Assembly (NCBI GenBank): GCA_020073085.1
Contig: JAIQFV010000025.1
Span: forward strand, 1-64,000
Origin: Terriglobia bacterium
GTDB taxonomy: Bacteria > Acidobacteriota > Terriglobia > JAIQFV01
DNA: 64,000 nt
Reading direction: 5' to 3'
Shown: positions 1 through 64,000 of the stretch, one piece after another
Layout: the number at the start of each line of letters is the position of its first letter
Numbering within the stretch: position 1 is the stretch's first letter
Translations under genes and position numbers: made by a program
Notes under the pieces: model-generated
The model's input: only the letters and a program-made list of their open reading frames with translations
What the model was told of the DNA's origin: nothing
Databases searched by the model: none

Positions 1-3000
1 TCACGACTGTCCCCGTGCCATTCTTGTTCACCCCCTGGCTCAACACTGCCGAGGTGCTGCCCGCAAAGCTCGCATCCCCGTTATAAACTGCTGTGATCGA
101 GTGAGTCCCTGCCGACAACGACACAGTCATCAAGCTCGCTGTACCCGCCGAGAGCGTTCCAGTACCGAGCGCCGTCGCCCCTTCGTTAAACGTCACCGTC
201 CCGGTGGGCGTCCCCGCCCCGCTCGTCACCACCGCCGTAAATGTCACCGCCTGTCCGACGTTCGACGGATTGAGCGACGAAGTCAATGCGGTGTTCGTGG
301 CAGCCAGCGTCACCGGTGGCGCGAGCACCCAAACGTCATCCACACTCAGCACATTGGGAGTACTCATCGCCCACGACGACATCTCCAGGCTGACTCCCCC
401 GCTTGTGTAAGCCGGCCGCGAATCGAATCCGTTGTCCGTGGTATCCAGAACCTGAACCCCGTCGTAGTAGACTACGATCCGGTTCCCCTGGAAAGTCACC
501 GTCAGCGTGTGCCACCTTGTCCCCACCCCCGGCAAACTGGCCTCGGCCATGGGAGTGAAACCCCACGTTCCCCAACTCCAAAACTTGATCAGTTTCACCA
601 CCGAGGAGCCGCCCACCGAGCCCTCCGGATACACCCACACCCCGTAGCGGGCCCCCGTCACCGCATCCACCCGGCCTCCCAGCCCCCCGCCAAACGCCCC
701 CGCCGGCAGCTGCAGCCGCCCCTCCACCGTGTAATCGCTCCAGTTCCCCGCCGCGTAGGCGTACCCGTCATTGTTCACCGGGCTGGTTCCCGTCATCGTC
801 CCGCCCGCCACATTCCACGTTCCCTGCACCGTCGTCCACAGAGGATCGGATCCGCCCGGCCCCGAAAACGCATCACTCAACAGCAGAACGCTGCCAGCCG
901 GCCACAACGTCAAGGCCCCGCTCCGGTTTGTCCCCACGTAACTGGCCGTCACCGCCAACGGCGTCATCCCTGACACCGCACTGGTGCTGACGCCGAACGT
1001 CGCACTCGTGGCGCCCCCCTCCACCGTCACGCTCGCCGGCACCTGCGCCACCGCCGGATTGCTGCTCTGAAGCGTCACCACCGCTCCCCCCGACAGCGCC
1101 GGCCCGGTCAGGGTCACCGTCCCTTGCGACCCGCTTCCCCCCGTCACCGCCCCCGGATTCAGGGTCACCGAATCCAACGTCACGGAGGTCACCGTGAGGG
1201 TTACGGTCGCGACGTTCGACAGTACACCTCCGGCGCTCGCCTGGTACGTGAAATTGTCGGTCCCACTGAAACTGACGAACGGGGCGTAGCTGAATGAGCC
1301 ATCCGACTGCAGGCTGAGCGTCCCCTGTGCTGTTGAACTCACCAGCGTGGCGGTTAATCCGGCGCCCGTGTCATTGCCCAGCACCCCAGGCGCCGGAACA
1401 TTCAACGTGCCACCCTGCGCTACACTATAGGCGTCGTTCTGCGCCACTGGCGCCAGTGGCGTTACGGTGATCGTCACGGTTGCAGTGTTCGAAAGTTCGC
1501 CTCCCGCGCTTGCCTGGTACGTGAAACTGTCGGCTCCGCTGAAACTGGCAAAGGGAGCGTAACTGAACGAGCCATCCGACTGCAGACTGAACGTTCCTTG
1601 TGCTGGTGGACTCACCAGCGTGGCCGTCAAGCCCGCACCCGTGTCATTGCCCAACACCCCGGGAACTGTGACATCCAGCGTGCCACCCTGCGCCACACTG
1701 TAGGCATCATTCTGCGCCACCGGCGTCAGCGACGTCACCGTGAGGGTCACGGTCGCGACGTTTGACAGCACACCTCCCGCACTCGCCTGGTAGGTGAAAC
1801 TATCGGTCCCACTGAAACTGGCGAAGGGCGCGTAACTGAACGAGCCGTCCGACTGCAGACTGAAGGTCCCATGCGTCGGTGAGTTCACCAGCGCGGCCGT
1901 TAATCCATCGCCCGTGTCATTGCCCAACACCGCTGGAGCAGCCACCTCCAGCGTGCCACCTTGCATTACGCTGTAGGCGTCATTCTTTGCGACCAGGGTG
2001 AGGGGGTACGAGACTTCGACACTGGAAACCGTTGTCCCCACCTGTACTTTGATTCCCTGATGGTAGGTCCTGTAGCTGCCTGGATCGGCCACCACCCCGT
2101 TCAGCTTGACTTCGACATCACTCGAGACAACCGTCCAGTTGGGAATGACCAGCTCGATAGCGGTGTCAGCGTCCGTGGCCCCTGTAATCGACGCCGTGGC
2201 GACCAAATGATGATCGGTAATCAAGCAACTGGGAGTTACCTGCACGGGTGACCGTTTCGTCCACCAACCCAACACCGTGGTCGCATTCACCGGCCAGATG
2301 GCGGGCTTGGCTGCAGCGTACTGGATGTACGCGGCGGGATTCGGATTCGTCGAAGGTTCATGCATGTATAAGTTGATGAGTGCACCCAGGCCGTAGTAGT
2401 AGTCGACCAGGCCCTGGATCGTAGGCGGGGTGTGGTATGGATTTATAGCTTGAGCGATGTCCCCATTGATGTACCAATCGCTGACAGGCAAGGTGACGAA
2501 GCTGAATCGCTTCCCCTGCGTCTCGGTTGAAACGGTCCAATGGGGAAAGGGGCTGAGCTTCTGCTCGCCCGCCGTCGCAACACCCAGTTGTTCCAAAATC
2601 TGATAAGAACCTTCCCGTGTTGAGTTGAACCATGGCGAAACCCAATTGCGCGTGTTGGTACTCAAACCTGAAAGCCAGCCGTCAAGGTCGGCAAAGGAGG
2701 CTGCGATGGAGGCCGAGGCATAGGCGCCCCCGCTGGGGTAACCCGGCGGCAAAATGTCCAGGATTTCGTCTGGTCCCCAATGCCAGTAATCACCATCGCT
2801 CACGGTTAAGTCCGGGTTTCCGGGGTTACTCAGCCCCCCGTTGTGCGACCCGATCGTTGCGCCGGACAACGAAACTGCCCGTCGCAGGCTGGCTATCGTG
2901 TCCGGTGAATTTTCCATCTCCACGCGCAGCACGCCAGTGCAGAAATAGTAGTCCCCCCTGGCTCCAACGGAACTGTCAAACTGAGCGGAGGATTCTATGG

Positions 3001-3952
3001 AACTGATCAGGCTCTGACTGTTTTCAAAGTCATGCCGGACAGCGTATGCGGAATTGTAAGGGTAGGGCCAGGGACTCACCTTGATGAGGGGAAGGTTGGC
3101 CGTCTCGAAGGCCCATTCGATGGCATTGCGGAATATTCCGTACGCGTACATCCCAGGGGCCCAACCTCCGTGCCCAATGAGGGGCTGCATCGCGGCATGA
3201 TAGATGAAGTATCCTTTGCCGTATGATTTCGTCGCCAAATACGGGTTGCCGCTCCCGAGGGCGATTACTGTTGCGCCGTCGGCATTGGTCATCCACATAT
3301 TGTGATAAAGCTCGATCTCGTGGTCCGGCGTTTTCCCCCAGGAAACGTCCTCCGAGGTCAACGGCATCCGCCAAATGAGTTGCCCGTCGGGAATGTGGGA
3401 CACGAGGCGATGGTCGATCATTTTGTAAAAGTCCCAACTTTGATCCCAGTTCTGAAGGCTCGCGTTCATCATGTGCAGGCCCATGGCATCGGCCAGCGCA
3501 AAATCACCCCGCGTCGTCCCGTCGGGATTGCGCGTGAACGACGACGAACCGACAAACAGAAACCCGCCTGCGGAGACATAGTTCTCGAGCGGCGTCACCT
3601 CGTCGTCACTGACGGCTTCAGAGGCGAGGCTGATGACGATGGGATATTTGGGCGAGCCGTCGGGATTGAGCAGACTGCCGGCACGGATGTCGGCGTCGCT
3701 GACCACCACAAACGGGGTGCCATCGGAGCGCAGGGCTTCCTTCAGCGACTCCGGCATTACGAAGTAGTGCCAATACGGAGTCCACCACTGGTGACCCGTA
3801 TACCCCGCGCCGGTGGGCGTCGCCCCACTGGCGGGCATGGTCTCCAGGGCCTGGGTCAGTTCTGAAACGTGGATTGCAACGACAGGCTCCGCCGCAAGCG
3901 CGGAGAAAGTGAAAGAAATCAGCAGGCAGGCTGCCAGCAAAAGCTTTCGCAT
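1..3952 (-). CDS. Giant secreted multidomain protein with tandem Ig/cadherin-like repeats (C-terminus beyond left edge)
   Basis: An open frame of 1317 codons starts at the ATG at 3952 and runs off the left edge without a stop. The N-terminus (MRKLLLAACLLISFTFSALA) is a clear Sec signal peptide. Residues about 25-330 look like a glutamine-amidotransferase-like or ThuA-like fold. Residues about 330-560 contain an RHDFE segment and a GSHNGG segment that recall NodB-type polysaccharide deacetylases, though I am not sure of this. Three near-identical 91-residue repeats (NDAYSV..GGTL; VLGNDTG; SYAPF.SFSGTDSFTY) follow at about residues 645-920; they resemble cadherin/VCBS-type adhesion repeats. Then come an Ig-like segment, a LamG/concanavalin-like segment (about 1010-1200: DAFSGPG to LSVDDVWV) and a Big-type repeat rich in T, S and G (PTGTVTF). 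This is likely a cell-surface or secreted polysaccharide-active or adhesive protein. No partner genes are visible. Confidence 0.8.
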   Translation of the reverse strand, partial: MRKLLLAACLLISFTFSALAAEPVVAIHVSELTQALETMPASGATPTGAGYTGHQWWTPYWHYFVMPESLKEALRSDGTPFVVVSDADIRAGSLLNPDGSPKYPIVISLASEAVSDDEVTPLENYVSAGGFLFVGSSSFTRNPDGTTRGDFALADAMGLHMMNASLQNWDQSWDFYKMIDHRLVSHIPDGQLIWRMPLTSEDVSWGKTPDHEIELYHNMWMTNADGATVIALGSGNPYLATKSYGKGYFIYHAAMQPLIGHGGWAPGMYAYGIFRNAIEWAFETANLPLIKVSPWPYPYNSAYAVRHDFENSQSLISSIESSAQFDSSVGARGDYYFCTGVLRVEMENSPDTIASLRRAVSLSGATIGSHNGGLSNPGNPDLTVSDGDYWHWGPDEILDILPPGYPSGGAYASASIAASFADLDGWLSGLSTNTRNWVSPWFNSTREGSYQILEQLGVATAGEQKLSPFPHWTVSTETQGKRFSFVTLPVSDWYINGDIAQAINPYHTPPTIQGLVDYYYGLGALINLYMHEPSTNPNPAAYIQYAAAKPAIWPVNATTVLGWWTKRSPVQVTPSCLITDHHLVATASITGATDADTAIELVIPNWTVVSSDVEVKLNGVVADPGSYRTYHQGIKVQVGTTVSSVEVSYPLTLVAKNDAYSVMQGGTLEVAAPAVLGNDTGDGLTAALVNSPTHGTFSLQSDGSFSYAPFASFSGTDSFTYQASAGGVLSNVATVTLTVTSLTPVAQNDAYSVAQGGTLDVTVPGVLGNDTGAGLTATLVSPPAQGTFSLQSDGSFSYAPFASFSGADSFTYQASAGGELSNTATVTITVTPLAPVAQNDAYSVAQGGTLNVPAPGVLGNDTGAGLTATLVSSTAQGTLSLQSDGSFSYAPFVSFSGTDNFTYQASAGGVLSNVATVTLTVTSVTLDSVTLNPGAVTGGSGSQGTVTLTGPALSGGAVVTLQSSNPAVAQVPASVTVEGGATSATFGVSTSAVSGMTPLAVTASYVGTNRSGALTLWPAGSVLLLSDAFSGPGGSDPLWTTVQGTWNVAGGTMTGTSPVNNDGYAYAAGNWSDYTVEGRLQLPAGAFGGGLGGRVDAVTGARYGVWVYPEGSVGGSSVVKLIKFWSWGTWGFTPMAEASLPGVGTRWHTLTVTFQGNRIVVYYDGVQVLDTTDNGFDSRPAYTSGGVSLEMSSWAMSTPNVLSVDDVWVLAPPVTLAATNTALTSSLNPSNVGQAVTFTAVVTSGAGTPTGTVTFNEGATALGTGTLSAGTASLMTVSLSAGTHSITAVYNGDASFAGSTSAVLSQGVNKNGTGTVV
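1188..2006 (-). repeat. Three tandem 273-bp coding repeats (91 aa each)
   Basis: Matching segments begin at 1209, 1482 and 1755, an exact 273-bp period that keeps the reading frame. The units differ mostly by silent and conservative changes. They encode the cadherin/VCBS-like repeats of the surrounding secreted protein. Such arrays often vary in copy number between strains. Confidence 0.85.
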
Positions 3953-4944
3953 ACTATGCTCCCCGGGCGGCCACGAGGACCGTCCATAGTCTGCATTCTT
4001 CGCCGAACAGATTCTTGGGTTACTTCGCTTTCAAAACGATAACAGTAACGCCCCTCAACCGCACCACGGCAAGTCACGCCGGGCTTGGGAAGTGCTGCAA
4101 CTCCCTCTTGTGCCTCCCGTCAATCCAAATACGAGCGGCTCTCCGTCGGGATATCCGGATGCACCGTACAACCTCACCTTCCTGAATCATTGCCAAAGAC
4201 ATGAAACATGCGCCTTCAATCATCGGTTCCCAACGACTTGATGCCCCATTGTGTGAAACACTTCACAATCGACACCATTCCCCTTCGCCTCAATGTTCGG
4301 TGAACGATATCATTAGTCTTTATGAGTGATTATGCGCTCCTTGAGACCTCGAACCAGTGGTGCTTATCGTTCAGAACGTGTCAAAAAGCTCTCAGAGCGA
4401 AAGGGGCTGAATTGCAGTCCTCCCTATTCTTGCTCATCTCTTTCGATTTGTCAACCGACCTTGTGAACGGGATCACTTAATGATTTGTACGGGAAGAGGT
4501 TCAGTGCCAGGCACGCGGCAACCTCATGAACCCACAAGACTTGTCAAGGGCTGATCGAGGCTTGGAACCCCTCCACCGAGCGAGAGAATCTTTCAAGACA
4601 AGTCAGGATTCGAGTCCGAAGCGCAGGACCAGGCCTGAGCGGAGCGGCCCTCCAAGCCCCTGAAATTTCACGCCGATGTGTCGCAGGGGTCATTCCCTTC
4701 AGCAGGACGGTGACATAAATCACCAAAACGAGTTTGAATTAGCGGTCAAAGGAATTAACATAGAAACGCTGTGTGCGCCCTGCTGAGAGAATTCCAGCAC
4801 GGCTTGAGATCCACCTGCGGGCTATTCTCGAGGTTTTTTACTTTTATCGCGGTTGTCCGCACAAAGTGAGCGGGCCGGAGCTGAAGTACTCATTCAATTT
4901 CCGGAAGGATCCTACCGCTTTACTGTCCCGGCTGGGAGCAGACC
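3953..4944. other. Intergenic region between divergent genes (no gene seen)
   Basis: About 990 bp lie between the secreted-protein start (minus) and the PPTase (plus). I see no credible ORF, tRNA or terminator. It should hold promoters for both directions; the only strong motif is the CRP-like palindrome at 4252-4267. Confidence 0.6.
4252..4267. promoter_or_regulatory. CRP/FNR-family-like operator (TGTGA-N6-TCACA)
   Basis: The bases TGTGA, six spacer bases and TCACA form the exact two-fold consensus of CRP-type regulators. The site is 300 bp upstream of the secreted-protein ATG (minus strand) and about 690 bp upstream of the PPTase. A perfect ten-base match is expected well under once in 64 kb by chance. 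No CRP gene is in the window, so the regulator is unknown. Confidence 0.45.
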
Positions 4945-5712
4945 GTGGTGACAACTATGGGTCAAGCTTGGCCGCGTCCGTCGCAGAACGTGCGGCTGAC
5001 CGGCGATGACGTCCATGTCTGGCGAGCCTCTCTCTCCCCATCCGTTCCCTTGGTCGACCAGATGGCCGGACTCCTTTCGGACGATGAACATGAAAGGGCC
5101 GGGAGGTTTCATTTTCAAGTGGATCGAAGGAGATTCATTGTGGGGCGCGGCCTTTTACGCACCCTCCTTGGAACATACCTTGAAGTTCAACCGACAGCCC
5201 TACGATTCCAATACGAACCCCAAGGTAAACCCTACCTGGCGGCGCCAGAAGGTAAAGAAAAATTGTCTTTTAATTTATCCGATTCAGGAGATTTGGCGCT
5301 TTATGCGTTCGCCCTGAACCGGAGAATTGGAATCGACCTGGAACGGCTTCGGGCCGTTCCTGATCTGTTGGAGATTGCCAAGCGATTTTTCGCCCTGGAA
5401 GAATTTGAGGAATTATGTTCACTCCCCGCCGACTTGCAGCGAGAGGGGTTCTTCCGGTGTTGGACCCGAAAGGAAGCCTATCTAAAGGCCATTGGAGAAG
5501 GATTAGGGGTTCCACTGGACCAATTTGTTGTCTCGCTTGATTCCAGAGATGGGGCAAGAGTGGTCCGTGTCCTGGGGGACCCTGAGGAGGCCGCGCGGTG
5601 GTCTCTCACGGAACTCGCTCCCGCCGCGGATTATGTCGCCGCGCTTGCCGTCGAGGGGCAGCCGTGGCAGCTCTCCTGTTGGGATGGGACGGCCCTCCCC
5701 CCACTTCTTTAA
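4945..5712 (+). CDS. Sfp-type 4'-phosphopantetheinyl transferase
   Basis: Transfers the phosphopantetheine arm of CoA to the conserved Ser of carrier domains, converting apo-PCP/ACP to holo. At 255 aa it has the usual Sfp/Gsp length. Visible motifs are GKPYL (about 94-98), FNLSDSGD (about 108-115), GIDLE (129-133, with the metal-binding Asp131 and Glu133) and WTRKEAYLKA (173-182, with Glu177 and Lys181). The start is GTG at 4945 (or the adjacent GTG at 4948), 6-9 nt behind GGGAG at 4934; the ATG at 4957 is too far from it. The gene lies 830 bp upstream of, and in the same direction as, the megasynthase genes, so it very probably activates their six carrier domains. Confidence 0.93.
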   Translation: MVTTMGQAWPRPSQNVRLTGDDVHVWRASLSPSVPLVDQMAGLLSDDEHERAGRFHFQVDRRRFIVGRGLLRTLLGTYLEVQPTALRFQYEPQGKPYLAAPEGKEKLSFNLSDSGDLALYAFALNRRIGIDLERLRAVPDLLEIAKRFFALEEFEELCSLPADLQREGFFRCWTRKEAYLKAIGEGLGVPLDQFVVSLDSRDGARVVRVLGDPEEAARWSLTELAPAADYVAALAVEGQPWQLSCWDGTALPPLL

Positions 5713-6231
5713 ACGAATTCGGAAATTGAATGTGCAGGACCGAGTATGGTGCAGCTGGTTCGCCAAGGAGACCCCACGATCACCAGGCGATCATGTACAG
5801 GACTCTCAAAAATTTAGCCGACCGGTGGTGCGCCTGTGCCCTGAAAGAGCCGGAGAACAAACAACGATTTTCTGACGCACACAATTTCCAGATGTGTCAA
5901 TTTTGAGTGGATCGCGAATGATGGAATATTTAATTCGAGGAAACAGTCGTGAGCTTTCAGATAGAAGGTTGTCAACTTCCTGTATTCCTGGCCTCCTAAT
6001 AAAGGGTTTTCTCGCCATGGTAGGCGCGGAATCTGCGTCTCATCCGACAATCGAGGCGTGAAGTCTGAGAAGTTAGTTCAACGACACTTAAGTTCCGCGC
6101 AGGTGGGCGCAAGGGCGTGCCTGTGTGAGCGAGTGTCAACGGTGGTATCGGGGGTATTTTCATGATAGTCTTTAAGTCAGTGACTGGTGGGGCTGGGAGG
6201 GAGTATCCCCGCCTGAACTCAGGAAAGGGAT

Positions 6232-6247
6232 TTCCCAAATTTGGGAA
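6232..6247. promoter_or_regulatory. Perfect 16-bp palindrome, candidate operator
   Basis: TTCCCAAATTTGGGAA is self-complementary over all 16 bases and lies about 300 bp upstream of the first NRPS start. One such palindrome is expected by chance in a window of this size, so only its position makes it a candidate operator. Confidence 0.25.
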
Positions 6248-6486
6248 TTCTCCCGAGGCAGATTTCGCCGCTCATCCACTGAAGAGAAGGACATTCCAGG
6301 CTGTGCAAGTGTCGAAGCAGCGGTGTCCGTATCGGATAAAACTTATGAAATCAGAGTTGGACCCCGGATCAGGAAGAAGCGCGCCCGGAGACATCCTTCG
6401 TAACAATTTTTTCACAATTCATGTGTACAATCTCTTGAGACAAGGAAGGGCCTCTTGGAGGCCACGTCAACAATACAACTCGTAGA

Positions 6487-6534
6487 AAGGGCTGCTCCCT
6501 GAGGGGGCGGCCTTCCTGACTCCAGAGAGGAGTC
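6487..6534 (+). promoter_or_regulatory. Structured 5' leader: two hairpins, the second covering the Shine-Dalgarno
   Basis: Hairpin 1 pairs 6487-6499 with 6503-6514: four plus eight pairs including G-U, one bulged G at 6491 and a 3-nt loop. Hairpin 2 pairs GACTCC (6518-6523) with GGAGTC (6529-6534) around AGAGA. The ribosome-binding AGGAG (6528-6532) lies inside hairpin 2, eleven bases before the TTG start. This could limit translation initiation; it matches no known riboswitch class that I recognise. Confidence 0.35.
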
Positions 6535-6542
6535 GACCTACC

Positions 6543-9500
6543 TTGAAAACACAAGAAAAAGTGACCGAACCCAGGGAAGGGAGGATAGAGGATTCCTATT
6601 CCCTCTCTCCGATGCAGCAGGCCATGCTGTTCAACTATCTGGATGACCGGCATTCCGGCGTTGATATCGAGCAGATCGTTTCGACCTTGCATGAAAGAGT
6701 GCACCCTGCTCACTTCCAACAGGCCTGGCGGAGGGTGGTGGAGAGGCATCCTATTCTGAGAACCACCTTTGAATGGGAAGCCCTTGCAGATCCTGTTCAA
6801 CGTGTGCACAGTCATGCATTCCCACCGTTTGAAGAGTTCGACTGGCATTCACTTTCCCCGGCCGAGCAGGAAAAGGGATTGACCTCGTATCTCGATTCGG
6901 ATCGCCACCGCGGTTTTCTGCTCAATGAACCGCCGCTGATGCGGATTGTCCTGTTCCAAATGGGTGCTGAGGACTATCGATGTGTGTGGACATTCCACCA
7001 TGCCCTTCTGGATGGGCGGTCTTTTCCGCTCGTGCTGAAAGAAGTGTTTGCCTTCTACGAAGCCTTCTCGCAGGGGCGTGAACTGACATTGGATGTTCCC
7101 CGCCCCTTTGGCGACTTCATCAACTGGTTTCAGGAAAAAGATCATTTGAAGTCGGAGCCTTTCTGGAAGGAAATGCTCAAGGGGTTTACCACCCCAACCC
7201 TCTTAAACCTTTCTCGCGAGCCCGTTCAAGAGCCGGGGGCCAAGACTCATGGAGCCCGGGAAGTTCGGCTTTCAAAGGAATTGACCGCCGCTTTGAATTC
7301 CTGCGCGCGCGAGAATGGACTCACGGTGAACACGTTTATCCAGGGGGCGTGGTCGTTGCTGCTTCACCATTACAGCGGCGAAGACGATGTCGTTTTCGGC
7401 GCCACCCGGGCCTGCCGCCGCACTGCCCTGGAGGGGGCGGAGTCGATGATGGGGATCTTTATCAACACCCTTCCGGTCAGGGTGCAGATGACCTCCGATA
7501 TGTCGCTCATCCCTTTTCTCAAGGGGCTCCGCGCTCAGCAAGTTGTCTTGCGCGACTATGAACACACCCCGCTTCACCTGGTTCAAGGATGGACAGAAGT
7601 GCCCCGGGGGAAGCCATTATTTGACAGCATCGTGGTTTTTGAGAACTATCTCTTAAACGCTGCCTTGCGCGCGGGAGGCGGCCATTGGCTTCACCGTGAA
7701 TTCCGCTATATCGGGCAGACGAATTTTCCTCTCACTCTGATTGGATACGCTGACGAAGAACTTCTTCTCAGAATTGAATACTATCGAAACCGCTTCGATG
7801 ACTCGGCGATTGAACGGATGCTGGTCCATTTGAAAGTTCTCCTGGGCAACATGGTCGCCAATCCAAACCAGAGGTTGGCAGAAGTAAAGATTTTGGGAAA
7901 CGATGAATACCGGCAATTGGTGGAGGGTTGGAATGAGACCGCAGTGGCCTATCCCGAGGGGGTGTTGCTGCATCAGCTCTTTGAGGCCCAGGTGGAGAAG
8001 ACGCCCGACGCCGTGGCGGTGGTGTTCGAAGGGGAGCAGTTGAGCTACCGTCAACTCAACCAGCGGGCCAATCAACTGGCGCACTTCCTTCGTTCCCTGG
8101 GGGCCGCCCCCGACACCTTCGTCGGCGTATGCATGGAGCGCTCCCTGGAGATGGTCGTGGCCTTGTACGGGATCCTCAAGGCGGGCGCCGCTTATGTGCC
8201 CATCGACCCGGACTATCCCCGCGAGCGGGTGGCCTTCATGCTGGAGGACGCCCACACCCCGGTGCTGTTGACCCAGCAGCGGCTGGCTGCCGATCTGCCC
8301 GCGCACGGGGCACGGATGGTGTGTTTGGACACCGCCTGGCCGGAGATTTCACAGCACCGGGGTCAGAACCCGGAGGTGACCGCTACCGCCGGGAATCTCG
8401 CTTACATGATTTACACCAGCGGCTCCACCGGCAAACCCAAGGGGGCCATGAACACGCATCGCGGCATCTCGAACCGCCTCCTGTGGATGCAGGAGCGGTA
8501 TCAGCTGACGGCGGCGAATGTGGTGATGCAGAAAACCCCGTTCAGTTTCGACGTCTCGGTGTGGGAGTTTTTCTGGCCGTTACTCAACGGCGCCTCGCTC
8601 GTGGTGGCGCGGCCGGGGGGACACCAGGACCCGGCCTACCTGGCGGATTTGATTGAGCACCGCCACATCACCGTGCTGCATTTCGTGCCTTCGATGCTGC
8701 GGGTGTTCCTGGAAGAGCCGGGGCTGGAGCGCTGTCGTTCACTGCGCCATGTCATCTGCAGCGGCGAAGCGCTGGGCTTTGATCTGCAGGAACGGTTCTT
8801 CGAGCGCCTCCACGCGCAGTTGCACAACCTGTATGGCCCCACCGAGGCGGCCGTGGATGTGACGCACTGGACGTGCCAGCCCAACAGTCCCCTGCACTTT
8901 GTCCCGATCGGACGGCCGGTGGCCAACACCCAAACCTATATCCTGGACGGACGCCTGCAGCCGGTGCCGATCGGGGTGGCGGGCGAGTTGCATCTGGGCG
9001 GGGTGCAGATCGGACGGGGCTACCACAACCGGCCCGAACTGACGGCCGAGAAATTCATCCCCGATCCGTTCCGACAGGAGCCCGGGGCTCGGCTGTATAA
9101 AACGGGCGATCTGGCGCGCTATTTGCCGGACGGCAACATTGAGTTTCTGGGTCGCATCGACCACCAGGTCAAGATCCGCGGCTTGCGCATTGAACTCGGC
9201 GAGATTGAATTCCAGCTGGCAGCCCATCCGGCGGTGAAGGAGGTCGTTGTGGTGGCTCGCCAGGATGAGCCCGGCGACCAACGGCTGGTGGCTTATCTGG
9301 TCGCGGGCGAAGCCGCGGCGCCGGGCACCAGCGAGCTGCGGACCTTCCTGCTGCACACCCTGCCTGACTACATGGTCCCGGCTGCTTTTGTGTGGCTCAA
9401 GCAACTCCCCCTCTCCCCCAACGGCAAAGTCGACCGCCGCGCGCTGCCGGCCCCTGACAAGACCCAGCGCGATCTGGAAAAGCCTTTCGTCGCGCCGCGA

Positions 9501-9818
9501 ACCGAATTGGAACGGGCGCTGGCCGGACTCTGGCAAAGTGCACTCAACGTGGAAAAGGTCGGTTTGGAAGACAATTTCTTCGAACTCGGCGGGCATTCCC
9601 TGCTTCTGGTTCAGGTCCATGGAAAACTGCGGGCGCATCTCCACCGCGACCTGCCCATCACCGAGCTGTTTCAATACCCCACCATCCGTGCGCTGGCCGA
9701 GCACCTGAGCGAATCCGCGCCGAAAGAGGGTTCGACCAAGAACATCCGGCGGCGCGCCGAGCGGCAAATCGCAGCCCGGTCACGGCGTGTGGAACTCGAG
9801 AAGGAACTCGACAAATGA
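6543..9818 (+). CDS. NRPS module 1: C-A(Ser)-PCP
   Basis: A nonribosomal peptide synthetase of 1091 aa. The C domain (about 15-440) has the active motif HHALLDG (152-158). The A domain (about 470-975) has A3 YTSGSTGKPKG (from about 625), YGPTE, the TGD motif and NGKVDRRALP. The PCP has LGGHS with phosphopantetheine Ser1019. Residues at the ten specificity positions, read by alignment to GrsA, are D-V-W-H-I-S-L-V-D-K. This is nearly the serine code of EntF (DVWHFSLVDK), so Ser is activated. A C domain precedes the first A domain, so the chain may start by acylation with a fatty or other acyl donor, or the first substrate arrives in trans. The start is TTG at 6543 behind AGGAG. The basic C-terminal tail probably docks to the KS protein, whose ATG overlaps this stop (ATGA). 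GC content rises sharply at the C/A boundary. Confidence 0.93.
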   Translation: MKTQEKVTEPREGRIEDSYSLSPMQQAMLFNYLDDRHSGVDIEQIVSTLHERVHPAHFQQAWRRVVERHPILRTTFEWEALADPVQRVHSHAFPPFEEFDWHSLSPAEQEKGLTSYLDSDRHRGFLLNEPPLMRIVLFQMGAEDYRCVWTFHHALLDGRSFPLVLKEVFAFYEAFSQGRELTLDVPRPFGDFINWFQEKDHLKSEPFWKEMLKGFTTPTLLNLSREPVQEPGAKTHGAREVRLSKELTAALNSCARENGLTVNTFIQGAWSLLLHHYSGEDDVVFGATRACRRTALEGAESMMGIFINTLPVRVQMTSDMSLIPFLKGLRAQQVVLRDYEHTPLHLVQGWTEVPRGKPLFDSIVVFENYLLNAALRAGGGHWLHREFRYIGQTNFPLTLIGYADEELLLRIEYYRNRFDDSAIERMLVHLKVLLGNMVANPNQRLAEVKILGNDEYRQLVEGWNETAVAYPEGVLLHQLFEAQVEKTPDAVAVVFEGEQLSYRQLNQRANQLAHFLRSLGAAPDTFVGVCMERSLEMVVALYGILKAGAAYVPIDPDYPRERVAFMLEDAHTPVLLTQQRLAADLPAHGARMVCLDTAWPEISQHRGQNPEVTATAGNLAYMIYTSGSTGKPKGAMNTHRGISNRLLWMQERYQLTAANVVMQKTPFSFDVSVWEFFWPLLNGASLVVARPGGHQDPAYLADLIEHRHITVLHFVPSMLRVFLEEPGLERCRSLRHVICSGEALGFDLQERFFERLHAQLHNLYGPTEAAVDVTHWTCQPNSPLHFVPIGRPVANTQTYILDGRLQPVPIGVAGELHLGGVQIGRGYHNRPELTAEKFIPDPFRQEPGARLYKTGDLARYLPDGNIEFLGRIDHQVKIRGLRIELGEIEFQLAAHPAVKEVVVVARQDEPGDQRLVAYLVAGEAAAPGTSELRTFLLHTLPDYMVPAAFVWLKQLPLSPNGKVDRRALPAPDKTQRDLEKPFVAPRTELERALAGLWQSALNVEKVGLEDNFFELGGHSLLLVQVHGKLRAHLHRDLPITELFQYPTIRALAEHLSESAPKEGSTKNIRRRAERQIAARSRRVELEKELDK

Positions 9819-12800
9819 AAGAGAACCCAAAAAGCAAATCCATCGGCGATGTGGCTGTCATCGGTATGGCAGGCCGATTCCCGGGTGCGCGGAATATCGA
9901 GTCTTTCTGGCGGAACTTGAAAAACGGGGTGGAGTCCATCCGATTTTTCACCGACGAGGAACTGGCCGCCGCCGGGGTCGATGCCGAGTTGCTGTCAAAC
10001 CCGAGCTATGTCAAGGCCCGGGGGGCGCTTGAAGACATCGATCTGTTTGACGCCGGGTTCTTCGGTCTGATTCCCAGAGAAGCCGAAACGATGGACCCGC
10101 AACATCGCCTCTTCCTCGAGACCTGTTGGGAGGCGCTGGAAAACGCCGGATACGACCCCGAGAAGTACGACGGAGCCATTGGACTTTGCGCTGGCGTCAA
10201 CATGAGTACGTACCTGTTCGCCAACCTCGGCGCCGACCGGGAGTACATTGAAAGTTTGGTCAGCTCCACGGATGCTGGCGCCTTCCAGATTTATCTAGCT
10301 AACGAAAAAGACCACTTGACCACACGCGTCGCCTACAAACTCAATTTGAAGGGGCCGGCTATAACGGTGCAGACCGCATGTTCCACCTCCCTGGTGGCGG
10401 TCTGCCAGGCCTGTCAGAGCCTGCTGTCCTACCAATGCGACATGGTGCTGGCCGGAGGGGTGGCGGTGACAGTTCCGCAGATAGGGGGCCATCTGTATCG
10501 GGAAGGCGCCATCCTGTCCCCGGACGGGCACTGCCGCGCCTTTGACGCCCAGGCTCAAGGCACCTTGTTCGGAAGCGGGGTCGGCGTCGTTCTGCTGAAG
10601 CGGTTGGAGGAAGCCCTGGAGGATGGCGACACCATCCTGGCCGTCATCAAGGGATTTGCCTTGAACAATGACGGATCTTCTAAAGTCACTTATACGGCCC
10701 CCAGCGTGGACGGCCAGGTGGATGTGATAGGGCTGGCGCAGGCCCTTGCCGGTGTGGACGCCGACACCATCAGCTACGTCGAGGCCCATGGTACGGGGAC
10801 CCCGCTGGGCGACCCGATCGAGATCGCCGCGTTGACCCAGGCCTTTCGACAGAGCACCGACAAGAAAGGGTTTTGCGGCGTCGGGTCGGTGAAAAGCAAC
10901 ATTGGACACCTCGACTCTGCGGCGGGTGTGGCGGGTTTGATCAAAACCGTCCTTGCGTTGCAGCACAATTTGATTCCCCCCTCGTTGCATTTCACCGAGC
11001 CCAATCCTAAGATTGATTTTGCCAACAGCCCCTTCTACGTGGTCGCGCGGCCGACCGAATGGCCCAATCACGACACGCCCCGCCGCGCCGGTGTCAGCTC
11101 GTTTGGTATTGGTGGAACCAACGCGCACGTGGTGCTTGAAGAGGCGCCCCCGCGCGAGCCTTCAGGGCCGTCCCGCTCTCGACAACTGCTGCTCGTCTCG
11201 GCCCGGTCCGCTGCAGCGTTGGACCAGGCGACCACTGCCCTCGCGACACACCTCCGAACGCAGCCTGACCTGAGCCTGGCCGATGTGGCTTACACACTCC
11301 AGGTGGGCCGCCGTGCATTCCCGCAGCGTCGAATGGCGGTTTGCGGTGATGCGAACGACGCCGTGGAGGTCCTTGAGAAGCGCGACCCCAAGCGCGTATT
11401 CACACAAGCGGCTGAGCAACACGACCCGCCGGTGATGTTCATGTTTCCCGGCCAGGGCGCTCAATATGTGAATATGGGCGCCGAAATCTACCGGACCGAA
11501 CCTGTATTCAAAGAGGCCATGGACCGGTGTGCCGAGTTGCTGCAACCGCATCTGGGTCTGGATTTGCGGTCTATTCTCTATCCCCCGCCCGACCAGGTTG
11601 CGGTGATGGGGGAGCGGCTACTGCAAACACAGATCACTCAGCCCGCTTTATTTGCGATTGAATATGCCCTCGCGCAGTTATGGATCAGTTGGGGGGTGCG
11701 GCCGGCGGCGATGATCGGCCACAGCGTCGGTGAATATGTGGCCGGCTGCCTGGCGGGGGTATTCCCGCTGGAAGAGGCCCTGCCCCTGGTGGCGAACCGC
11801 GCGCGACTGGTACAGGCTCAACCCCGCGGGGCCATGGTGGCTGTTCGCCTGCCCGAGAGTGAGATTCTGCGGCTGCTGAACGCAGATCTCTCCATCGCCA
11901 CGATCAACTCGCCTTCGCTGTGCGTCGTCTCCGGACCTTTCGTCGCCGTGGAGGCCTTCGAGCAGCGACTGAAAGAGGCTGGCGTGGTCAACACGCGGCT
12001 GCATACCTCGCACGCCTTTCACTCGGCGATGATGGAGCCGGTGCTGGCTCCGTTCACGGAAATCCTCAACAAAGTCCGGTTTCATGAGCCGAAAATTCCA
12101 TACGTCTCGAACGTCACCGGCCGCTGGGTCACCACGGCTGAATCCACCGACCCCCATTATTGGGCCGGCCACGTGCGCCAGGCGGTGCGGTTTGCGGACG
12201 GTGTCGCCCTGTTGCTCGAGAACCCGCACGCGGTGTTGCTGGAGGTGGGTCCCGGCCACACGCTGACCGCATTGACACGACAGCATCCGGCCTGTGCGAG
12301 AAAGCAGGTGGTGCTGGCATCCCTTCCGACGGCCGAGGATCCGGAGGAGCAGTCGGTCCTCACCGCGCTGGGCCGAGCGTGGCTCGCAGGCGTGACCGTG
12401 GATTGGACGGCATTTTACACGCAAGAGCAGAGGCGGCGTGTGGCTCTGCCGACCTATCCTTTTGAGCGGCAACGCTGCTGGATCGAGCCCGACCGGTCGG
12501 TGGGCCAGCGGGCGAGCCGCCCTCTCGCTGCTGCAGCGCCGACGGAGGGCCTGCCGGCAGCCGTCCCGGGCGGGCAGGCTGCGATAGTCTCCGCCGTCCC
12601 GCCGGCAACCCGCAAAGAGCAGATCGTTTTAGAATTAAAAAATCTGCTGCAAGAGTTGTCGGGGATAGATTGCGGTGACGTGGAGAACAACACCACCTTT
12701 GTGGAAATGGGTTTTGAGTCGCTTTTCCTGACGCAGGTCAGCGCCGCCATTGAAAAACGTTTTGGCCTTCGCGTCGCCTTCCGCCAATTGCTGGGGGAAT

Positions 12801-15800
12801 TTTCCACGCTCGACAAGCTGGCCGATCAACTGGAGAGCGTTTCCAGGCCCGCGGTGGCAGCAGCGCCGGAGCTGGTGGCCGCGAGTACTGGTCCGACCGA
12901 CCAGAAGGCGCCTCTGACCGAAGCGCAGCGGGAAGTGTGGCTGGCCACGATGATGGGCGGCGACGCCTCGTGTGTCTTCAACCAGTCGTGCACGTTAAAT
13001 TTCCATGGGCTCCTGCGACGGGAGGCTCTCGAGCGAGCCATGGAGGGATTAATCTCCCGGCATGAAGCATTACGGACCACATTCTCGGAATTGGGCGATT
13101 TCCAGCAGATTGCGCCGAAGCTGACGGTGGAATTGTCTTTCTTTGACCTTTCGCAAATCGAGCCGAGCCAGCGCGATAACCAGCTGGCGGGGATGTTGGC
13201 CAATGAAGCGTCGAGTCCATTCGACCTCGTACATGGACCCGTGTTGCGCGCGCGGGTAGTGAAGCTGGAAGATCGACACCATGCGCTGATGTTCACGATC
13301 CATCACATCGTGTGTGACGGCCGTTCGCTGGCCCTGTTGTTACATGATCTGGGCGAATTGTATTCCGCGGAATGTCAGGGGCTGCCGTCTCAACTCACTC
13401 CGCCCCGGTCCCTGAGAGAATACGCGCAGGAGGGCGCCCGGTTGATCCAAAGCCCGGAGTACGCGGAAGCCGAGGCCTACTGGCTGAAGCAATTTGCGGA
13501 TGAACCGCCGGCGCTGGAGTTGCCCACCGACCGGCCGCGGCCGCCGGCGAAGACCTTTCGCGGGGCGCTCATCAACGTGGTCGTGCCACCCGAGCTGTGC
13601 CAGCAACTCAGACGCGCCAGTACCCGTTACGGCTGCACTTTGTTTACGACGCTTTTGGCCGCTTACTTTTTGTTTTTGCATCGGCTGACAGGCCAGGAAG
13701 AAATCGTGGCAGGCGTGCCCGTTGCCAGCCCGGGCGTTGAGGGGAAGGATCGCCTGGTCGCCCACACCGTCAACTTTTTACCGGTGCGCGGCCGCCTCGC
13801 CGACAGCATGCGGTGGACCGAGCATCTGGAGGCGGTAAAACAGGTGTTCCTGGAGGCCTACGAGCACCGCCATGTCACTTACGGCACCCTGATTCAAAAA
13901 CTGAAGTTGGGACGCAACCTCAGCCGGATGCCGCTGGTGTCGGCCGCATTCAACTTCGCCCATGGGAAACAGACGCTGCGGTTTTTTGAATTACAAACGC
14001 AACTTGGCCTCAACCCATACAGCTTCACCAATTACGATCTCAACTTCGATTTCAGCGAAGATGAGGATTCGTTGGAACTGGATTGCATTTATAACGCAGA
14101 CCTGTTTGAGGTGAATACAGTCCAGCGCTGGTTGGGCCACCTGCAGACTCTGTTGGAAGCCATCGCGGCCCATCCCACGGATCCCATCGCGGCGCTGTCG
14201 TTATTGTCGGAACGGGACCGTCATCGATTGCTCATCGAGTGGAACGGCACACAGTCCGATTATCCTTGCGACGTCACTTTAACGCAGCTCCTTGAGGCCC
14301 AGGCTGCGCGAACTCCCCAGAGAGTGGCCGTTGTCGCAGACGACAAGACGCTCACTTATTCTCAGCTGAACACCCGGGCCAATCAATTGGGTGCTGCTCT
14401 CCAGGCGTGTGGGGCTGGGCCGGATTCGATCGTCGGTCTCTACCTGGAGCGCTCATCCAACTTGCTTGTCGCCCTGCTGGGTGTGCTCAAGGCCGGAGGT
14501 ACCTATCTGCCCCTGGACCCAGCCTTCCCCCGCGAGCGACTGGCCTTCATGATCGAAGACTCCCAGGCTTCGGTATTGCTCACCGACTCACAAATGCTGC
14601 CGACCCTGCCTCCCCATTCTGCCCGGGTTCTGCTCCTCGATGATCCAGCACTGAACTCAATGGGAGAAGAGAATCTACCCGTGGAGTCCGGTCCCGAGCA
14701 TCTGGCTTATGTCCTTTACACCTCCGGGTCAACGGGCAAGCCGAAGGGGGTGCAGATTCCGCACCGCGCCGTGGTCAATTTCCTGCATTCCATGCAGCGG
14801 GAGCCCGGTTTGACGGCGGACGACGTTCTGCTTGCAGTCACCACGTTATCGTTCGATATCGCCGGGTTGGAGTTGTACCTGCCCTTGATGGTGGGAGCGC
14901 GGGTCGTGGTGGCAAGCCGCGAGACCGCTGCCGACGGCATACGACTGGCTGATCTTATGGAGCGCTCTGCGGCCACGGTCATGCAGGCCACTCCGGCGAC
15001 GTGGCGAGTGCTTGTGGAATCCGGATGGAAGGGCAACCCGTCGCTCAAAATTCTCTGCGGCGGGGAAGCTCTGTCCCGCGAGTTGGCGCAACAACTGCTC
15101 TCCCGCTGTGGTGAGCTGTGGAATCTCTACGGACCCACCGAGACAACCATCTGGTCGACAGCCGCTCGAGTCTCGGCGTCGGATGAAAAGATCACCATTG
15201 GCCGACCCATTGCCAACACCGAAATTTACATTCTGGATTCTAGTCTTCAACCGGTGCCGGTCGGAGTCGCAGGGGAGCTTCACATTGGCGGCGACGGGCT
15301 GGCCCGGGGTTATCTCAACCGTGACGAGCTGACGGCTGAGCGCTTTATCAACCATCCTTTCAACTCCGACCCGGGGGCTCGCCTTTACAAGACCGGCGAC
15401 CTCGCCCGTTATCGGGCCGATGGCAACATTGAACACCTCGGGCGCCTGGACTTCCAGGTCAAGCTGCGCGGTTTTCGCATTGAATTGGGTGAGATCGAGT
15501 CATTGCTGCGACAACAGAGCGCGGTGCGTGAGGCGGTCGTGATCGTGCGCGAGGACACGCCCGGGGACCAGCGGTTGGTTGCCTATCTACTCGCACGGCC
15601 GGGCCAGACCCCCGACTTCGCGGAGTTGCGCCAGTACCTGCGTACTTCCCTTCCTGACTATATGGTTCCCTCCTTCTTCGTCCTGCTCGACACGCTGCCA
15701 CTGACACCCAACGGTAAGATTGACCGCCGTGCCCTGCCCGTCCCGGAAGGCAAACGACTGGTCGAAATTTCATTTGTCGCACCCCGAACCCCCCTTGAAG

Positions 15801-16075
15801 AATCAGTTGCGAATGTCTGGCAGGAACTCCTCGGCGTTGACCGTGTCGGAATCCACGATGACTTCTTTGATCTGGGGGGACATTCGCTCACAGCTATTCA
15901 GGTTAAATCGAGACTTCTCGAAAGAACGCATGTCGATCTGCCTTTACGCAGCCTGTTTGAATCCCCCACGGTGGCAGGTCTCGCGGAGCAAATCGAAGCC
16001 ATTCGATGGTCGAAACAGAGCGAGGGTGCCTCTGGAGAGAACCTGGAACACGACCGCGAGGAAGTGGAGATATGA
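9815..16075 (+). CDS. Hybrid PKS-NRPS: KS-AT-ACP-C-A(Gly)-PCP
   Basis: A 2086-aa hybrid. The KS (about 12-435) has TACSTS with Cys189, EAHGTGT and the KSNIGH lysine/histidine region. The AT (about 538-850) has GHSVGEY (Ser637) and HAFH (about 731), the pattern typical of malonyl-CoA selection. The ACP (about 925-1000) has EMGFES with Ser969. The C domain (about 1030-1450) has HHIVCDG (1163-1169). The A domain has A3 from about 1632. The final PCP has GGHS with Ser2024. The A-domain code reads D-I-L-Q-L-G-L-I-W-K, the published glycine code. There is no KR, DH or ER, so the two-carbon extension should keep its keto group. It takes Ser from module 1, extends it with malonate, then adds Gly. It overlaps its neighbours by ATGA on both sides. 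Confidence 0.94.
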   Translation: MKENPKSKSIGDVAVIGMAGRFPGARNIESFWRNLKNGVESIRFFTDEELAAAGVDAELLSNPSYVKARGALEDIDLFDAGFFGLIPREAETMDPQHRLFLETCWEALENAGYDPEKYDGAIGLCAGVNMSTYLFANLGADREYIESLVSSTDAGAFQIYLANEKDHLTTRVAYKLNLKGPAITVQTACSTSLVAVCQACQSLLSYQCDMVLAGGVAVTVPQIGGHLYREGAILSPDGHCRAFDAQAQGTLFGSGVGVVLLKRLEEALEDGDTILAVIKGFALNNDGSSKVTYTAPSVDGQVDVIGLAQALAGVDADTISYVEAHGTGTPLGDPIEIAALTQAFRQSTDKKGFCGVGSVKSNIGHLDSAAGVAGLIKTVLALQHNLIPPSLHFTEPNPKIDFANSPFYVVARPTEWPNHDTPRRAGVSSFGIGGTNAHVVLEEAPPREPSGPSRSRQLLLVSARSAAALDQATTALATHLRTQPDLSLADVAYTLQVGRRAFPQRRMAVCGDANDAVEVLEKRDPKRVFTQAAEQHDPPVMFMFPGQGAQYVNMGAEIYRTEPVFKEAMDRCAELLQPHLGLDLRSILYPPPDQVAVMGERLLQTQITQPALFAIEYALAQLWISWGVRPAAMIGHSVGEYVAGCLAGVFPLEEALPLVANRARLVQAQPRGAMVAVRLPESEILRLLNADLSIATINSPSLCVVSGPFVAVEAFEQRLKEAGVVNTRLHTSHAFHSAMMEPVLAPFTEILNKVRFHEPKIPYVSNVTGRWVTTAESTDPHYWAGHVRQAVRFADGVALLLENPHAVLLEVGPGHTLTALTRQHPACARKQVVLASLPTAEDPEEQSVLTALGRAWLAGVTVDWTAFYTQEQRRRVALPTYPFERQRCWIEPDRSVGQRASRPLAAAAPTEGLPAAVPGGQAAIVSAVPPATRKEQIVLELKNLLQELSGIDCGDVENNTTFVEMGFESLFLTQVSAAIEKRFGLRVAFRQLLGEFSTLDKLADQLESVSRPAVAAAPELVAASTGPTDQKAPLTEAQREVWLATMMGGDASCVFNQSCTLNFHGLLRREALERAMEGLISRHEALRTTFSELGDFQQIAPKLTVELSFFDLSQIEPSQRDNQLAGMLANEASSPFDLVHGPVLRARVVKLEDRHHALMFTIHHIVCDGRSLALLLHDLGELYSAECQGLPSQLTPPRSLREYAQEGARLIQSPEYAEAEAYWLKQFADEPPALELPTDRPRPPAKTFRGALINVVVPPELCQQLRRASTRYGCTLFTTLLAAYFLFLHRLTGQEEIVAGVPVASPGVEGKDRLVAHTVNFLPVRGRLADSMRWTEHLEAVKQVFLEAYEHRHVTYGTLIQKLKLGRNLSRMPLVSAAFNFAHGKQTLRFFELQTQLGLNPYSFTNYDLNFDFSEDEDSLELDCIYNADLFEVNTVQRWLGHLQTLLEAIAAHPTDPIAALSLLSERDRHRLLIEWNGTQSDYPCDVTLTQLLEAQAARTPQRVAVVADDKTLTYSQLNTRANQLGAALQACGAGPDSIVGLYLERSSNLLVALLGVLKAGGTYLPLDPAFPRERLAFMIEDSQASVLLTDSQMLPTLPPHSARVLLLDDPALNSMGEENLPVESGPEHLAYVLYTSGSTGKPKGVQIPHRAVVNFLHSMQREPGLTADDVLLAVTTLSFDIAGLELYLPLMVGARVVVASRETAADGIRLADLMERSAATVMQATPATWRVLVESGWKGNPSLKILCGGEALSRELAQQLLSRCGELWNLYGPTETTIWSTAARVSASDEKITIGRPIANTEIYILDSSLQPVPVGVAGELHIGGDGLARGYLNRDELTAERFINHPFNSDPGARLYKTGDLARYRADGNIEHLGRLDFQVKLRGFRIELGEIESLLRQQSAVREAVVIVREDTPGDQRLVAYLLARPGQTPDFAELRQYLRTSLPDYMVPSFFVLLDTLPLTPNGKIDRRALPVPEGKRLVEISFVAPRTPLEESVANVWQELLGVDRVGIHDDFFDLGGHSLTAIQVKSRLLERTHVDLPLRSLFESPTVAGLAEQIEAIRWSKQSEGASGENLEHDREEVEI

Positions 16076-19000
16076 CTCCTATCGAGATTCTGTCCCACTT
16101 GCGCGGGCTGGATATCCGGATCCGGGTGGAGGATGAAAAACTCCGCGTCAACGCGCCCAAGGGGGCCCTGACGCCTCAACTACGCGCAGAATTGGAGAGG
16201 CACAAGGCTGAGCTCGTGGCTTATTTGCGATCGGTCGAAGCCGCTGGGCTGTCTCAGATCCAGCCATTACGGCCGATCCCCAGGCAGACCCACCACCTGC
16301 TTTCCTTTGCACAACAGCGCCTTTGGCTCCTTGACCAAATGGAGCCCGACAGTCCTGTCTACAACATTTCCGGCGGGACGAGCCTCGCAGGTCCGCTCAA
16401 GATAGACGCGCTTGAGCAGGCCCTCAACGAGATCATTCGACGTCACGAGGTTTTACGTACTACCTTTGGTGAATCGGACGAACAGCCTGTCCAGAACATC
16501 GCCCCCTCAATGGTGTTGAAACTCCCTGTTGTGGACTTGACTTCTCTCACAGCGGAGCAGTGTGAACTTGAGATCCAACGAATTGCCGTCGAGGAGGCCC
16601 AAAAGCCATTCAATCTATCGGTCGGCCCTCTTCTAAGCACCGTGTTGTTAAGATTGGCCGATGACCGCCACGTACTCCTGTACACGATGCATCACATTGT
16701 TTCCGACGCCTGGTCGATTGGCATTTTTATGAGGGAACTGGCAACTTTGTACGGAGCCTATTCTACCGGACACCCGACACCCCTCAGCGATCTGCCGGTC
16801 CAGTACGCTGATTTTGCCCACTGGCAGCGGGGATGGCTGCAAGGAGAAGTGCTGGAACTGCAGTTGGCGTATTGGAAAAAGCAGTTGGCGGGGGTTCCCG
16901 CGGTTCTGGAACTGCCCACGGACCGGCCTCGTCCACCTGTTCAGACTTTCGTTGGCGCGGTGGCCACGATGGACCTCCCAAAGGCATTGTCTGAGCAGCT
17001 TCGCAGCCTGGCGCGCAGCGAAGGCGTCACGCTGTTCATGCTCCTGCTGGCGGCCTTTCAGACGTTGCTCCACCGATACAGCCACCAGGAAGATGTGGTG
17101 GTAGGCTCTCCCATCGCCAATCGCAACCGGGTGGAGATCGAGCCGCTGATCGGCTTCTTCGTCAACACGCTCGTGCTGCGCACGGATTTGTCCGGCAATC
17201 CAACGTTCCGTGAACTGCTGTCACGAGTGCGCGAGGTCGCCCTCGGAGCTTACGCCCACCAGGATCTGCCATTTGAAAAACTCGTCGAAGAACTTCGACC
17301 TGAACGCAGCTTGAGTCATTCGCCGTTGTTTCAAGTCGCCTTCTCCTTGGAGAATGCCCCAGGCTCCCCGTTTGAACCGGCTGGACTGACACTCACCCCG
17401 CTGGATTTTGAATGGAAAACCTCCAAGTTTGATCTCACTCTATTCATGCACGAGAGCTCCGCGGGACTGCGAGGCATCCTGGAATACAACACCGATCTGT
17501 TCGATGGATCGACGATGGGGCGGATGCTGTCGCATTTCCACAACCTGCTCGAGAACTTGGTGGCCGACCCCGGACAGCGCATTTCGCAGCCGCCACTGCT
17601 AAGCGACGCCGAGCGGCAGAGGGTAGTGGTGGAATGGAATCAGACTGCTTCGGAATATCCGCGGGACAAGTGTATCCACGAGTTGGTTGAAGCCCAGGTG
17701 GAGCGCACGCCCGATGCGGTGGCGGTCGTCTACGGAGAGAGTGCCTTAACCTACCGGGAGCTTAACTCAAAGGCCAACCAGCTGGCTCACCACCTGCGCG
17801 GCTTAGGGGTCGGGCCGGAGGTGGCCGTCGTCCTTTTCATGGAGCGGTCCGTGGAAATGGTTATCAGCCTCCTGGCAATTCTCAAAGCGGGGGGCGCTTA
17901 TGTTCCACTCGACACCACCTATCCCCCAGAACGCATCAAGGTCATGCTGGAAGATGCAAAAGCCATAGCCCTGATTACCGACCGGGCGGTGACTCCGGAA
18001 TTGCTCTCTCATCCTATCCACGTCCTGCGCCTGGACAAGGGCTGGGAAACTATCGGCCAAGAGCCCGTCGAGAATCCCGTCAATCAGACCCACGGGGAGA
18101 GCCTGGCTTATGTGATTTACACTTCGGGGTCGACAGGAAAGCCCAAAGGGACGTGCATCCCTCACTGCGCCATCAACCGGCTTCTCTCGAACACCAACTA
18201 TATTGAACTTCAGCCTTCCGACCGTGTGGCGCAGGCGTCCAATGCTTCCTTCGACGCCGCCACTTTTGAAATCTGGGGGGCGCTGCTGAGTGGAGCCCGG
18301 TTAGTCGGCATCCCGAGGGACGTGATCCTGTCACCTCAGGCCTTCGCGAAGGCGCTCCGCGATCAGAATATCAGCGTCATGTTCCTGACTACGGCCTTGT
18401 TCAACCAGATGGCCCGCGAGGCCCCGGGGGCGTTCGCCCATCTTCGCTATCTGCTGTTTGGGGGTGAGGCTGTGGATCCCCGGTGGGCACGCGAAGTTTT
18501 GCACACCCATCCACCCCAGCGGCTCTTGCATGTTTATGGACCCACGGAAACCACCACGTTTGCCACATGGCATCCTGTAGACGGTGTGGAGCCGGACGCA
18601 GTGACCATTCCCATTGGCCGGCCCATCTCCAACACGGAGGCCTACATCCTGGATTCAAACCTCCAGCCTGTGCCGATCGGGCTGAGCGGGGAACTGCATC
18701 TGGGTGGGGATGGCCTGGCACAGGGCTACCTGAACCGTCCCGATCTCACGGCAGAAAAATTCATTCCTCATCCGTTCAACCCGGTGTCCGGCGCTCGCCT
18801 CTACAAGACCGGGGACCTGTGCCGATTCCTGGAGGACGGCAGCATCGAGTTCCTGGGGCGCATCGACACTCAAGTCAAGATCCGCGGGTTCCGGGTGGAG
18901 CTGGAAGAAATCGAATCCGTGCTGGACCAACATCCCGGCGTGCAGGAGTGTGTGGTGGTGATGCGGGAAGATACTCCCGGAGACAAGCGGCTGGTCGCCT

Positions 19001-19547
19001 ACCTGGTCCCCCGGAACCAGGGGAAACCGGTGGTCAGCGAACTTCGCGCCCTCCTGAAACAAAAACTGCCCGACTATATGGTGCCGGGCACATTTGTCAT
19101 TCTCGATTCACTCCCGCTCAATCCCAACGGCAAGGTGGACCGACGCGCCTTGCCGGTACCGGACGCATCGCGACCGGACCTGGAAGAGAAGTACGCAGCC
19201 CCGCGCCATCCCGTCGAGGAGGTACTGGTGGGCATCCTGGGCGAAGTATTGGGGCTTGAGCGAGTCGGCATCCATGATAATTTTTTTGAGCTGGGAGGGC
19301 ACTCCCTGATGGCGACCCGGGCCGTCGGTCGAATTCGTGACGCCTTTGAATTCGAACTGCCTCTGCGCCGGCTGTTTGAGGCCCCCACCGCCGCTGAACT
19401 GGCGGATGTCCTACTGCAGGATCCATCGGTTCGTGGGAAGATTGAAAAGAGAGCCCAGGTCCTGCTGAGGCTGGCGGGACTCTCTGCGGAGGAAACTCAA
19501 ACGATGCTCAAAGAGAAGACCTCGGTCACGGGCAAGGGTGATATTCA

Positions 19548-19551
<4 letters not shown>
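16072..19551 (+). CDS. NRPS module: TubC-type docking-C-A(Ile/Val-like)-PCP
   Basis: The start chosen is the ATG at 16072 that overlaps the previous stop (ATGA), giving 1159 aa; an upstream in-frame ATG at 16006 would give an overlap of 70 nt. Residues 1-55 (MTPIEILSHLRGLDIRI...) form a TubC-type N-terminal docking domain. The C domain (about 68-490) has HHIVSDA (207-213), with Ala replacing the usual final Gly. The A domain has A3 at about 680-693, and the PCP carries Ser1078 in GGHS. The specificity code reads D-A-F-F-L-G-V-T-F-K, which belongs to the branched-chain aliphatic group and is closest to Ile codes. The second half of its C domain is nearly identical to that of the last C domain in the next gene. 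Confidence 0.92.
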
Positions 19552-26066
<6,515 letters not shown>

Positions 26067-26194
26067 AGGCAGGGTCAGGATTGATTGAAGAACTTTGGCA
26101 ACCCTGACAGGTCAATCCATCTGCCTGCTGAAACATCGGCTTGGACTCATGAGCACGACATGCCGGACATGACAAGGACAGAACCTCTTCGATC

Positions 26195-26995
26195 ATGCAT
26201 CCTTTTTACTTTGGTCCACAGGACATGCCGCTCTTCGGCATCTACCATCCTCCGCTGACCCGAGCGGACCGCGAGACGGGCGTTGTTCTTTGCAACACCT
26301 TTGGGAGTGAGTACATCTATTCCCATCGTGCGCTCCGGCAGTTGGCCGTCCGACTGTCCCGGGTCGGATTCCATGTCCTCCGTTTTGATTATTATGGTAC
26401 TGGAGATTCAGGCGGTGAAAGTGATGAGGTGGATCTGGAGCAATGGAAAAAAGACATCACAATCGCCATCAGTGAACTCAAGGAAAGGGCGGGGCTCTCT
26501 AAGGTTTCTCTGATCGGCCTGCGGTTAGGCGCCGCCTTGGGGCTGCTTGTAAGCCGGGAGCGGAACGATGTGGAGAGCGTGCTCCTCTGGGAACCCGTCA
26601 TTGAAGGGAAAGGATACATCAAAGAATTAATGAACCAGCACCAGGGCTGGCTGAAGGAACAGCTGTTTTCTGAATTGAAAGGTCCCGCCCCGAAGAAAGG
26701 GGTCATTGAGATTGTCGGTTTCCCTCTGACGGACCGAATGAAGCAGAGCATCGAATCCATTGACTTGTTATCGCAGGACAGGTGTCCGGTTCAACATGTC
26801 TTGATTGTTCGGAGTTCGAGAGAAAAAGATGATCAATCGTTGCTCAGCAGATTAGGGGGGTTGGGCGTTTCGACCGTCTATAAGGAGATCGTCGCGTCGA
26901 GCCAGTGGCTTGAACGAGAAGGTCTGGGCCAGGTCGTGGTTCCGACCGAAGCGTTGGAAGCCATGGGCCAGTGGATGGCGGAGATCCACCCATGA
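26195..26995 (+). CDS. Alpha/beta-hydrolase-fold protein with Arg at the nucleophile elbow
   Basis: A 266-aa single-domain protein resembling the hydrolases found beside exosortase/EPS loci (exosortase A-associated hydrolase 2 type, by memory of the family). The strand-turn elements NTFGSEY and FDYYGTGDSGG fit the fold. The nucleophile elbow reads G-L-R-L-G at 108-112, placing Arg110 where Ser/Cys/Asp normally sits. It may be non-catalytic, a binding partner, or use another mechanism. It starts 128 bp after the last NRPS stop, on the same strand, and its stop overlaps the next gene's ATG (ATGA), so the two hydrolases are probably made together. A role in chain transfer or release is inference from position. 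Confidence 0.75.
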   Translation: MHPFYFGPQDMPLFGIYHPPLTRADRETGVVLCNTFGSEYIYSHRALRQLAVRLSRVGFHVLRFDYYGTGDSGGESDEVDLEQWKKDITIAISELKERAGLSKVSLIGLRLGAALGLLVSRERNDVESVLLWEPVIEGKGYIKELMNQHQGWLKEQLFSELKGPAPKKGVIEIVGFPLTDRMKQSIESIDLLSQDRCPVQHVLIVRSSREKDDQSLLSRLGGLGVSTVYKEIVASSQWLEREGLGQVVVPTEALEAMGQWMAEIHP

Positions 26996-27903
26996 AAGAA
27001 AGTACCGTTCTCTTTGGAGACCGCAAGAGCCTCGTTGGAATCATAACCGAGCCCGGTCTCGTCGAAGGTCCGACAAACCCGACAGCAGTTCTTCTGCTCA
27101 ATGCCGGCCTGGTTCATCGAGTGGGTCCCGCCCGCCTTTATACCCGAATGGCGCGGAGCCTGGCGGAGGCCGGATTTACGGTCTTGCGCTTTGATTTTTC
27201 CGGGATAGGAGACAGCGAGGTTCGGAAAGATCAGTTGTCATCTGAGGAGAGTGCGATCCATGAAGCGCGGGAAGCCATGGACTTAATGAATACGACCCGG
27301 AAAGTCAGCAAATTCGTCCTGGCCGGAATCTGTTCAGGAGCACACAATTCCCTTCCCATCGCGCTGGCAGATCCCCGGGTTGCGGGCACGCTTCTGATTG
27401 AGAGTTACGGCTACAGCACAACGGGATATATTGTGACGACCTACGTCCGGAGGTTGTTTCGATGGCGGATGTGGTGGAAGCTGCTGACGGGTCAATTGCG
27501 CCCATGGAATTGGTTGCAGTCCACGGTCAGCGCAGTTTCATCAAGGGTCAGCCAGCGGCTCAATGAGGAGAATCCAGCCTGGCAGCCACCTCCCACAGAA
27601 AAAATAATCTCGGACCTGCGTACCCTGGGGCAGCGGGGCGTCCGGCTTTGCTTCATCTATGACAGCTTAGGACCCTCTTATTATTACTACCGGTCCACCC
27701 TGCGACGCGACGTCGAGGCCTCCTGCGATCCGACGAAGATTCAGGTGGTGGCAATCGTGGGAACCGATCATACGTTTACCCCCCTGTTTCAACAGGAGAG
27801 GCTGATCAAAACTGTGTGCGAGTGGGCTCAAGAGAATTTCGGTGCAGGGAACGGAGTCCCGCGCCGCGGGGTTGACGCGCAGGAATCGGTCCTCCCCCCT
27901 TAA
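26992..27903 (+). CDS. Alpha/beta hydrolase with Cys nucleophile, candidate trans-acting release enzyme
   Basis: A 303-aa protein from the ATG at 26992 that overlaps the previous stop; an alternative ATG at 26971 adds seven residues. It resembles the exosortase-associated hydrolase 1 type. The fold markers are LNAGLVHRVGP, FDFSGIGDS and the nucleophile elbow G-I-C-S-G, where Cys114 occupies the nucleophile position. Asp224 (IYDS) and His260 (TDHTF) are well placed to complete a Cys-Asp-His triad. As the only complete hydrolase next to a TE-less assembly line, it is the best candidate for off-loading the peptide by hydrolysis or cyclisation, though that is inference. A strong terminator hairpin follows at 27975. 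Confidence 0.75.
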   Translation: MKESTVLFGDRKSLVGIITEPGLVEGPTNPTAVLLLNAGLVHRVGPARLYTRMARSLAEAGFTVLRFDFSGIGDSEVRKDQLSSEESAIHEAREAMDLMNTTRKVSKFVLAGICSGAHNSLPIALADPRVAGTLLIESYGYSTTGYIVTTYVRRLFRWRMWWKLLTGQLRPWNWLQSTVSAVSSRVSQRLNEENPAWQPPPTEKIISDLRTLGQRGVRLCFIYDSLGPSYYYYRSTLRRDVEASCDPTKIQVVAIVGTDHTFTPLFQQERLIKTVCEWAQENFGAGNGVPRRGVDAQESVLPP

Positions 27904-27974
27904 TCGAGGACAGACCAGGGGGCGCCCCCAGTCCATCGTTAATTAACCCGGGACGTAAAAGGCTCTGGCACTCG

Positions 27975-28019
27975 TGCAAAAACCCCGGTGAGCGTTTTTC
28001 TCACAAGGGTTTTTGCGCA
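27975..28019. terminator. Bidirectional terminator hairpin
   Basis: TGCAAAAACCCC pairs with GGGTTTTTGCGCA, and an inner GTGAG pairs with CTCAC around CGTTTTT. The A-tract and T-tract arms let it work on both strands. It sits between the convergent hydrolase and tricorn genes and closes the biosynthetic cluster. Confidence 0.7.
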
Positions 28020-28137
28020 AATGCGGACAAGGGCCCCCGGCGCACAAACGCGCCGGGGCTACCAAAGCGTCGCAGGCCCAGGGTCCTTGCCCACAAGACA
28101 ATTCATCGCAAAGTTGCAATCCAGACGGCGCGTTCCG

Positions 28138-31100
28138 CTATTTCTTCTGCTTCAACTCCTCTTGCAAGACTTCGACTGCTTTCTTCAACTGCGCATCCAT
28201 CCCTGCCAGAAAATCGGCCGGGGTGTTGTCGACATAGACATCCGGCGGAACGCCGTAGTTTTCGAGGTTCGTTCCGTTGACGTTCCACAGGCCGGAGCCG
28301 GGCGTGCGGATGGCGGAGCCGTCCATCAGGGTGTAGGAGCCGGTGCCGATGACCGCGCCGTACGTGGTCACGCCAACCACCTTGCCGAGTTTCAAAGTGC
28401 GGACCCCATCCGGGAAGACCTCGGCATCCGACGTCGAGCGTTCGTTCTGCATGACCACCAGCGGGCCGAAGAAGGCGCGCAGCGGCCGCGTAATCTGGAT
28501 GGAATCGCGCACGCGGGTGTATTGATACTGTTTCTGCTGCAAAATCTCCAGCAATTCCTGGTCAATTCCGCCACCCGGATTGAAGCGCTGATCGACGATC
28601 AGGGCTTTTTTGAAGTGCAACTCCGCCAGATCGCGCTCGAATTTCTGCAGGGACGGCTGGTTCATCTGCCGGATGTGCAGGTAGCCAATCTCGCCATTGG
28701 ACCATTTGTCGACCATGGCACGGCGGTCGGCCACCCATTTGTCGTACTGCAGGGTGCCATAGGCCCCGGCGTTGACCGGATCGACCTTGGCCTTCCAGGC
28801 CCCCTCCATGGCGGGCTTGGAGTTGACGGTGAATTCAAATTTTCGTCCGGCGGCGGCGTTGTAGTACTGGAAGTAGTTGTCGCCCGCCTTCAAGGGATGG
28901 TCGTTAATCGCGAGGATGAAGTCCCCTTCCTTGATCTTCACGTAATCGTGGTCAGCCGGCCCTTTCTTGTAAATCAAGGACACCCTGTAAAATCCGCTGG
29001 GATCGGAGGTCAGCTCGAATCCTGGATAGCGCGTCTGGACTTCGGCGCGACCGCCCGGTCCCGCGGCCCCGGCGCCGATCCCGGTGTGCGAGGCGTTGAG
29101 TTCTCCGATCATCTGGCTGACGATGTTGTGCATTTCCTCCTGGTCGGCGGTGTAGGCGATCAGCGGTTCATACGTCTGCCTCATCTTGTTCCAATCGACG
29201 CCGTGCATCTGGGGATCGTAAAATCGGAATTTCATGACGCGCCAGCTCTCGTTGAACACCTGCTCGCGTTCGGCCCGATGATCGACTTCGACCTTCGCGG
29301 TGAAATTCAGCCGGCGAGACGTTCGTCCACCCCCGGGTCCCGATGGCCCGGCGCCCGCAGCACCCGGACCGGCCATCGTTCCCGCTTCCCCGCCACCACC
29401 TCCCACTCCGATGGAATAGATGCCGCGCGCCTGGCGGTAAAACAGGGTCCGGCTATCTTTCGAGAATTGGAGGGAAGAAATGCCCCCAAAGCCCCCAAAG
29501 ACGCCACCGCCCTCTTCTTCACCCGACGGGCCCGCCTGGGTGATCTTCGTCAACCGTTCCCCGTCCTCCTGGATGGTGTAAATCGCCTGGCTGGGACGTC
29601 CGTCCACGGTCCCAACGGCTACAAACGCGTAGGTCTTGCTGTCAGGAGAGACGACGACAGTCGTGATGTTGTCCGACAGGCGAGTGAGCTGATGGGCGCG
29701 ACGGGCGATGCCTTCCCATTCGATCTTGACATCTACCTTGCCCCTCGCTCCCTCGGGGCCGCCTCCGCCCGTCTCGCCACCGGGGGCACGGCGCATGCCT
29801 GCGGGTCGGGCTGCCGCTTCGGCCGCGGCCGCCGCTTCCTCGTCATCGATGCCGCGGTCGAAGGTGTTTTTCTCCTCGGGAGTCAGCGCCACGCTGAAGA
29901 TCTGGGTCCGGGATTCCCCGGCGCCCCCGATATTGCCGCTGTCCATCCCCGACAAATAGACCATCTTCTTTCCGTCGGGCGTCCACACCGCATTGGCATC
30001 ACTGTAAGTGGTCTCGTCGGTAATGCGATGTTCCGCTCCCCCTTCGGAAGAAATGACGACGACGTGGGGCAACAACGTATCCAGGACCTTGGTATACGAG
30101 ATCCACTTCCCGTCGGGAGAGAACTGGGGATTCCCGATGGCTCCTCCTCCGAACCCGACCACCGGGCTCGACGCCAACACATCGGTCTTCGCGGTGTCGA
30201 GGGTGTATTTGTAAAGCTTGTGGTCGGTGGCGGTGTAGATTAATGATTTCGAGTCCGGCGCCCACTGGATCTGAAGCTTCTGGGAGTCGCTGGTGGACAC
30301 CTGCTTCCAGTCCTTCTCGGCGGCGCGGGGGGTGCACATCCACACCTCATCGCGGCCGGATTTGTCGCTGACGAAGGCGATCCACTTGCCGTCGGGAGAC
30401 CATTGCGGGGCGGTCTCGCGCGAGAAACTCTCGGTGATGCGCGTGACGTCGCCGCGATCGGTGGCGATGGAAAACAACTCGCCGTGGGCGGAGATGACGG
30501 CGCGCTTGGTGGACGGAGAGAGATCAAAACTGTCGGCCTCGCTGTTGAGGGTGAGGGTCTCGATATTGTTCTCCTTGTCGTCCGAATTGAGATTCAATTT
30601 GATTTCCGAAGTCTTTCCAGTGGCGGTGTCCAGTTTCCAGATGCCAAAGTTGTCTTCATAGACGATGACTTTTCCGTCGCTCGAAATCGAAGGCCAGAAA
30701 AGGGAGCCGTCCCGGTGATGGGTGACCTGGACGGGCTTGCCGCCGTTCTCGGAGACTTTCCAGATGTTGTTGACGCTCTTGAGGGCCTCTTTGGAACCGG
30801 CTTTGGCGACCACATCGCGGTCGGAGACAAAATAGATCTCGCCGTTGTTGCCGTACATCGGCCAGAAGTTGTTGGGCTTCTCGTTGTCGGGCGTCGTGTC
30901 ATCGAGGATTCGCTTGAAGGTCTTCTTCTGGACATCCATGATCCAGAGATCGGCGGAGTAGCTGCCGCGGTAATGTTTCCGCCACCACACCATGGGATGG
31001 CGGTTGAAAGCGAACTTCGATCCGTCGGGAGAGAAACTGCCCCAGTAACCCCAGTCGGTGTCGAGGCGGGTTTCCAGGCCCCCGGTCACCGGCACTTCCC

Positions 31101-31521
31101 ACAGGCTGACGGTTCCGGGATAAACGATCTTCTCACCGCCACGCACCGAATTGAAAATCACTCGCCGGCTGTCGCGCGTCCATCCGACCACGATGTCGGC
31201 GGCCGTGTTGAAGGTGAGCTGTTTGGCCTCACCTCCTTCGGCCGGGATGACAAAGACATCGTAGTTTCCATAGCGATCGGAGGAGAAGGCGATCCACTTG
31301 CCGTCCGGAGAGAAGCGCGGATAGACGTCGCGCGCCTTGTGCACGGTGAGGCGGACGGGATTCGAGCCCGTTTCATCGGCCACCCAGATGTCTCCCAGGT
31401 AGCTGAACGCGATTTTTCCATTGTGAAAGTCCGGATGGCGGGCCAGCTTCACTTCTTTGGCCAGGATGAAAGAAGTCATGGCACACAGGCAAATCGCCAC
31501 GAGAGTGATTTTGCGAATCAT
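28138..31521 (-). CDS. Secreted tricorn-like protease (S41 family)
   Basis: An 1127-aa protein with a signal peptide (MIRKITLVAICLCAMTSFILA). WD40/TolB-type beta-propeller repeats (many FSPDGKWIAF motifs) fill residues about 25-700. A tricorn core, a PDZ domain (about 860-940) and a C-terminal S41 peptidase domain follow. His812 (NASHTG) and Ser1031 (RSTSDAE) match the tricorn catalytic His and Ser positions, so it is probably an active periplasmic oligopeptidase. Two low-complexity stretches rich in Ala, Gly and Pro (about 555-590 and 705-740) interrupt the propeller region. The start follows a GAAGGAG ribosome site. The gene is alone and converges on the NRPS cluster. Long ORFs on the other strand here are shadows. 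Confidence 0.9.
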   Translation of the reverse strand: MIRKITLVAICLCAMTSFILAKEVKLARHPDFHNGKIAFSYLGDIWVADETGSNPVRLTVHKARDVYPRFSPDGKWIAFSSDRYGNYDVFVIPAEGGEAKQLTFNTAADIVVGWTRDSRRVIFNSVRGGEKIVYPGTVSLWEVPVTGGLETRLDTDWGYWGSFSPDGSKFAFNRHPMVWWRKHYRGSYSADLWIMDVQKKTFKRILDDTTPDNEKPNNFWPMYGNNGEIYFVSDRDVVAKAGSKEALKSVNNIWKVSENGGKPVQVTHHRDGSLFWPSISSDGKVIVYEDNFGIWKLDTATGKTSEIKLNLNSDDKENNIETLTLNSEADSFDLSPSTKRAVISAHGELFSIATDRGDVTRITESFSRETAPQWSPDGKWIAFVSDKSGRDEVWMCTPRAAEKDWKQVSTSDSQKLQIQWAPDSKSLIYTATDHKLYKYTLDTAKTDVLASSPVVGFGGGAIGNPQFSPDGKWISYTKVLDTLLPHVVVISSEGGAEHRITDETTYSDANAVWTPDGKKMVYLSGMDSGNIGGAGESRTQIFSVALTPEEKNTFDRGIDDEEAAAAAEAAARPAGMRRAPGGETGGGGPEGARGKVDVKIEWEGIARRAHQLTRLSDNITTVVVSPDSKTYAFVAVGTVDGRPSQAIYTIQEDGERLTKITQAGPSGEEEGGGVFGGFGGISSLQFSKDSRTLFYRQARGIYSIGVGGGGGEAGTMAGPGAAGAGPSGPGGGRTSRRLNFTAKVEVDHRAEREQVFNESWRVMKFRFYDPQMHGVDWNKMRQTYEPLIAYTADQEEMHNIVSQMIGELNASHTGIGAGAAGPGGRAEVQTRYPGFELTSDPSGFYRVSLIYKKGPADHDYVKIKEGDFILAINDHPLKAGDNYFQYYNAAAGRKFEFTVNSKPAMEGAWKAKVDPVNAGAYGTLQYDKWVADRRAMVDKWSNGEIGYLHIRQMNQPSLQKFERDLAELHFKKALIVDQRFNPGGGIDQELLEILQQKQYQYTRVRDSIQITRPLRAFFGPLVVMQNERSTSDAEVFPDGVRTLKLGKVVGVTTYGAVIGTGSYTLMDGSAIRTPGSGLWNVNGTNLENYGVPPDVYVDNTPADFLAGMDAQLKKAVEVLQEELKQKK

Positions 31522-31667
31522 GAGGCGTCTCCTTCAGAGGGTATCGTTTATTGATAAAGTTTGGATAGAACGAGTGGTCTCGAGCAGAGAACCCAACGGA
31601 TAATCTGAGATCAATGGGAAGGACGTTGGAAGGCATGGATCGGTTACGAGGGGATAAATCCCGGGTT

Positions 31668-31767
31668 TCTAGAAGCCCGGTGAACCGGGCTAGGGGATTC
31701 AGGGGCGAGCGTCCCCGCCGGTAAACCGGCGGGCTGTACGTATGCAGGCCCGGTGAACCGGGCCGGC
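31668..31767. repeat. REP palindromes, group 1 (left flank)
   Basis: Contains CCCGGTGAACCGGGC at about 31677 and 31749, and GCCGGTAAACCGGC at about 31717. The order and spacing match the block at 33284-33381, on the other side of the transposase, in the same orientation. These are likely substrates of the Y1 transposase at 32821. Confidence 0.7.
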
Positions 31768-31770
31768 CCA

Positions 31771-32132
31771 AGCCCGCGGTTCTCCACAATCAGGTGAACC
31801 ATGCGGGACGGGCTCGCACGAGAATCAAACCGAGGGATCCGGACGGGGCCAACTTTTGGTGCCTCTCTTCCAAACTGAAACGGGCCGAATCAAGCCCGCG
31901 GTTCTCCACAACCAGGTGAACCATACGGGACAGGCTCGCACGAGAATCAAAACGAGGGATCCGGACGGGGCCAACTTTTGGTGCCTCTCTTCCAAACTGA
32001 AACGGGCCGAATCAAGCCCGCGGTTCTCCACAATCAGGTGAACCATGCGGGACGGGCTCGCACGAGAATCAAACCAAGGGATCCGGACGGGGCCAACTTT
32101 TGGTGCCTCTCTTCCGAACTGAAACGGGCCGG
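31771..32132. repeat. Three tandem 122-bp repeats
   Basis: Copies begin at 31771, 31893 and 32015 (AGCCCGCGGTTCTCC...), an exact 122-bp period with only a few differences. The array lies between two REP blocks and contains no gene. I do not recognise the family. Confidence 0.85.
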
Positions 32133-32524
32133 CCCATTGCTCTGTACAATCATACCCAGACATTCGGGGGGGTGGCCCCTTTTGATGCCATCACAACCGA
32201 TCCAACCGGAAGGACACTCCAGTCCTTTTTTATCCGAACGGTGATTGCTGCATCTCACGCGCTCGCCCCTGCCACGTCCGATCCGGCCAAGGCGATCTTG
32301 TGCGCACAGGATTCGGCAGACCCAGAGATCTGTCGGAAACGCGAACTTTCTTGAAAACAAATAGTGGCTATGCCACAATTCTAAACGAGGTTATGGTATT
32401 GACAGACCCCCCAGAGACCCCCATTGTGAATTGCGCATAAAGGGACCTCTCGATGCTCGTTTCACTGACGTGGAATACCCCAGAACATTGGGCACGCCGA
32501 CCGCGAATGGGCTCGACGTTTGGC

Positions 32525-32768
32525 GCCGCCCAGTTCACGGGTCTGGATTGAGCCAACGAGTCTCTGCCGGCCCGGTTCACCGGGCCTGATTACGTACAGC
32601 CCGCCGGTTTACCGGCGGGAGACCAGGCCCCCCAATCCCCCCGAATGAACCGCTAACCCCGGCCCGGTTCACCGGGCCTGATTGCGTACAGCCCGCCGGT
32701 TTACCGGCGGGAGACCAGGCCCCCCATTCCCCCCGAATAAGACGTTCATCCCAGCCCCGTTCACGGGG
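32525..32768. repeat. REP palindromes, group 1 (inverted block upstream of the transposase)
   Basis: GCCCGGTTCACCGGGC and GCCCGCCGGTTTACCGGCGGG occur twice, about 89 bp apart, and a single CCCGTTCACGGGG closes the block. The segment TCTGGATTGAGCCAACGAGT at about 32543 is the reverse complement of the core of the 83-bp units at 33.4-33.9 kb. The transposase is thus bracketed by oppositely oriented copies. The 32133-32524 stretch before it holds no gene that I can support. Confidence 0.75.
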
Positions 32769-32820
32769 CTTGAATCCTCCCCCGCCGCGCTTGAGCGCAA
32801 ACCGACCCAAAGGAGACGCC

Positions 32821-33243
32821 ATGGCCTCTCATGCATTTTCTGAAATCTATCTTCACATTACCTGGCACACCAAAGACAATGCACCTGTCATTACCAAACT
32901 CATTGAGGAACCGCTTTATCAATATCTCCAGTCGCGGGCGACCGAAACCCAATCCGTTGAGGTTCATTCAATCGGCGGAATTGAAGACCATGTCCATCTG
33001 GTTGTCCGCGTCCCTCCGACCCTTCTGATCAGCGAGTGGATCGGTCAATTGAAGGGCGCGAGTTCACATGAGATAAACAAGCGGGTAAAGCGTTCGTTGT
33101 TGCATTGGCAGGAGGGATACGGTGTGGTCAGTTTCGGCAAGCCGGCGTTGATGAAAGTGGTGAGCTATGTTCAAAATCAGCGGGAGCACCATGGGAGGGG
33201 AACCCTCTGTCCGGCCCTGGAGCGCGTCGACGAGGAGGAATAG
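32821..33243 (+). mobile_element. REP-associated Y1/HUH transposase (IS200/IS605 TnpA-like, RAYT)
   Basis: A 140-aa single-domain Y1 transposase starting at ATG 32821, five bases after AGGAG. The HUH motif is His57-Val-His59 (EDHVHLV). The catalytic helix carries Tyr116 and Gln120 (SYVQNQREHH), so all catalytic positions of the family are present. No tnpB or IS ends were seen. Instead the gene sits inside dense arrays of imperfect palindromes, which is the layout of REP-associated tyrosine transposases (RAYTs). It probably nicks and joins the single-stranded palindromic REP DNA around it. Confidence 0.88.
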
Positions 33244-33283
33244 TTTGTGTTGCATCTCGCCCGTCAACGGGCGATGGAGCGGA

Positions 33284-33385
33284 CCCAAGCCCGGTGAACC
33301 GGGCTGGAATTTTCCTTTGCCTTCTTCCCCGCCGGTAAACCGGCGGGCTGTACGTATTCAGGCCCGGTGAACCGGGCCGGCTCGA
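33284..33385. repeat. REP palindromes, group 1 (right flank)
   Basis: CCCGGTGAACCGGGC, GCCGGTAAACCGGC and GCCCGGTGAACCGGGC occur in the same order as at 31668-31767. The block starts 40 bp after the transposase stop. Confidence 0.7.
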
Positions 33386-33950
33386 ATCGTCGGTTCACAC
33401 ATCCCCGTGAACCGGGTCGGCAGAAACTCGTTGGCTCAATCCAGAGCCGTGAACCGGGCCGGACCGAATCGTCGGTTCACACATCCCCGTGAACCGGGCC
33501 GGCAGAAACTCGTTGGCTCAATCCAGACCCGTGAACCGGGCCGGCTCGAATCGTCGGTTCACACATCCCCGTGAACCGGGTCGGCAGAAACTCGTTGGCT
33601 CAATCCAGAGATCCCCGTGAACCGGGTCGGCAGAAACTCGTTGGCTCAATCCAGACCCGTGAACCGGGCCGTCTCGAATCGTCGGTTCACGACATCCCCG
33701 TGAACCGGGTCGGCAGAAACTCGTTGGCTCAATCCAGACCCGTGAACCGGGCCGGCTCGAATCGTCGGTTCACGACATCCCCGCGCACCGGGCCGGCAGA
33801 AACTCGTTGGCTCAATCCAGACCCGTGAACCGGGCCGGCTCAAATCGTCGGTTCACGACATCCCCACACACCGGGCCGGCAGAAACTCGTTGGCTCAATC
33901 CAGACCCGTGAACCGGGCCGGACCGAATCGCCGATTCAGCCGAAGCCGGG
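33386..33950. repeat. Tandem array of about seven 82-83-bp BIME-like units
   Basis: The segment TCGTCGGTTCAC recurs with starts (at CGGTTC) at 33391, 33473, 33555, 33683, 33766, 33849 and a decayed 33932. Each unit holds two CCCGTGAACCGGG palindromes separated by CAGAAACTCGTTGGCTCAAT. One unit is longer by a 46-bp internal duplication (near 33609-33654). This is not CRISPR: the whole unit repeats and there are no unique spacers. Confidence 0.85.
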
Positions 33951-33988
33951 GAACCGCATGGCAGACGAGGGCGTCCACCTCACGACCC

Positions 33989-35854
33989 TCACACATGTGC
34001 GATCTTCGGGTTCAGGGCCGCCATCAGGCGGACGATCATGTCGAAACGATTGGTGGGCGGATAGAAGTGAATGCCCGCGGCCATGCCTTTGATCTCTTCA
34101 ATAATCTGGGACGAGATCTTGATCCCTTCCTCGATGGCCTGTTCTTCCGGCACATTCCGCATGCGTTCACGAATCCAATCCGGGATGGAGATGCCCGGGA
34201 CCTCATTGTGCATGAACTCGGTATGGCGCGAAGACCGGAGGGGCATCAGACCGAGTAGTACCGGGACTTTCAAGGGCTCGACCCGCTTCAAAAACTTCTC
34301 CGCCAGGGCGGGATCAAAGACCGGCTGCGTCTGCACAAAATCGGCGCCCGCCTCCAGCTTCTCCTCGAGCCGCGCCATCTCCTTGTTGAGGTCGCTCGCC
34401 GCGGGCGAAGCGGCGGTCCCGATTTGAAACTGAGTGGTCGTGCCGATGTTTTGACCGGCGAAATCAAACCCATTGTTCAAGCCCTTGACAATCCGCACGA
34501 GGCCGGTGGAATTGACTTCAAACACCGCGGTGCCCTTAGGGTAATCCCCGATCGTAATCGGATCCCCCGTCAACGCCAGCACTGCGCGGATGCCCAGCGC
34601 GGCGGCTCCAAGCAAATCAGACTGAATGCCAATCACGTTGCGGTCGCGACAGGTCAGCTGCCAGATGGCCTCAATCCCCACTTCGCGCTGAAGGATATGG
34701 GCCATCGCCACGGAACTCATGCGCACACGGGCCATGGGATTGTCGGTGATGTTCACGGCGTCTACGCCGGCGTCCTTGAGCTGCCGCGCCCCCTGAACCA
34801 TCTTGGAATAGTCGAGCCCCTTGGGAGGATTGATCTCGCACGTCGCCAGAATCTTCGAGCCGATCTTGTCGAGCAACCGGGGGGCCTCGAGCACCTCGCC
34901 GACCACCTGCGAAGACGGTTCCTCCACGGCTTCCACTTCGACATGCACCGAGACGGCGCGACGACGATGCGGCTTGGGCGACTGTCCATGGACCGCCTGG
35001 GCCATCGCGCTGATGTGCTCGGGCGTCGTGCCGCAACAGCCCCCGATGATATTGGCGCCGCAGTTGACAAAGGCCTTGGCGTATTCCTCCAGATATTCCG
35101 GCGAGGAAAGGAACACCGTCCGGCCGTTGATGATCTGGGGATGTCCGGCGTTGGGCTGGACCGAGATCTTCAGGTCCGAACGAGAGGCGAACTCATTGAT
35201 CAGGTCAAAGGTTTCCTGTGGGCCGAGGGTGCAATTGACCCCGACCACATCGGCGTCGGCAGCGGCGAGGGCTTCCAGGGAACGCCGAATGTCATCCCCG
35301 AACTTCGATTTGCCGTCCTCCCAGAAGGTCATCTGGGCAACGATCGGAAGGTCACACACCGCCTTGGCCGCGCGCACCGCTTCCAGCGCCTCCAGCAGCG
35401 AGGGGTGTGTTTCGATAAGAATGAGATGGACCCCCGACTCTGCCAGAATCTGGATCTGTTCCTTGTAAACCTGGCCCAGGTCGTCGATGGTCAGATTGCC
35501 GTAAGGCTTGACCAGTGCGCCCAGCGGGCCGACCGAACCCGCCACAAACACCTTGTCTTTGGCCGCCTCCAACGCCACTCGGACCGCCGACTGGTTGATC
35601 TCGAGAAGACGGTCCTCCAAGCCCAGTTCCCTCAGCTTCAAACGGTTGGAAGTGAAGGTGTTGGTCTCAATGATCTGTGCACCGGCGTCAATGTATTGTT
35701 GATGGACCCACCGGATCAGGTCCGGATTGGTCAGGTTCTGCTCATCACGCTCGTTCAGGGCGACCCCGCGGGAATACAGGAAGGTCCCCAGCGCGCCATC
35801 GCAAAGCAAGACTTCTTTCTGCAATCTTTCAAGAAACTCCCGTCGCTTGACCAT
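33989..35854 (-). CDS. Bifunctional homocysteine S-methyltransferase / 5,10-methylenetetrahydrofolate reductase
   Basis: A 621-aa fusion. The N-terminal half (about 1-300) is a zinc-dependent homocysteine methyltransferase with CDGALGT near the start, NCTLG and GGCCGT (Cys273, Cys274) as zinc ligands. The C-terminal half (about 325-621) is a MetF-like flavin reductase (ATCEINPPKG, TGDP, QTQPVFD). It makes 5-methyl-THF and probably moves methyl groups to homocysteine, in methionine synthesis or recycling. The start is the ATG at 35854 behind a strong CCGGAGGAG; an ATG 16 codons upstream lacks one. A full MetH lies 3 kb away on the same strand, so it may work with or back up that enzyme. Confidence 0.9.
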   Translation of the reverse strand: MVKRREFLERLQKEVLLCDGALGTFLYSRGVALNERDEQNLTNPDLIRWVHQQYIDAGAQIIETNTFTSNRLKLRELGLEDRLLEINQSAVRVALEAAKDKVFVAGSVGPLGALVKPYGNLTIDDLGQVYKEQIQILAESGVHLILIETHPSLLEALEAVRAAKAVCDLPIVAQMTFWEDGKSKFGDDIRRSLEALAAADADVVGVNCTLGPQETFDLINEFASRSDLKISVQPNAGHPQIINGRTVFLSSPEYLEEYAKAFVNCGANIIGGCCGTTPEHISAMAQAVHGQSPKPHRRRAVSVHVEVEAVEEPSSQVVGEVLEAPRLLDKIGSKILATCEINPPKGLDYSKMVQGARQLKDAGVDAVNITDNPMARVRMSSVAMAHILQREVGIEAIWQLTCRDRNVIGIQSDLLGAAALGIRAVLALTGDPITIGDYPKGTAVFEVNSTGLVRIVKGLNNGFDFAGQNIGTTTQFQIGTAASPAASDLNKEMARLEEKLEAGADFVQTQPVFDPALAEKFLKRVEPLKVPVLLGLMPLRSSRHTEFMHNEVPGISIPDWIRERMRNVPEEQAIEEGIKISSQIIEEIKGMAAGIHFYPPTNRFDMIVRLMAALNPKIAHV

Positions 35855-36044
35855 GCGCTCTCCTCCGGAGAGAAACTCCAAATCCCAAAATTCAAATTCC
35901 AAATTTTATCATCAAAAAAAATCGCCGGAACGCACATCTTTCCATGGACGGCCCTTCTGCCCGCCGCGGCGGATCGAGGAGGCCGGCGCATTTCGATGGC
36001 TTCGGCCTGAGACCATCTTGTGAATCTTGTTCATCCCTGTGGGG

Positions 36045-36995
36045 CTATGATTTTAACGACGGGGCCATGGACCGGTACCACTCCACCGTGTGACGAAGGC
36101 CGGTTTCAAAATCGAATTTGGGCTCGTATCCCAAGCACGACCGCGCCTTGGAAATATCGGCTTGCGAATGCTTGATGTCGCCGCTGCGTGGCGCCTCATA
36201 GCGTGCCGCCACCTTCCCCGAGAAAATTCGATTCAGAATCTCCAGGGTCTCATTCAATGAATACCGGCATCCGACCGCGACATTGATAACCTCCCCGATG
36301 CCCTTGGAGGTTTCGGCCGCCAGGAGATTGGCGTGGACGACGTTTTGCACATAAGTAAAGTCGCGGGATTGCTCTCCGTCGCCGTAAATAACGGGCTGTT
36401 CGTTGCTGAGCATCGTCGTGATGAACTTCGCCAGCACCCCGGAATACTCCGAGGTCGGATCCTGGCGCGGCCCAAACACGTTGAAATATCGCAACGTGAT
36501 CGTCTCCAGCCCGTAGAGTTTCGTGAACTGCTGGGCATATAACTCCGCCACCCATTTCATAATGCCGTAAGGGGAGATCGGATGGGGAGGCATACTTTCG
36601 GCCTTCGGCAAGGTCGGCGTATCGCCATAGACGGATGAGGATCCGGCATAGATCACCCTTCGAACTTTGGCGTCGCGCGCGGCGACCAGGACCGACAGGG
36701 TCCCGGTAATGTTGGCCTGATTCGACCGCTGAGGATCCAAAATGGATTTCTGCACCGAAGGGATCGCCGCCTCATGAAACACGACATCGACCCCGGAAAA
36801 AACCTCCCGCATCCGCCCCGTATCACAAATGTCGTCATTCACGAATTCAACCTTTGCGGAGACTGGATCCAGGTTCTCCAAATGTCCCGTGGAGAGATTA
36901 TCCACGACGCGGACTCGATCGCCACGCAGGACCAACGCCTCGACGAGGTTCGATCCGATAAATCCTGCCCCACCCGTCACACAGAACGTCGCCAT
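36045..36995 (-). CDS. NAD-dependent nucleotide-sugar epimerase/dehydratase (extended SDR)
   Basis: A 316-aa protein of the extended short-chain dehydrogenase family, close to UDP-glucose / UDP-N-acetylglucosamine 4-epimerases of the WbpP/GalE type. The NAD-binding motif GGAGFIGS is at 8-15. A DIC acidic segment, the catalytic SSSVYG and a YGIMK (Tyr-x3-Lys) motif follow. RYFNVFGPRQDP and DGEQSRDF are typical of the substrate-binding part. It is likely to supply sugars for surface polysaccharide or LPS. It is transcribed divergently from the J-domain gene, and the 175-bp gap should hold both promoters. Confidence 0.9.
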   Translation of the reverse strand: MATFCVTGGAGFIGSNLVEALVLRGDRVRVVDNLSTGHLENLDPVSAKVEFVNDDICDTGRMREVFSGVDVVFHEAAIPSVQKSILDPQRSNQANITGTLSVLVAARDAKVRRVIYAGSSSVYGDTPTLPKAESMPPHPISPYGIMKWVAELYAQQFTKLYGLETITLRYFNVFGPRQDPTSEYSGVLAKFITTMLSNEQPVIYGDGEQSRDFTYVQNVVHANLLAAETSKGIGEVINVAVGCRYSLNETLEILNRIFSGKVAARYEAPRSGDIKHSQADISKARSCLGYEPKFDFETGLRHTVEWYRSMAPSLKS

Positions 36996-37170
36996 AAGAG
37001 AACCTCAGTTGAATTTCAAATCACGAGATCCTGACTCTCAATTGCGCGGATACCAATTCTCTAACAATCGAACGTTTTCCACAACCCCGAATCGTTGCCC
37101 TACTAAATTTCCAAATAACTTTACCCTGTGCTAACATCACCGGGGTGGGACCTGTCAATAGGGAGGCCGG

Positions 37171-38598
37171 ATGAGCACGGACTCCACCATCAAACAAAAA
37201 CAATTCCTGGACTGGTTGCGGCTTGTGGCGCTGGAATCTCGCAATGGCGTCCTACAGGTCCAATCGAACGAAGAAACATGGCGTTTCTACTGCCTCAACG
37301 GTGACATACGCGCCGCCACTGTCACCCCCACGACCACCCTGGATTCTGGCCGCGCTGACCCTGGTGCTTTTTTCCTCAAAACCCTGATCGCTCTGGCCGT
37401 CGACGGTGTGCCCCAGTGTTCCTTTGCCGAAGTCCGGGAGAAGCCCCCGCCACAGGCCCTGGTAGCACGAGTTCCCATCGAAACGGTGCTTTCGGAATTG
37501 GCGCGGACCGCCCTGGCGCCCGAAGCCATCCGCGCCCAATTGAAGGCCTCGGGGTCCCGTTTCATTGCCCTGAAGTCGACCGGTCTGGAAAACAGGGCGG
37601 GGGTCCTTTCACGCGATGAGGTGTTTCTCCTCTCCCGCTTCGACAGTCCCCTGTCGGTGGAAGAAGTTCTCTCTGTTTCCCCGTTCGAAGAACTTCAAAG
37701 CGTGCGGCATATCTACGTGCTATACCTCCTCGGCCTGGTCGACGCCTATGACCCCAGGGCCGCGGCCGCAGGCACGACGGGGCGCAGTCTCCCCGGCTTC
37801 GATCCCACGCCAGTAGCCGCCCCCGCCATGCCTCCCAGCAGGGATGAGGCGACCGACTGGTTGTCGTTGAAACGTGAGATTGAGGAGCTCAGTTCGGCGA
37901 TTTCGGGAGGGGATTTCTATGATCTCTTGGGCGTCACTCGAAAGTCCTCTCCAGAAGAAATCAAGGCAAGGTACTACAAGCTGGCAAAACGTTTTCACCC
38001 CGATCGGTATAAGGCCCGGGCGCCTGAATCCCTGCACAGTCAACTTGTCGATCTCTTCCGCCAACTCACGACCGCATACCAGGCCCTTTCGGATCCGACC
38101 CAACGCGCGGAATACGACCGCCGCCAGGCGTCTCAGTCGTTCAAGAAAGACGCCCCCACCCCTAGTTCGCCCCTTATTTCTGAGACGGAGCGGGCCGAAA
38201 GGAGTTTTGCCGAAGGCAAACAGCTATTCGAAAAAGGGGATTGCGTCAGAGCCCTGCCTTATTTCCGGGATGCTGCCAACCTCGAACCCTCCAACGGGCA
38301 GTATCTGTCTTTCCTGGCCCGCACCCTTTCAAAGGTTCCCCAATATCGTAGGGAGGCAGAAGACCATTTTCTTAAAGCCATTGACCTCGAACCCGAAAAT
38401 CCCTCCCACTTCCTTGACCTGGGGAACTTTTATAAAGAGATCAACCTCCCCTCACGTGCCCGGCGAGCTTTCGAGCAGGCCCTGGAGCGGGACCCTTCCA
38501 GTGAGATCGCCAAAGAAGAATTGAAGAGCACCACGGGAAAACCAAAGATCCAAAAGTCGTTCGGCAAGCAATTGAAGAAGATGTTCTCGAAGAAGTGA
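37171..38598 (+). CDS. DUF4388 - J-domain - TPR protein
   Basis: A 475-aa protein. Residues about 10-110 resemble the DUF4388/PATAN-type signalling domain (NGVLQVQ...WRFYCLNGDIRAA). A J-domain at about 245-315 has the HPD tripeptide at 276-278 (KRFHPDRYK), so it should stimulate an Hsp70 ATPase. TPR-like repeats (about 340-450: AEGKQLFEKGD, YLSFLARTL, HFLDLGNFYKE) follow, and the tail is very basic. No signal peptide, so cytoplasmic. The start follows GGGAGG. It is probably an adaptor that couples DnaK to gliding, secretion or signalling complexes. The combination recurs in Acidobacteria and Myxobacteria by my recollection. Confidence 0.82.
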   Translation: MSTDSTIKQKQFLDWLRLVALESRNGVLQVQSNEETWRFYCLNGDIRAATVTPTTTLDSGRADPGAFFLKTLIALAVDGVPQCSFAEVREKPPPQALVARVPIETVLSELARTALAPEAIRAQLKASGSRFIALKSTGLENRAGVLSRDEVFLLSRFDSPLSVEEVLSVSPFEELQSVRHIYVLYLLGLVDAYDPRAAAAGTTGRSLPGFDPTPVAAPAMPPSRDEATDWLSLKREIEELSSAISGGDFYDLLGVTRKSSPEEIKARYYKLAKRFHPDRYKARAPESLHSQLVDLFRQLTTAYQALSDPTQRAEYDRRQASQSFKKDAPTPSSPLISETERAERSFAEGKQLFEKGDCVRALPYFRDAANLEPSNGQYLSFLARTLSKVPQYRREAEDHFLKAIDLEPENPSHFLDLGNFYKEINLPSRARRAFEQALERDPSSEIAKEELKSTTGKPKIQKSFGKQLKKMFSKK

Positions 38599-38599
38599 A

Positions 38600-38812
38600 A
38601 AAGGCAGTTCGCAGTTCTCAGTTCGCAGTTGCCAGAAAAACAGTTGCCAGTTTTCAGTTGTCAGTTGTCAGAAAAAGCATTCGACCTCGGCATAGAGACA
38701 AGTAAGCGAGTTAGGTTGCTTGCATTCACCATTGTAGACCCGAACCTTGCACTCGATCTTGGCACTCTGGTTACTGACAACTGAGAACTGACAACTGAGA
38801 ACTGCTTTTAAA
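38600..38812. repeat. Imperfect inverted repeat of CAGTTCTCAGTTGT-type motifs between convergent genes
   Basis: The left arm (about 38604-38672) repeats CAGTTCKCAGTT-like words. The right arm (about 38772-38809) carries the reverse complement (ACTGACAACTGAGAACTG) and ends in CTGCTTTT. The arms can pair over about 35 bases, so the element may also terminate both the J-domain gene and metH. Confidence 0.6.
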
Positions 38813-41800
38813 CGTTAAAATACTTTGCCTCGGGATGGTGGGCAATAATGGCCGAGGTGGACTGCTCCGGCTCAAGCTGGAATCCGGAGGTGAGCCTCAC
38901 GCCAATGGTTGTCTCGGGATCGAGCAGGCTGAAGATCTTTTCCTGGTCCTCCAGGGAGGGGCAGGCGCCGTAGCCGAAGCTGTAACGGCTGCCGCGGTAT
39001 TTCTGGTGGAAGAGGTCGGCAATGTGGGGAGAATCCTCTCCCGCGATGCCGAGTTCCTCACGGATCTTCCGGTGCCAGTACTCCGCCAGCGCCTCCGCGG
39101 TCTCGACGCTCAGTCCGTGCAAGAACAGGTATTTGGCGTATTCGTTTGCGGCGAACAACTCCCTGGCCTTCTCACTGGCGCGCGCGCCTACGGTCACCAG
39201 CATCACTCCCAACGTATCGCGTCGGCCTGAGTCCGACGGGGCGAAAAAATCGGCCAGGCATAGGAGGCGATTGGCGCGTTGACGGGGAAAGTGGAAACGG
39301 ACCTTCTCCTGGGGAGCTCCCTCCGGTGAAAAGACGACCAGGTCATCTCCCTCTGAGTTGCACGGAAAATAACCGTACACCACGCGCGGCTGCAGGATAT
39401 TTTCCTGGATGCACTCCTCCTGCAAGGCGTCACGGATCGGGATATACTTCTCCACCAACACCTTTTCATACTCATCGCGTCCCATACCCCGAAGCTGCCA
39501 CTGGTTCTTGAAGAGGGCGATGGGATTCACATAGCTGTATATCTCCCGCAGGTTGAGCTCTTCCGGCGGGACGACGCGTTTCCCCCAGAAGGGAGGCGTA
39601 GGAACGGGGACGTCTCTTGCCGTGTCGGAGCGGGCTGGCCCAGCGGGACGAGCGGCGGGTGTCTTCTTCGCGGTGGACTCGCGGATCGATTCGGTCGAAG
39701 GCGCCACGGCACAGCCGGCGGCCGCGGCCACTGCCGGGAGGTTCCCCGCCAGGTTCTCGGGGATCCTGTAAATTCCCGAGGCGACCAACTCCTCGTGCGT
39801 GGCCGGATCGGTAAGCTCATCCATTAATCTCAGCCCGGCGAAGGCATCCTGCCCATAGAACACCGGTCCCCGGTATTCGGCGCGCATATCCTCTTCCACG
39901 TATTTTCGGGTCAAGGCAGCGCCGCCGCACAAGACCGGAAGCCTCAGACTCAGGCGTTCCAGATCTTCAATCACGTACTTCATTTCGACTGTTGACTTCA
40001 CCAGCAGGCCGCTTAACCCGATGGCGTCGGCCTGATGTTCAATCGCCGACCGGATGATGGTGTCGGAGGGCTGCTTGATGCCGAGATTGAAAACCTGGTA
40101 GCCGTTATTGGTGAGAATGATGTCCACCAGATTCTTCCCGATGTCGTGGACATCGCCTTTCACCGTCGCCAGAACGATCCGGCCCTTGGTGGCGCTGGTG
40201 GATTTGTCCATGAACGTTTCCAGGTAGCTGACCGCCGTCTTCATCACCTGCGCCGAGTCCAGCACCGACGGCAACTGCATCTTTCGGGCCCCGAATAGCT
40301 CGCCCACCACCCTCATGCCATCCAGCAGCACCGTGTTGACGATGTCGAGGGGAGAGTATTTTTTCAGGGCCGCATCGAGCAGGTGTTCGAGGGTGACCTT
40401 TTCCCCTTTGACGGTGGACACCTTTTCGCCGTTGATGATGGAATTCTTGAGGCGGTCTTCCACGGTCAGCTCGGATTCTTCTTTTTGCGACACGCTGAAG
40501 GTCTTCTTCTCAGCGCCTTCATAAAATTGAATAAACTTCTGAAGCGGATCGCCCTCCGAGCGGTCGAAATAGATCAGCTTGCGGGCCAGTTCGACCTCTT
40601 TTTCCGGAATCTTGAACAGCGGATAGATGCGCTGCCAGTTGACGATGGCGGCATCCAGACCGTGCTCCATGGCCTCATGCAGAAACACGGAGTTCAGGAT
40701 GCGCCGCGCGTACATATCCAGGCCGAACGAGACGTTCGAGACCCCCAGGATGGTGAGGGCGCCGGGGATATTTTTCTTGATCAGCTCGATCGCCTTCATG
40801 GTCTCGATGGCGGCGGTGCGGTATTCCTCCTGGCCCGTGGAAATGGGCAGGGTGAGGGCATCGTAGAGAATATCGTTTGGAGCGACACCATACTTTTCGG
40901 TCGCAAGGCTGAAGATGCGCTGGGCCACAGCGAATTTCTTCTCCGCCGTCAGGGCCATGCCTTCCTCGTCGATGGTCAGGGCCACCACGGCGGCCCCGAA
41001 CTTCTTGACCAACGGAAGCACCTGCGAGGTCCGCTTTTCCCCATCTTCGAGGTTGATGGAGTTGACAATCGCCTTCCCCGGGATCAGCTTGAGGGCCGTT
41101 TCGATGACCTCCGCTTCGGTGGAATCGATCATCACGGGAACCGGGACACGGGTGGCCAGCATCCGGATGGTTTCCTGCATGTAATGCTTTTCGTTGCCCC
41201 CCACGATGGCGACGCACAAATCGAGCACGTGCGAGCCTTCTCCCACCAGCCGCTTCGCCATCATCAGGATGTCGTCGTACTTCTCCTCGGTGACCAGCTG
41301 TTTGAACTTCGGATTGCGCGTCGTGGTGTTCATTTCTTCGCCCACGATCAGCGGACGCGGCTCCTGGGCCAGCGGGGTGGAAAAATAAATGGAGGCCGCG
41401 GCGCCGACGGGCTTGCGTTCACGCCGCTTCGGCGCCATCCCGCCGAGGGCTTCAACCACCTTGCTCAAATGGGCTGGTGTGGTGCCACAGCAACCTCCGA
41501 CCATGTTCAATCCGTACTCCATCGAGTATCGTTTCAAGTACTGGGCCAGCTCGTCCGGCGTCAGGGGATAGGCGGCGCGCCCTCCGACGTTCTTAGGAAT
41601 TCCGGCATTGGGCAGGCAGGAGATCCTCTTCGTGCAATTGTCTCCCAGATAGCGGACTGCGTCGTTCATCTCGCGAGGCCCGGTGGCGCAGTTCAGGCCG
41701 ACAGAGATGATGTCGTAAGGCTCCAGGACCGTGAGCGCGGCTCCCACTTCGGTTCCCAGCAGCATCGTGCCCGTGTTCTCGATGGTCACCTGGACCATGA

Positions 41801-42416
41801 CTGGAATGGTCTTTCGCGACTCCCGCAACGCACAAAAAACTCCCGCCAGGGCCGACTTGGTCTGGAGCAGATCCTGGCATGTTTCAATCAAGAGGACGTC
41901 CACGTTGCCATCGATCAAACCCCGGGCCTGTTCGTAAAATGCCTCGCTCATCGCATCGAAGGTAATGTGCCCGAGCGATGGCAGCTTCGTGGTCGGCCCG
42001 ATCGATCCGGCGACGTACCGGCCATTGCCGCCGCCCGGTCGGTTCGAGTAATCGCTGGCCACCTCCCGCGCCAACTGAGCCGCTTTCAAGTTCAGTTCGT
42101 AGACCTTGTCCGCAAGCTCATATTCCGCAAGGACGATGCGGGTGGATCCAAACGTGTCGGTCTCGATGACTTCGCAACCCACATCCAGGAAGCCGGCATG
42201 CACCCGACGAACCGCGTCGGGTTTCGAGAGGACGAGGTATTCGTTGCAGCCCTCCTTCCCCCAAAAGTCGTCGGCGGTCAGATTCTGCACCTGGAGTGAC
42301 GTCCCCATCGCCCCATCGAATATCAGGATCTTCTGTTCCAGCGTCTTAAGAAATGACAATACAATCACCCCTTTGGCACGATTTACCCACGCCCCTGCGA
42401 GCCTGGAGTCTCCCAA
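38808..42416 (-). CDS. metH: Cobalamin-dependent methionine synthase
   Basis: Transfers the methyl group of 5-methyl-THF to homocysteine via methylcobalamin. At 1202 aa it has the full E. coli-type length. Domains in order: homocysteine-binding (about 15-340; zinc ligands Cys243, Cys309 and Cys310 in NCATG and GGCCGT); pterin-binding (about 350-620); B12 cap and binding domain with DVHDIG (His757, the cobalt ligand); and an S-adenosylmethionine reactivation domain (about 990-1202; RLTSGFQLEPEQS). A Pro/Ala-rich linker (about 925-965) precedes the reactivation domain. The start is uncertain: the listed ATG is at 42416, but in-frame GTG/TTG codons 15-20 residues later (after AAAGGGG) are possible. 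I saw no cobalamin riboswitch upstream. Confidence 0.95.
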   Translation of the reverse strand: MGDSRLAGAWVNRAKGVIVLSFLKTLEQKILIFDGAMGTSLQVQNLTADDFWGKEGCNEYLVLSKPDAVRRVHAGFLDVGCEVIETDTFGSTRIVLAEYELADKVYELNLKAAQLAREVASDYSNRPGGGNGRYVAGSIGPTTKLPSLGHITFDAMSEAFYEQARGLIDGNVDVLLIETCQDLLQTKSALAGVFCALRESRKTIPVMVQVTIENTGTMLLGTEVGAALTVLEPYDIISVGLNCATGPREMNDAVRYLGDNCTKRISCLPNAGIPKNVGGRAAYPLTPDELAQYLKRYSMEYGLNMVGGCCGTTPAHLSKVVEALGGMAPKRRERKPVGAAASIYFSTPLAQEPRPLIVGEEMNTTTRNPKFKQLVTEEKYDDILMMAKRLVGEGSHVLDLCVAIVGGNEKHYMQETIRMLATRVPVPVMIDSTEAEVIETALKLIPGKAIVNSINLEDGEKRTSQVLPLVKKFGAAVVALTIDEEGMALTAEKKFAVAQRIFSLATEKYGVAPNDILYDALTLPISTGQEEYRTAAIETMKAIELIKKNIPGALTILGVSNVSFGLDMYARRILNSVFLHEAMEHGLDAAIVNWQRIYPLFKIPEKEVELARKLIYFDRSEGDPLQKFIQFYEGAEKKTFSVSQKEESELTVEDRLKNSIINGEKVSTVKGEKVTLEHLLDAALKKYSPLDIVNTVLLDGMRVVGELFGARKMQLPSVLDSAQVMKTAVSYLETFMDKSTSATKGRIVLATVKGDVHDIGKNLVDIILTNNGYQVFNLGIKQPSDTIIRSAIEHQADAIGLSGLLVKSTVEMKYVIEDLERLSLRLPVLCGGAALTRKYVEEDMRAEYRGPVFYGQDAFAGLRLMDELTDPATHEELVASGIYRIPENLAGNLPAVAAAAGCAVAPSTESIRESTAKKTPAARPAGPARSDTARDVPVPTPPFWGKRVVPPEELNLREIYSYVNPIALFKNQWQLRGMGRDEYEKVLVEKYIPIRDALQEECIQENILQPRVVYGYFPCNSEGDDLVVFSPEGAPQEKVRFHFPRQRANRLLCLADFFAPSDSGRRDTLGVMLVTVGARASEKARELFAANEYAKYLFLHGLSVETAEALAEYWHRKIREELGIAGEDSPHIADLFHQKYRGSRYSFGYGACPSLEDQEKIFSLLDPETTIGVRLTSGFQLEPEQSTSAIIAHHPEAKYFNV

Positions 42417-43307
42417 TCGCTAAAGGGCTTCGGCGAATAGCTTGTCCCGACCAGCGCCTCCGAACGGCGCATTCGCGTCAACAACTGGAAAGCGTTGGAA
42501 CAACCTCGGATTCTAAACGCTTTGGTTTCCCAGTGCAATACCGCTACATCCCTCTTGCACAATGGGACGAAGCATTGATCCCTTCACGGATGGCCTGATT
42601 GTGGTGGACTAGGCTTGCTGGACTAGGCTTTTCTCCAGACAGTTCTAAGGCAAGGAGGCAAGGTTTCCGTCCGAACCGATGGACACATCTGTCTCCAATT
42701 TCTCATAGAAGTCCCATATGGGAATCTATATTTCACCATTTCTAGAACGGACTCGCCTCAATCGCATAGAATCTCGTGTGTTTTCTGCAAAACCTGATCC
42801 TGACAGGAGGGTAAGATCCAGACTCACTGACTTTCTTTTCCATGAGTTTCTACAAAAATTTGGATTTTCATACCGCGCGCATGGAGACAAAATTATATAA
42901 CTTTTTACAAATGAACTATTTGGAATGGCATTCCATTTTGGATACACGATTGCAGGAAGAATGGCATCTTTAGCAATTTTTGATCGATTTTATGGTTTAC
43001 ATTTTTAATGGATCTTCCCCTGAGACCAGCATTTCTAATTTCCGGGTAAAGCCGTGATTCCGGTGCAGGCTTTAGGGACTATCAGTTAATCCGCAATGGA
43101 TCGCGTCAGGAAGCATTTTGTTTTTCCCAGTTCACCAAATGGCACCATTTCCAACGCAATATCCTTGAATCGGTCAGGATGAACAAATTCCTTTGTTACA
43201 ACACAGGAGGGGTCGCCCTCCTCTTAAGTCACTTCTCCGTGGCGGCTTCATCTTTCTTTTCGCTCAAAAGGGAAAAAACAACAATCGAAAACCAAGGAGA
43301 AGATTCA
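42417..43307. other. Long intergenic region, partly AT-rich (no gene seen)
   Basis: About 890 bp separate metH (minus) and the TonB-dependent receptor (plus). From about 42700 to 43050 the sequence is visibly AT-richer than the neighbouring genes. Short palindromes occur at 42921-42935 (TGGAATGGCATTCCA) and 43137-43150 (AAATGGCACCATTT). These may be regulator sites of the receptor; no RNA gene was recognised. Confidence 0.5.
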
Positions 43308-46300
43308 ATGAACAATCGTTCCACTCTTTTGAAACTTGTGATCTGGGGGGTTCTCTTTACGTTGGCCATGACGGACATGGTCATGGCCCAAGTATTGAAT
43401 GCCAGGATGCGCGGCACGGTGACCGACCAGTCAGGAGCAGTCATCCCAGGCGTCAAGGTCACCGCCACGAATGTTGGCACTGGAAGCTCCAAGGAGTTAG
43501 TATCCGAAAACGACGGAAGCTTCGAATATCTTCAACTCGGGGTCGGCAACTACAAGGTCACGGCAGAAAAGTCCGGGTTTAAAATGTTCACGACAACCGG
43601 GATCCATCTGGTGACCAATCAAGTCTACCTTTTGAACATCTCCATGGAGGTCGGAGCGGTGACGCAGGAGGTTTCCGTTCAGGCGAATGCCACTCAAGTC
43701 GAAACCACCAACATGCAATTGGGAACGGTGGTCTCCGGATCCACGATCGTGGATATGCCGCTCAACGGCCGCAATTGGGTCCAGTTGCAGCAATTGCAGC
43801 CGGGCGTGATGTCGGCGTCTGACGGCCGCGGATCTTTCTCTACCAACGGCGGCCAGACGGACCAGAACGCTTACCTGATCAACGGAACCGACTCTCAGGA
43901 CCTGCCGTTGAACACGGTGCTGTTTATCCCCAGCCCCGATGCCATTGCGGAATTCCGCCTGGTGACCAACACTCTCAACCCGGAATACGGACGCGCTTCC
44001 GGGGCGACTGTGAATGCCATCACGAAGTCCGGTACCAACCAATTTCACGGCAGCGGGTTTGAATTCTTCCGGGACACCAGTCTCGATACCCGCAACTTCT
44101 TCGGCGCTCCGCATCAAGCGGTGATTTTCCACCAGAACCAATTCGGTGGGACCATCGGAGGTCCCATTCGGAAGAATAACACCTTCTTTTTCTTCTCTTA
44201 TCAGGGAACTCGGAACCGGGTGCCTCAGGCGGGTGGAAACTCCCCCGTGTACACCCAGGACCAGCGGAACGGTATCTTCCCGGATCTCGCCACGTCCTCG
44301 GTCTTGTCACCCTTCCCCCTGAAGGGCGAGAACGGAACTTTGTTTCCGGCTGGGACGCCGTATTCCACCATTTTCCCCACCGGACATATTCCCACAGCAG
44401 ACTTCAATTCGGTCGCAGCGGGCCTGATGAACAAATTCGTTCCACTCCCCAATTCGGGTGCTAATTTCCTGTTTAACCCGACTACGACTGGATTAGCAGA
44501 CCAGCTTATTGCTCGCATCGACCACACCTTCAGCACGAAAGATTCGATTTGGGGGAATTGGTTCTGGCAGAGAAACCCTACCACGGATACGTTGCCTTTC
44601 ACGGGCGCCAATTTGCCGGGGTTCGCGGACGTGAACCAACGCCATCTTCAGCAGTACACGGCCAACTGGACCCACGTGCTCAACGACCATGTTGTGAACG
44701 AAGCCCGCTTTGGGTACAGTCGATTTAATTTTGCGGCGGTTACCCCAGTCACGCCAACGCTGCCGTCCTCAGTGGGTTTCACCGGGATCACCCCTCAAAA
44801 CCCCGGATCGGCGGGGCTCCCCGTGATCACCGTCAGCGGGTTGTTTACCCTGGGATTTTCCACTAATGGCCCTCAGCCGAGAATCGATCAAACGTACCAG
44901 GTCACTGACAATCTGTCGTGGGTGAAGGGGAAGCACACGCTGAAATTCGGGTTCGATATGCGACGCGCTCAAGTGTACAACCCGTTCAACAATTCGAACA
45001 GTGGTTCATTTGGCTTTGGCGGTTCCGGATTATTCAGCACGGGAAATGCCGGGGCTGATTTCCTGCTGGGAATTCCGGACACTTACAACCAGGGCAGCGG
45101 TGACATCATCAATGCCCGCACGCAAGAGTACTACATCTACGCACAGGATCAATACAAGGTCCGACCCAACCTCACGCTGACTTACGGCGTGGGCTGGCAG
45201 ATTGACACTCCCCTGAACGACAATTTTCATGACAATCACGCCATGGTCGCGTTCCGGCCGGGACAGCAGTCCACGGTATTTCCGACTGCTCCGGTTGGAT
45301 ATGTATTCCAGGGTGATGCGGGCGTGAATGCGTCAGGCTCGACTTACTTCAAGGATTTCGGCCCTCGTTTCGGATTTGCGTGGAGTCCGAATTGGGGTTG
45401 GCTCTCCGGCGGAGCGGGCAAAATGAGCATTCGCGGTGGATTTGGCCTTTACTTCAACCGCTCGCTCGAAGAGCAGACCTTGCAGTTCTTGGCCGATCCA
45501 CCTTTCGGACTTTCCTCACCGGGGGCTTCCACGGTTGCTGGCGGGACCGGCAGTCCGGGCTTTGCCAATCCGTTTTGCGATGTCGCCGGTCGCGGGTGCG
45601 TTCCCAATCAATTTCCGTTCGGGGGCATTGCGCCCGGCACCCGGGTCGATTTCGCCTCGCTCTCTCCGTTTTTTGCCCTGTTCCAGGATCCCAAGACCCG
45701 ACCCGCCTACTCACAGAACTTCAACCTCACGGTGGAGCGTCAATTGCCGGCCGACATGATCCTCTCCATCGGCTATGTGGGCGCTTTGGCCCGTCACAAC
45801 GTGCTGATTCGGTCGTTGAGTCCCGGTCTGAATCAGGCCGGATGTGCGGCAAATCCCTCCTGTGTGGCCAACCGCGTCAATCAGGGATTTGTATTCCCGC
45901 AGAATTTCCCATTCGATATCAACGTGCTGGGCACGGTGCCGTGGAACACGGAGACCGTGGGGAACTCGAATTACAACGCCCTGCAGGTCAGCTTGAACAA
46001 ACACTTTTCCCATGGCATGCAGTTCCTGGCGTCCTACACGTGGTCACACGCGATGGACAATGCCTCGGGCTTTGAGGATTCGGGATTCGGCGGAGGCGGT
46101 TTTGGACAGTTTGGAAGCGCGCGTGGCACGAATCCTTTCAACCTCAACGCCGGCTACGGGAATTCTGCTTACGATGCATCCCAGCGGTTTGTCTTCAGCT
46201 ACACGTACGAGCTTCCCTTCGCCCACTTGATGGGACATAACCGTTTGACGGATGGATGGAAGATCACCGGCATCACGACGTTCCAGAGCGGGTTGGCCCT

Positions 46301-46751
46301 GGACGTGGTGGATGGCGGCTTCCGCTCTCTGTCGTGCTGGCAGTTTGACTTCGGGGTGTGCGCCGACGCGCCGAACTCGACTGGACCGGTTCAGTTCACC
46401 GATCCGCGCACTGCATCCTTCGTCAACGGCATCAAGGGTGGAACCACTTCGCGTACCAATTACTGGTTCAATCCGAACACCTTTGCCCTGGAGCCCTTCG
46501 GGACCTTTGGCAATGTGGGACGAAACAATTTGAGTGCTCCGGGTGTTTACAACTTTGATTTCGCGTTGTTCAAGGATACGAAGATCACGGAGTCGACCAA
46601 GGTGGAGTTGAGGTTTGAATTCTACAATTTCTTCAACCACACTCAGTTCAATGCTCCCGGTACCACGGATGTCAACTCGTCGAACTTCGGCCGGATCACT
46701 TCCGCAGCTCAACCACGACTGATCCAATTGGCAGCGAAGTTCTACTTCTAG
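43308..46751 (+). CDS. TonB-dependent receptor, Oar-like, with carboxypeptidase-regulatory-like domain
   Basis: An outer-membrane protein of 1147 aa. I chose the ATG at 43308 because it lies 8 nt after CCAAGGAGA and gives a clean signal peptide cut at VMA-Q; a longer frame opens at 43179. After the signal (about 1-27) comes a CarboxypepD_reg/Cna-B-like domain (RGTVTDQSGAVIPGVKV, about 33-115). A plug (about 130-235: MPLNGRNWVQLQ, GGQTDQNAYLING) and a large beta-barrel follow, ending with the outer-membrane signature KFYF (terminal Phe). Such receptors are numerous in Acidobacteria and are thought to import oligosaccharides or peptides; the substrate here is unknown. It is monocistronic and followed by a strong terminator. 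Confidence 0.92.
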   Translation: MNNRSTLLKLVIWGVLFTLAMTDMVMAQVLNARMRGTVTDQSGAVIPGVKVTATNVGTGSSKELVSENDGSFEYLQLGVGNYKVTAEKSGFKMFTTTGIHLVTNQVYLLNISMEVGAVTQEVSVQANATQVETTNMQLGTVVSGSTIVDMPLNGRNWVQLQQLQPGVMSASDGRGSFSTNGGQTDQNAYLINGTDSQDLPLNTVLFIPSPDAIAEFRLVTNTLNPEYGRASGATVNAITKSGTNQFHGSGFEFFRDTSLDTRNFFGAPHQAVIFHQNQFGGTIGGPIRKNNTFFFFSYQGTRNRVPQAGGNSPVYTQDQRNGIFPDLATSSVLSPFPLKGENGTLFPAGTPYSTIFPTGHIPTADFNSVAAGLMNKFVPLPNSGANFLFNPTTTGLADQLIARIDHTFSTKDSIWGNWFWQRNPTTDTLPFTGANLPGFADVNQRHLQQYTANWTHVLNDHVVNEARFGYSRFNFAAVTPVTPTLPSSVGFTGITPQNPGSAGLPVITVSGLFTLGFSTNGPQPRIDQTYQVTDNLSWVKGKHTLKFGFDMRRAQVYNPFNNSNSGSFGFGGSGLFSTGNAGADFLLGIPDTYNQGSGDIINARTQEYYIYAQDQYKVRPNLTLTYGVGWQIDTPLNDNFHDNHAMVAFRPGQQSTVFPTAPVGYVFQGDAGVNASGSTYFKDFGPRFGFAWSPNWGWLSGGAGKMSIRGGFGLYFNRSLEEQTLQFLADPPFGLSSPGASTVAGGTGSPGFANPFCDVAGRGCVPNQFPFGGIAPGTRVDFASLSPFFALFQDPKTRPAYSQNFNLTVERQLPADMILSIGYVGALARHNVLIRSLSPGLNQAGCAANPSCVANRVNQGFVFPQNFPFDINVLGTVPWNTETVGNSNYNALQVSLNKHFSHGMQFLASYTWSHAMDNASGFEDSGFGGGGFGQFGSARGTNPFNLNAGYGNSAYDASQRFVFSYTYELPFAHLMGHNRLTDGWKITGITTFQSGLALDVVDGGFRSLSCWQFDFGVCADAPNSTGPVQFTDPRTASFVNGIKGGTTSRTNYWFNPNTFALEPFGTFGNVGRNNLSAPGVYNFDFALFKDTKITESTKVELRFEFYNFFNHTQFNAPGTTDVNSSNFGRITSAAQPRLIQLAAKFYF

Positions 46752-46778
46752 GCTGTATCAAACCTTAAGGCTCTTGCA

Positions 46779-46814
46779 AGCGCTCCGATCCCATGGATCG
46801 GGGCGCTTTTTTTT
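46779..46814 (+). terminator. Rho-independent terminator of the TonB-dependent receptor
   Basis: AGCGCTCCGATCC and GGATCGGGGCGCT form a 12-13-bp GC-rich stem around CATG, followed by eight T residues. It begins 28 bp after the receptor stop. Confidence 0.93.
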
Positions 46815-47300
46815 GTGAACGTCAGCGGGTGGAATGACTCGGAGGTCCGCCCCCATTCTGCCCATCCAACCTCGGGCCCGAAAGGCCGGAGCGGTCAATT
46901 ACCGCAATCTCCCTTTCCAAGCCTCCTTCAGAAAACGATTCCCACGAGTCTTGTTTCTTGAACAGGTGTTCCTGGGGGGCTAGGTTTGGCGAGTGGCAGT
47001 GGGTGTTTCTCCCATCGCGGGCTTTTGGTCACGCACGAGTATGACCCGCGATGAGTCAACTGGAAAATCCATATGCCCGCAGGCTCCGTCGTGTTCCTGG
47101 AATTTGCTCAAAAGGTCTTGACGGGCGGCCCAGTCCTTGTACAATTCTTGTCGCTCCATTCTCGAAAGCCCAATCTTCGAAAGCCATTTCATCCCCGAGG
47201 CGATTTGTCGCCTCGCAACGAGAACTGTGCGGGCTGTTGTTAAGCTCTCTTATTTCACACGCAGAGAGGTCGAAAAAACAATTCACCGGAGGCATCACCC
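46815..47300. other. Intergenic region (no gene seen)
   Basis: About 490 bp with only short overlapping shadow ORFs. It presumably carries the promoter of the gene at 47301. No repeat or RNA signature was recognised. Confidence 0.5.
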
Positions 47301-48197
47301 ATGATGAAAAAATTGCTTCAAGGCACGATCGCAGTCTTGCTTTTGCTGGTTTCAATTCTTCCATTGCTCGCCCAGCCGGCTCCGAGCGCGGGCCCGCCCA
47401 AAGTGATCTTAATCGAGCGCGAAGAGATTAAGCCGGGCAAGGGAACCGCCCATGAGAAGGAAGCCCATGGGTTCGTCCAACTGGCCGGCCGGGCGAAATC
47501 GGAGGCTCATTGGCTGGGGCTGTCCGCCATTTCCGGGAATGAGAATGAGGCGGTCTTCCTGGTCAGTTATCCTTCCTTCGAAGCCTTGGAGAAGGATCAC
47601 ATGAACTTCGAGAAGGCGGAGGGCGGCGCTCTGATGGCAGATCTCGAAAAACTCGAGGCCGCAGGTGCCGACATGCACGCCAGCCAGCGCGCCGTCCTGG
47701 CCGTTCTCCGGGAGGATCTGAGCTACCGCCTTAAAGATTTCACCGCCGACAGCATTGCGCACTCGCGCGTCGTTGAAATCGAAACGTTCCGGGTGAGGCT
47801 CGGCCATTTCGGGGAATTCGGGGAAGGGGCTAAGCTGTATTTCGGGGCCATGGAAAAGGCCAATGTGAACGCGCCCGTTGCGCTCTACCAGGCCATTTCC
47901 GGCGCCCCGGCGGGCACTTACTTTGCCATCTCTTTGATGAAATCGCTGAAAGAGATGGATGTGGATAATGACAAAGCCGTCATGGGAGCGCTTGGGGAAG
48001 AGAATGGAAAGAGACTGCAGACGCTTGAGCGCGACTCGGTTATGAATATCGAAGCGAACCTCTATGTCATCAGTCCCAGGATGAGTTATGTGTCTCGGGA
48101 TCTGACGGGGATCGACCCGGGCTTCTGGACGCCGAAGCCGCCTGCGACCGCGAAGGCCGCCCCTACGCCGGCAGCCAAAGAAAGACCCAAGCAGTAA
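47301..48197 (+). CDS. Secreted protein of unknown function (duplicated dimeric alpha+beta-barrel-like)
   Basis: A 298-aa protein with a signal peptide (MMKKLLQGTIAVLLLLVSI, cut near LLAQP). Two segments of similar layout (about 35-120: VILIEREEIKPGKG...VFLVSYPSFEALEKD; and about 155-250: VVEIETFRVRLGHFGEFG...YFAISLMKSLKEMD) look like two ferredoxin-like / NIPSNAP-type alpha+beta-barrel repeats. The C-terminus is Pro/Ala/Lys-rich. A GGAGG lies about 10 nt before the ATG. I know no function; similar secreted proteins are common in Acidobacteria by recollection. It converges on the glutaminyl cyclase gene. Confidence 0.7.
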   Translation: MMKKLLQGTIAVLLLLVSILPLLAQPAPSAGPPKVILIEREEIKPGKGTAHEKEAHGFVQLAGRAKSEAHWLGLSAISGNENEAVFLVSYPSFEALEKDHMNFEKAEGGALMADLEKLEAAGADMHASQRAVLAVLREDLSYRLKDFTADSIAHSRVVEIETFRVRLGHFGEFGEGAKLYFGAMEKANVNAPVALYQAISGAPAGTYFAISLMKSLKEMDVDNDKAVMGALGEENGKRLQTLERDSVMNIEANLYVISPRMSYVSRDLTGIDPGFWTPKPPATAKAAPTPAAKERPKQ

Positions 48198-48214
48198 AAA
48201 GATTTTTTGATTCC

Positions 48215-48246
48215 GTAGGGCGACCCGCCGCGACGGATCGCCCTAC
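48215..48246. terminator. Hairpin between convergent genes
   Basis: GTAGGGCGA and TCGCCCTAC form a perfect 9-bp stem with a 14-nt loop, 17 bp after the plus-strand stop and 10 bp before the minus-strand stop. There is no clear T-run, so it is a likely but not certain bidirectional terminator. Confidence 0.55.
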
Positions 48247-48256
48247 AAAACCTAAC

Positions 48257-49105
48257 CTACTTCCTCACCAACCGGATCTCAAATAATTTCGGCCACAACT
48301 TCCCCGTCACGACCAATCGATCTTTCGCCGCGTCATAGGCAATGCCGTTGAGGACATCGACCGGTTGCCCGCGATCGGCTGCCGGCAGGAGTCCGGTCAG
48401 ATCAATCCAACCCAATACCTTCCCCGACCCCGGATCGAGGCGGACAATGTAATCGCTTTCGTACACGTTCGCATAGATCTCTCCTTTGACATATTCGAGC
48501 TCGTTCAGATTCGCCAGGGGCTGGCCATCGCTCAACACGCGGACCGTGCGCTGGGTCTGAAGACTGACCGGATCGAGAAACCGGATTTCGTTCGTCCCGT
48601 CGCTCATGATCAGAGAACGGTCATCATGCGTCAAACCCCACCCCTCGCCGGTGTACGAAAATTCCTTGAGAGGTTGAAACGTCTGGCGGTCATAGACGAA
48701 TCCCTTGTGGGACTGCCACGTGAGTTGATAGATCTTGTCCCCGAGAACCGTAATGCCCTCGCCGAAATATTCCGACGGCAGATCATGCTGCTGGAGGACC
48801 TTCCCACTCTCGAGATCCACTCTGCGAAGGCTGGACCTCCCAAATAACCCCGTGCTCTCATAGAGCACTCCATTGGAGAATTCCAATCCCTGCGTGTAGG
48901 CGGCAGGGTCGTGAGGCCAGCTCTTGATGACTTGAAAGGTATAGAACGGAACTCCGTTTGTGGAGCCGCGGACATCGCTGGAGACCGGTGGAGATGATTC
49001 TCTCGGGCCATTTCCCGCCCTTTCGGTACAGGCTGGAGCAGTGAGAATGATCCATGGGATGATTATCTCAAGAAGGATCCGGTACATTCGCTTCTTATCT
49101 TTCAT
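48257..49105 (-). CDS. Glutaminyl-peptide cyclotransferase (beta-propeller type), probable lipoprotein
   Basis: Converts N-terminal Gln of peptides to pyroglutamate. The frame gives 282 aa from the ATG at 49105 (MKDKKRMYRILLEI). An ATG eight codons upstream and another six codons downstream are also possible, as none has a strong ribosome site. The hydrophobic signal ends in LTAPAC, a lipobox-like sequence, so it is probably lipid-anchored. The family signatures are WPHDPAAYTQGLEF, LYESTGLFGRSSLR, LNELEYVKGEIYANVY and LNGIAYD. No operon partners. Confidence 0.88.
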   Translation of the reverse strand: MKDKKRMYRILLEIIIPWIILTAPACTERAGNGPRESSPPVSSDVRGSTNGVPFYTFQVIKSWPHDPAAYTQGLEFSNGVLYESTGLFGRSSLRRVDLESGKVLQQHDLPSEYFGEGITVLGDKIYQLTWQSHKGFVYDRQTFQPLKEFSYTGEGWGLTHDDRSLIMSDGTNEIRFLDPVSLQTQRTVRVLSDGQPLANLNELEYVKGEIYANVYESDYIVRLDPGSGKVLGWIDLTGLLPAADRGQPVDVLNGIAYDAAKDRLVVTGKLWPKLFEIRLVRK

Positions 49106-49129
49106 ATGACTTTGCGTCTCTGTGGTCAT

Positions 49130-50028
49130 AGTGTTTTGCGGGCGGTCAAATTCGAGATGGATTCATCCCCGCCAGGAAACGGGTTGGGCGATGACGTCCA
49201 TCCTGTCGAGTTCGGACCACTCCCCCGATTGAATTTGCCGATTGTTGAATCCGCCCGAAAGATTACGAGGAAGCACGACCGTCGTCAAGCGCCGGATTTT
49301 CAGAAAGGGGGTCGAAGCAGGACACGAAGACATCTTCCTTCAAAAAAAGTGACTCGGATTCGGATAAAGAACAATTCGATTCGCCATCACGGGCCCGGAA
49401 GACAACCCTCAAGGCCGGAGGGAACAGGGCGGGAACACCGACAATATGGACCCATAACCCTGGGCCCGGAGGGCCACCAGAATGTAGCCCCGTCTGAGCC
49501 CCGCGCTTTTTGTTTTTGCGGGGCGAGGGCGGGGTACCGACGTTCTCAAAGTCACTCGAGCCCCGCTTGCGGGGCGAAAGAATTGTTCAAGACGTAAAAA
49601 CCAACTATTTGCCATTTGCACTCCAAAGCATGAAGCCCGCCTCGCCTCAGGAAAATTCACAATCAATTGGCCGGATGCGGAATTTTATGGCCGCACCTCG
49701 TATGGCGCTGGCGGAGGTCCCCTTTTTGAAATCCTATCTTTCGCCCCTTGAAGGGGCTCTGACTTTTCTTATATCACTACCCCGCCCTCGCTCTCCCGCA
49801 AAAAGCGCGGGACGGAGCTCAGGCGGGGCTACATTCTGGTGGCCCTCCGGGCCTAATCGGACTCCTTTTCATTTCTTGTGTTGAACTTCGTTCCGTCGCA
49901 AGAAACGTGGGATGGAGCTGACGCCGCAGCGGATCCCAAAAGGGCCATAATCTCTCTGCCCTCTCGGCCCATCAATTGATAGAATAACAACACCACCCAA
50001 TCTTGACTGCCTGAGAAGGAGCCGTCTT
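49130..50028. other. Intergenic region with MITE-like element
   Basis: About 900 bp without a supportable gene between the cyclotransferase and fumC. The notable content is the long inverted repeat at 49464-49856. A decayed third copy of its arm lies near 49905-49975 (GGGATGGAGCTGACGCCGCAGC). Confidence 0.6.
49464..49856. repeat. Long inverted repeat, MITE-like non-coding element
   Basis: The left arm (about 49464-49585) begins GGCCCGGAGGGCCACCAGAA. The right arm (about 49735-49856) is its imperfect reverse complement, ending CTGGTGGCCCTCCGGGCC. Each arm itself holds small palindromes (GCCCCGC..GCGGGGC). The 150-bp core codes for nothing recognisable. It could be moved in trans by a transposase elsewhere. 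Confidence 0.7.
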
Positions 50029-51420
50029 ATGAACCACCGTATTGAATCGGATACCATGGGAGAAATTCCGGTCCCCTCGGATAAATACTGGGGGGCGCAG
50101 ACGCAGCGGTCGTTCGAGAACTTTGTGATTGGCGGGCAAAAAATGCCCCTTGAAGTGATCCGCGCCTTTGCGGTCTTAAAGAAAGCGGCCGCACTGACCA
50201 ATGTAGAGTTGGGTGTCCTGTCGCGGGAGAAGGCCGAGGTGATTGGCCGCGTGTGTGATGAGATCTCTCAAGGGAAGCTCGACGAACACTTCCCCCTGGT
50301 GGTATGGCAGACGGGGTCGGGCACCCAGTCCAACATGAACGTCAATGAGGTCATTTCCAACCGGGCCATCGAGTTGCTGGGGGGCCAGATGGGCTCAAAG
50401 AAACCCATCCATCCCAATGACGACGTCAATAAATCGCAGTCCTCCAATGACACCTTCCCGACGGCCATGCACATTGCCGCCTACAAGTTGATCGTGGAAC
50501 ATACCCTCCCCCGGATGGAACGGTTGAAACAGACGTTGGATCAGAAATCCGCGTCCTTCATGAGCATTGTCAAGATCGGGCGCACCCACTTGATGGACGC
50601 CACGCCGCTCACTCTGGGCCAGGAGTTTTCCGGTTATGCCTCTCAACTGAAACACTCCCTCAACGCCATCCGGAATTCGCTGGATCACCTGGCGGAGCTG
50701 GCGCTGGGTGGGACAGCGGTGGGAACCGGATTAAACGCTCCCAAGGGGTTTGCAGAGAACGTGGCCGCCAGGATTGCGGAATTATCCGGCCATCCTTTCA
50801 AGAGTGCCGAGAACAAGTTCGAATCACTCGCCTGCCACGACGCCCTTGTCGAAACGTCCGGGGCCCTGAAAACGGCAGCGGCCAGTCTCATGAAGATTGC
50901 CAACGATATTCGCCTTCTGGCCTCAGGTCCGCGGTGCGGAATCGGAGAGATTAGCATCCCTTCGAACGAGCCCGGGTCCTCGATCATGCCCGGCAAGGTC
51001 AATCCCACCCAGACAGAGGCGATGACCATGGTTTGCGCTCAGGTGATGGGAAATGACGTCGCGATTAATATAGGGGGCCTCGGCGGACACTTCGAGCTGA
51101 ATGTCTTCAAACCCATGATGATTTTCAATTTGTTGAACTCCGCCCGGTTACTGGCAGACGCCTGCGATTCGTTCAACAAACACTGCGTCATGGGGATCGA
51201 GCCGAACCATGAGCGAATTCGATCTCACCTGGAAAATTCCCTCATGCTGGTTACGGCGCTGAACCCTCACATCGGTTACGACAAATCCGCCGCCATCGCA
51301 AAAAAGGCGCACCGGGAGGGTCTCACGCTGAGACAAGCCGCAATCCAACTCGGCTACGTGACCGACGAGGAGTTCTCGAGGTATGTTGTCCCGGAGAAGA
51401 TGGTGGGAGAACTTTTGTGA
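50029..51420 (+). CDS. fumC: Class II fumarate hydratase
   Basis: Reversible hydration of fumarate to malate in the TCA cycle; a cytoplasmic homotetramer. At 463 aa it has the standard length. The signature [11 protein letters not shown] is at 316-326, with the catalytic-loop serines and Lys323. [13 protein letters not shown] (about 100-112) and [10 protein letters not shown] (about 140-149) are the two other conserved regions, and [10 protein letters not shown] carries the catalytic His. No iron-sulfur cysteines, consistent with class II. AAGGAG lies about 10 nt before the ATG. Group 2 REP palindromes follow the stop. Confidence 0.96.
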
Positions 51421-51465
51421 TCTCTCTCTCGGCGATCGACCTTCCCTTTACTGACATTGAAGATG

Positions 51466-51895
51466 AATCCCCCCAGCGGAAGCTGGGGGATTGTGGCGGC
51501 GGAACGCTGGGGCGGGAGGTTGCATCTGAATCATTCCCCGACTCCCGTCGGGGGGATTATATGGGAAAGGGCCGGAGGCCCCAGAAGGCTGAACTTGAAC
51601 CATCCCCTCCGCCGAGGCGGACCGTCGGGGGAATTCCATTGGAGGGTGGCGGGAGGGCGCGCACCTCGGGCGCATTTAGAGGAAACACCCCCGCTTGTCC
51701 CGCTCCAGAATTCGGGAATGACTGCCGGGTGCGAGAGCCCCCTTCAAGGGGACTTGACCTTGTACAGCCCGCCGGGCGGGATGCGGCCTTCTGTGGAAAA
51801 CGGCTCGTCATGAGGCAACAGCAAATCGATCTTCACCTCCCACCCGATAGATCGGGGCACGCGCCACTGCCGTCGGGGGGATTCACATCCACGCT
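51466..51895. repeat. REP palindromes, group 2 (degenerate cluster after fumC)
   Basis: CCCCCAGCGGAAGCTGGGGG (about 51472), CCCCGACTCCCGTCGGGG (about 51537) and variants at about 51603-51636 and 51868-51883 are the same palindromes that flank the fused transposase at 58.8-59.6 kb. The linker GGCGGCGGAACGCTGG...GCATCTGAATC matches its 66-bp unit. The stretch between fumC and the macro gene contains no supportable gene. Confidence 0.75.
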
Positions 51896-52438
51896 TTACT
51901 TCCGGTTGATGGCCTCCTGGAAAATCTTGAACGAACGCGGGTCAAACAAGACGAAGATAACCTGCCCGACGCTCGATTGGGGGTGGCTTGGAGCGAAATC
52001 GCGGACGGCCCGGACCATGGCTTCGGCGCACTCATCCGTCGGAAAACCGGCAACGCCCGTGCCCAGGGCCGGAAACGCCAGGGATTTCATCTTGAGATCG
52101 GTCGCGATGAGGAGGCTCGCTTGTGTCGCCTTGTAAATGATTTCGCCGCTCGTCAGAGAGCCTGGTCTCTTGGGTATCCGTTCATCCTCCATCCGGTAGC
52201 CCATGACAGCAGCATGAATGACCGCCTTGTTGGGGAGATTTCCTGCCGTCGTCGCGATCGCCTCACCCAACCGGATCGGACCTTTGGCGCGCGACTCCCG
52301 GTCAATGACATCTCCCCCCTTGCGCCGGATCGCACCGGCCACACCCGCCCCCAGAACCAAGTCGGTATTGGCCGCATTTACAATGGCATCCACTTCGACC
52401 TGCTCGGTAATGTCCCCCTCCAGCACAGAGACCTTCAT
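51896..52438 (-). CDS. Macro-domain protein (ADP-ribose / O-acetyl-ADP-ribose processing)
   Basis: A 180-aa single macro domain. It has the NAAN motif (21-24), the GAGVAGAI glycine loop (30-37) and the second loop GTGVAGFP, matching the family that binds ADP-ribose and removes ADP-ribosyl or O-acetyl groups. Which substrate is used here cannot be read from the sequence. GAGGTGAG precedes the ATG. It is divergent from lnt. Confidence 0.9.
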   Translation of the reverse strand: MKVSVLEGDITEQVEVDAIVNAANTDLVLGAGVAGAIRRKGGDVIDRESRAKGPIRLGEAIATTAGNLPNKAVIHAAVMGYRMEDERIPKRPGSLTSGEIIYKATQASLLIATDLKMKSLAFPALGTGVAGFPTDECAEAMVRAVRDFAPSHPQSSVGQVIFVLFDPRSFKIFQEAINRK

Positions 52439-52690
52439 GGCTCACCTCGAACTCTCCACCCGGTCTGCCCGTTCCACCGCTATACCCTTCAGCGATTCTC
52501 AATCACAAGGGTTCATTGTGCTACAATTCCCTCTCTGATCCGGTCCCAGACTGAGACGCGTTTCGATTGTCCCTTTGGTTCATTGTACCCCAACCCCCAG
52601 ACGCGGGTGGAAGTTTGCCGCGAGTTTTGTCCGGTGAATTTCCACGCGGTTTCCAGTTTGAGGTGGTGATTCCATGCGACAGCCCTGAAC

Positions 52691-54322
52691 ATGAAACTTC
52701 AGTCCTCCACGAGGAGTGAGATGCTCAGAACACTCCTGACGAGCCCGGGCGCGCGACGTGCCCAGTTAGCCGTTCTCTCGGGCTTCCTGCTGGCCCTGAC
52801 CTTCCCGAAGTTCAACTGTGGCTGGCTCGCGTGGTTTGCGCTCCTGCCCCTCTTCTTTGTTCTGCTTCAGCCCATCAGCCGTCGTGCCTCATTTCTGTAT
52901 TCGCTTGTGTTCGGAGGCGTGTTCTATGCGCTGTTGCTCTACTGGGTGGCGGGGGTCATGCACCAGTTCGGATTTCTTCCTCTCCCTCTCGCCATCCTGT
53001 TCCTTCTCGGGTTCTCAATTTACAATGCGCTGTTTCTCGCGCTGTTCGGGATCCTGGCCCGCAAGATCCTGACCCAAAATTACCTCTATCTGAAGTGGTT
53101 TCTCCCCACCCCTCCCCAGATCGCTCTGCTCAATTCCGCTCTCGTGGCGGCCCTCTGGGTGTCCGTGGAGTTTTTGCAGACTCACCTCTTTGGCGGCTTT
53201 CCCTGGTGCTTGCTCGGCTATAGCCTCGTGAACTACCTCGGTCTCATGCAGGTGACCACGGTGACCGGAATTTACGGAGTTTCATTTCTTGTGTGCGGGA
53301 TCAACGTCTTATTGGCGCAGGCGCTGTACCAGCGGAAACGGCCTTTGTTTGTGGGGACCGCGATTGTCCTGGGCCTGCTCCTTACAGGGGACTTCGCCCT
53401 TCGCACCTGGTGGCTGGGAGGATCGACGGACAGCGTTTCAGTGCGGTCGCAGGGAGGGCCGGCCCGGCATGACGTCGCTATCCTTCAAGTGAATATCCCT
53501 CAGGACACCGATTGGACTCGCCCCGTTTTTGATGCCTGGCTGTCGACGCTTGAAAAGATGCTTCTGGCTTCTCCCGGAGAGATCGCCGTCATGCCGGAAA
53601 ATCCGGCCCCTTTTTACTATCCGGATGACCGCACTTTTACCGAGCGTTTGGAATCGATGGCAAACCGCTCAGGGGCCTATTTGATTGCGGGCGTCGTCAT
53701 GTCTCACAGCGACGCCCAGGGTCATGCCGGGACTTTCAACAGCGCGGCCACGCTGGCGCCCGATGGTCATCTCGTTGCGGCCTATGACAAGCAACACCTG
53801 GTTCCTTTTGGAGAATACGTCCCTCTGCGGAGGTATCTTTCCTTTGCAGGAAAGCTCACGCAGGAGGTCAGCGATTTCAGTGCCGGTGACAGGTTCACCC
53901 TCAGCCCGCTCCATGAAAACCGGGCGGGGATTTTCATCTGTTATGAAGCCATCTTTCCGGACCTGGTCCGGCGCTTTACCGCCGCCGGCGCCGAAGTCCT
54001 GATCAATATCACCAACGACGGCTGGTATGGAGACTCTTCCGCGCCTTATCAGCACTTTGAAATGTCCCGCGTCCGGGCCATCGAAAACCGCCGCTACCTG
54101 GTTCGCGCCGCCAATACCGGGATCAGCGCGATCGTGGATCCCTATGGCCGAATCATCACGAGGACGAAACTGAACACGCAGGTCGTGCTTCACGGGGAAA
54201 TAGAGTACCGCACCGACCGGACATTTTACGTTCGCTTCGGCGACGTTTTTGCGTGGCTGTGTGTCCTGTGGAGTGGGGGGTTCCTGGGATTCGTTTCTTT
54301 CAGGAAAAGAGAAGGTAGATAG
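52691..54322 (+). CDS. lnt: Apolipoprotein N-acyltransferase
   Basis: Adds the third acyl chain to the N-terminal Cys of lipoproteins in the inner membrane. The 543-aa protein has about six N-terminal membrane segments (about 20-240), a periplasmic nitrilase-like domain (about 260-510) and a final membrane helix (about 518-536). The catalytic triad is visible as Glu303 (MPENPAP), Lys367 (YDKQHLVPFGEY) and Cys417 (FICYEAIFP). An alternative ATG at 52721 lies right after GAGGAG and may be the true start (533 aa). The gene stands alone, convergent with the DinB gene. Confidence 0.94.
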   Translation: MKLQSSTRSEMLRTLLTSPGARRAQLAVLSGFLLALTFPKFNCGWLAWFALLPLFFVLLQPISRRASFLYSLVFGGVFYALLLYWVAGVMHQFGFLPLPLAILFLLGFSIYNALFLALFGILARKILTQNYLYLKWFLPTPPQIALLNSALVAALWVSVEFLQTHLFGGFPWCLLGYSLVNYLGLMQVTTVTGIYGVSFLVCGINVLLAQALYQRKRPLFVGTAIVLGLLLTGDFALRTWWLGGSTDSVSVRSQGGPARHDVAILQVNIPQDTDWTRPVFDAWLSTLEKMLLASPGEIAVMPENPAPFYYPDDRTFTERLESMANRSGAYLIAGVVMSHSDAQGHAGTFNSAATLAPDGHLVAAYDKQHLVPFGEYVPLRRYLSFAGKLTQEVSDFSAGDRFTLSPLHENRAGIFICYEAIFPDLVRRFTAAGAEVLINITNDGWYGDSSAPYQHFEMSRVRAIENRRYLVRAANTGISAIVDPYGRIITRTKLNTQVVLHGEIEYRTDRTFYVRFGDVFAWLCVLWSGGFLGFVSFRKREGR

Positions 54323-54377
54323 GCCCCGCAAAGACGCTGAGGACGCCGGGATCCCGACACAGGGCCTCGGGGCCCAA

Positions 54378-54863
54378 TTATTTCTCTTCGACCAATCTGT
54401 CGACGAGCTGTGTCACTTCATCGATGTGACCGCGATCGTGCTCCACCATCTTCAGAAGAATTCCTTCCAGCGTGATGCGACCGACCGTCTCGAGCTCGCC
54501 CTCCCGCTCCAGGGCTGCGGGCCTGACTCCTTTGAGAAGCTGGAGGCTTCGCACACGCGCGGCCCGGAAACCTTGCAGTGCCGCCTTCAGGTCTTGAGCG
54601 TTGTAATCGCGTTCCTGCGCCAGACGGGTCCCGTCCACATCCGGAAGGCGGGGTCGGTCTTCAGTCAGCAGCCTTTCGATCCGCACATTGTACCCTTCCG
54701 CCTCAATGTCCCTAAGGTGGCACACATTTTCGAGAATCGAAAAATCCTTTGAAGAGGGCTTCCAGGTCAGGGCCTGGTGGTCGAGACCCTGGGTGAGCTG
54801 CAGAATCCGGTCCGGCGTCTCGCCCAGCGTTGTGAGGAAACGAACAAGCTCTTCTGGTTTCAT
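54378..54863 (-). CDS. DinB-family protein
   Basis: A 161-aa four-helix-bundle protein of the DinB/YfiT type. The metal-ligand histidines are visible as His49 (NVCHLRD) and the HDRGH motif near the end (about residues 142-146). The family includes metal-dependent thiol-S-transferases (bacillithiol, mycothiol) and many members of unknown function, so the reaction is unknown. GGAG precedes the ATG by about 7 nt. The cupin gene lies 46 bp upstream on the same strand, so the two may be cotranscribed. Confidence 0.85.
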   Translation of the reverse strand: MKPEELVRFLTTLGETPDRILQLTQGLDHQALTWKPSSKDFSILENVCHLRDIEAEGYNVRIERLLTEDRPRLPDVDGTRLAQERDYNAQDLKAALQGFRAARVRSLQLLKGVRPAALEREGELETVGRITLEGILLKMVEHDRGHIDEVTQLVDRLVEEK

Positions 54864-54909
54864 CAGTGTTCTCCGTTAAATCGCACCGGTGGCAGCCGTT
54901 TAACAACGG

Positions 54910-55272
54910 TCATACCCTGTCCGGATTCGGCGCCGTGAAATTGGCATCAACGACATTGCCGGTATTCCTGGTTCCGGCAGGCTCAAACAGGAGGACCTCG
55001 ACTTCTTCGTCGGCGACAGGCCTGTGCTCGACGCCGCGCGGGATGACAATCAGTTCGCCTTGTCCAAGCTCGACGACGCGATCCCGAAACTCGACGCGGA
55101 ACTTTCCCTTCCACACGAGAAAAAGCTCGTCTTCATCGGCATGGTGATGCCAGACAAACTCTCCCTTGAACTTGACCAATTTAACTTCCTGTCCATTCAG
55201 CGCCGCAACGACCTTGGGCCGCCAATGTTCGGTGAAAAGCGCGAACTTCTCAGCAATGCTGGTCTTGTTCAT
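54910..55272 (-). CDS. Small single-domain cupin protein
   Basis: A 120-aa protein (start MNKTSIAEKFALF at 55272, after GAAGGG; a longer frame opens at 55302). Cupin motif 1 is WHHHADEDELFLVWKGKF, with the His/His/Glu metal ligands, and motif 2 is GVEHRP. It is probably a metal-binding small-molecule enzyme or sensor. It sits between the phosphatase and DinB genes on the same strand, suggesting a small operon. Confidence 0.85.
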   Translation of the reverse strand: MNKTSIAEKFALFTEHWRPKVVAALNGQEVKLVKFKGEFVWHHHADEDELFLVWKGKFRVEFRDRVVELGQGELIVIPRGVEHRPVADEEVEVLLFEPAGTRNTGNVVDANFTAPNPDRV

Positions 55273-55320
55273 TTCATCCCTTCGGCTGTTCATTCCGATC
55301 ACAACAAGATTGCCGGTGGG

Positions 55321-55731
55321 TCATGGCGCGTCGTCGCCGATGCTCAGCCGTCCCTGAATATGTTCTACTGCGGATCCGGTCCGGGAGATCCCGGCATTGC
55401 AGTGCACCAAAACCGGTTTGGGAAGGTGCTGATAGGCTTGCCACACCTGCTCGAGTTGCCCCGTGGAGAGCGGCGGCCACTGGAAGTCTTTGACTGGAAT
55501 GTGGACGACCTTAAATCCGGCCTCCTCGTAGTAAATCAGAAGACCCGCCGGCAGGCCGGGACAGAAGAGCAACTGTTCTTCGGCAAGAAGGCACAGAATC
55601 GATTTGATTCCGAAGCCGTGCAGCGATTCGAGCCAACGATCGACCTCCTCCTGCGACGTTTCCGTATTCAGCCCGTCAAAACCCGGCCGGCAACTTCTAG
55701 CCAGGAGGTCCTCCATGACCCACTCAACCAT
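55321..55731 (-). CDS. Dual-specificity-type protein phosphatase
   Basis: A 136-aa Cys-dependent phosphatase. The P-loop HCNAGISRTG carries the nucleophile Cys (residue 111 from this start) and the phosphate-binding Arg six residues later. The general-acid loop is probably PVKDFQWPP. I chose the ATG at 55731, about 9 nt after AGGGG; the ATG at 55740 overlaps that site. It ends about 50 bp before the cupin gene on the same strand. The substrate is unknown. Confidence 0.85.
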   Translation of the reverse strand: MVEWVMEDLLARSCRPGFDGLNTETSQEEVDRWLESLHGFGIKSILCLLAEEQLLFCPGLPAGLLIYYEEAGFKVVHIPVKDFQWPPLSTGQLEQVWQAYQHLPKPVLVHCNAGISRTGSAVEHIQGRLSIGDDAP

Positions 55732-55981
55732 ATCAAACATCCCCTAAGCAAGGATTCCGTCCACCAAGGCCGCCCAGATGGACCCTTTTCGAGAAACCGA
55801 ATCCCAAGAGAATTATCGGCCCTCGGTTGTGCGAGATTCACTGACGAATCATCGGGAGTATACCGCCCCTCCCAGCAGCGGGCAAGGCAAGGGGACATTT
55901 AAGCGGGAATTAATGCATCACAGGCAGGGGAACCGGCCTCCGCGCCTCAGCAGTAAAGGAGTGCTGAGGCGGGAGACAGGG

Positions 55982-58243
55982 TCAATTTGAAGTCACTTCA
56001 TAAACCTTCCCGTCCAGGACGAACCTGACCTTCGTGCCCAACGAGAAGTACTCCGAGGCCCCGGGGAGTTGCGCCGCCAACTTGAAATACTCGTCGCTGC
56101 CAAATTCGATCTTCACCACGGGGAGCGACTTCTGCTCGTCGTATTGCGAATCCACCCAGACCCCCTCCTTCAACATGAAGGTCTTGTTGCGGACGTAGCG
56201 GACATTGTTCAGCCCGGAACTTTCGGCACGCTCCGCGGCTTTAAGCCGCTGCAGAGTGACACTGGATTGGACCGCGTTGGAACCTGATTGGGCGGCCATG
56301 TCGACCGACATGGTGGCGGCCGGCGAGGGGGCCGACTTGGAGGCGGGCCCGCCCACAACGCCCCCGACCACACCGCCCGTCGGAATCTGCCGCATCGCCC
56401 GGCGGTCATCCTCCGTAATCAGGAAAGAGGTGTAGGGCGTGGCGATGCCATACCGGGTGGCAAGCTCGACGATTTCGTCCTTCACTTCCTTGGACTCGCC
56501 ATTCAGCCGGATCTGGTCCATCAAATAGCCTACTTTCCGGATAGCCCACAGGCGCGGGATGAAGTCGGTTTCGGAATTCTCTGAAGGGAACGCCAGGGTC
56601 CCGAGGGCGAAGGTGCGCCTTCCCGAATTGACTTCCCCTTCGAGCGTCGCATCGACCGAATGGCTTCCTGTGTAACGCCCGACAATCACGAGTTGGGAAC
56701 CTTTGAACAAATCAGGGAGCACCCGGGGAAAGACATCGTCGACTTTTACATCACCCAGCTCCAGCTTCAGGTTGGTCAGCACCGGCGAATTCACTTTCGT
56801 GAAGATATTGGAGACGCGCACCTCCAGGTCTTCCTTCGGCCCGATGTACTCAGCGACCCCGTGATTCCCTTCGGCCAGGGGATCCAGCAGATGGGTGTTG
56901 ACGTCGTATCCCACGCCCACCGTGAAGAGACGCGTGTGGGTCGGATTGGCATGTTGGGTGTTGCTGAGGATCCGGCTGATGTTCTGTTCTCCCACGGTGG
57001 GCAGGCCGTCGGTCAAGAACACGATGAAGTGGGGCCGCATGTCCTCGCGGAACATTTTCAGGGCAGCCAGCAATGCCGAGTTAATGTCCGTGCCGCCGTT
57101 CGCCTCCAGCTTGGACACGTATTCCACCGCGCGTTCGATCCCGGCCGGGGTCGCCGGCACCAGCCCCCTTTCAAAGAGGTGCTCCTCACTCGCAAAGTGA
57201 ATGACATTAAACGAATCGCCGGGGTGAAGCGAGCGGATGCCGAATTTCAAGGCCTCGCGCGCCTTGGTGATTTTTCCCTCTTCGCTCATGGAGCCGGAGG
57301 TGTCGAGGACAAAGACGATGTCCTTGGGAACGGCTTGGCTCTGTTTCAACTCGAGCTTCGGCGAGAGCAGGGCTATGAAGAACCCGTCCTTGCCTTTTTC
57401 GCGGTAGGTCAACAAGCTCAGACCGAATTCCTTGTCGGAAAGGGAATAATACAGAATGAAATCCTGGGTAGGCTTCACCTGCGATTGTTCGAAGCTCGCA
57501 GAGACGCGGGTCTCGCCCTTCCGGTTGATTTCCAGCGCGTGGGTAGGTGAGTAAATGTTCTTCAACGCCACGTTGGACGCAATTTCGATTTTTCCGGCAA
57601 GCGTTCCGATCGGCTGCGCCAAGGCATTGTGGCCGACTCCAAGAGGATATTCGACCTTCACGGTCCCCTGCTCTGCCTTGAGAATCTGGGAATAACGGAT
57701 CTCAATCTTCTGATCGCTCCCCGGGCCAATGGGAAAGACGCGCGCCTGGAAGAGATTCTTGCCGACGTACTCAAGCAAACCGGGGTCGCGCAAACGGCGG
57801 ACAATCTCGTTGTAGGTCTGGCGGGCCTTGTCGCGCTCCACCAGCTCTCCTACAATGCGCTTCCCCCCGGTCCACATGGCAAATTCTTCAATGGAGGCAC
57901 TCTCGGGAATTGGAAAATAAAACACGCCCTCGGCAGCCCAGCGATTGGGATTCTGGAAGACCTGCTCGATATGGGTACTGGCCACCTGGTTGTTGACCGT
58001 GGTCGAAAACGTAATGGACTTCACCGGGAGGGGTGCTTCCAACTCCACACAGGGAGGCCTCTGAGGTGGCAGGGGCCAGGGACCCGGACAACGGCGCGGA
58101 ATCATGATTCCTTGACCGAATACGAGCGAAGGAAGGATACAACCCAGGAGGAAAAGAAGCGGAGCTCCGGAAAGGATGACCCGGCGGTTTCTTTCAACCC
58201 TCTGGGGTTTCACGTTGATAGCACTGGATGGTTGGGCTTCCAC
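55982..58243 (-). CDS. Secreted VIT and von Willebrand factor A domain protein
   Basis: A 753-aa protein from the GTG at 58243, six bases after GGAGGT; a longer TTG-started frame at 58276 has no ribosome site. A hydrophobic signal (about 20-42) leads to a VIT domain (about 70-195: PLPVKSITFSTTVNNQVAST, FPIPESASIEEF, LVERDKARQTY). A vWA domain follows (about 300-480) with an intact MIDAS, DTSGSMS. The C-terminal part has a Gly/Val/Pro-rich stretch and a beta-rich domain. It resembles the inter-alpha-trypsin-inhibitor-like proteins of bacterial surfaces. No sortase signal or sortase gene was seen. Probably periplasmic or surface; function unknown. Confidence 0.85.
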   Translation of the reverse strand: MEAQPSSAINVKPQRVERNRRVILSGAPLLFLLGCILPSLVFGQGIMIPRRCPGPWPLPPQRPPCVELEAPLPVKSITFSTTVNNQVASTHIEQVFQNPNRWAAEGVFYFPIPESASIEEFAMWTGGKRIVGELVERDKARQTYNEIVRRLRDPGLLEYVGKNLFQARVFPIGPGSDQKIEIRYSQILKAEQGTVKVEYPLGVGHNALAQPIGTLAGKIEIASNVALKNIYSPTHALEINRKGETRVSASFEQSQVKPTQDFILYYSLSDKEFGLSLLTYREKGKDGFFIALLSPKLELKQSQAVPKDIVFVLDTSGSMSEEGKITKAREALKFGIRSLHPGDSFNVIHFASEEHLFERGLVPATPAGIERAVEYVSKLEANGGTDINSALLAALKMFREDMRPHFIVFLTDGLPTVGEQNISRILSNTQHANPTHTRLFTVGVGYDVNTHLLDPLAEGNHGVAEYIGPKEDLEVRVSNIFTKVNSPVLTNLKLELGDVKVDDVFPRVLPDLFKGSQLVIVGRYTGSHSVDATLEGEVNSGRRTFALGTLAFPSENSETDFIPRLWAIRKVGYLMDQIRLNGESKEVKDEIVELATRYGIATPYTSFLITEDDRRAMRQIPTGGVVGGVVGGPASKSAPSPAATMSVDMAAQSGSNAVQSSVTLQRLKAAERAESSGLNNVRYVRNKTFMLKEGVWVDSQYDEQKSLPVVKIEFGSDEYFKLAAQLPGASEYFSLGTKVRFVLDGKVYEVTSN

Positions 58244-58438
58244 TTGATCACCTCCGGTCGCACTCCAGGAAGACAACTTTGCTGTGTTACATACGTCTTT
58301 GCACCTTCAAAAAGTTAGACATCCGGAATCAACCAAAAGTTCGAATTATTAGATGCAGACGCGGAGAAAAGGTGCAAGGTCGGAATAAGAGAATCTCAGC
58401 GAGGGGGTTCGTCGAGCGCGGTGTAGGCTGGATCTGAA

Positions 58439-58745
58439 ACATCCCCCGACTCCCGTCGGGGGGATTATGGCGGCGGAAGGCTGGGTTGGCAGGCGGCATC
58501 TGAAACATCCCCCGACTGCCGTCGGGGGGATTATGGCGGCGGAAGGCTGGGTTGGTAGGCGGCATCTGAAACATCCCCCGACTCCCGTCGGGGGGATTCG
58601 GAGCAGTGCACGACCATTTCTTCTGCGTTCCAGCGTTGCGCCAAGAATCCCCCCAGCGGAAGCTGGGGGATCGTTCCTGTGCAGTCTACAAACGAGCTCG
58701 CTTTACCCACAGAGAATCCCACCGACGGCAGTCGGTGGATATTTC
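58439..58745. repeat. REP palindromes, group 2 (3' flank of the fused transposase): three 66-bp tandem units plus variants
   Basis: ATCCCCCGAC begins at 58441, 58507 and 58573, an exact 66-bp period. Each unit has the stem CCCCCGAC / GTCGGGGG around a 4-nt loop, then ATTATGGCGGCGGAAGGCTG. Variant palindromes follow at about 58646 (CCCCAGCGGAAGCTGGGG) and 58724-58745 (CCACCGACGGCAGTCGGTGG), the last ending 10 bp from the transposase stop. Confidence 0.88.
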
Positions 58746-58754
58746 AAATCCTGC

Positions 58755-59576
58755 CTACCAGCCGTTCCTCAAAAATGTCCTCATCAACGCTGTTGTGAAT
58801 TCGCCGCAGGTTCCAGCGTACGCCGAGCTTTCCCACAGTCGGTCCATCCCTGCCCTCACGAGAATCTCCGGAAAGTGTTTCGCCATGAAATACTGTCCGT
58901 TATTCATCAGCGCGAGCACGCAAGACTCCACGCTCGCCTGAGGCACAATTCTCATCAGCAGGTGTCCATGATCCGGCAGGATACTCATTTGATCAATGGC
59001 GAATCCCCGTTTTTCCGCGACCCCGAGCCAGTAGCTACCCAACTCCCGGGCAGTCGCAGCATCAAACACGGCTCTCCGAAATTGCGTCGCCAGGACCACA
59101 TGATGACTCAAGTCAAAGAAGGCATGCGCAGAACGGAGTGGTCTTCGATCCTGATTCCGGTAACGAAATACGGGTGGAAGAAGGCGGTCAGCGTATCTGT
59201 GGTGCGCTGTCTGGGCCATCAGATAGTGACGAACGGTCTCCCGGTTCACTCGCCCAGTGCTTTTCGCCAGAAATCCCCGCGCCCATACGGGAGATTCCAA
59301 TCCACACACTGAAGCCAGGTTCGTCTTGAGGGTCTGGATCACCCTTGAGATCGCTTGATCCGGACGCAAACTCACCACCAAGCGGACTTGCTTGGAACAC
59401 CATTTGGACTCAAAAAGATGATAGCCGTGCTTTTGGCAGATTTCGAGAAGGCGTGCACTGAGCCTTTCCAGCAACATTGAGGAAGTGAAAAGTGCCTTCC
59501 GACGATGAGATCGAAAACAGATGTAATAATGAAGTTGATAGGCCCAGTTCAAGGACTCATAATTTTGAATATTCAT
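58755..59576 (-). mobile_element. Fused two-domain Y1/HUH transposase (RAYT-like) with complementary half active sites
   Basis: A 273-aa protein from the ATG at 59576; upstream codons merely translate a REP unit. It contains two Y1-transposase domains. Domain 1 (about 1-150; WAYQLHYYICFRSHRRKALF) has Gln63-Val-Arg65 where the HUH histidines belong, but keeps Tyr118 and Gln122 (RHYLMAQ). Domain 2 (about 150-273; LSHHVVLATQFRRAVF) keeps the HUH motif His203-Gly-His205, but has Phe268 and Gly272 where Tyr and Gln belong. In IS200/IS605 TnpA dimers each active site joins the HUH of one subunit with the Tyr helix of the other. This chain could therefore carry one complete site. Group 2 REP arrays flank it on both sides. 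I checked both motifs on the nucleotide sequence. Confidence 0.85.
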
Positions 59577-59674
59577 GTGGAGCGACTTTCCGGGGGGAAA
59601 TGTTAAGTCAATTCTGCCATGGGCCCTGCAAAAGGGGAAGAGAATTGAGGGGGGCGCGCGGTAGGTCGTATCTG

Positions 59675-59840
59675 AAACATCCCCCGACTGCCGTCGGGGG
59701 GATTGTGGCCGCGGATCGCTCATGCGGTAGGTTGCACCTGAACGATCCCCCGACTGCCGTCGGGGGGATTATGGCGGCGGAAGGCTGGGCTGGTAGGCTG
59801 GATCTGAAACATCCCCCGACTCCCGTCGGGGGGATTGTCA
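59675..59840. repeat. REP palindromes, group 2 (5' flank of the fused transposase): three 66-bp tandem units
   Basis: Copies of (A)TCCCCCGAC lie at 59679, 59745 and 59811, again a 66-bp period and in the same orientation as the 58.4-kb array. Each palindrome is preceded by a conserved GTAGG...ATCTGAAAC-type segment. The GTAGG recalls the GTAG guide tetranucleotide next to E. coli REPs. Confidence 0.85.
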
Positions 59841-59872
59841 CTGAAGAAGATTCGGGGATGGAGACTAAAAAT

Positions 59873-60883
59873 TCACGCAGCCCGGACAAACCAGGGCTTG
59901 CCGGTCCCGAATTTCGTGGCCAGTGAAATTCCGAGGGCAAAAATGAAAACGAGATAGGGGATGAACCAGTTGACCACTGGGATAAAAGAGAGCAATGACC
60001 AGAGAATCAGCCCCAGGAGGGCATAAAGGGCGAGGGGCAGCGGCCGTTTCAGAAGCCAGCGTACCAAAAAGCGTCCGATGGTGAGATAAAACGCCACGGC
60101 GCCAAAGGCCCACATTGAAAAAAGCAACAGGATCAGCAGAAACACCAGGGGGATTCCGATCACGATCTTGATCATTAGGGAAAACAACGCCAGCAAACCG
60201 ATGAACACGATCAGGGCGAGCAGGCCGATCACCGAGATCTTTGCAAAGTCCCGTTCAAAACGGTCCATCGCAAAAGCGGTCTGGACGGGAATGAACAGGA
60301 TCACCAGGACCGCGATGATGAACCATGCCAGAACTCTTGCCAGCCGCCACAGCAGCGCGTTGCGTTCGAAATGGCGGGTCAGGACAGAGCCCTCGCGCTG
60401 AGAAAAGGTGTGCCGCAATTCATCCTGAAAATAGGTGGTCGCCAGTGTCTTTCCCGCGACGCGGGCGCTGGGATCGTGATACAGCTTCCCGCCCAGCACG
60501 ATCAGGTCGCCCCCCACGACCGCTTCCGGCCCCAGCCAAACATCGCCGCCCATAGAGGCCACATCCCCGTCCACCTTTCCGTTCACGGTGACGCTTCCGC
60601 CCAGCGCGGTCACGGACTGTTTCGCTTCCCCGTCGATGAAAACGGAATGTCCGACCGAAATGACGTCGCTTTCCGCCGTGCGGTTTTTTTCGATGGTGAT
60701 ATCCTCGCGGACGGGAGCGGGCCGAACGGGCGTCTGCGCTTCGGGGCCGGGCTCGATCGCGGGCATACACAGGAGGCTGCCGGAAAGAAAAAAACCGGGA
60801 ATTAAGAAGATCAGGAAGGAGAGAAAGCGCGGGAACCGCCTCAACCAGCCCGAGGGGTCTGCCGCTTTAGAACGTCTTGTCAT
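59873..60883 (-). CDS. Membrane protein with bactofilin-like beta-helical domain
   Basis: A 336-aa protein from the ATG at 60883, after GAGGTGGG; this start overlaps the anti-sigma stop by 17 nt. A signal or first membrane segment (about 18-38) precedes a short right-handed beta-helix-like domain (about 65-140) with repeating VxGxVxGDV-type turns (GGSVTVNGKVDGDVASMGGDV), as in bactofilins and polymer-forming cytoskeletal proteins. Four or so hydrophobic helices follow (about 180-320). It is probably an inner-membrane protein whose beta-helix faces the periplasm. Cotranscription with the sigma and anti-sigma genes suggests it is part of, or a target of, an envelope stress response; that is inference. 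Confidence 0.75.
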   Translation of the reverse strand: MTRRSKAADPSGWLRRFPRFLSFLIFLIPGFFLSGSLLCMPAIEPGPEAQTPVRPAPVREDITIEKNRTAESDVISVGHSVFIDGEAKQSVTALGGSVTVNGKVDGDVASMGGDVWLGPEAVVGGDLIVLGGKLYHDPSARVAGKTLATTYFQDELRHTFSQREGSVLTRHFERNALLWRLARVLAWFIIAVLVILFIPVQTAFAMDRFERDFAKISVIGLLALIVFIGLLALFSLMIKIVIGIPLVFLLILLLFSMWAFGAVAFYLTIGRFLVRWLLKRPLPLALYALLGLILWSLLSFIPVVNWFIPYLVFIFALGISLATKFGTGKPWFVRAA

Positions 60884-61448
60884 TCCCACCTCGACGGACG
60901 CGCAGGTGCACGTCCTCAAGCATCAGCCGCTCATAACGGGTGAGAAGTTTAATGAGCGCGAAGCCTGCCACGAGCGTAGCGAACATCACCACCAGCAGTG
61001 ACAACGGCGCTGAGGCGGAGAGCCACTGGCTGCCTGATTCCGTCACGGTGTTCATGGTGCGCAGCACGGCCAGCATTGATTTCAGGGGAAGTTGGGCCCA
61101 ACCCAAAGTCACATCGAAAAACGTCTTTTGGAGGCCCCCCAGAAATACCACAAGGGTGAGAAGGGTCAGACCGTAGCCGGCTGTCAAGAGGGAAAACTTT
61201 CGTTCTTCGGCGGGAATAATTTGAGAATAAATTTGCTGACGCACGCGGTACATGACATGGGGGATGAAATGCTTGGGCGGATCGATCGGAGGGATTTCGG
61301 AGAGGCCGCCGACGAGCCTGACCTCCTGGCCATACCGCGTCAGGCAGGTGGAACAGTACTGGAGGTGAATATCGATCTTCCGCAGCTCGCCTTCGTCGAG
61401 CGCTCGATCGTGATAAGCCGAAAAGTCAATTTCGTCGCATCTCAGCAT
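60867..61448 (-). CDS. Zinc-finger anti-sigma factor
   Basis: A 193-aa protein. The N-terminal ZAS domain has His28-x3-Cys32-x2-Cys35 (HLQYCSTC) plus Cys4, the zinc-binding pattern of anti-sigma factors. Two membrane helices follow at about 86-108 and 148-170. It should hold the ECF sigma factor encoded 62 bp upstream at the membrane and release it on a signal. GGAGAAGG precedes the ATG. Its stop overlaps the following bactofilin-like gene. Confidence 0.88.
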   Translation of the reverse strand: MLRCDEIDFSAYHDRALDEGELRKIDIHLQYCSTCLTRYGQEVRLVGGLSEIPPIDPPKHFIPHVMYRVRQQIYSQIIPAEERKFSLLTAGYGLTLLTLVVFLGGLQKTFFDVTLGWAQLPLKSMLAVLRTMNTVTESGSQWLSASAPLSLLVVMFATLVAGFALIKLLTRYERLMLEDVHLRVRRGGNDKTF

Positions 61449-61510
61449 GGGTCTCTACACCTTCTCCTACAAAGTCACCTCGGTGGCTGCCGGAAGCCTG
61501 CCCCTCCCGA

Positions 61511-62107
61511 TCAGCCTCTTGAATAAATCCGAACGCCCTTTCCTTCCAACTTCTCAATCATTCGCCGCATCATCTCGCGGGCCCGGAACGTCCTGTTCTT
61601 CACCGTTCCCAGGGGAAGATCGGTGATTTCGGCCATCTCATCGTAGCTCAGCTCATTGACGTGCCGCAGCACGATCATCTGGCGGTAGGCTTGTGGCAAC
61701 TGCTCAATCAATCGAACCAGGATCCCACGTGTTTCGGTCTGCTCCAGCTCTTCCTCGGGGATCAGCGCGGTCGACGCCAGGTCCAACTGGATTTCGTCAT
61801 CCTCGGTGGAGACCGGCTTGTCCAGAGAACTGATGGCCGGGCCTCCTTTACGCAGATGATCGATTACCGTGTTCGAGGCAATTTTAAAAATCCACGACCC
61901 GAACTTGAAGTCCTCGTTGTAGGTGCGGAGCGCCACGAAAGCCTTCACAAAAACGTCCTGAGAAAGATCCAGCGCCAAGTCATAATTGCCGATCATCCGC
62001 GCGATGAAATTCACGATCGGCTTCTGGTATCTGCGGACGATCTCCTCAAAGGCCCGTTCGTCTCCTTTGAGAGCCCGCTTGACGAGTTGTTGGTCGGAGC
62101 CCGTCAT
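61511..62107 (-). CDS. ECF RNA polymerase sigma factor (RpoE-like)
   Basis: A 198-aa sigma-70-family protein. Region 2 (about 20-90: FEEIVRRYQKPIVNFIARMIGNYD, LSQDVFVKAF, FKFGSWIFKIASN) recognises the -10 element. Region 4 (about 135-185: LPQAYRQMIVLRHVNELSYDEMA, LPLGTVKNRTFRARE) contains the helix-turn-helix for the -35. An acidic linker (about 98-118) separates them. It is the first gene of the sigma / anti-sigma / membrane-protein set, 70 bp after pyrC on the same strand. Confidence 0.93.
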   Translation of the reverse strand: MTGSDQQLVKRALKGDERAFEEIVRRYQKPIVNFIARMIGNYDLALDLSQDVFVKAFVALRTYNEDFKFGSWIFKIASNTVIDHLRKGGPAISSLDKPVSTEDDEIQLDLASTALIPEEELEQTETRGILVRLIEQLPQAYRQMIVLRHVNELSYDEMAEITDLPLGTVKNRTFRAREMMRRMIEKLEGKGVRIYSRG

Positions 62108-62178
62108 AGTCCGTAGACGGTTAGAATACGTGATTCCTTACGGAAAGGTTGCAATTGAAAAAAAATACCTGCTTTCAG

Positions 62179-63528
62179 CTACATCCGGCCGGACGGCAGG
62201 CACGCCCTGGCATCGAACACGACTTTGCCGCCCACCACAGTCATGACCACTTTACCACGGAAGGTCCACCCGTCGAACGGGGAATTCTGACTTTTCGAGC
62301 GCGATCCCGCCGCACGAAAAGTCCATTCCGTCGCGGGGTCGATGATTGTGAGATCCGCGAGGGCCCCCTGTTCAATCCGCCCCAGGTCATGGCGCTGCAA
62401 AATGCGGGCCGGGTTGGCGCTGAATAGCTCGACGAGGCGGCCCCAGCCAAGTTTCGCCGGCTGGACCAGCCTTTGGATGGCGAGCGAGACGGCCGTTTCC
62501 AGCCCCGTGATCCCAAAGGGCGCAGCGCTCAACCCTCGCCCTTTTTCCACCGCCGAATGCGGGGCGTGATCGGTGGCAATCGCATCGACTGTCCCATCGG
62601 CCAGACCCTCGACCAACGCTTCGACGTCCCGCGGGGTTCGTAACGGGGGTTTCATCTTGGCGTTCGCCCCGTAACGCCTCACGTCCCCTTCGACCAGCGT
62701 GAAATGGTGCGGAGCGACCTCACAGGTGATATTCGTGCCGCGGTGCTTCGCCCACCGGACCAGATCCAAGGCGCCCGCCGTCGAGAGGTGTGCAATGTGA
62801 GCATGACCGGCCGTCTCCTGAGCGATTCGAATATCGCGTTCGACGACCGCGTCCTCCGCCACGGGCGGCAAACCCGGAACTTCCAGGGCCCGAGACACTT
62901 CGCCTTCGTTCATCACGGCCCCCTCGGTCAGGGACAGGTCCTCACAATGATCGCTGACAAAGGTCCCCAGACGCTTCGCGTCCCGGAGGGCATCCCGCAT
63001 GAGCGTGTCCGTCTTGACCGCCTTCCCGTCGTCGGAGAATCCCACGGCGCCTGCTGCCATGAGTTCCTCGAAATCGGTCCGGACTTCTCCGGCGCTGGCG
63101 AGGGTCACTGCGGCAATGGGGAATACCCGTACCGGGGAGTGAGACCTTGCGCGCTGGAGAATGAACTGCGTGACGGACACACCATCGTTGACCGGCTGCG
63201 TATTGGGCATCGCACAAATCGAGGTAAATCCTCCCGCTGCAGCGGCCGCGCCGCCACTCTCGATGGTCTCACAATCCTCCCGTCCCGGCTCCCGGAGATG
63301 GGTATGTAAATCAATGAATCCCGGAGCAACAATCAGACCGGATGCATCCACCGTCTCATATCCAGTGGAGTCCCCGGGCCCCGGGGGAGATCCGCTTCCC
63401 GGTGCGACCCTTCCGCTCCCGGGCACGACTCGCGATATGATTCCTCCTTCGATCCACACCTCCGCGATTTCATCGCGATGAGTCGCGGGGCAGATGACTC
63501 GACCATTTCGTATGATGAGGCCTGACAT
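62179..63528 (-). CDS. pyrC: Dihydroorotase
   Basis: Closes carbamoyl aspartate to dihydroorotate in pyrimidine synthesis. The 449-aa protein is of the multifunctional/type I dihydroorotase class (amidohydrolase). Metal ligands are visible in DLHTHLREPG, in the DHCED and HIAHLS regions and in ATDHAPHS (catalytic Asp). APNT-type substrate contact is seen as CAMPNTQPVND. GGAGGTGG lies before the ATG. It is 94 bp downstream of pyrR on the same strand. No pyrB lies between them, unlike the usual pyrR-pyrB-pyrC order. Confidence 0.94.
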   Translation of the reverse strand: MSGLIIRNGRVICPATHRDEIAEVWIEGGIISRVVPGSGRVAPGSGSPPGPGDSTGYETVDASGLIVAPGFIDLHTHLREPGREDCETIESGGAAAAAGGFTSICAMPNTQPVNDGVSVTQFILQRARSHSPVRVFPIAAVTLASAGEVRTDFEELMAAGAVGFSDDGKAVKTDTLMRDALRDAKRLGTFVSDHCEDLSLTEGAVMNEGEVSRALEVPGLPPVAEDAVVERDIRIAQETAGHAHIAHLSTAGALDLVRWAKHRGTNITCEVAPHHFTLVEGDVRRYGANAKMKPPLRTPRDVEALVEGLADGTVDAIATDHAPHSAVEKGRGLSAAPFGITGLETAVSLAIQRLVQPAKLGWGRLVELFSANPARILQRHDLGRIEQGALADLTIIDPATEWTFRAAGSRSKSQNSPFDGWTFRGKVVMTVVGGKVVFDARACLPSGRM

Positions 63529-63622
63529 ACCGGCTCACCACCTCCATCTCGAAATTCCCGGCGCGCTGTGGAGAAAAGGCAGGCTGGGCATTGTTCCGAC
63601 TCTGCCGCCAGGGGAATGGACA

Positions 63623-64000
63623 CTATCCTTCCACCCGCTCCACGAGCATCACCTTCTCTTCCTTGTCAACCTCCATCAGCTTCACTTCGATTATCTCAGT
63701 ATCGGTGGTTTGCACATACTTCCCGACAAACTGTGCTTCGATCGGGAGCTCACGATGGCCGCGGTCAATGAGGGAGCACAGCTGGACTCGACGGGGCCGC
63801 CCCTTTTCAAACAACGCATCCAGGCCGGCCCGGATGGTGCGCCCGGTGTAAAGAACGTCATCCACAATCACAAGGTTACGATTGACAATCGAGAATGGAA
63901 TCTCGGTCTTTTGCACGACCGGTCGTTCGGCAACGGTGGACAAATCGTCTCGATAAAGATTGATATCCAGCTTGCCCACGGGAGCGCCCGTGGGCTCAAA
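63623..64000 (-). CDS. pyrR: Bifunctional pyrimidine operon regulator / uracil phosphoribosyltransferase (N-terminus beyond right edge)
   Basis: The frame is open to the window edge; the 125 visible codons are the C-terminal two thirds of a protein that is normally about 180 aa. The PRPP-binding loop reads [17 protein letters not shown], and [14 protein letters not shown] precedes it, both typical of Pyr[20 protein letters not shown] is the conserved C-terminal part. It binds pyr mRNA and controls attenuation in response to UMP in Bacillus-type systems. It heads the segment with pyrC. Confidence 0.92.

Follow-up and report, generated by a model that had tools for sequence, protein, structure and literature searches.

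The DNA analysed here (the window; 64,000 nucleotides) is the start of a contig from a 5.8-Mb Acidobacteriota genome. At 6543-26066 on its forward strand, which also carries the phosphopantetheinyl transferase gene, the hydrolase pair and the hairpin described below, lies a hybrid NRPS-PKS assembly line with the domain order C-A-PCP / KS-AT-ACP-C-A-PCP / TubC_N-C-A-PCP / C-A-PCP-C-A-PCP. Using domain searches, we assigned a C-A-PCP NRPS to 6543-9818, a hybrid PKS-NRPS (KS-AT-ACP-C-A-PCP) to 9815-16075 and a C-A-PCP-C-A-PCP NRPS to 19548-26066. The remaining C-A-PCP NRPS carries a TubC_N docking domain and its start was set at an ATGA overlap (16072-19551); the listed start of this ORF is likely too early (16006-16075), and the ATGA at 16072 is a better match to the operon and to the docking domain. 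A phosphopantetheinyl transferase gene is found at 4945-5712 (PF01648, E 9.6e-19). Upstream of the first NRPS gene there is also a small ORF (6162-6485) that has 79% identity to a same-genus genome and no Pfam match; it could encode a protein or be a conserved leader.

The terminal PCP of the last module occupies 25755-25980, with its Ser codon at 25863-25865 (Ser2106 of the 19548-26066 product), and is followed by ~67 residues before the stop. There is no TE or R domain after this PCP in the 19548-26066 product, and our searches of the window cluster turned up no other releasing domain. Searching the whole of the window's genome with PF00975 gave no matches at E 0.001, and a same-genus genome gave a single match that was weak and below the cut-off. 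In the latter genome (JAIQFY010000019.1, a Terriglobia MAG), the cluster and the gene pair described below are syntenic (66% and 64% identity).

Two overlapping hydrolase genes follow the assembly line

The NRPS stop is followed after 128 bases by H2 (26195-26995; 266 aa), a hydrolase-2-like pseudo-hydrolase that matches TIGR03101 (E 6.1e-31, 107.9 bits). H1, a hydrolase-1-like alpha/beta hydrolase that matches TIGR03100 (E 4.7e-28, 98.3 bits), occupies 26992-27903 and has 303 aa from its ATG, although a longer form from a GTG at 26971 is possible. The two genes are coupled by an ATGA stop/start overlap (26992-26995) in which H1 starts within the stop codon of H2. We found no terminator-like hairpin between the NRPS and H2, and one 3' of the pair (27988-28004), using a search that is weak since the hairpin count was near the shuffle mean. 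AlphaFold2 gave confident alpha/beta-hydrolase folds for both H1 (pLDDT 87.3, pTM 0.84) and H2 (pLDDT 92.6, pTM 0.92), and Foldseek searches with these models returned general lipases and feruloyl esterases only. As both ORFs are alpha/beta hydrolases of the TIGR03101/TIGR03100 kind and both are syntenic in the same-genus genome, they are not chance reading frames. The arrangement reported in the first-pass annotation, with two ATGA-overlapping hydrolase genes behind a last PCP that lacks a TE or R domain, is thus confirmed.

Predicted catalytic residues

The nucleophile elbow motifs are GLRLG in H2, with Arg110 (codon 26522-26524) at the site where hydrolases have Ser or Cys, and GICSG in H1, with Cys114 (27331-27333) as the predicted nucleophile. 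These residues, along with Asp224 and His260 of H1, had been picked out in the first-pass annotation and all are present. Cys114 and His260 are invariant across the 77 H1 proteins that we compared. In the model, Cys114 lies between strand 107-113 and helix 115-126, whilst His260 (27769-27771), the predicted general base, is in the loop that joins strand 250-255 to helix 265-283.

The earlier choice of Asp224 as the catalytic acid did not survive the comparison. Position 224 is acidic in only one of the 77 proteins, that of the window itself, and this rules it out as the triad acid. The conserved candidate is instead residue 137 (Glu137 in the window, codon 27400-27402), which is Asp, Asn or Glu in 77/77 and directly follows strand 130-136 of the model. 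Among NRPS TEs of known structure, nearly all have the acid after strand 6, whilst SulM and ObiF1 have it after strand 7 (PMC11298585). Because residue 137 is conserved after strand 6, and 224 is not, the triad is likely to be Cys114-Glu137-His260. In alignment and secondary structure, Cys114, residue 137 and His260 are compatible with the TE triad positions, with the proviso that 32% of the proteins have Asn at 137.

In H2, Arg110 is found in 71 of 72 relatives, an acid at position 133 in 94% (Glu133 in the window, codon 26591-26593, after strand 6) and Trp238 in 97%. Profile alignment puts Arg110 opposite Cys114 of H1, Glu133 opposite Glu137, and Trp238 at about the position of His260. With strongly conserved Arg and Trp in the places of the nucleophile and the base, H2 is, as judged from its sequence, a catalytically dead pseudo-enzyme that is strictly conserved in its own right.

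Occurrence of the pair in other genomes

To find relatives, we scanned 84,980 species genomes with two H1 peptide patterns as the sole query; the patterns came from a closer set of pairs, the alignment of all nine pairs being too divergent. This gave 270 relatives, and the best 80 were inspected with up to 10 kb of flanking sequence. H2 adjoins H1 in all 80, and the 4-base ATGA overlap occurs in 40/80 other loci. Three loci were cut by a contig end, leaving 77 that were informative. An NRPS/PKS carrier domain was found within 416 bases upstream of the pair (median 136), leaving no room for a TE, in 58 of the 77. In another five (L084, L096, L128, L136 and L144), H2 forms an in-frame fusion with the synthase, right after the last carrier domain, where it occupies the place at which a TE would sit. 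The pair is therefore directly behind a carrier in 63/77 loci. These counts are not independent (there are, e.g., eight Marinobacter). The survey loci span at least 13 named phyla. The first-pass annotation had suggested looking behind other TE-less NRPSs for the pair, and this survey establishes that it is widespread there and not peculiar to the window. In four further loci the carrier is 0.7-4.4 kb from the pair.

Ten of the 77 loci had no upstream carrier. A type II TE gene lies beside the pair in two of them (L074 and L107, the second also with a phosphopantetheinyl transferase), and a phosphopantetheinyl transferase and an NRPS lie next to the pair in L141. Three resemble EPS loci (L120, L133 and L137), and the others are L083, L095, L097 and L149. 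Across the survey, L071, L074 and L107 each have a true PF00975 type II TE gene directly 3' of the pair. In L109 (5386-7125) the gene order is reversed, with H1 starting 15 bases after the carrier domain and H2 following. Two Gemmatimonas MAGs (L082, 14169-17151; L090, 14093-17432) have, a few kb 3' of the first pair, another H2-H1 pair that follows a free-standing A-T unit.

We also took a second, unbiased sample, of 229 Gammaproteobacteria, in which the H1 scores fell into two cleanly separated groups: canonical proteins above 210 bits and non-canonical proteins below 100 bits. There were 12 non-canonical places: seven directly behind a carrier, one beside an NRPS, three with H2-H1 fusions in carrier-protein loci, and one of another kind.

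H2 and H1 are joined in a single polypeptide in L065, L197 (twice), L200 and the plasmid records L261 and L263. The neighbours of these fusions include an amino acid:[carrier protein] ligase (NCBIfam PRK07080) in L197 and L065, and a free ACP in L200, L261 and L263. The second L197 fusion (11711-13453; 580 aa) is beside an FkbH protein (10047-11714) and a small, weakly carrier-like ORF (9778-10014), which suggests a glyceryl-ACP version of the system. L263 (9092-10900) is a polysaccharide locus of Shinella that also contains ACP, AMP-binding and PLP genes; the H2 half of its fusion carries Gly (GFGLGA) at the site of the Arg seen in nearly all others. An AMP-ligase gene was also found near the pair in at least two of the four canonical exosortase loci that we examined, one being TIGR03098. 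What these contexts seem to have in common is a carrier protein loaded with an acyl or aminoacyl group.

A sequence signature on the terminal carrier

The carriers adjacent to a pair share a C-terminal [T/N]LxQ[I/L]A signature, which is found in 57 of 61 such carriers. It is found in only 3/29 carriers that precede a cis-TE and in 12/81 other carriers from the same loci, several of the 12 also being the last before a pair but beyond our distance limit. In the window, where it reads TVEQIA (25944-25961), the signature is on the last PCP only among the five PCPs compared (the PKS ACP was outside the comparison). We then used the signature prospectively, with a profile trained without Acidobacteriota and run on 396 Acidobacteriota genomes. 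The last PCP of the window and two others scored 115-120 bits, against 92 for the rest. The two others (L265 and L266; G121:C133 and G272:C13) are at the ends of NRPS proteins whose next neighbour is a separate PKS protein and not a pair, which rules out the signature as an exclusive marker. Both genomes carry a pair elsewhere, one of them on the same contig. Overall, the signature is associated with pair-bearing systems.

A proposed two-protein release module

The presence of a Cys/Arg pair directly behind TE-less synthases in so many phyla suggests that it is probably an overlooked two-protein device that frees the finished product from the synthase. From the sequence comparisons above, we consider it likely that H2-H1 is a bipartite trans-acting release (off-loading) module of the TE-less NRPS-PKS. 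In the proposed mechanism, the finished chain would be delivered by the terminal PCP to a complex of the two proteins. H2 would hold or dock the carrier and complete the substrate site; the fusion of H2 to a carrier in some loci suggests this docking role. Cys114 of H1, aided by His260 and the acid at 137, would attack the phosphopantetheine thioester and so take over the chain as an acyl-S-H1 intermediate. Either water or a different nucleophile might then free the product, the second being more probable for an enzyme of the Cys type; such a nucleophile could be an internal amine or hydroxyl or an external acceptor. Since the predicted nucleophile is a Cys and the relatives occur in settings of ACP transfer, we lean towards transfer or cyclisation over plain hydrolysis. 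The idea in the first-pass annotation of a dead partner and an active Cys enzyme acting together in release is strongly favoured by the 63/77 adjacency, the 80/80 pairing, the fusions and the invariant Cys114 and His260, whilst the heterodimer itself stands as a proposal. The gammaproteobacterial sample, the lack of a PF00975 match in the window's genome, and the free ACPs and ACP-loading enzymes near the other forms of the pair also speak for release. Counting against release are the 10 informative loci without an upstream carrier (three of them EPS-like), the Asn at 137 in 32% of H1 proteins, the type II TEs beside the pair in some clusters, and the signature on two carriers that precede PKS proteins.

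The strongest alternative is that the two proteins work as an acyltransferase, passing the chain from the carrier to an external acceptor such as a glycan, lipid or amine, with release a side effect of attachment. A Cys nucleophile disfavours hydrolysis, and the relatives in EPS and amino acid:carrier-protein-ligase loci lie beside free ACPs where there is no long chain to release; both observations fit this role. However, in a non-systematic look beside the NRPS-type pairs we found no common acceptor-making gene, and we regard the acyltransferase as a possibility that falls some way short of probable. Editing is a less attractive explanation. Separate proteins encoded near NRPS genes recall type II TEs, and the pair might proofread in the same manner whilst the chain exits by another route. 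Nonetheless, genuine PF00975 type II TE genes are already beside the pair in three clusters, an argument against a proofreading role for the pair; five loci have H2 fused where a TE would be; and the window cluster showed no other releasing domain. An editor is thus unlikely. That these are stray exosortase/EPS genes next to an NRPS by chance is highly improbable: although their best named relatives are exosortase A-associated hydrolases, the absence of an exosortase (TIGR02602) match in the window's genome, scores below both curated cut-offs (H1, 98.3 against 168.45 bits for TIGR03100; H2, 107.9 against 202.75 bits for TIGR03101) and a separate clade rule out an exosortase function for this locus, and a carrier directly upstream of 0/21 canonical pairs against 63/77 here rules out chance adjacency.

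The release module may itself be one instance of something broader. Tentatively, and with somewhat less confidence than would make it our expectation, we suggest that H2-H1 could be a general two-subunit machine for carrier-protein acyl transfer, in which an Arg pseudo-hydrolase grips the carrier or its phosphopantetheine arm and a Cys acyl-transferase does the chemistry. Such a machine would serve NRPS/PKS, exosortase EPS, amino acid:carrier-protein-ligase and FkbH loci, and in the NRPS/PKS setting would constitute an unrecognised class of release system across the bacterial tree.

The way in which the chain is released determines what a nonribosomal peptide or polyketide finally looks like, and release usually goes unexplained in clusters that lack a TE or R domain. 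With a two-gene release module that can be recognised from sequence, genome miners could assign release in many of these clusters. Such a module would also give the exosortase-associated hydrolase pair a first testable role and offer engineering a new kind of off-loading enzyme. A search of the open-access literature found no paper that links the hydrolase pair to NRPS/PKS release, although an earlier description is possible.

Comparison with known systems

The hydrolase pair has been described from exosortase loci, as families that lack an assigned role. The pair described here shares with the exosortase A system-associated hydrolases 1 and 2 (TIGR03100 and TIGR03101) its tandem arrangement, detectable homology and Cys/Arg elbows. 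The first-pass annotation had likewise linked such pairs to exosortase/EPS loci and not to NRPS release; the kinship holds, but the NRPS type is a lineage apart. In the H1 tree, the canonical pairs form one clade (support 100%), from which a 98% branch separates the NRPS type. The canonical elbows are GLCDAA in H1 and GLRxG in H2, whereas NRPS-type H1 proteins have GxCSGA and score 67-98 bits against the TIGR03100 cut-off of 168. Both types occur together in Aliiglaciecola lipolytica E3. The amino acid:[carrier protein] ligase loci are a further point of comparison, as natural fusions of H2 with H1 occur there next to a free ACP, but these loci work on single aminoacyl carriers, with no assembly line.

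TE domains of the Cys type are known, as in SulM and ObiF. Compared with the type I TE domains (PF00975), the pair has a common alpha/beta-hydrolase fold, a predicted nucleophile after strand 5, a His after strand 8 and a place at the end of the line, and its candidate acid follows strand 6, the site used by most NRPS TEs (PMC11298585). However, neither H1 nor H2 matches PF00975, and the pair comprises two proteins, mostly from separate genes, one of which lacks catalytic residues. In the window both are separate genes, and not a C-terminal fusion to the last carrier as in PF00975 TEs. A functional parallel is with the PBP-type TEs such as SurE, stand-alone enzymes that release products in trans from TE-less NRPSs (PMC11735501). 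We propose that H2-H1 acts likewise in trans, but SurE is a single protein of an unrelated PBP/beta-lactamase fold, whereas both H1 and H2 are alpha/beta hydrolases by Pfam and structure searches.

Follow-up and report, generated by a model that had tools for sequence, protein, structure and literature searches.

A tandem Y1 transposase of Acidobacteriota with a predicted single composite active site shared between two fused IS200/IS605-type domains and flanked by REP-like hairpins

We describe a gene from a Terriglobia bacterium (Acidobacteriota) that likely encodes a domesticated, REP-associated single-stranded DNA nuclease/ligase, in which two IS200/IS605-type TnpA transposases, fused in tandem long ago, would form a single-chain pseudo-dimer with one composite active site. 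The gene lies on the minus strand at positions 58755..59576 of the window (the whole analyzed stretch of 64,000 nucleotides, contig JAIQFV010000025.1), starts with an ATG at 59576 and is intact to its stop codon, encoding 273 amino acids. The Pfam family Y1_Tnp matches the protein in two stretches (E = 6.7e-31). Domain 1 (D1; residues 1 to 130; 59187..59576, minus strand) exceeds the Pfam cut-off by itself (PF01797; 50.7 versus 23 bits), and domain 2 (D2; residues 148 to 273; 58758..59135, minus strand) is matched over residues 154 to 269. Against the NCBIfam model transpos_IS200, the tandem protein scores 120.8 bits (cut-off, 55); against REP_Tyr_transpos, it scores 28.2 bits, below the cut-off of 80. 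Judged by sequence, both halves are of the IS200/IS605 type (class 1), placed in a REPtron-like setting.

The catalytic residues of a Y1 transposase are divided between the two halves, as a preliminary description of this DNA had stated and as direct reading of the residues confirms. D1 is a Tyr/Gln-only Y1 domain. It carries the putative nucleophile Tyr118 (codon 59223..59225) and the putative third metal ligand Gln122 (codon 59211..59213), while its HUH is degenerate (Gln63-Val-Arg65; 59382..59390). D2 is an HUH-only Y1 domain, with an intact His203-Gly-His205 (58962..58970) and with Phe268 and Gly272 in place of the lost Tyr/Gln pair (58761..58775; from residue reading together with the family profile alignment), all of these codons being on the minus strand. 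The described correspondence of the two C-terminal helices, from G-x9-Y to G-x9-F, likewise holds, with G108 and G258 at their expected places. A profile built from eight D1s aligns with IS608 TnpA (PDB 2a6m; E = 2.3e-15) such that Y118 matches Tyr127 and Q122 matches Gln131 of VKQY-IENQ; the loop "dhlr" of D1 falls on DHIH of IS608, and the window protein has Arg where the second His would be. The D2 family profile aligns to ISDra2/IS200 TnpA and puts Phe268 at the catalytic Tyr of ISDra2, for which PDB entry 2xo6 is an engineered Y132F mutant. Structure prediction with AF2 from seven sequences gave a model with a pLDDT of 64 that is weak at both C-terminal helices, the Tyr helices being mostly under 50; its D1 matches ISDra2/IS608 TnpA with Z scores of about 11 to 12. 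A single-sequence run on a homologue gave a pLDDT of 39.

The tandem gene is single copy in its own genome. A sister genome of the same genus (Terriglobia MAG SRVP_39) holds two full-length copies, L086 and L087, with 83% and 76% identity, and further full-length relatives occur in Blastocatellia and other Acidobacteriota, including two far more distant copies in another class (24 to 27% identity). Occurrence is patchy: a strong match came from 7 of 250 genomes in the window's own class, and in four of those seven it was a single-domain TnpA. The family is known from Acidobacteriota, the phylum that deep searching covered, and a contig scan with conserved peptides returned matches from Acidobacteriota only. 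The viral contigs searched held no relatives of the tandem protein, and the plasmids searched held no full-length relative, only single-domain TnpA with 25 to 30% identity over D2. Pairs of separate genes encoding D1-like and D2-like proteins were considered and set aside; the single-domain matches that were read (among L096 to L099 and L106 to L127) are ordinary TnpA with a complete HUH and Y---Q. Genome G426 contains at least three widely differing tandem genes (L075, L076 and L077; 33 to 52% identity to that of the window). Repeats of more than one type lie near them, which gives the impression that several pairs of REP and enzyme coexist.

In an alignment of 14 full-length tandems (the window protein and 13 Acidobacteriota relatives, with identity down to 24%), Y118, Q122, H203, and H205 are kept in every sequence, while the four counterpart positions vary. 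Position 63 is His in six, Gln in three, and Ser, Asn, Asp, Arg, or Lys in one each; position 65 is Arg in ten, Gln in two, and Leu in two, but never His; position 268 is Phe in nine, Tyr in two, Val in two, and Trp in one; and position 272 is never Gln. Only 16 of 273 columns are invariant, and all four retained catalytic residues are among them. The chance of this is 8e-6 (1e-5 without near-duplicates), a figure that gauges retention and not 14 independent events, as the aligned rows share ancestry. The proposed partition into a Tyr-only and an HUH-only half is thus conserved in 14 of 14 tandems, and the random losses in both halves that had been named beforehand as evidence against it did not appear. 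The further statement that the second site was "deliberately lost" is worded more strongly than the data allow: loss is complete only at the second D1 His and the D2 Gln, both gone from all 14, whereas the first D1 His is still there in six and the D2 Tyr in two. One more asymmetric position is Lys84 of D1 (in LK; codon 59325-59327 of the window), which every one of the 14 tandems keeps and whose D2 equivalent is Asn (in NN) in nearly all D2s. The distant members L043 and L004 (G172) have long open frames upstream, lack even the first D1 His, and are flanked by other GC-rich inverted repeats.

In IS608, the active site is built in trans, with metal on His64 and His66 together with Gln131 of the other subunit, whose Tyr127 is the nucleophile (PMC5934647). 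With this precedent, D1 Tyr with D2 HUH is the expected pairing, in agreement with the earlier suggestion of a composite site as in IS200/IS605 dimers, and the conserved residue set of the tandem corresponds to precisely one IS608-type site. A single composite site split between the domains is therefore a well-supported prediction. Because neither domain holds both HUH and Tyr with Gln, a complete cis site within one domain should be impossible, and therefore one molecule would hold only one covalent DNA end. We propose that the C-terminal helix of D1 packs on D2, like helix alpha-D across the IS608 dimer, and that a metal held by His203, His205, and Gln122 activates Tyr118, which would then cut the REP as single-stranded DNA, either at its foot or at its flank, and leave a 5'-phosphotyrosine and a 3'-OH. 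The dead HUH face of D1 may still be used for hairpin binding or folding. E. coli TnpAREP appears monomeric (PMC6006769), and cleavage by TnpAREP enzymes falls at CT or CA close to the REP (PMC8266576). The tandem protein may be a comparable one-site REP nickase/ligase, derived from a dimeric IS200 lineage, in which two-ended chemistry would depend on a second molecule or on another attacking 3'-OH. For IS608 transposition, an exchange of helices between cis and trans arrangements has been proposed. We lean slightly toward regarding the tandems as a distinct ancient class of natural single-chain IS200-type TnpA heterodimers that, parallel to monomeric RAYTs, would act as trans-locked, one-site, one-ended REP nickases/ligases without such an exchange.

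The gene is surrounded by eight REP-like hairpin copies, on both sides and in both orientations. At the stop-codon end, three lie on the plus strand (58422..58466, with a GTAGG...CTGAA foot; 58488..58532; and 58554..58600) and two are inverted on the minus strand (58646..58690 and 58715..58759, the latter overlapping the stop codon of the gene); beyond its start, three more lie on the plus strand (59660..59704, 59726..59770, and 59792..59836). Compiled from 45 distinct copies in several genomes, the unit reads gTAGGyyGGAyyTGAAcN and continues into a stem of 10 bp that is closed by a TNCC loop and leaves a single base unpaired on its 3' side. Within the foot, GTAGG stands about 13 nucleotides 5' of the hairpin and yTGAA-N2 adjoins it (window 58422-59836 and loci L086 to L092); nearly half of the 45 copies have a CTGA foot, and the remainder mostly TTGA. 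The GTAGG block and yTGAA are conserved single-stranded candidates for a guide or a cleavage site. Compensatory changes back the pairing of the stem: 99.5% of cells pair, three pairs have changed on both sides, and none of 500 shuffles in a control reached the REP's value for cells changed on both sides. No known RNA family was found at the locus by Rfam. The REP is shared with related genomes in which the gene is present. A strict REP pattern occurs 9 times in the window's own genome, 35 times in the sister genome, 13 times in G426, 15 times in G395, and 9 times in G386, with none in the reversed control. It is mostly missing from genomes with only distant tandems or with none; G434, of the same family, has three strict copies without a tandem gene. 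Different hairpin repeats lie near the tandem genes on other branches (L083, L084, L095, L102, and L076).

We placed the D1s and D2s in a tree together with single-domain Y1 proteins of the same phylum (a quick search on few columns). Here 12 D1s group in one clade (SH-aLRT 99), and a second clade (99) unites all D2s with one truncated tandem that had earlier been counted as single-domain; the longest D1 branch (L102) alone floats in the tree. Because D1s and D2s fall into separate supported clades, one old fusion of two Y1 domains would be the simplest reading. Both halves are under purifying selection, with dN/dS between the window gene and its syntenic orthologue L086 of 0.20 overall, 0.26 for D1, and 0.15 for D2, D1 being the less conserved.

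Chance or decay, in which residues were lost at random from a decaying pair of transposase domains, is hardly credible. Broken copies do occur elsewhere (L042, L092, and L078), and a D1-only fragment adjoins L087. Set against this are intact copies that share the partition at identities of 24 to 83%, purifying selection, and the separate D1 and D2 clades; on the strength of the conserved partition and dN/dS, we rejected a decay or pseudogene origin for the family as a whole. Nor is it at all probable, though somewhat less remote, that the tandem is a non-cutting REP-binding protein, with a regulatory or structural role, whose Tyr and His are kept for folding. Half of each site is gone and D1 is less conserved than D2 (0.26 versus 0.15), as such a protein might lead one to expect, but whereas the other four positions vary, the nucleophile and three metal ligands of one site never do, which would be hard to explain without catalysis.

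A more serious competitor, albeit still an unlikely one, is that the tandem homodimerizes or swaps domains to give two Tyr(D1)/HUH(D2) sites. Two-ended excision and insertion of REPs or REPINs would then still be possible, and the fusion would fix only which half donates which residues. IS200-type enzymes are dimers (PMC6006769), the local REPs stand in arrays and in both orientations, and the sequence fixes no more than one site per chain. However, a pseudo-dimer interface is already provided within the tandem, and no observation requires a second one. The single-chain pseudo-dimer with one composite site is the reading that we prefer.

The tandem shares features with several known systems. 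Like IS200/IS605 TnpA (IS608 and ISDra2; class 1, Quentin et al. 2018), it has the Y1_Tnp fold and, as predicted for the tandem, a site composed of HUH and Tyr/Gln across two domains; its Y motif is Y---Q, and its repeats, like those of IS200/IS605, form imperfect hairpins whose 5' foot is single-stranded. Unlike the TnpA homodimer, it is one chain in which one of two sites is left, with Y---Q in D1 and HUH in D2 in 14 of 14 tandems, not in the same domain. Unlike mobile, often multicopy insertion sequences with end hairpins, the tandem gene is single copy, with REP arrays on both sides and no recognized IS ends. With TnpAREP/RAYT proteins (class 2; E. coli, PDB 4ER8), it has in common a REPtron-like layout, a single-copy gene, and, as predicted from its residues, one site per polypeptide; as for RAYT genes, the flanking REP family is also dispersed in the genome. 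However, RAYTs hold HUH and Y---NP in one domain whereas the tandem has Y---Q and HUH in separate ones, and RAYT REPs have GT[AG]G right at the foot of the hairpin whereas GTAGG of the tandem's REP is displaced about 13 nucleotides 5'. The initial labels of RAYT and "group 2 REP" were therefore dropped: the Y motif is Y---Q(--HH), of class 1, instead of Y---NP, and the REP belongs to a different type.

Subclass 1.2 TnpAY1 proteins, which are not IS-like, have the signature Y---Q--HH (Quentin et al. 2018, PMC6006769). As in these, D1 ends in Y-x3-Q-x2-HH in 12 of 14 tandems, that of the window included (RH replaces HH in two distant G172 copies), and copy number is low. Subclass 1.2 proteins are single-domain, with their own HUH and a C-terminal extension, whereas D1 of the tandem runs into a linker and D2. 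Y---Q--HH is also found in 21 of the 51 single-domain proteins compared, and subclass 1.2-like proteins with Y---Q--HH and a C-terminal extension (L013, L067, L069, and L073) are common in Acidobacteriota, though reported mostly from Cyanobacteria and Bacteroidetes. Class 3 TnpAY1 proteins are rare, present in Acidobacteria, and associated with REP-like hairpins with a CnGA foot, and half of the original members lack HuH or Y motifs (PMC6006769). The tandem family resembles them in its Acidobacteriota hosts and perhaps in its REP-like hairpins, which often have a CTGA foot, and compared by description only, the two may overlap. Class 3 is, however, described with Y----Q (four residues between) and with no mention of a tandem split site, whereas all 14 tandems have Y---Q. 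Equating the two was suggestive, but with this mismatch in spacing we set the tandem family apart by description. No description of a tandem or split Y1 transposase was found in the open-access literature searched. With HUH and Tyr on separate domains of one chain, the protein would be a natural counterpart of an engineered heterodimer experiment, so that a single small protein and a short oligonucleotide, in single-stranded form, would allow a direct test of whether one composite site suffices to process REP DNA and of what role the second IS200 site plays. It may also show that dimeric IS200-type transposases have given rise, by a second evolutionary path, to enzymes that are associated with REPs and hold a single site per chain.

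The sister genome carries its second tandem gene together with the D1-only fragment at L087 2334-4570. The flanks of this second copy are only 448 bp apart in the window (51430-51877), with a REP between them, a distant copy on the plus strand (51500..51558). Because dS between the paralogues (0.69) exceeds that between the orthologues (0.46), it is probable that the ancestor already had the second copy and that the window's lineage later lost it. As it stands, the interval 51430-51877 resembles the loss of a paralogous REPtron.
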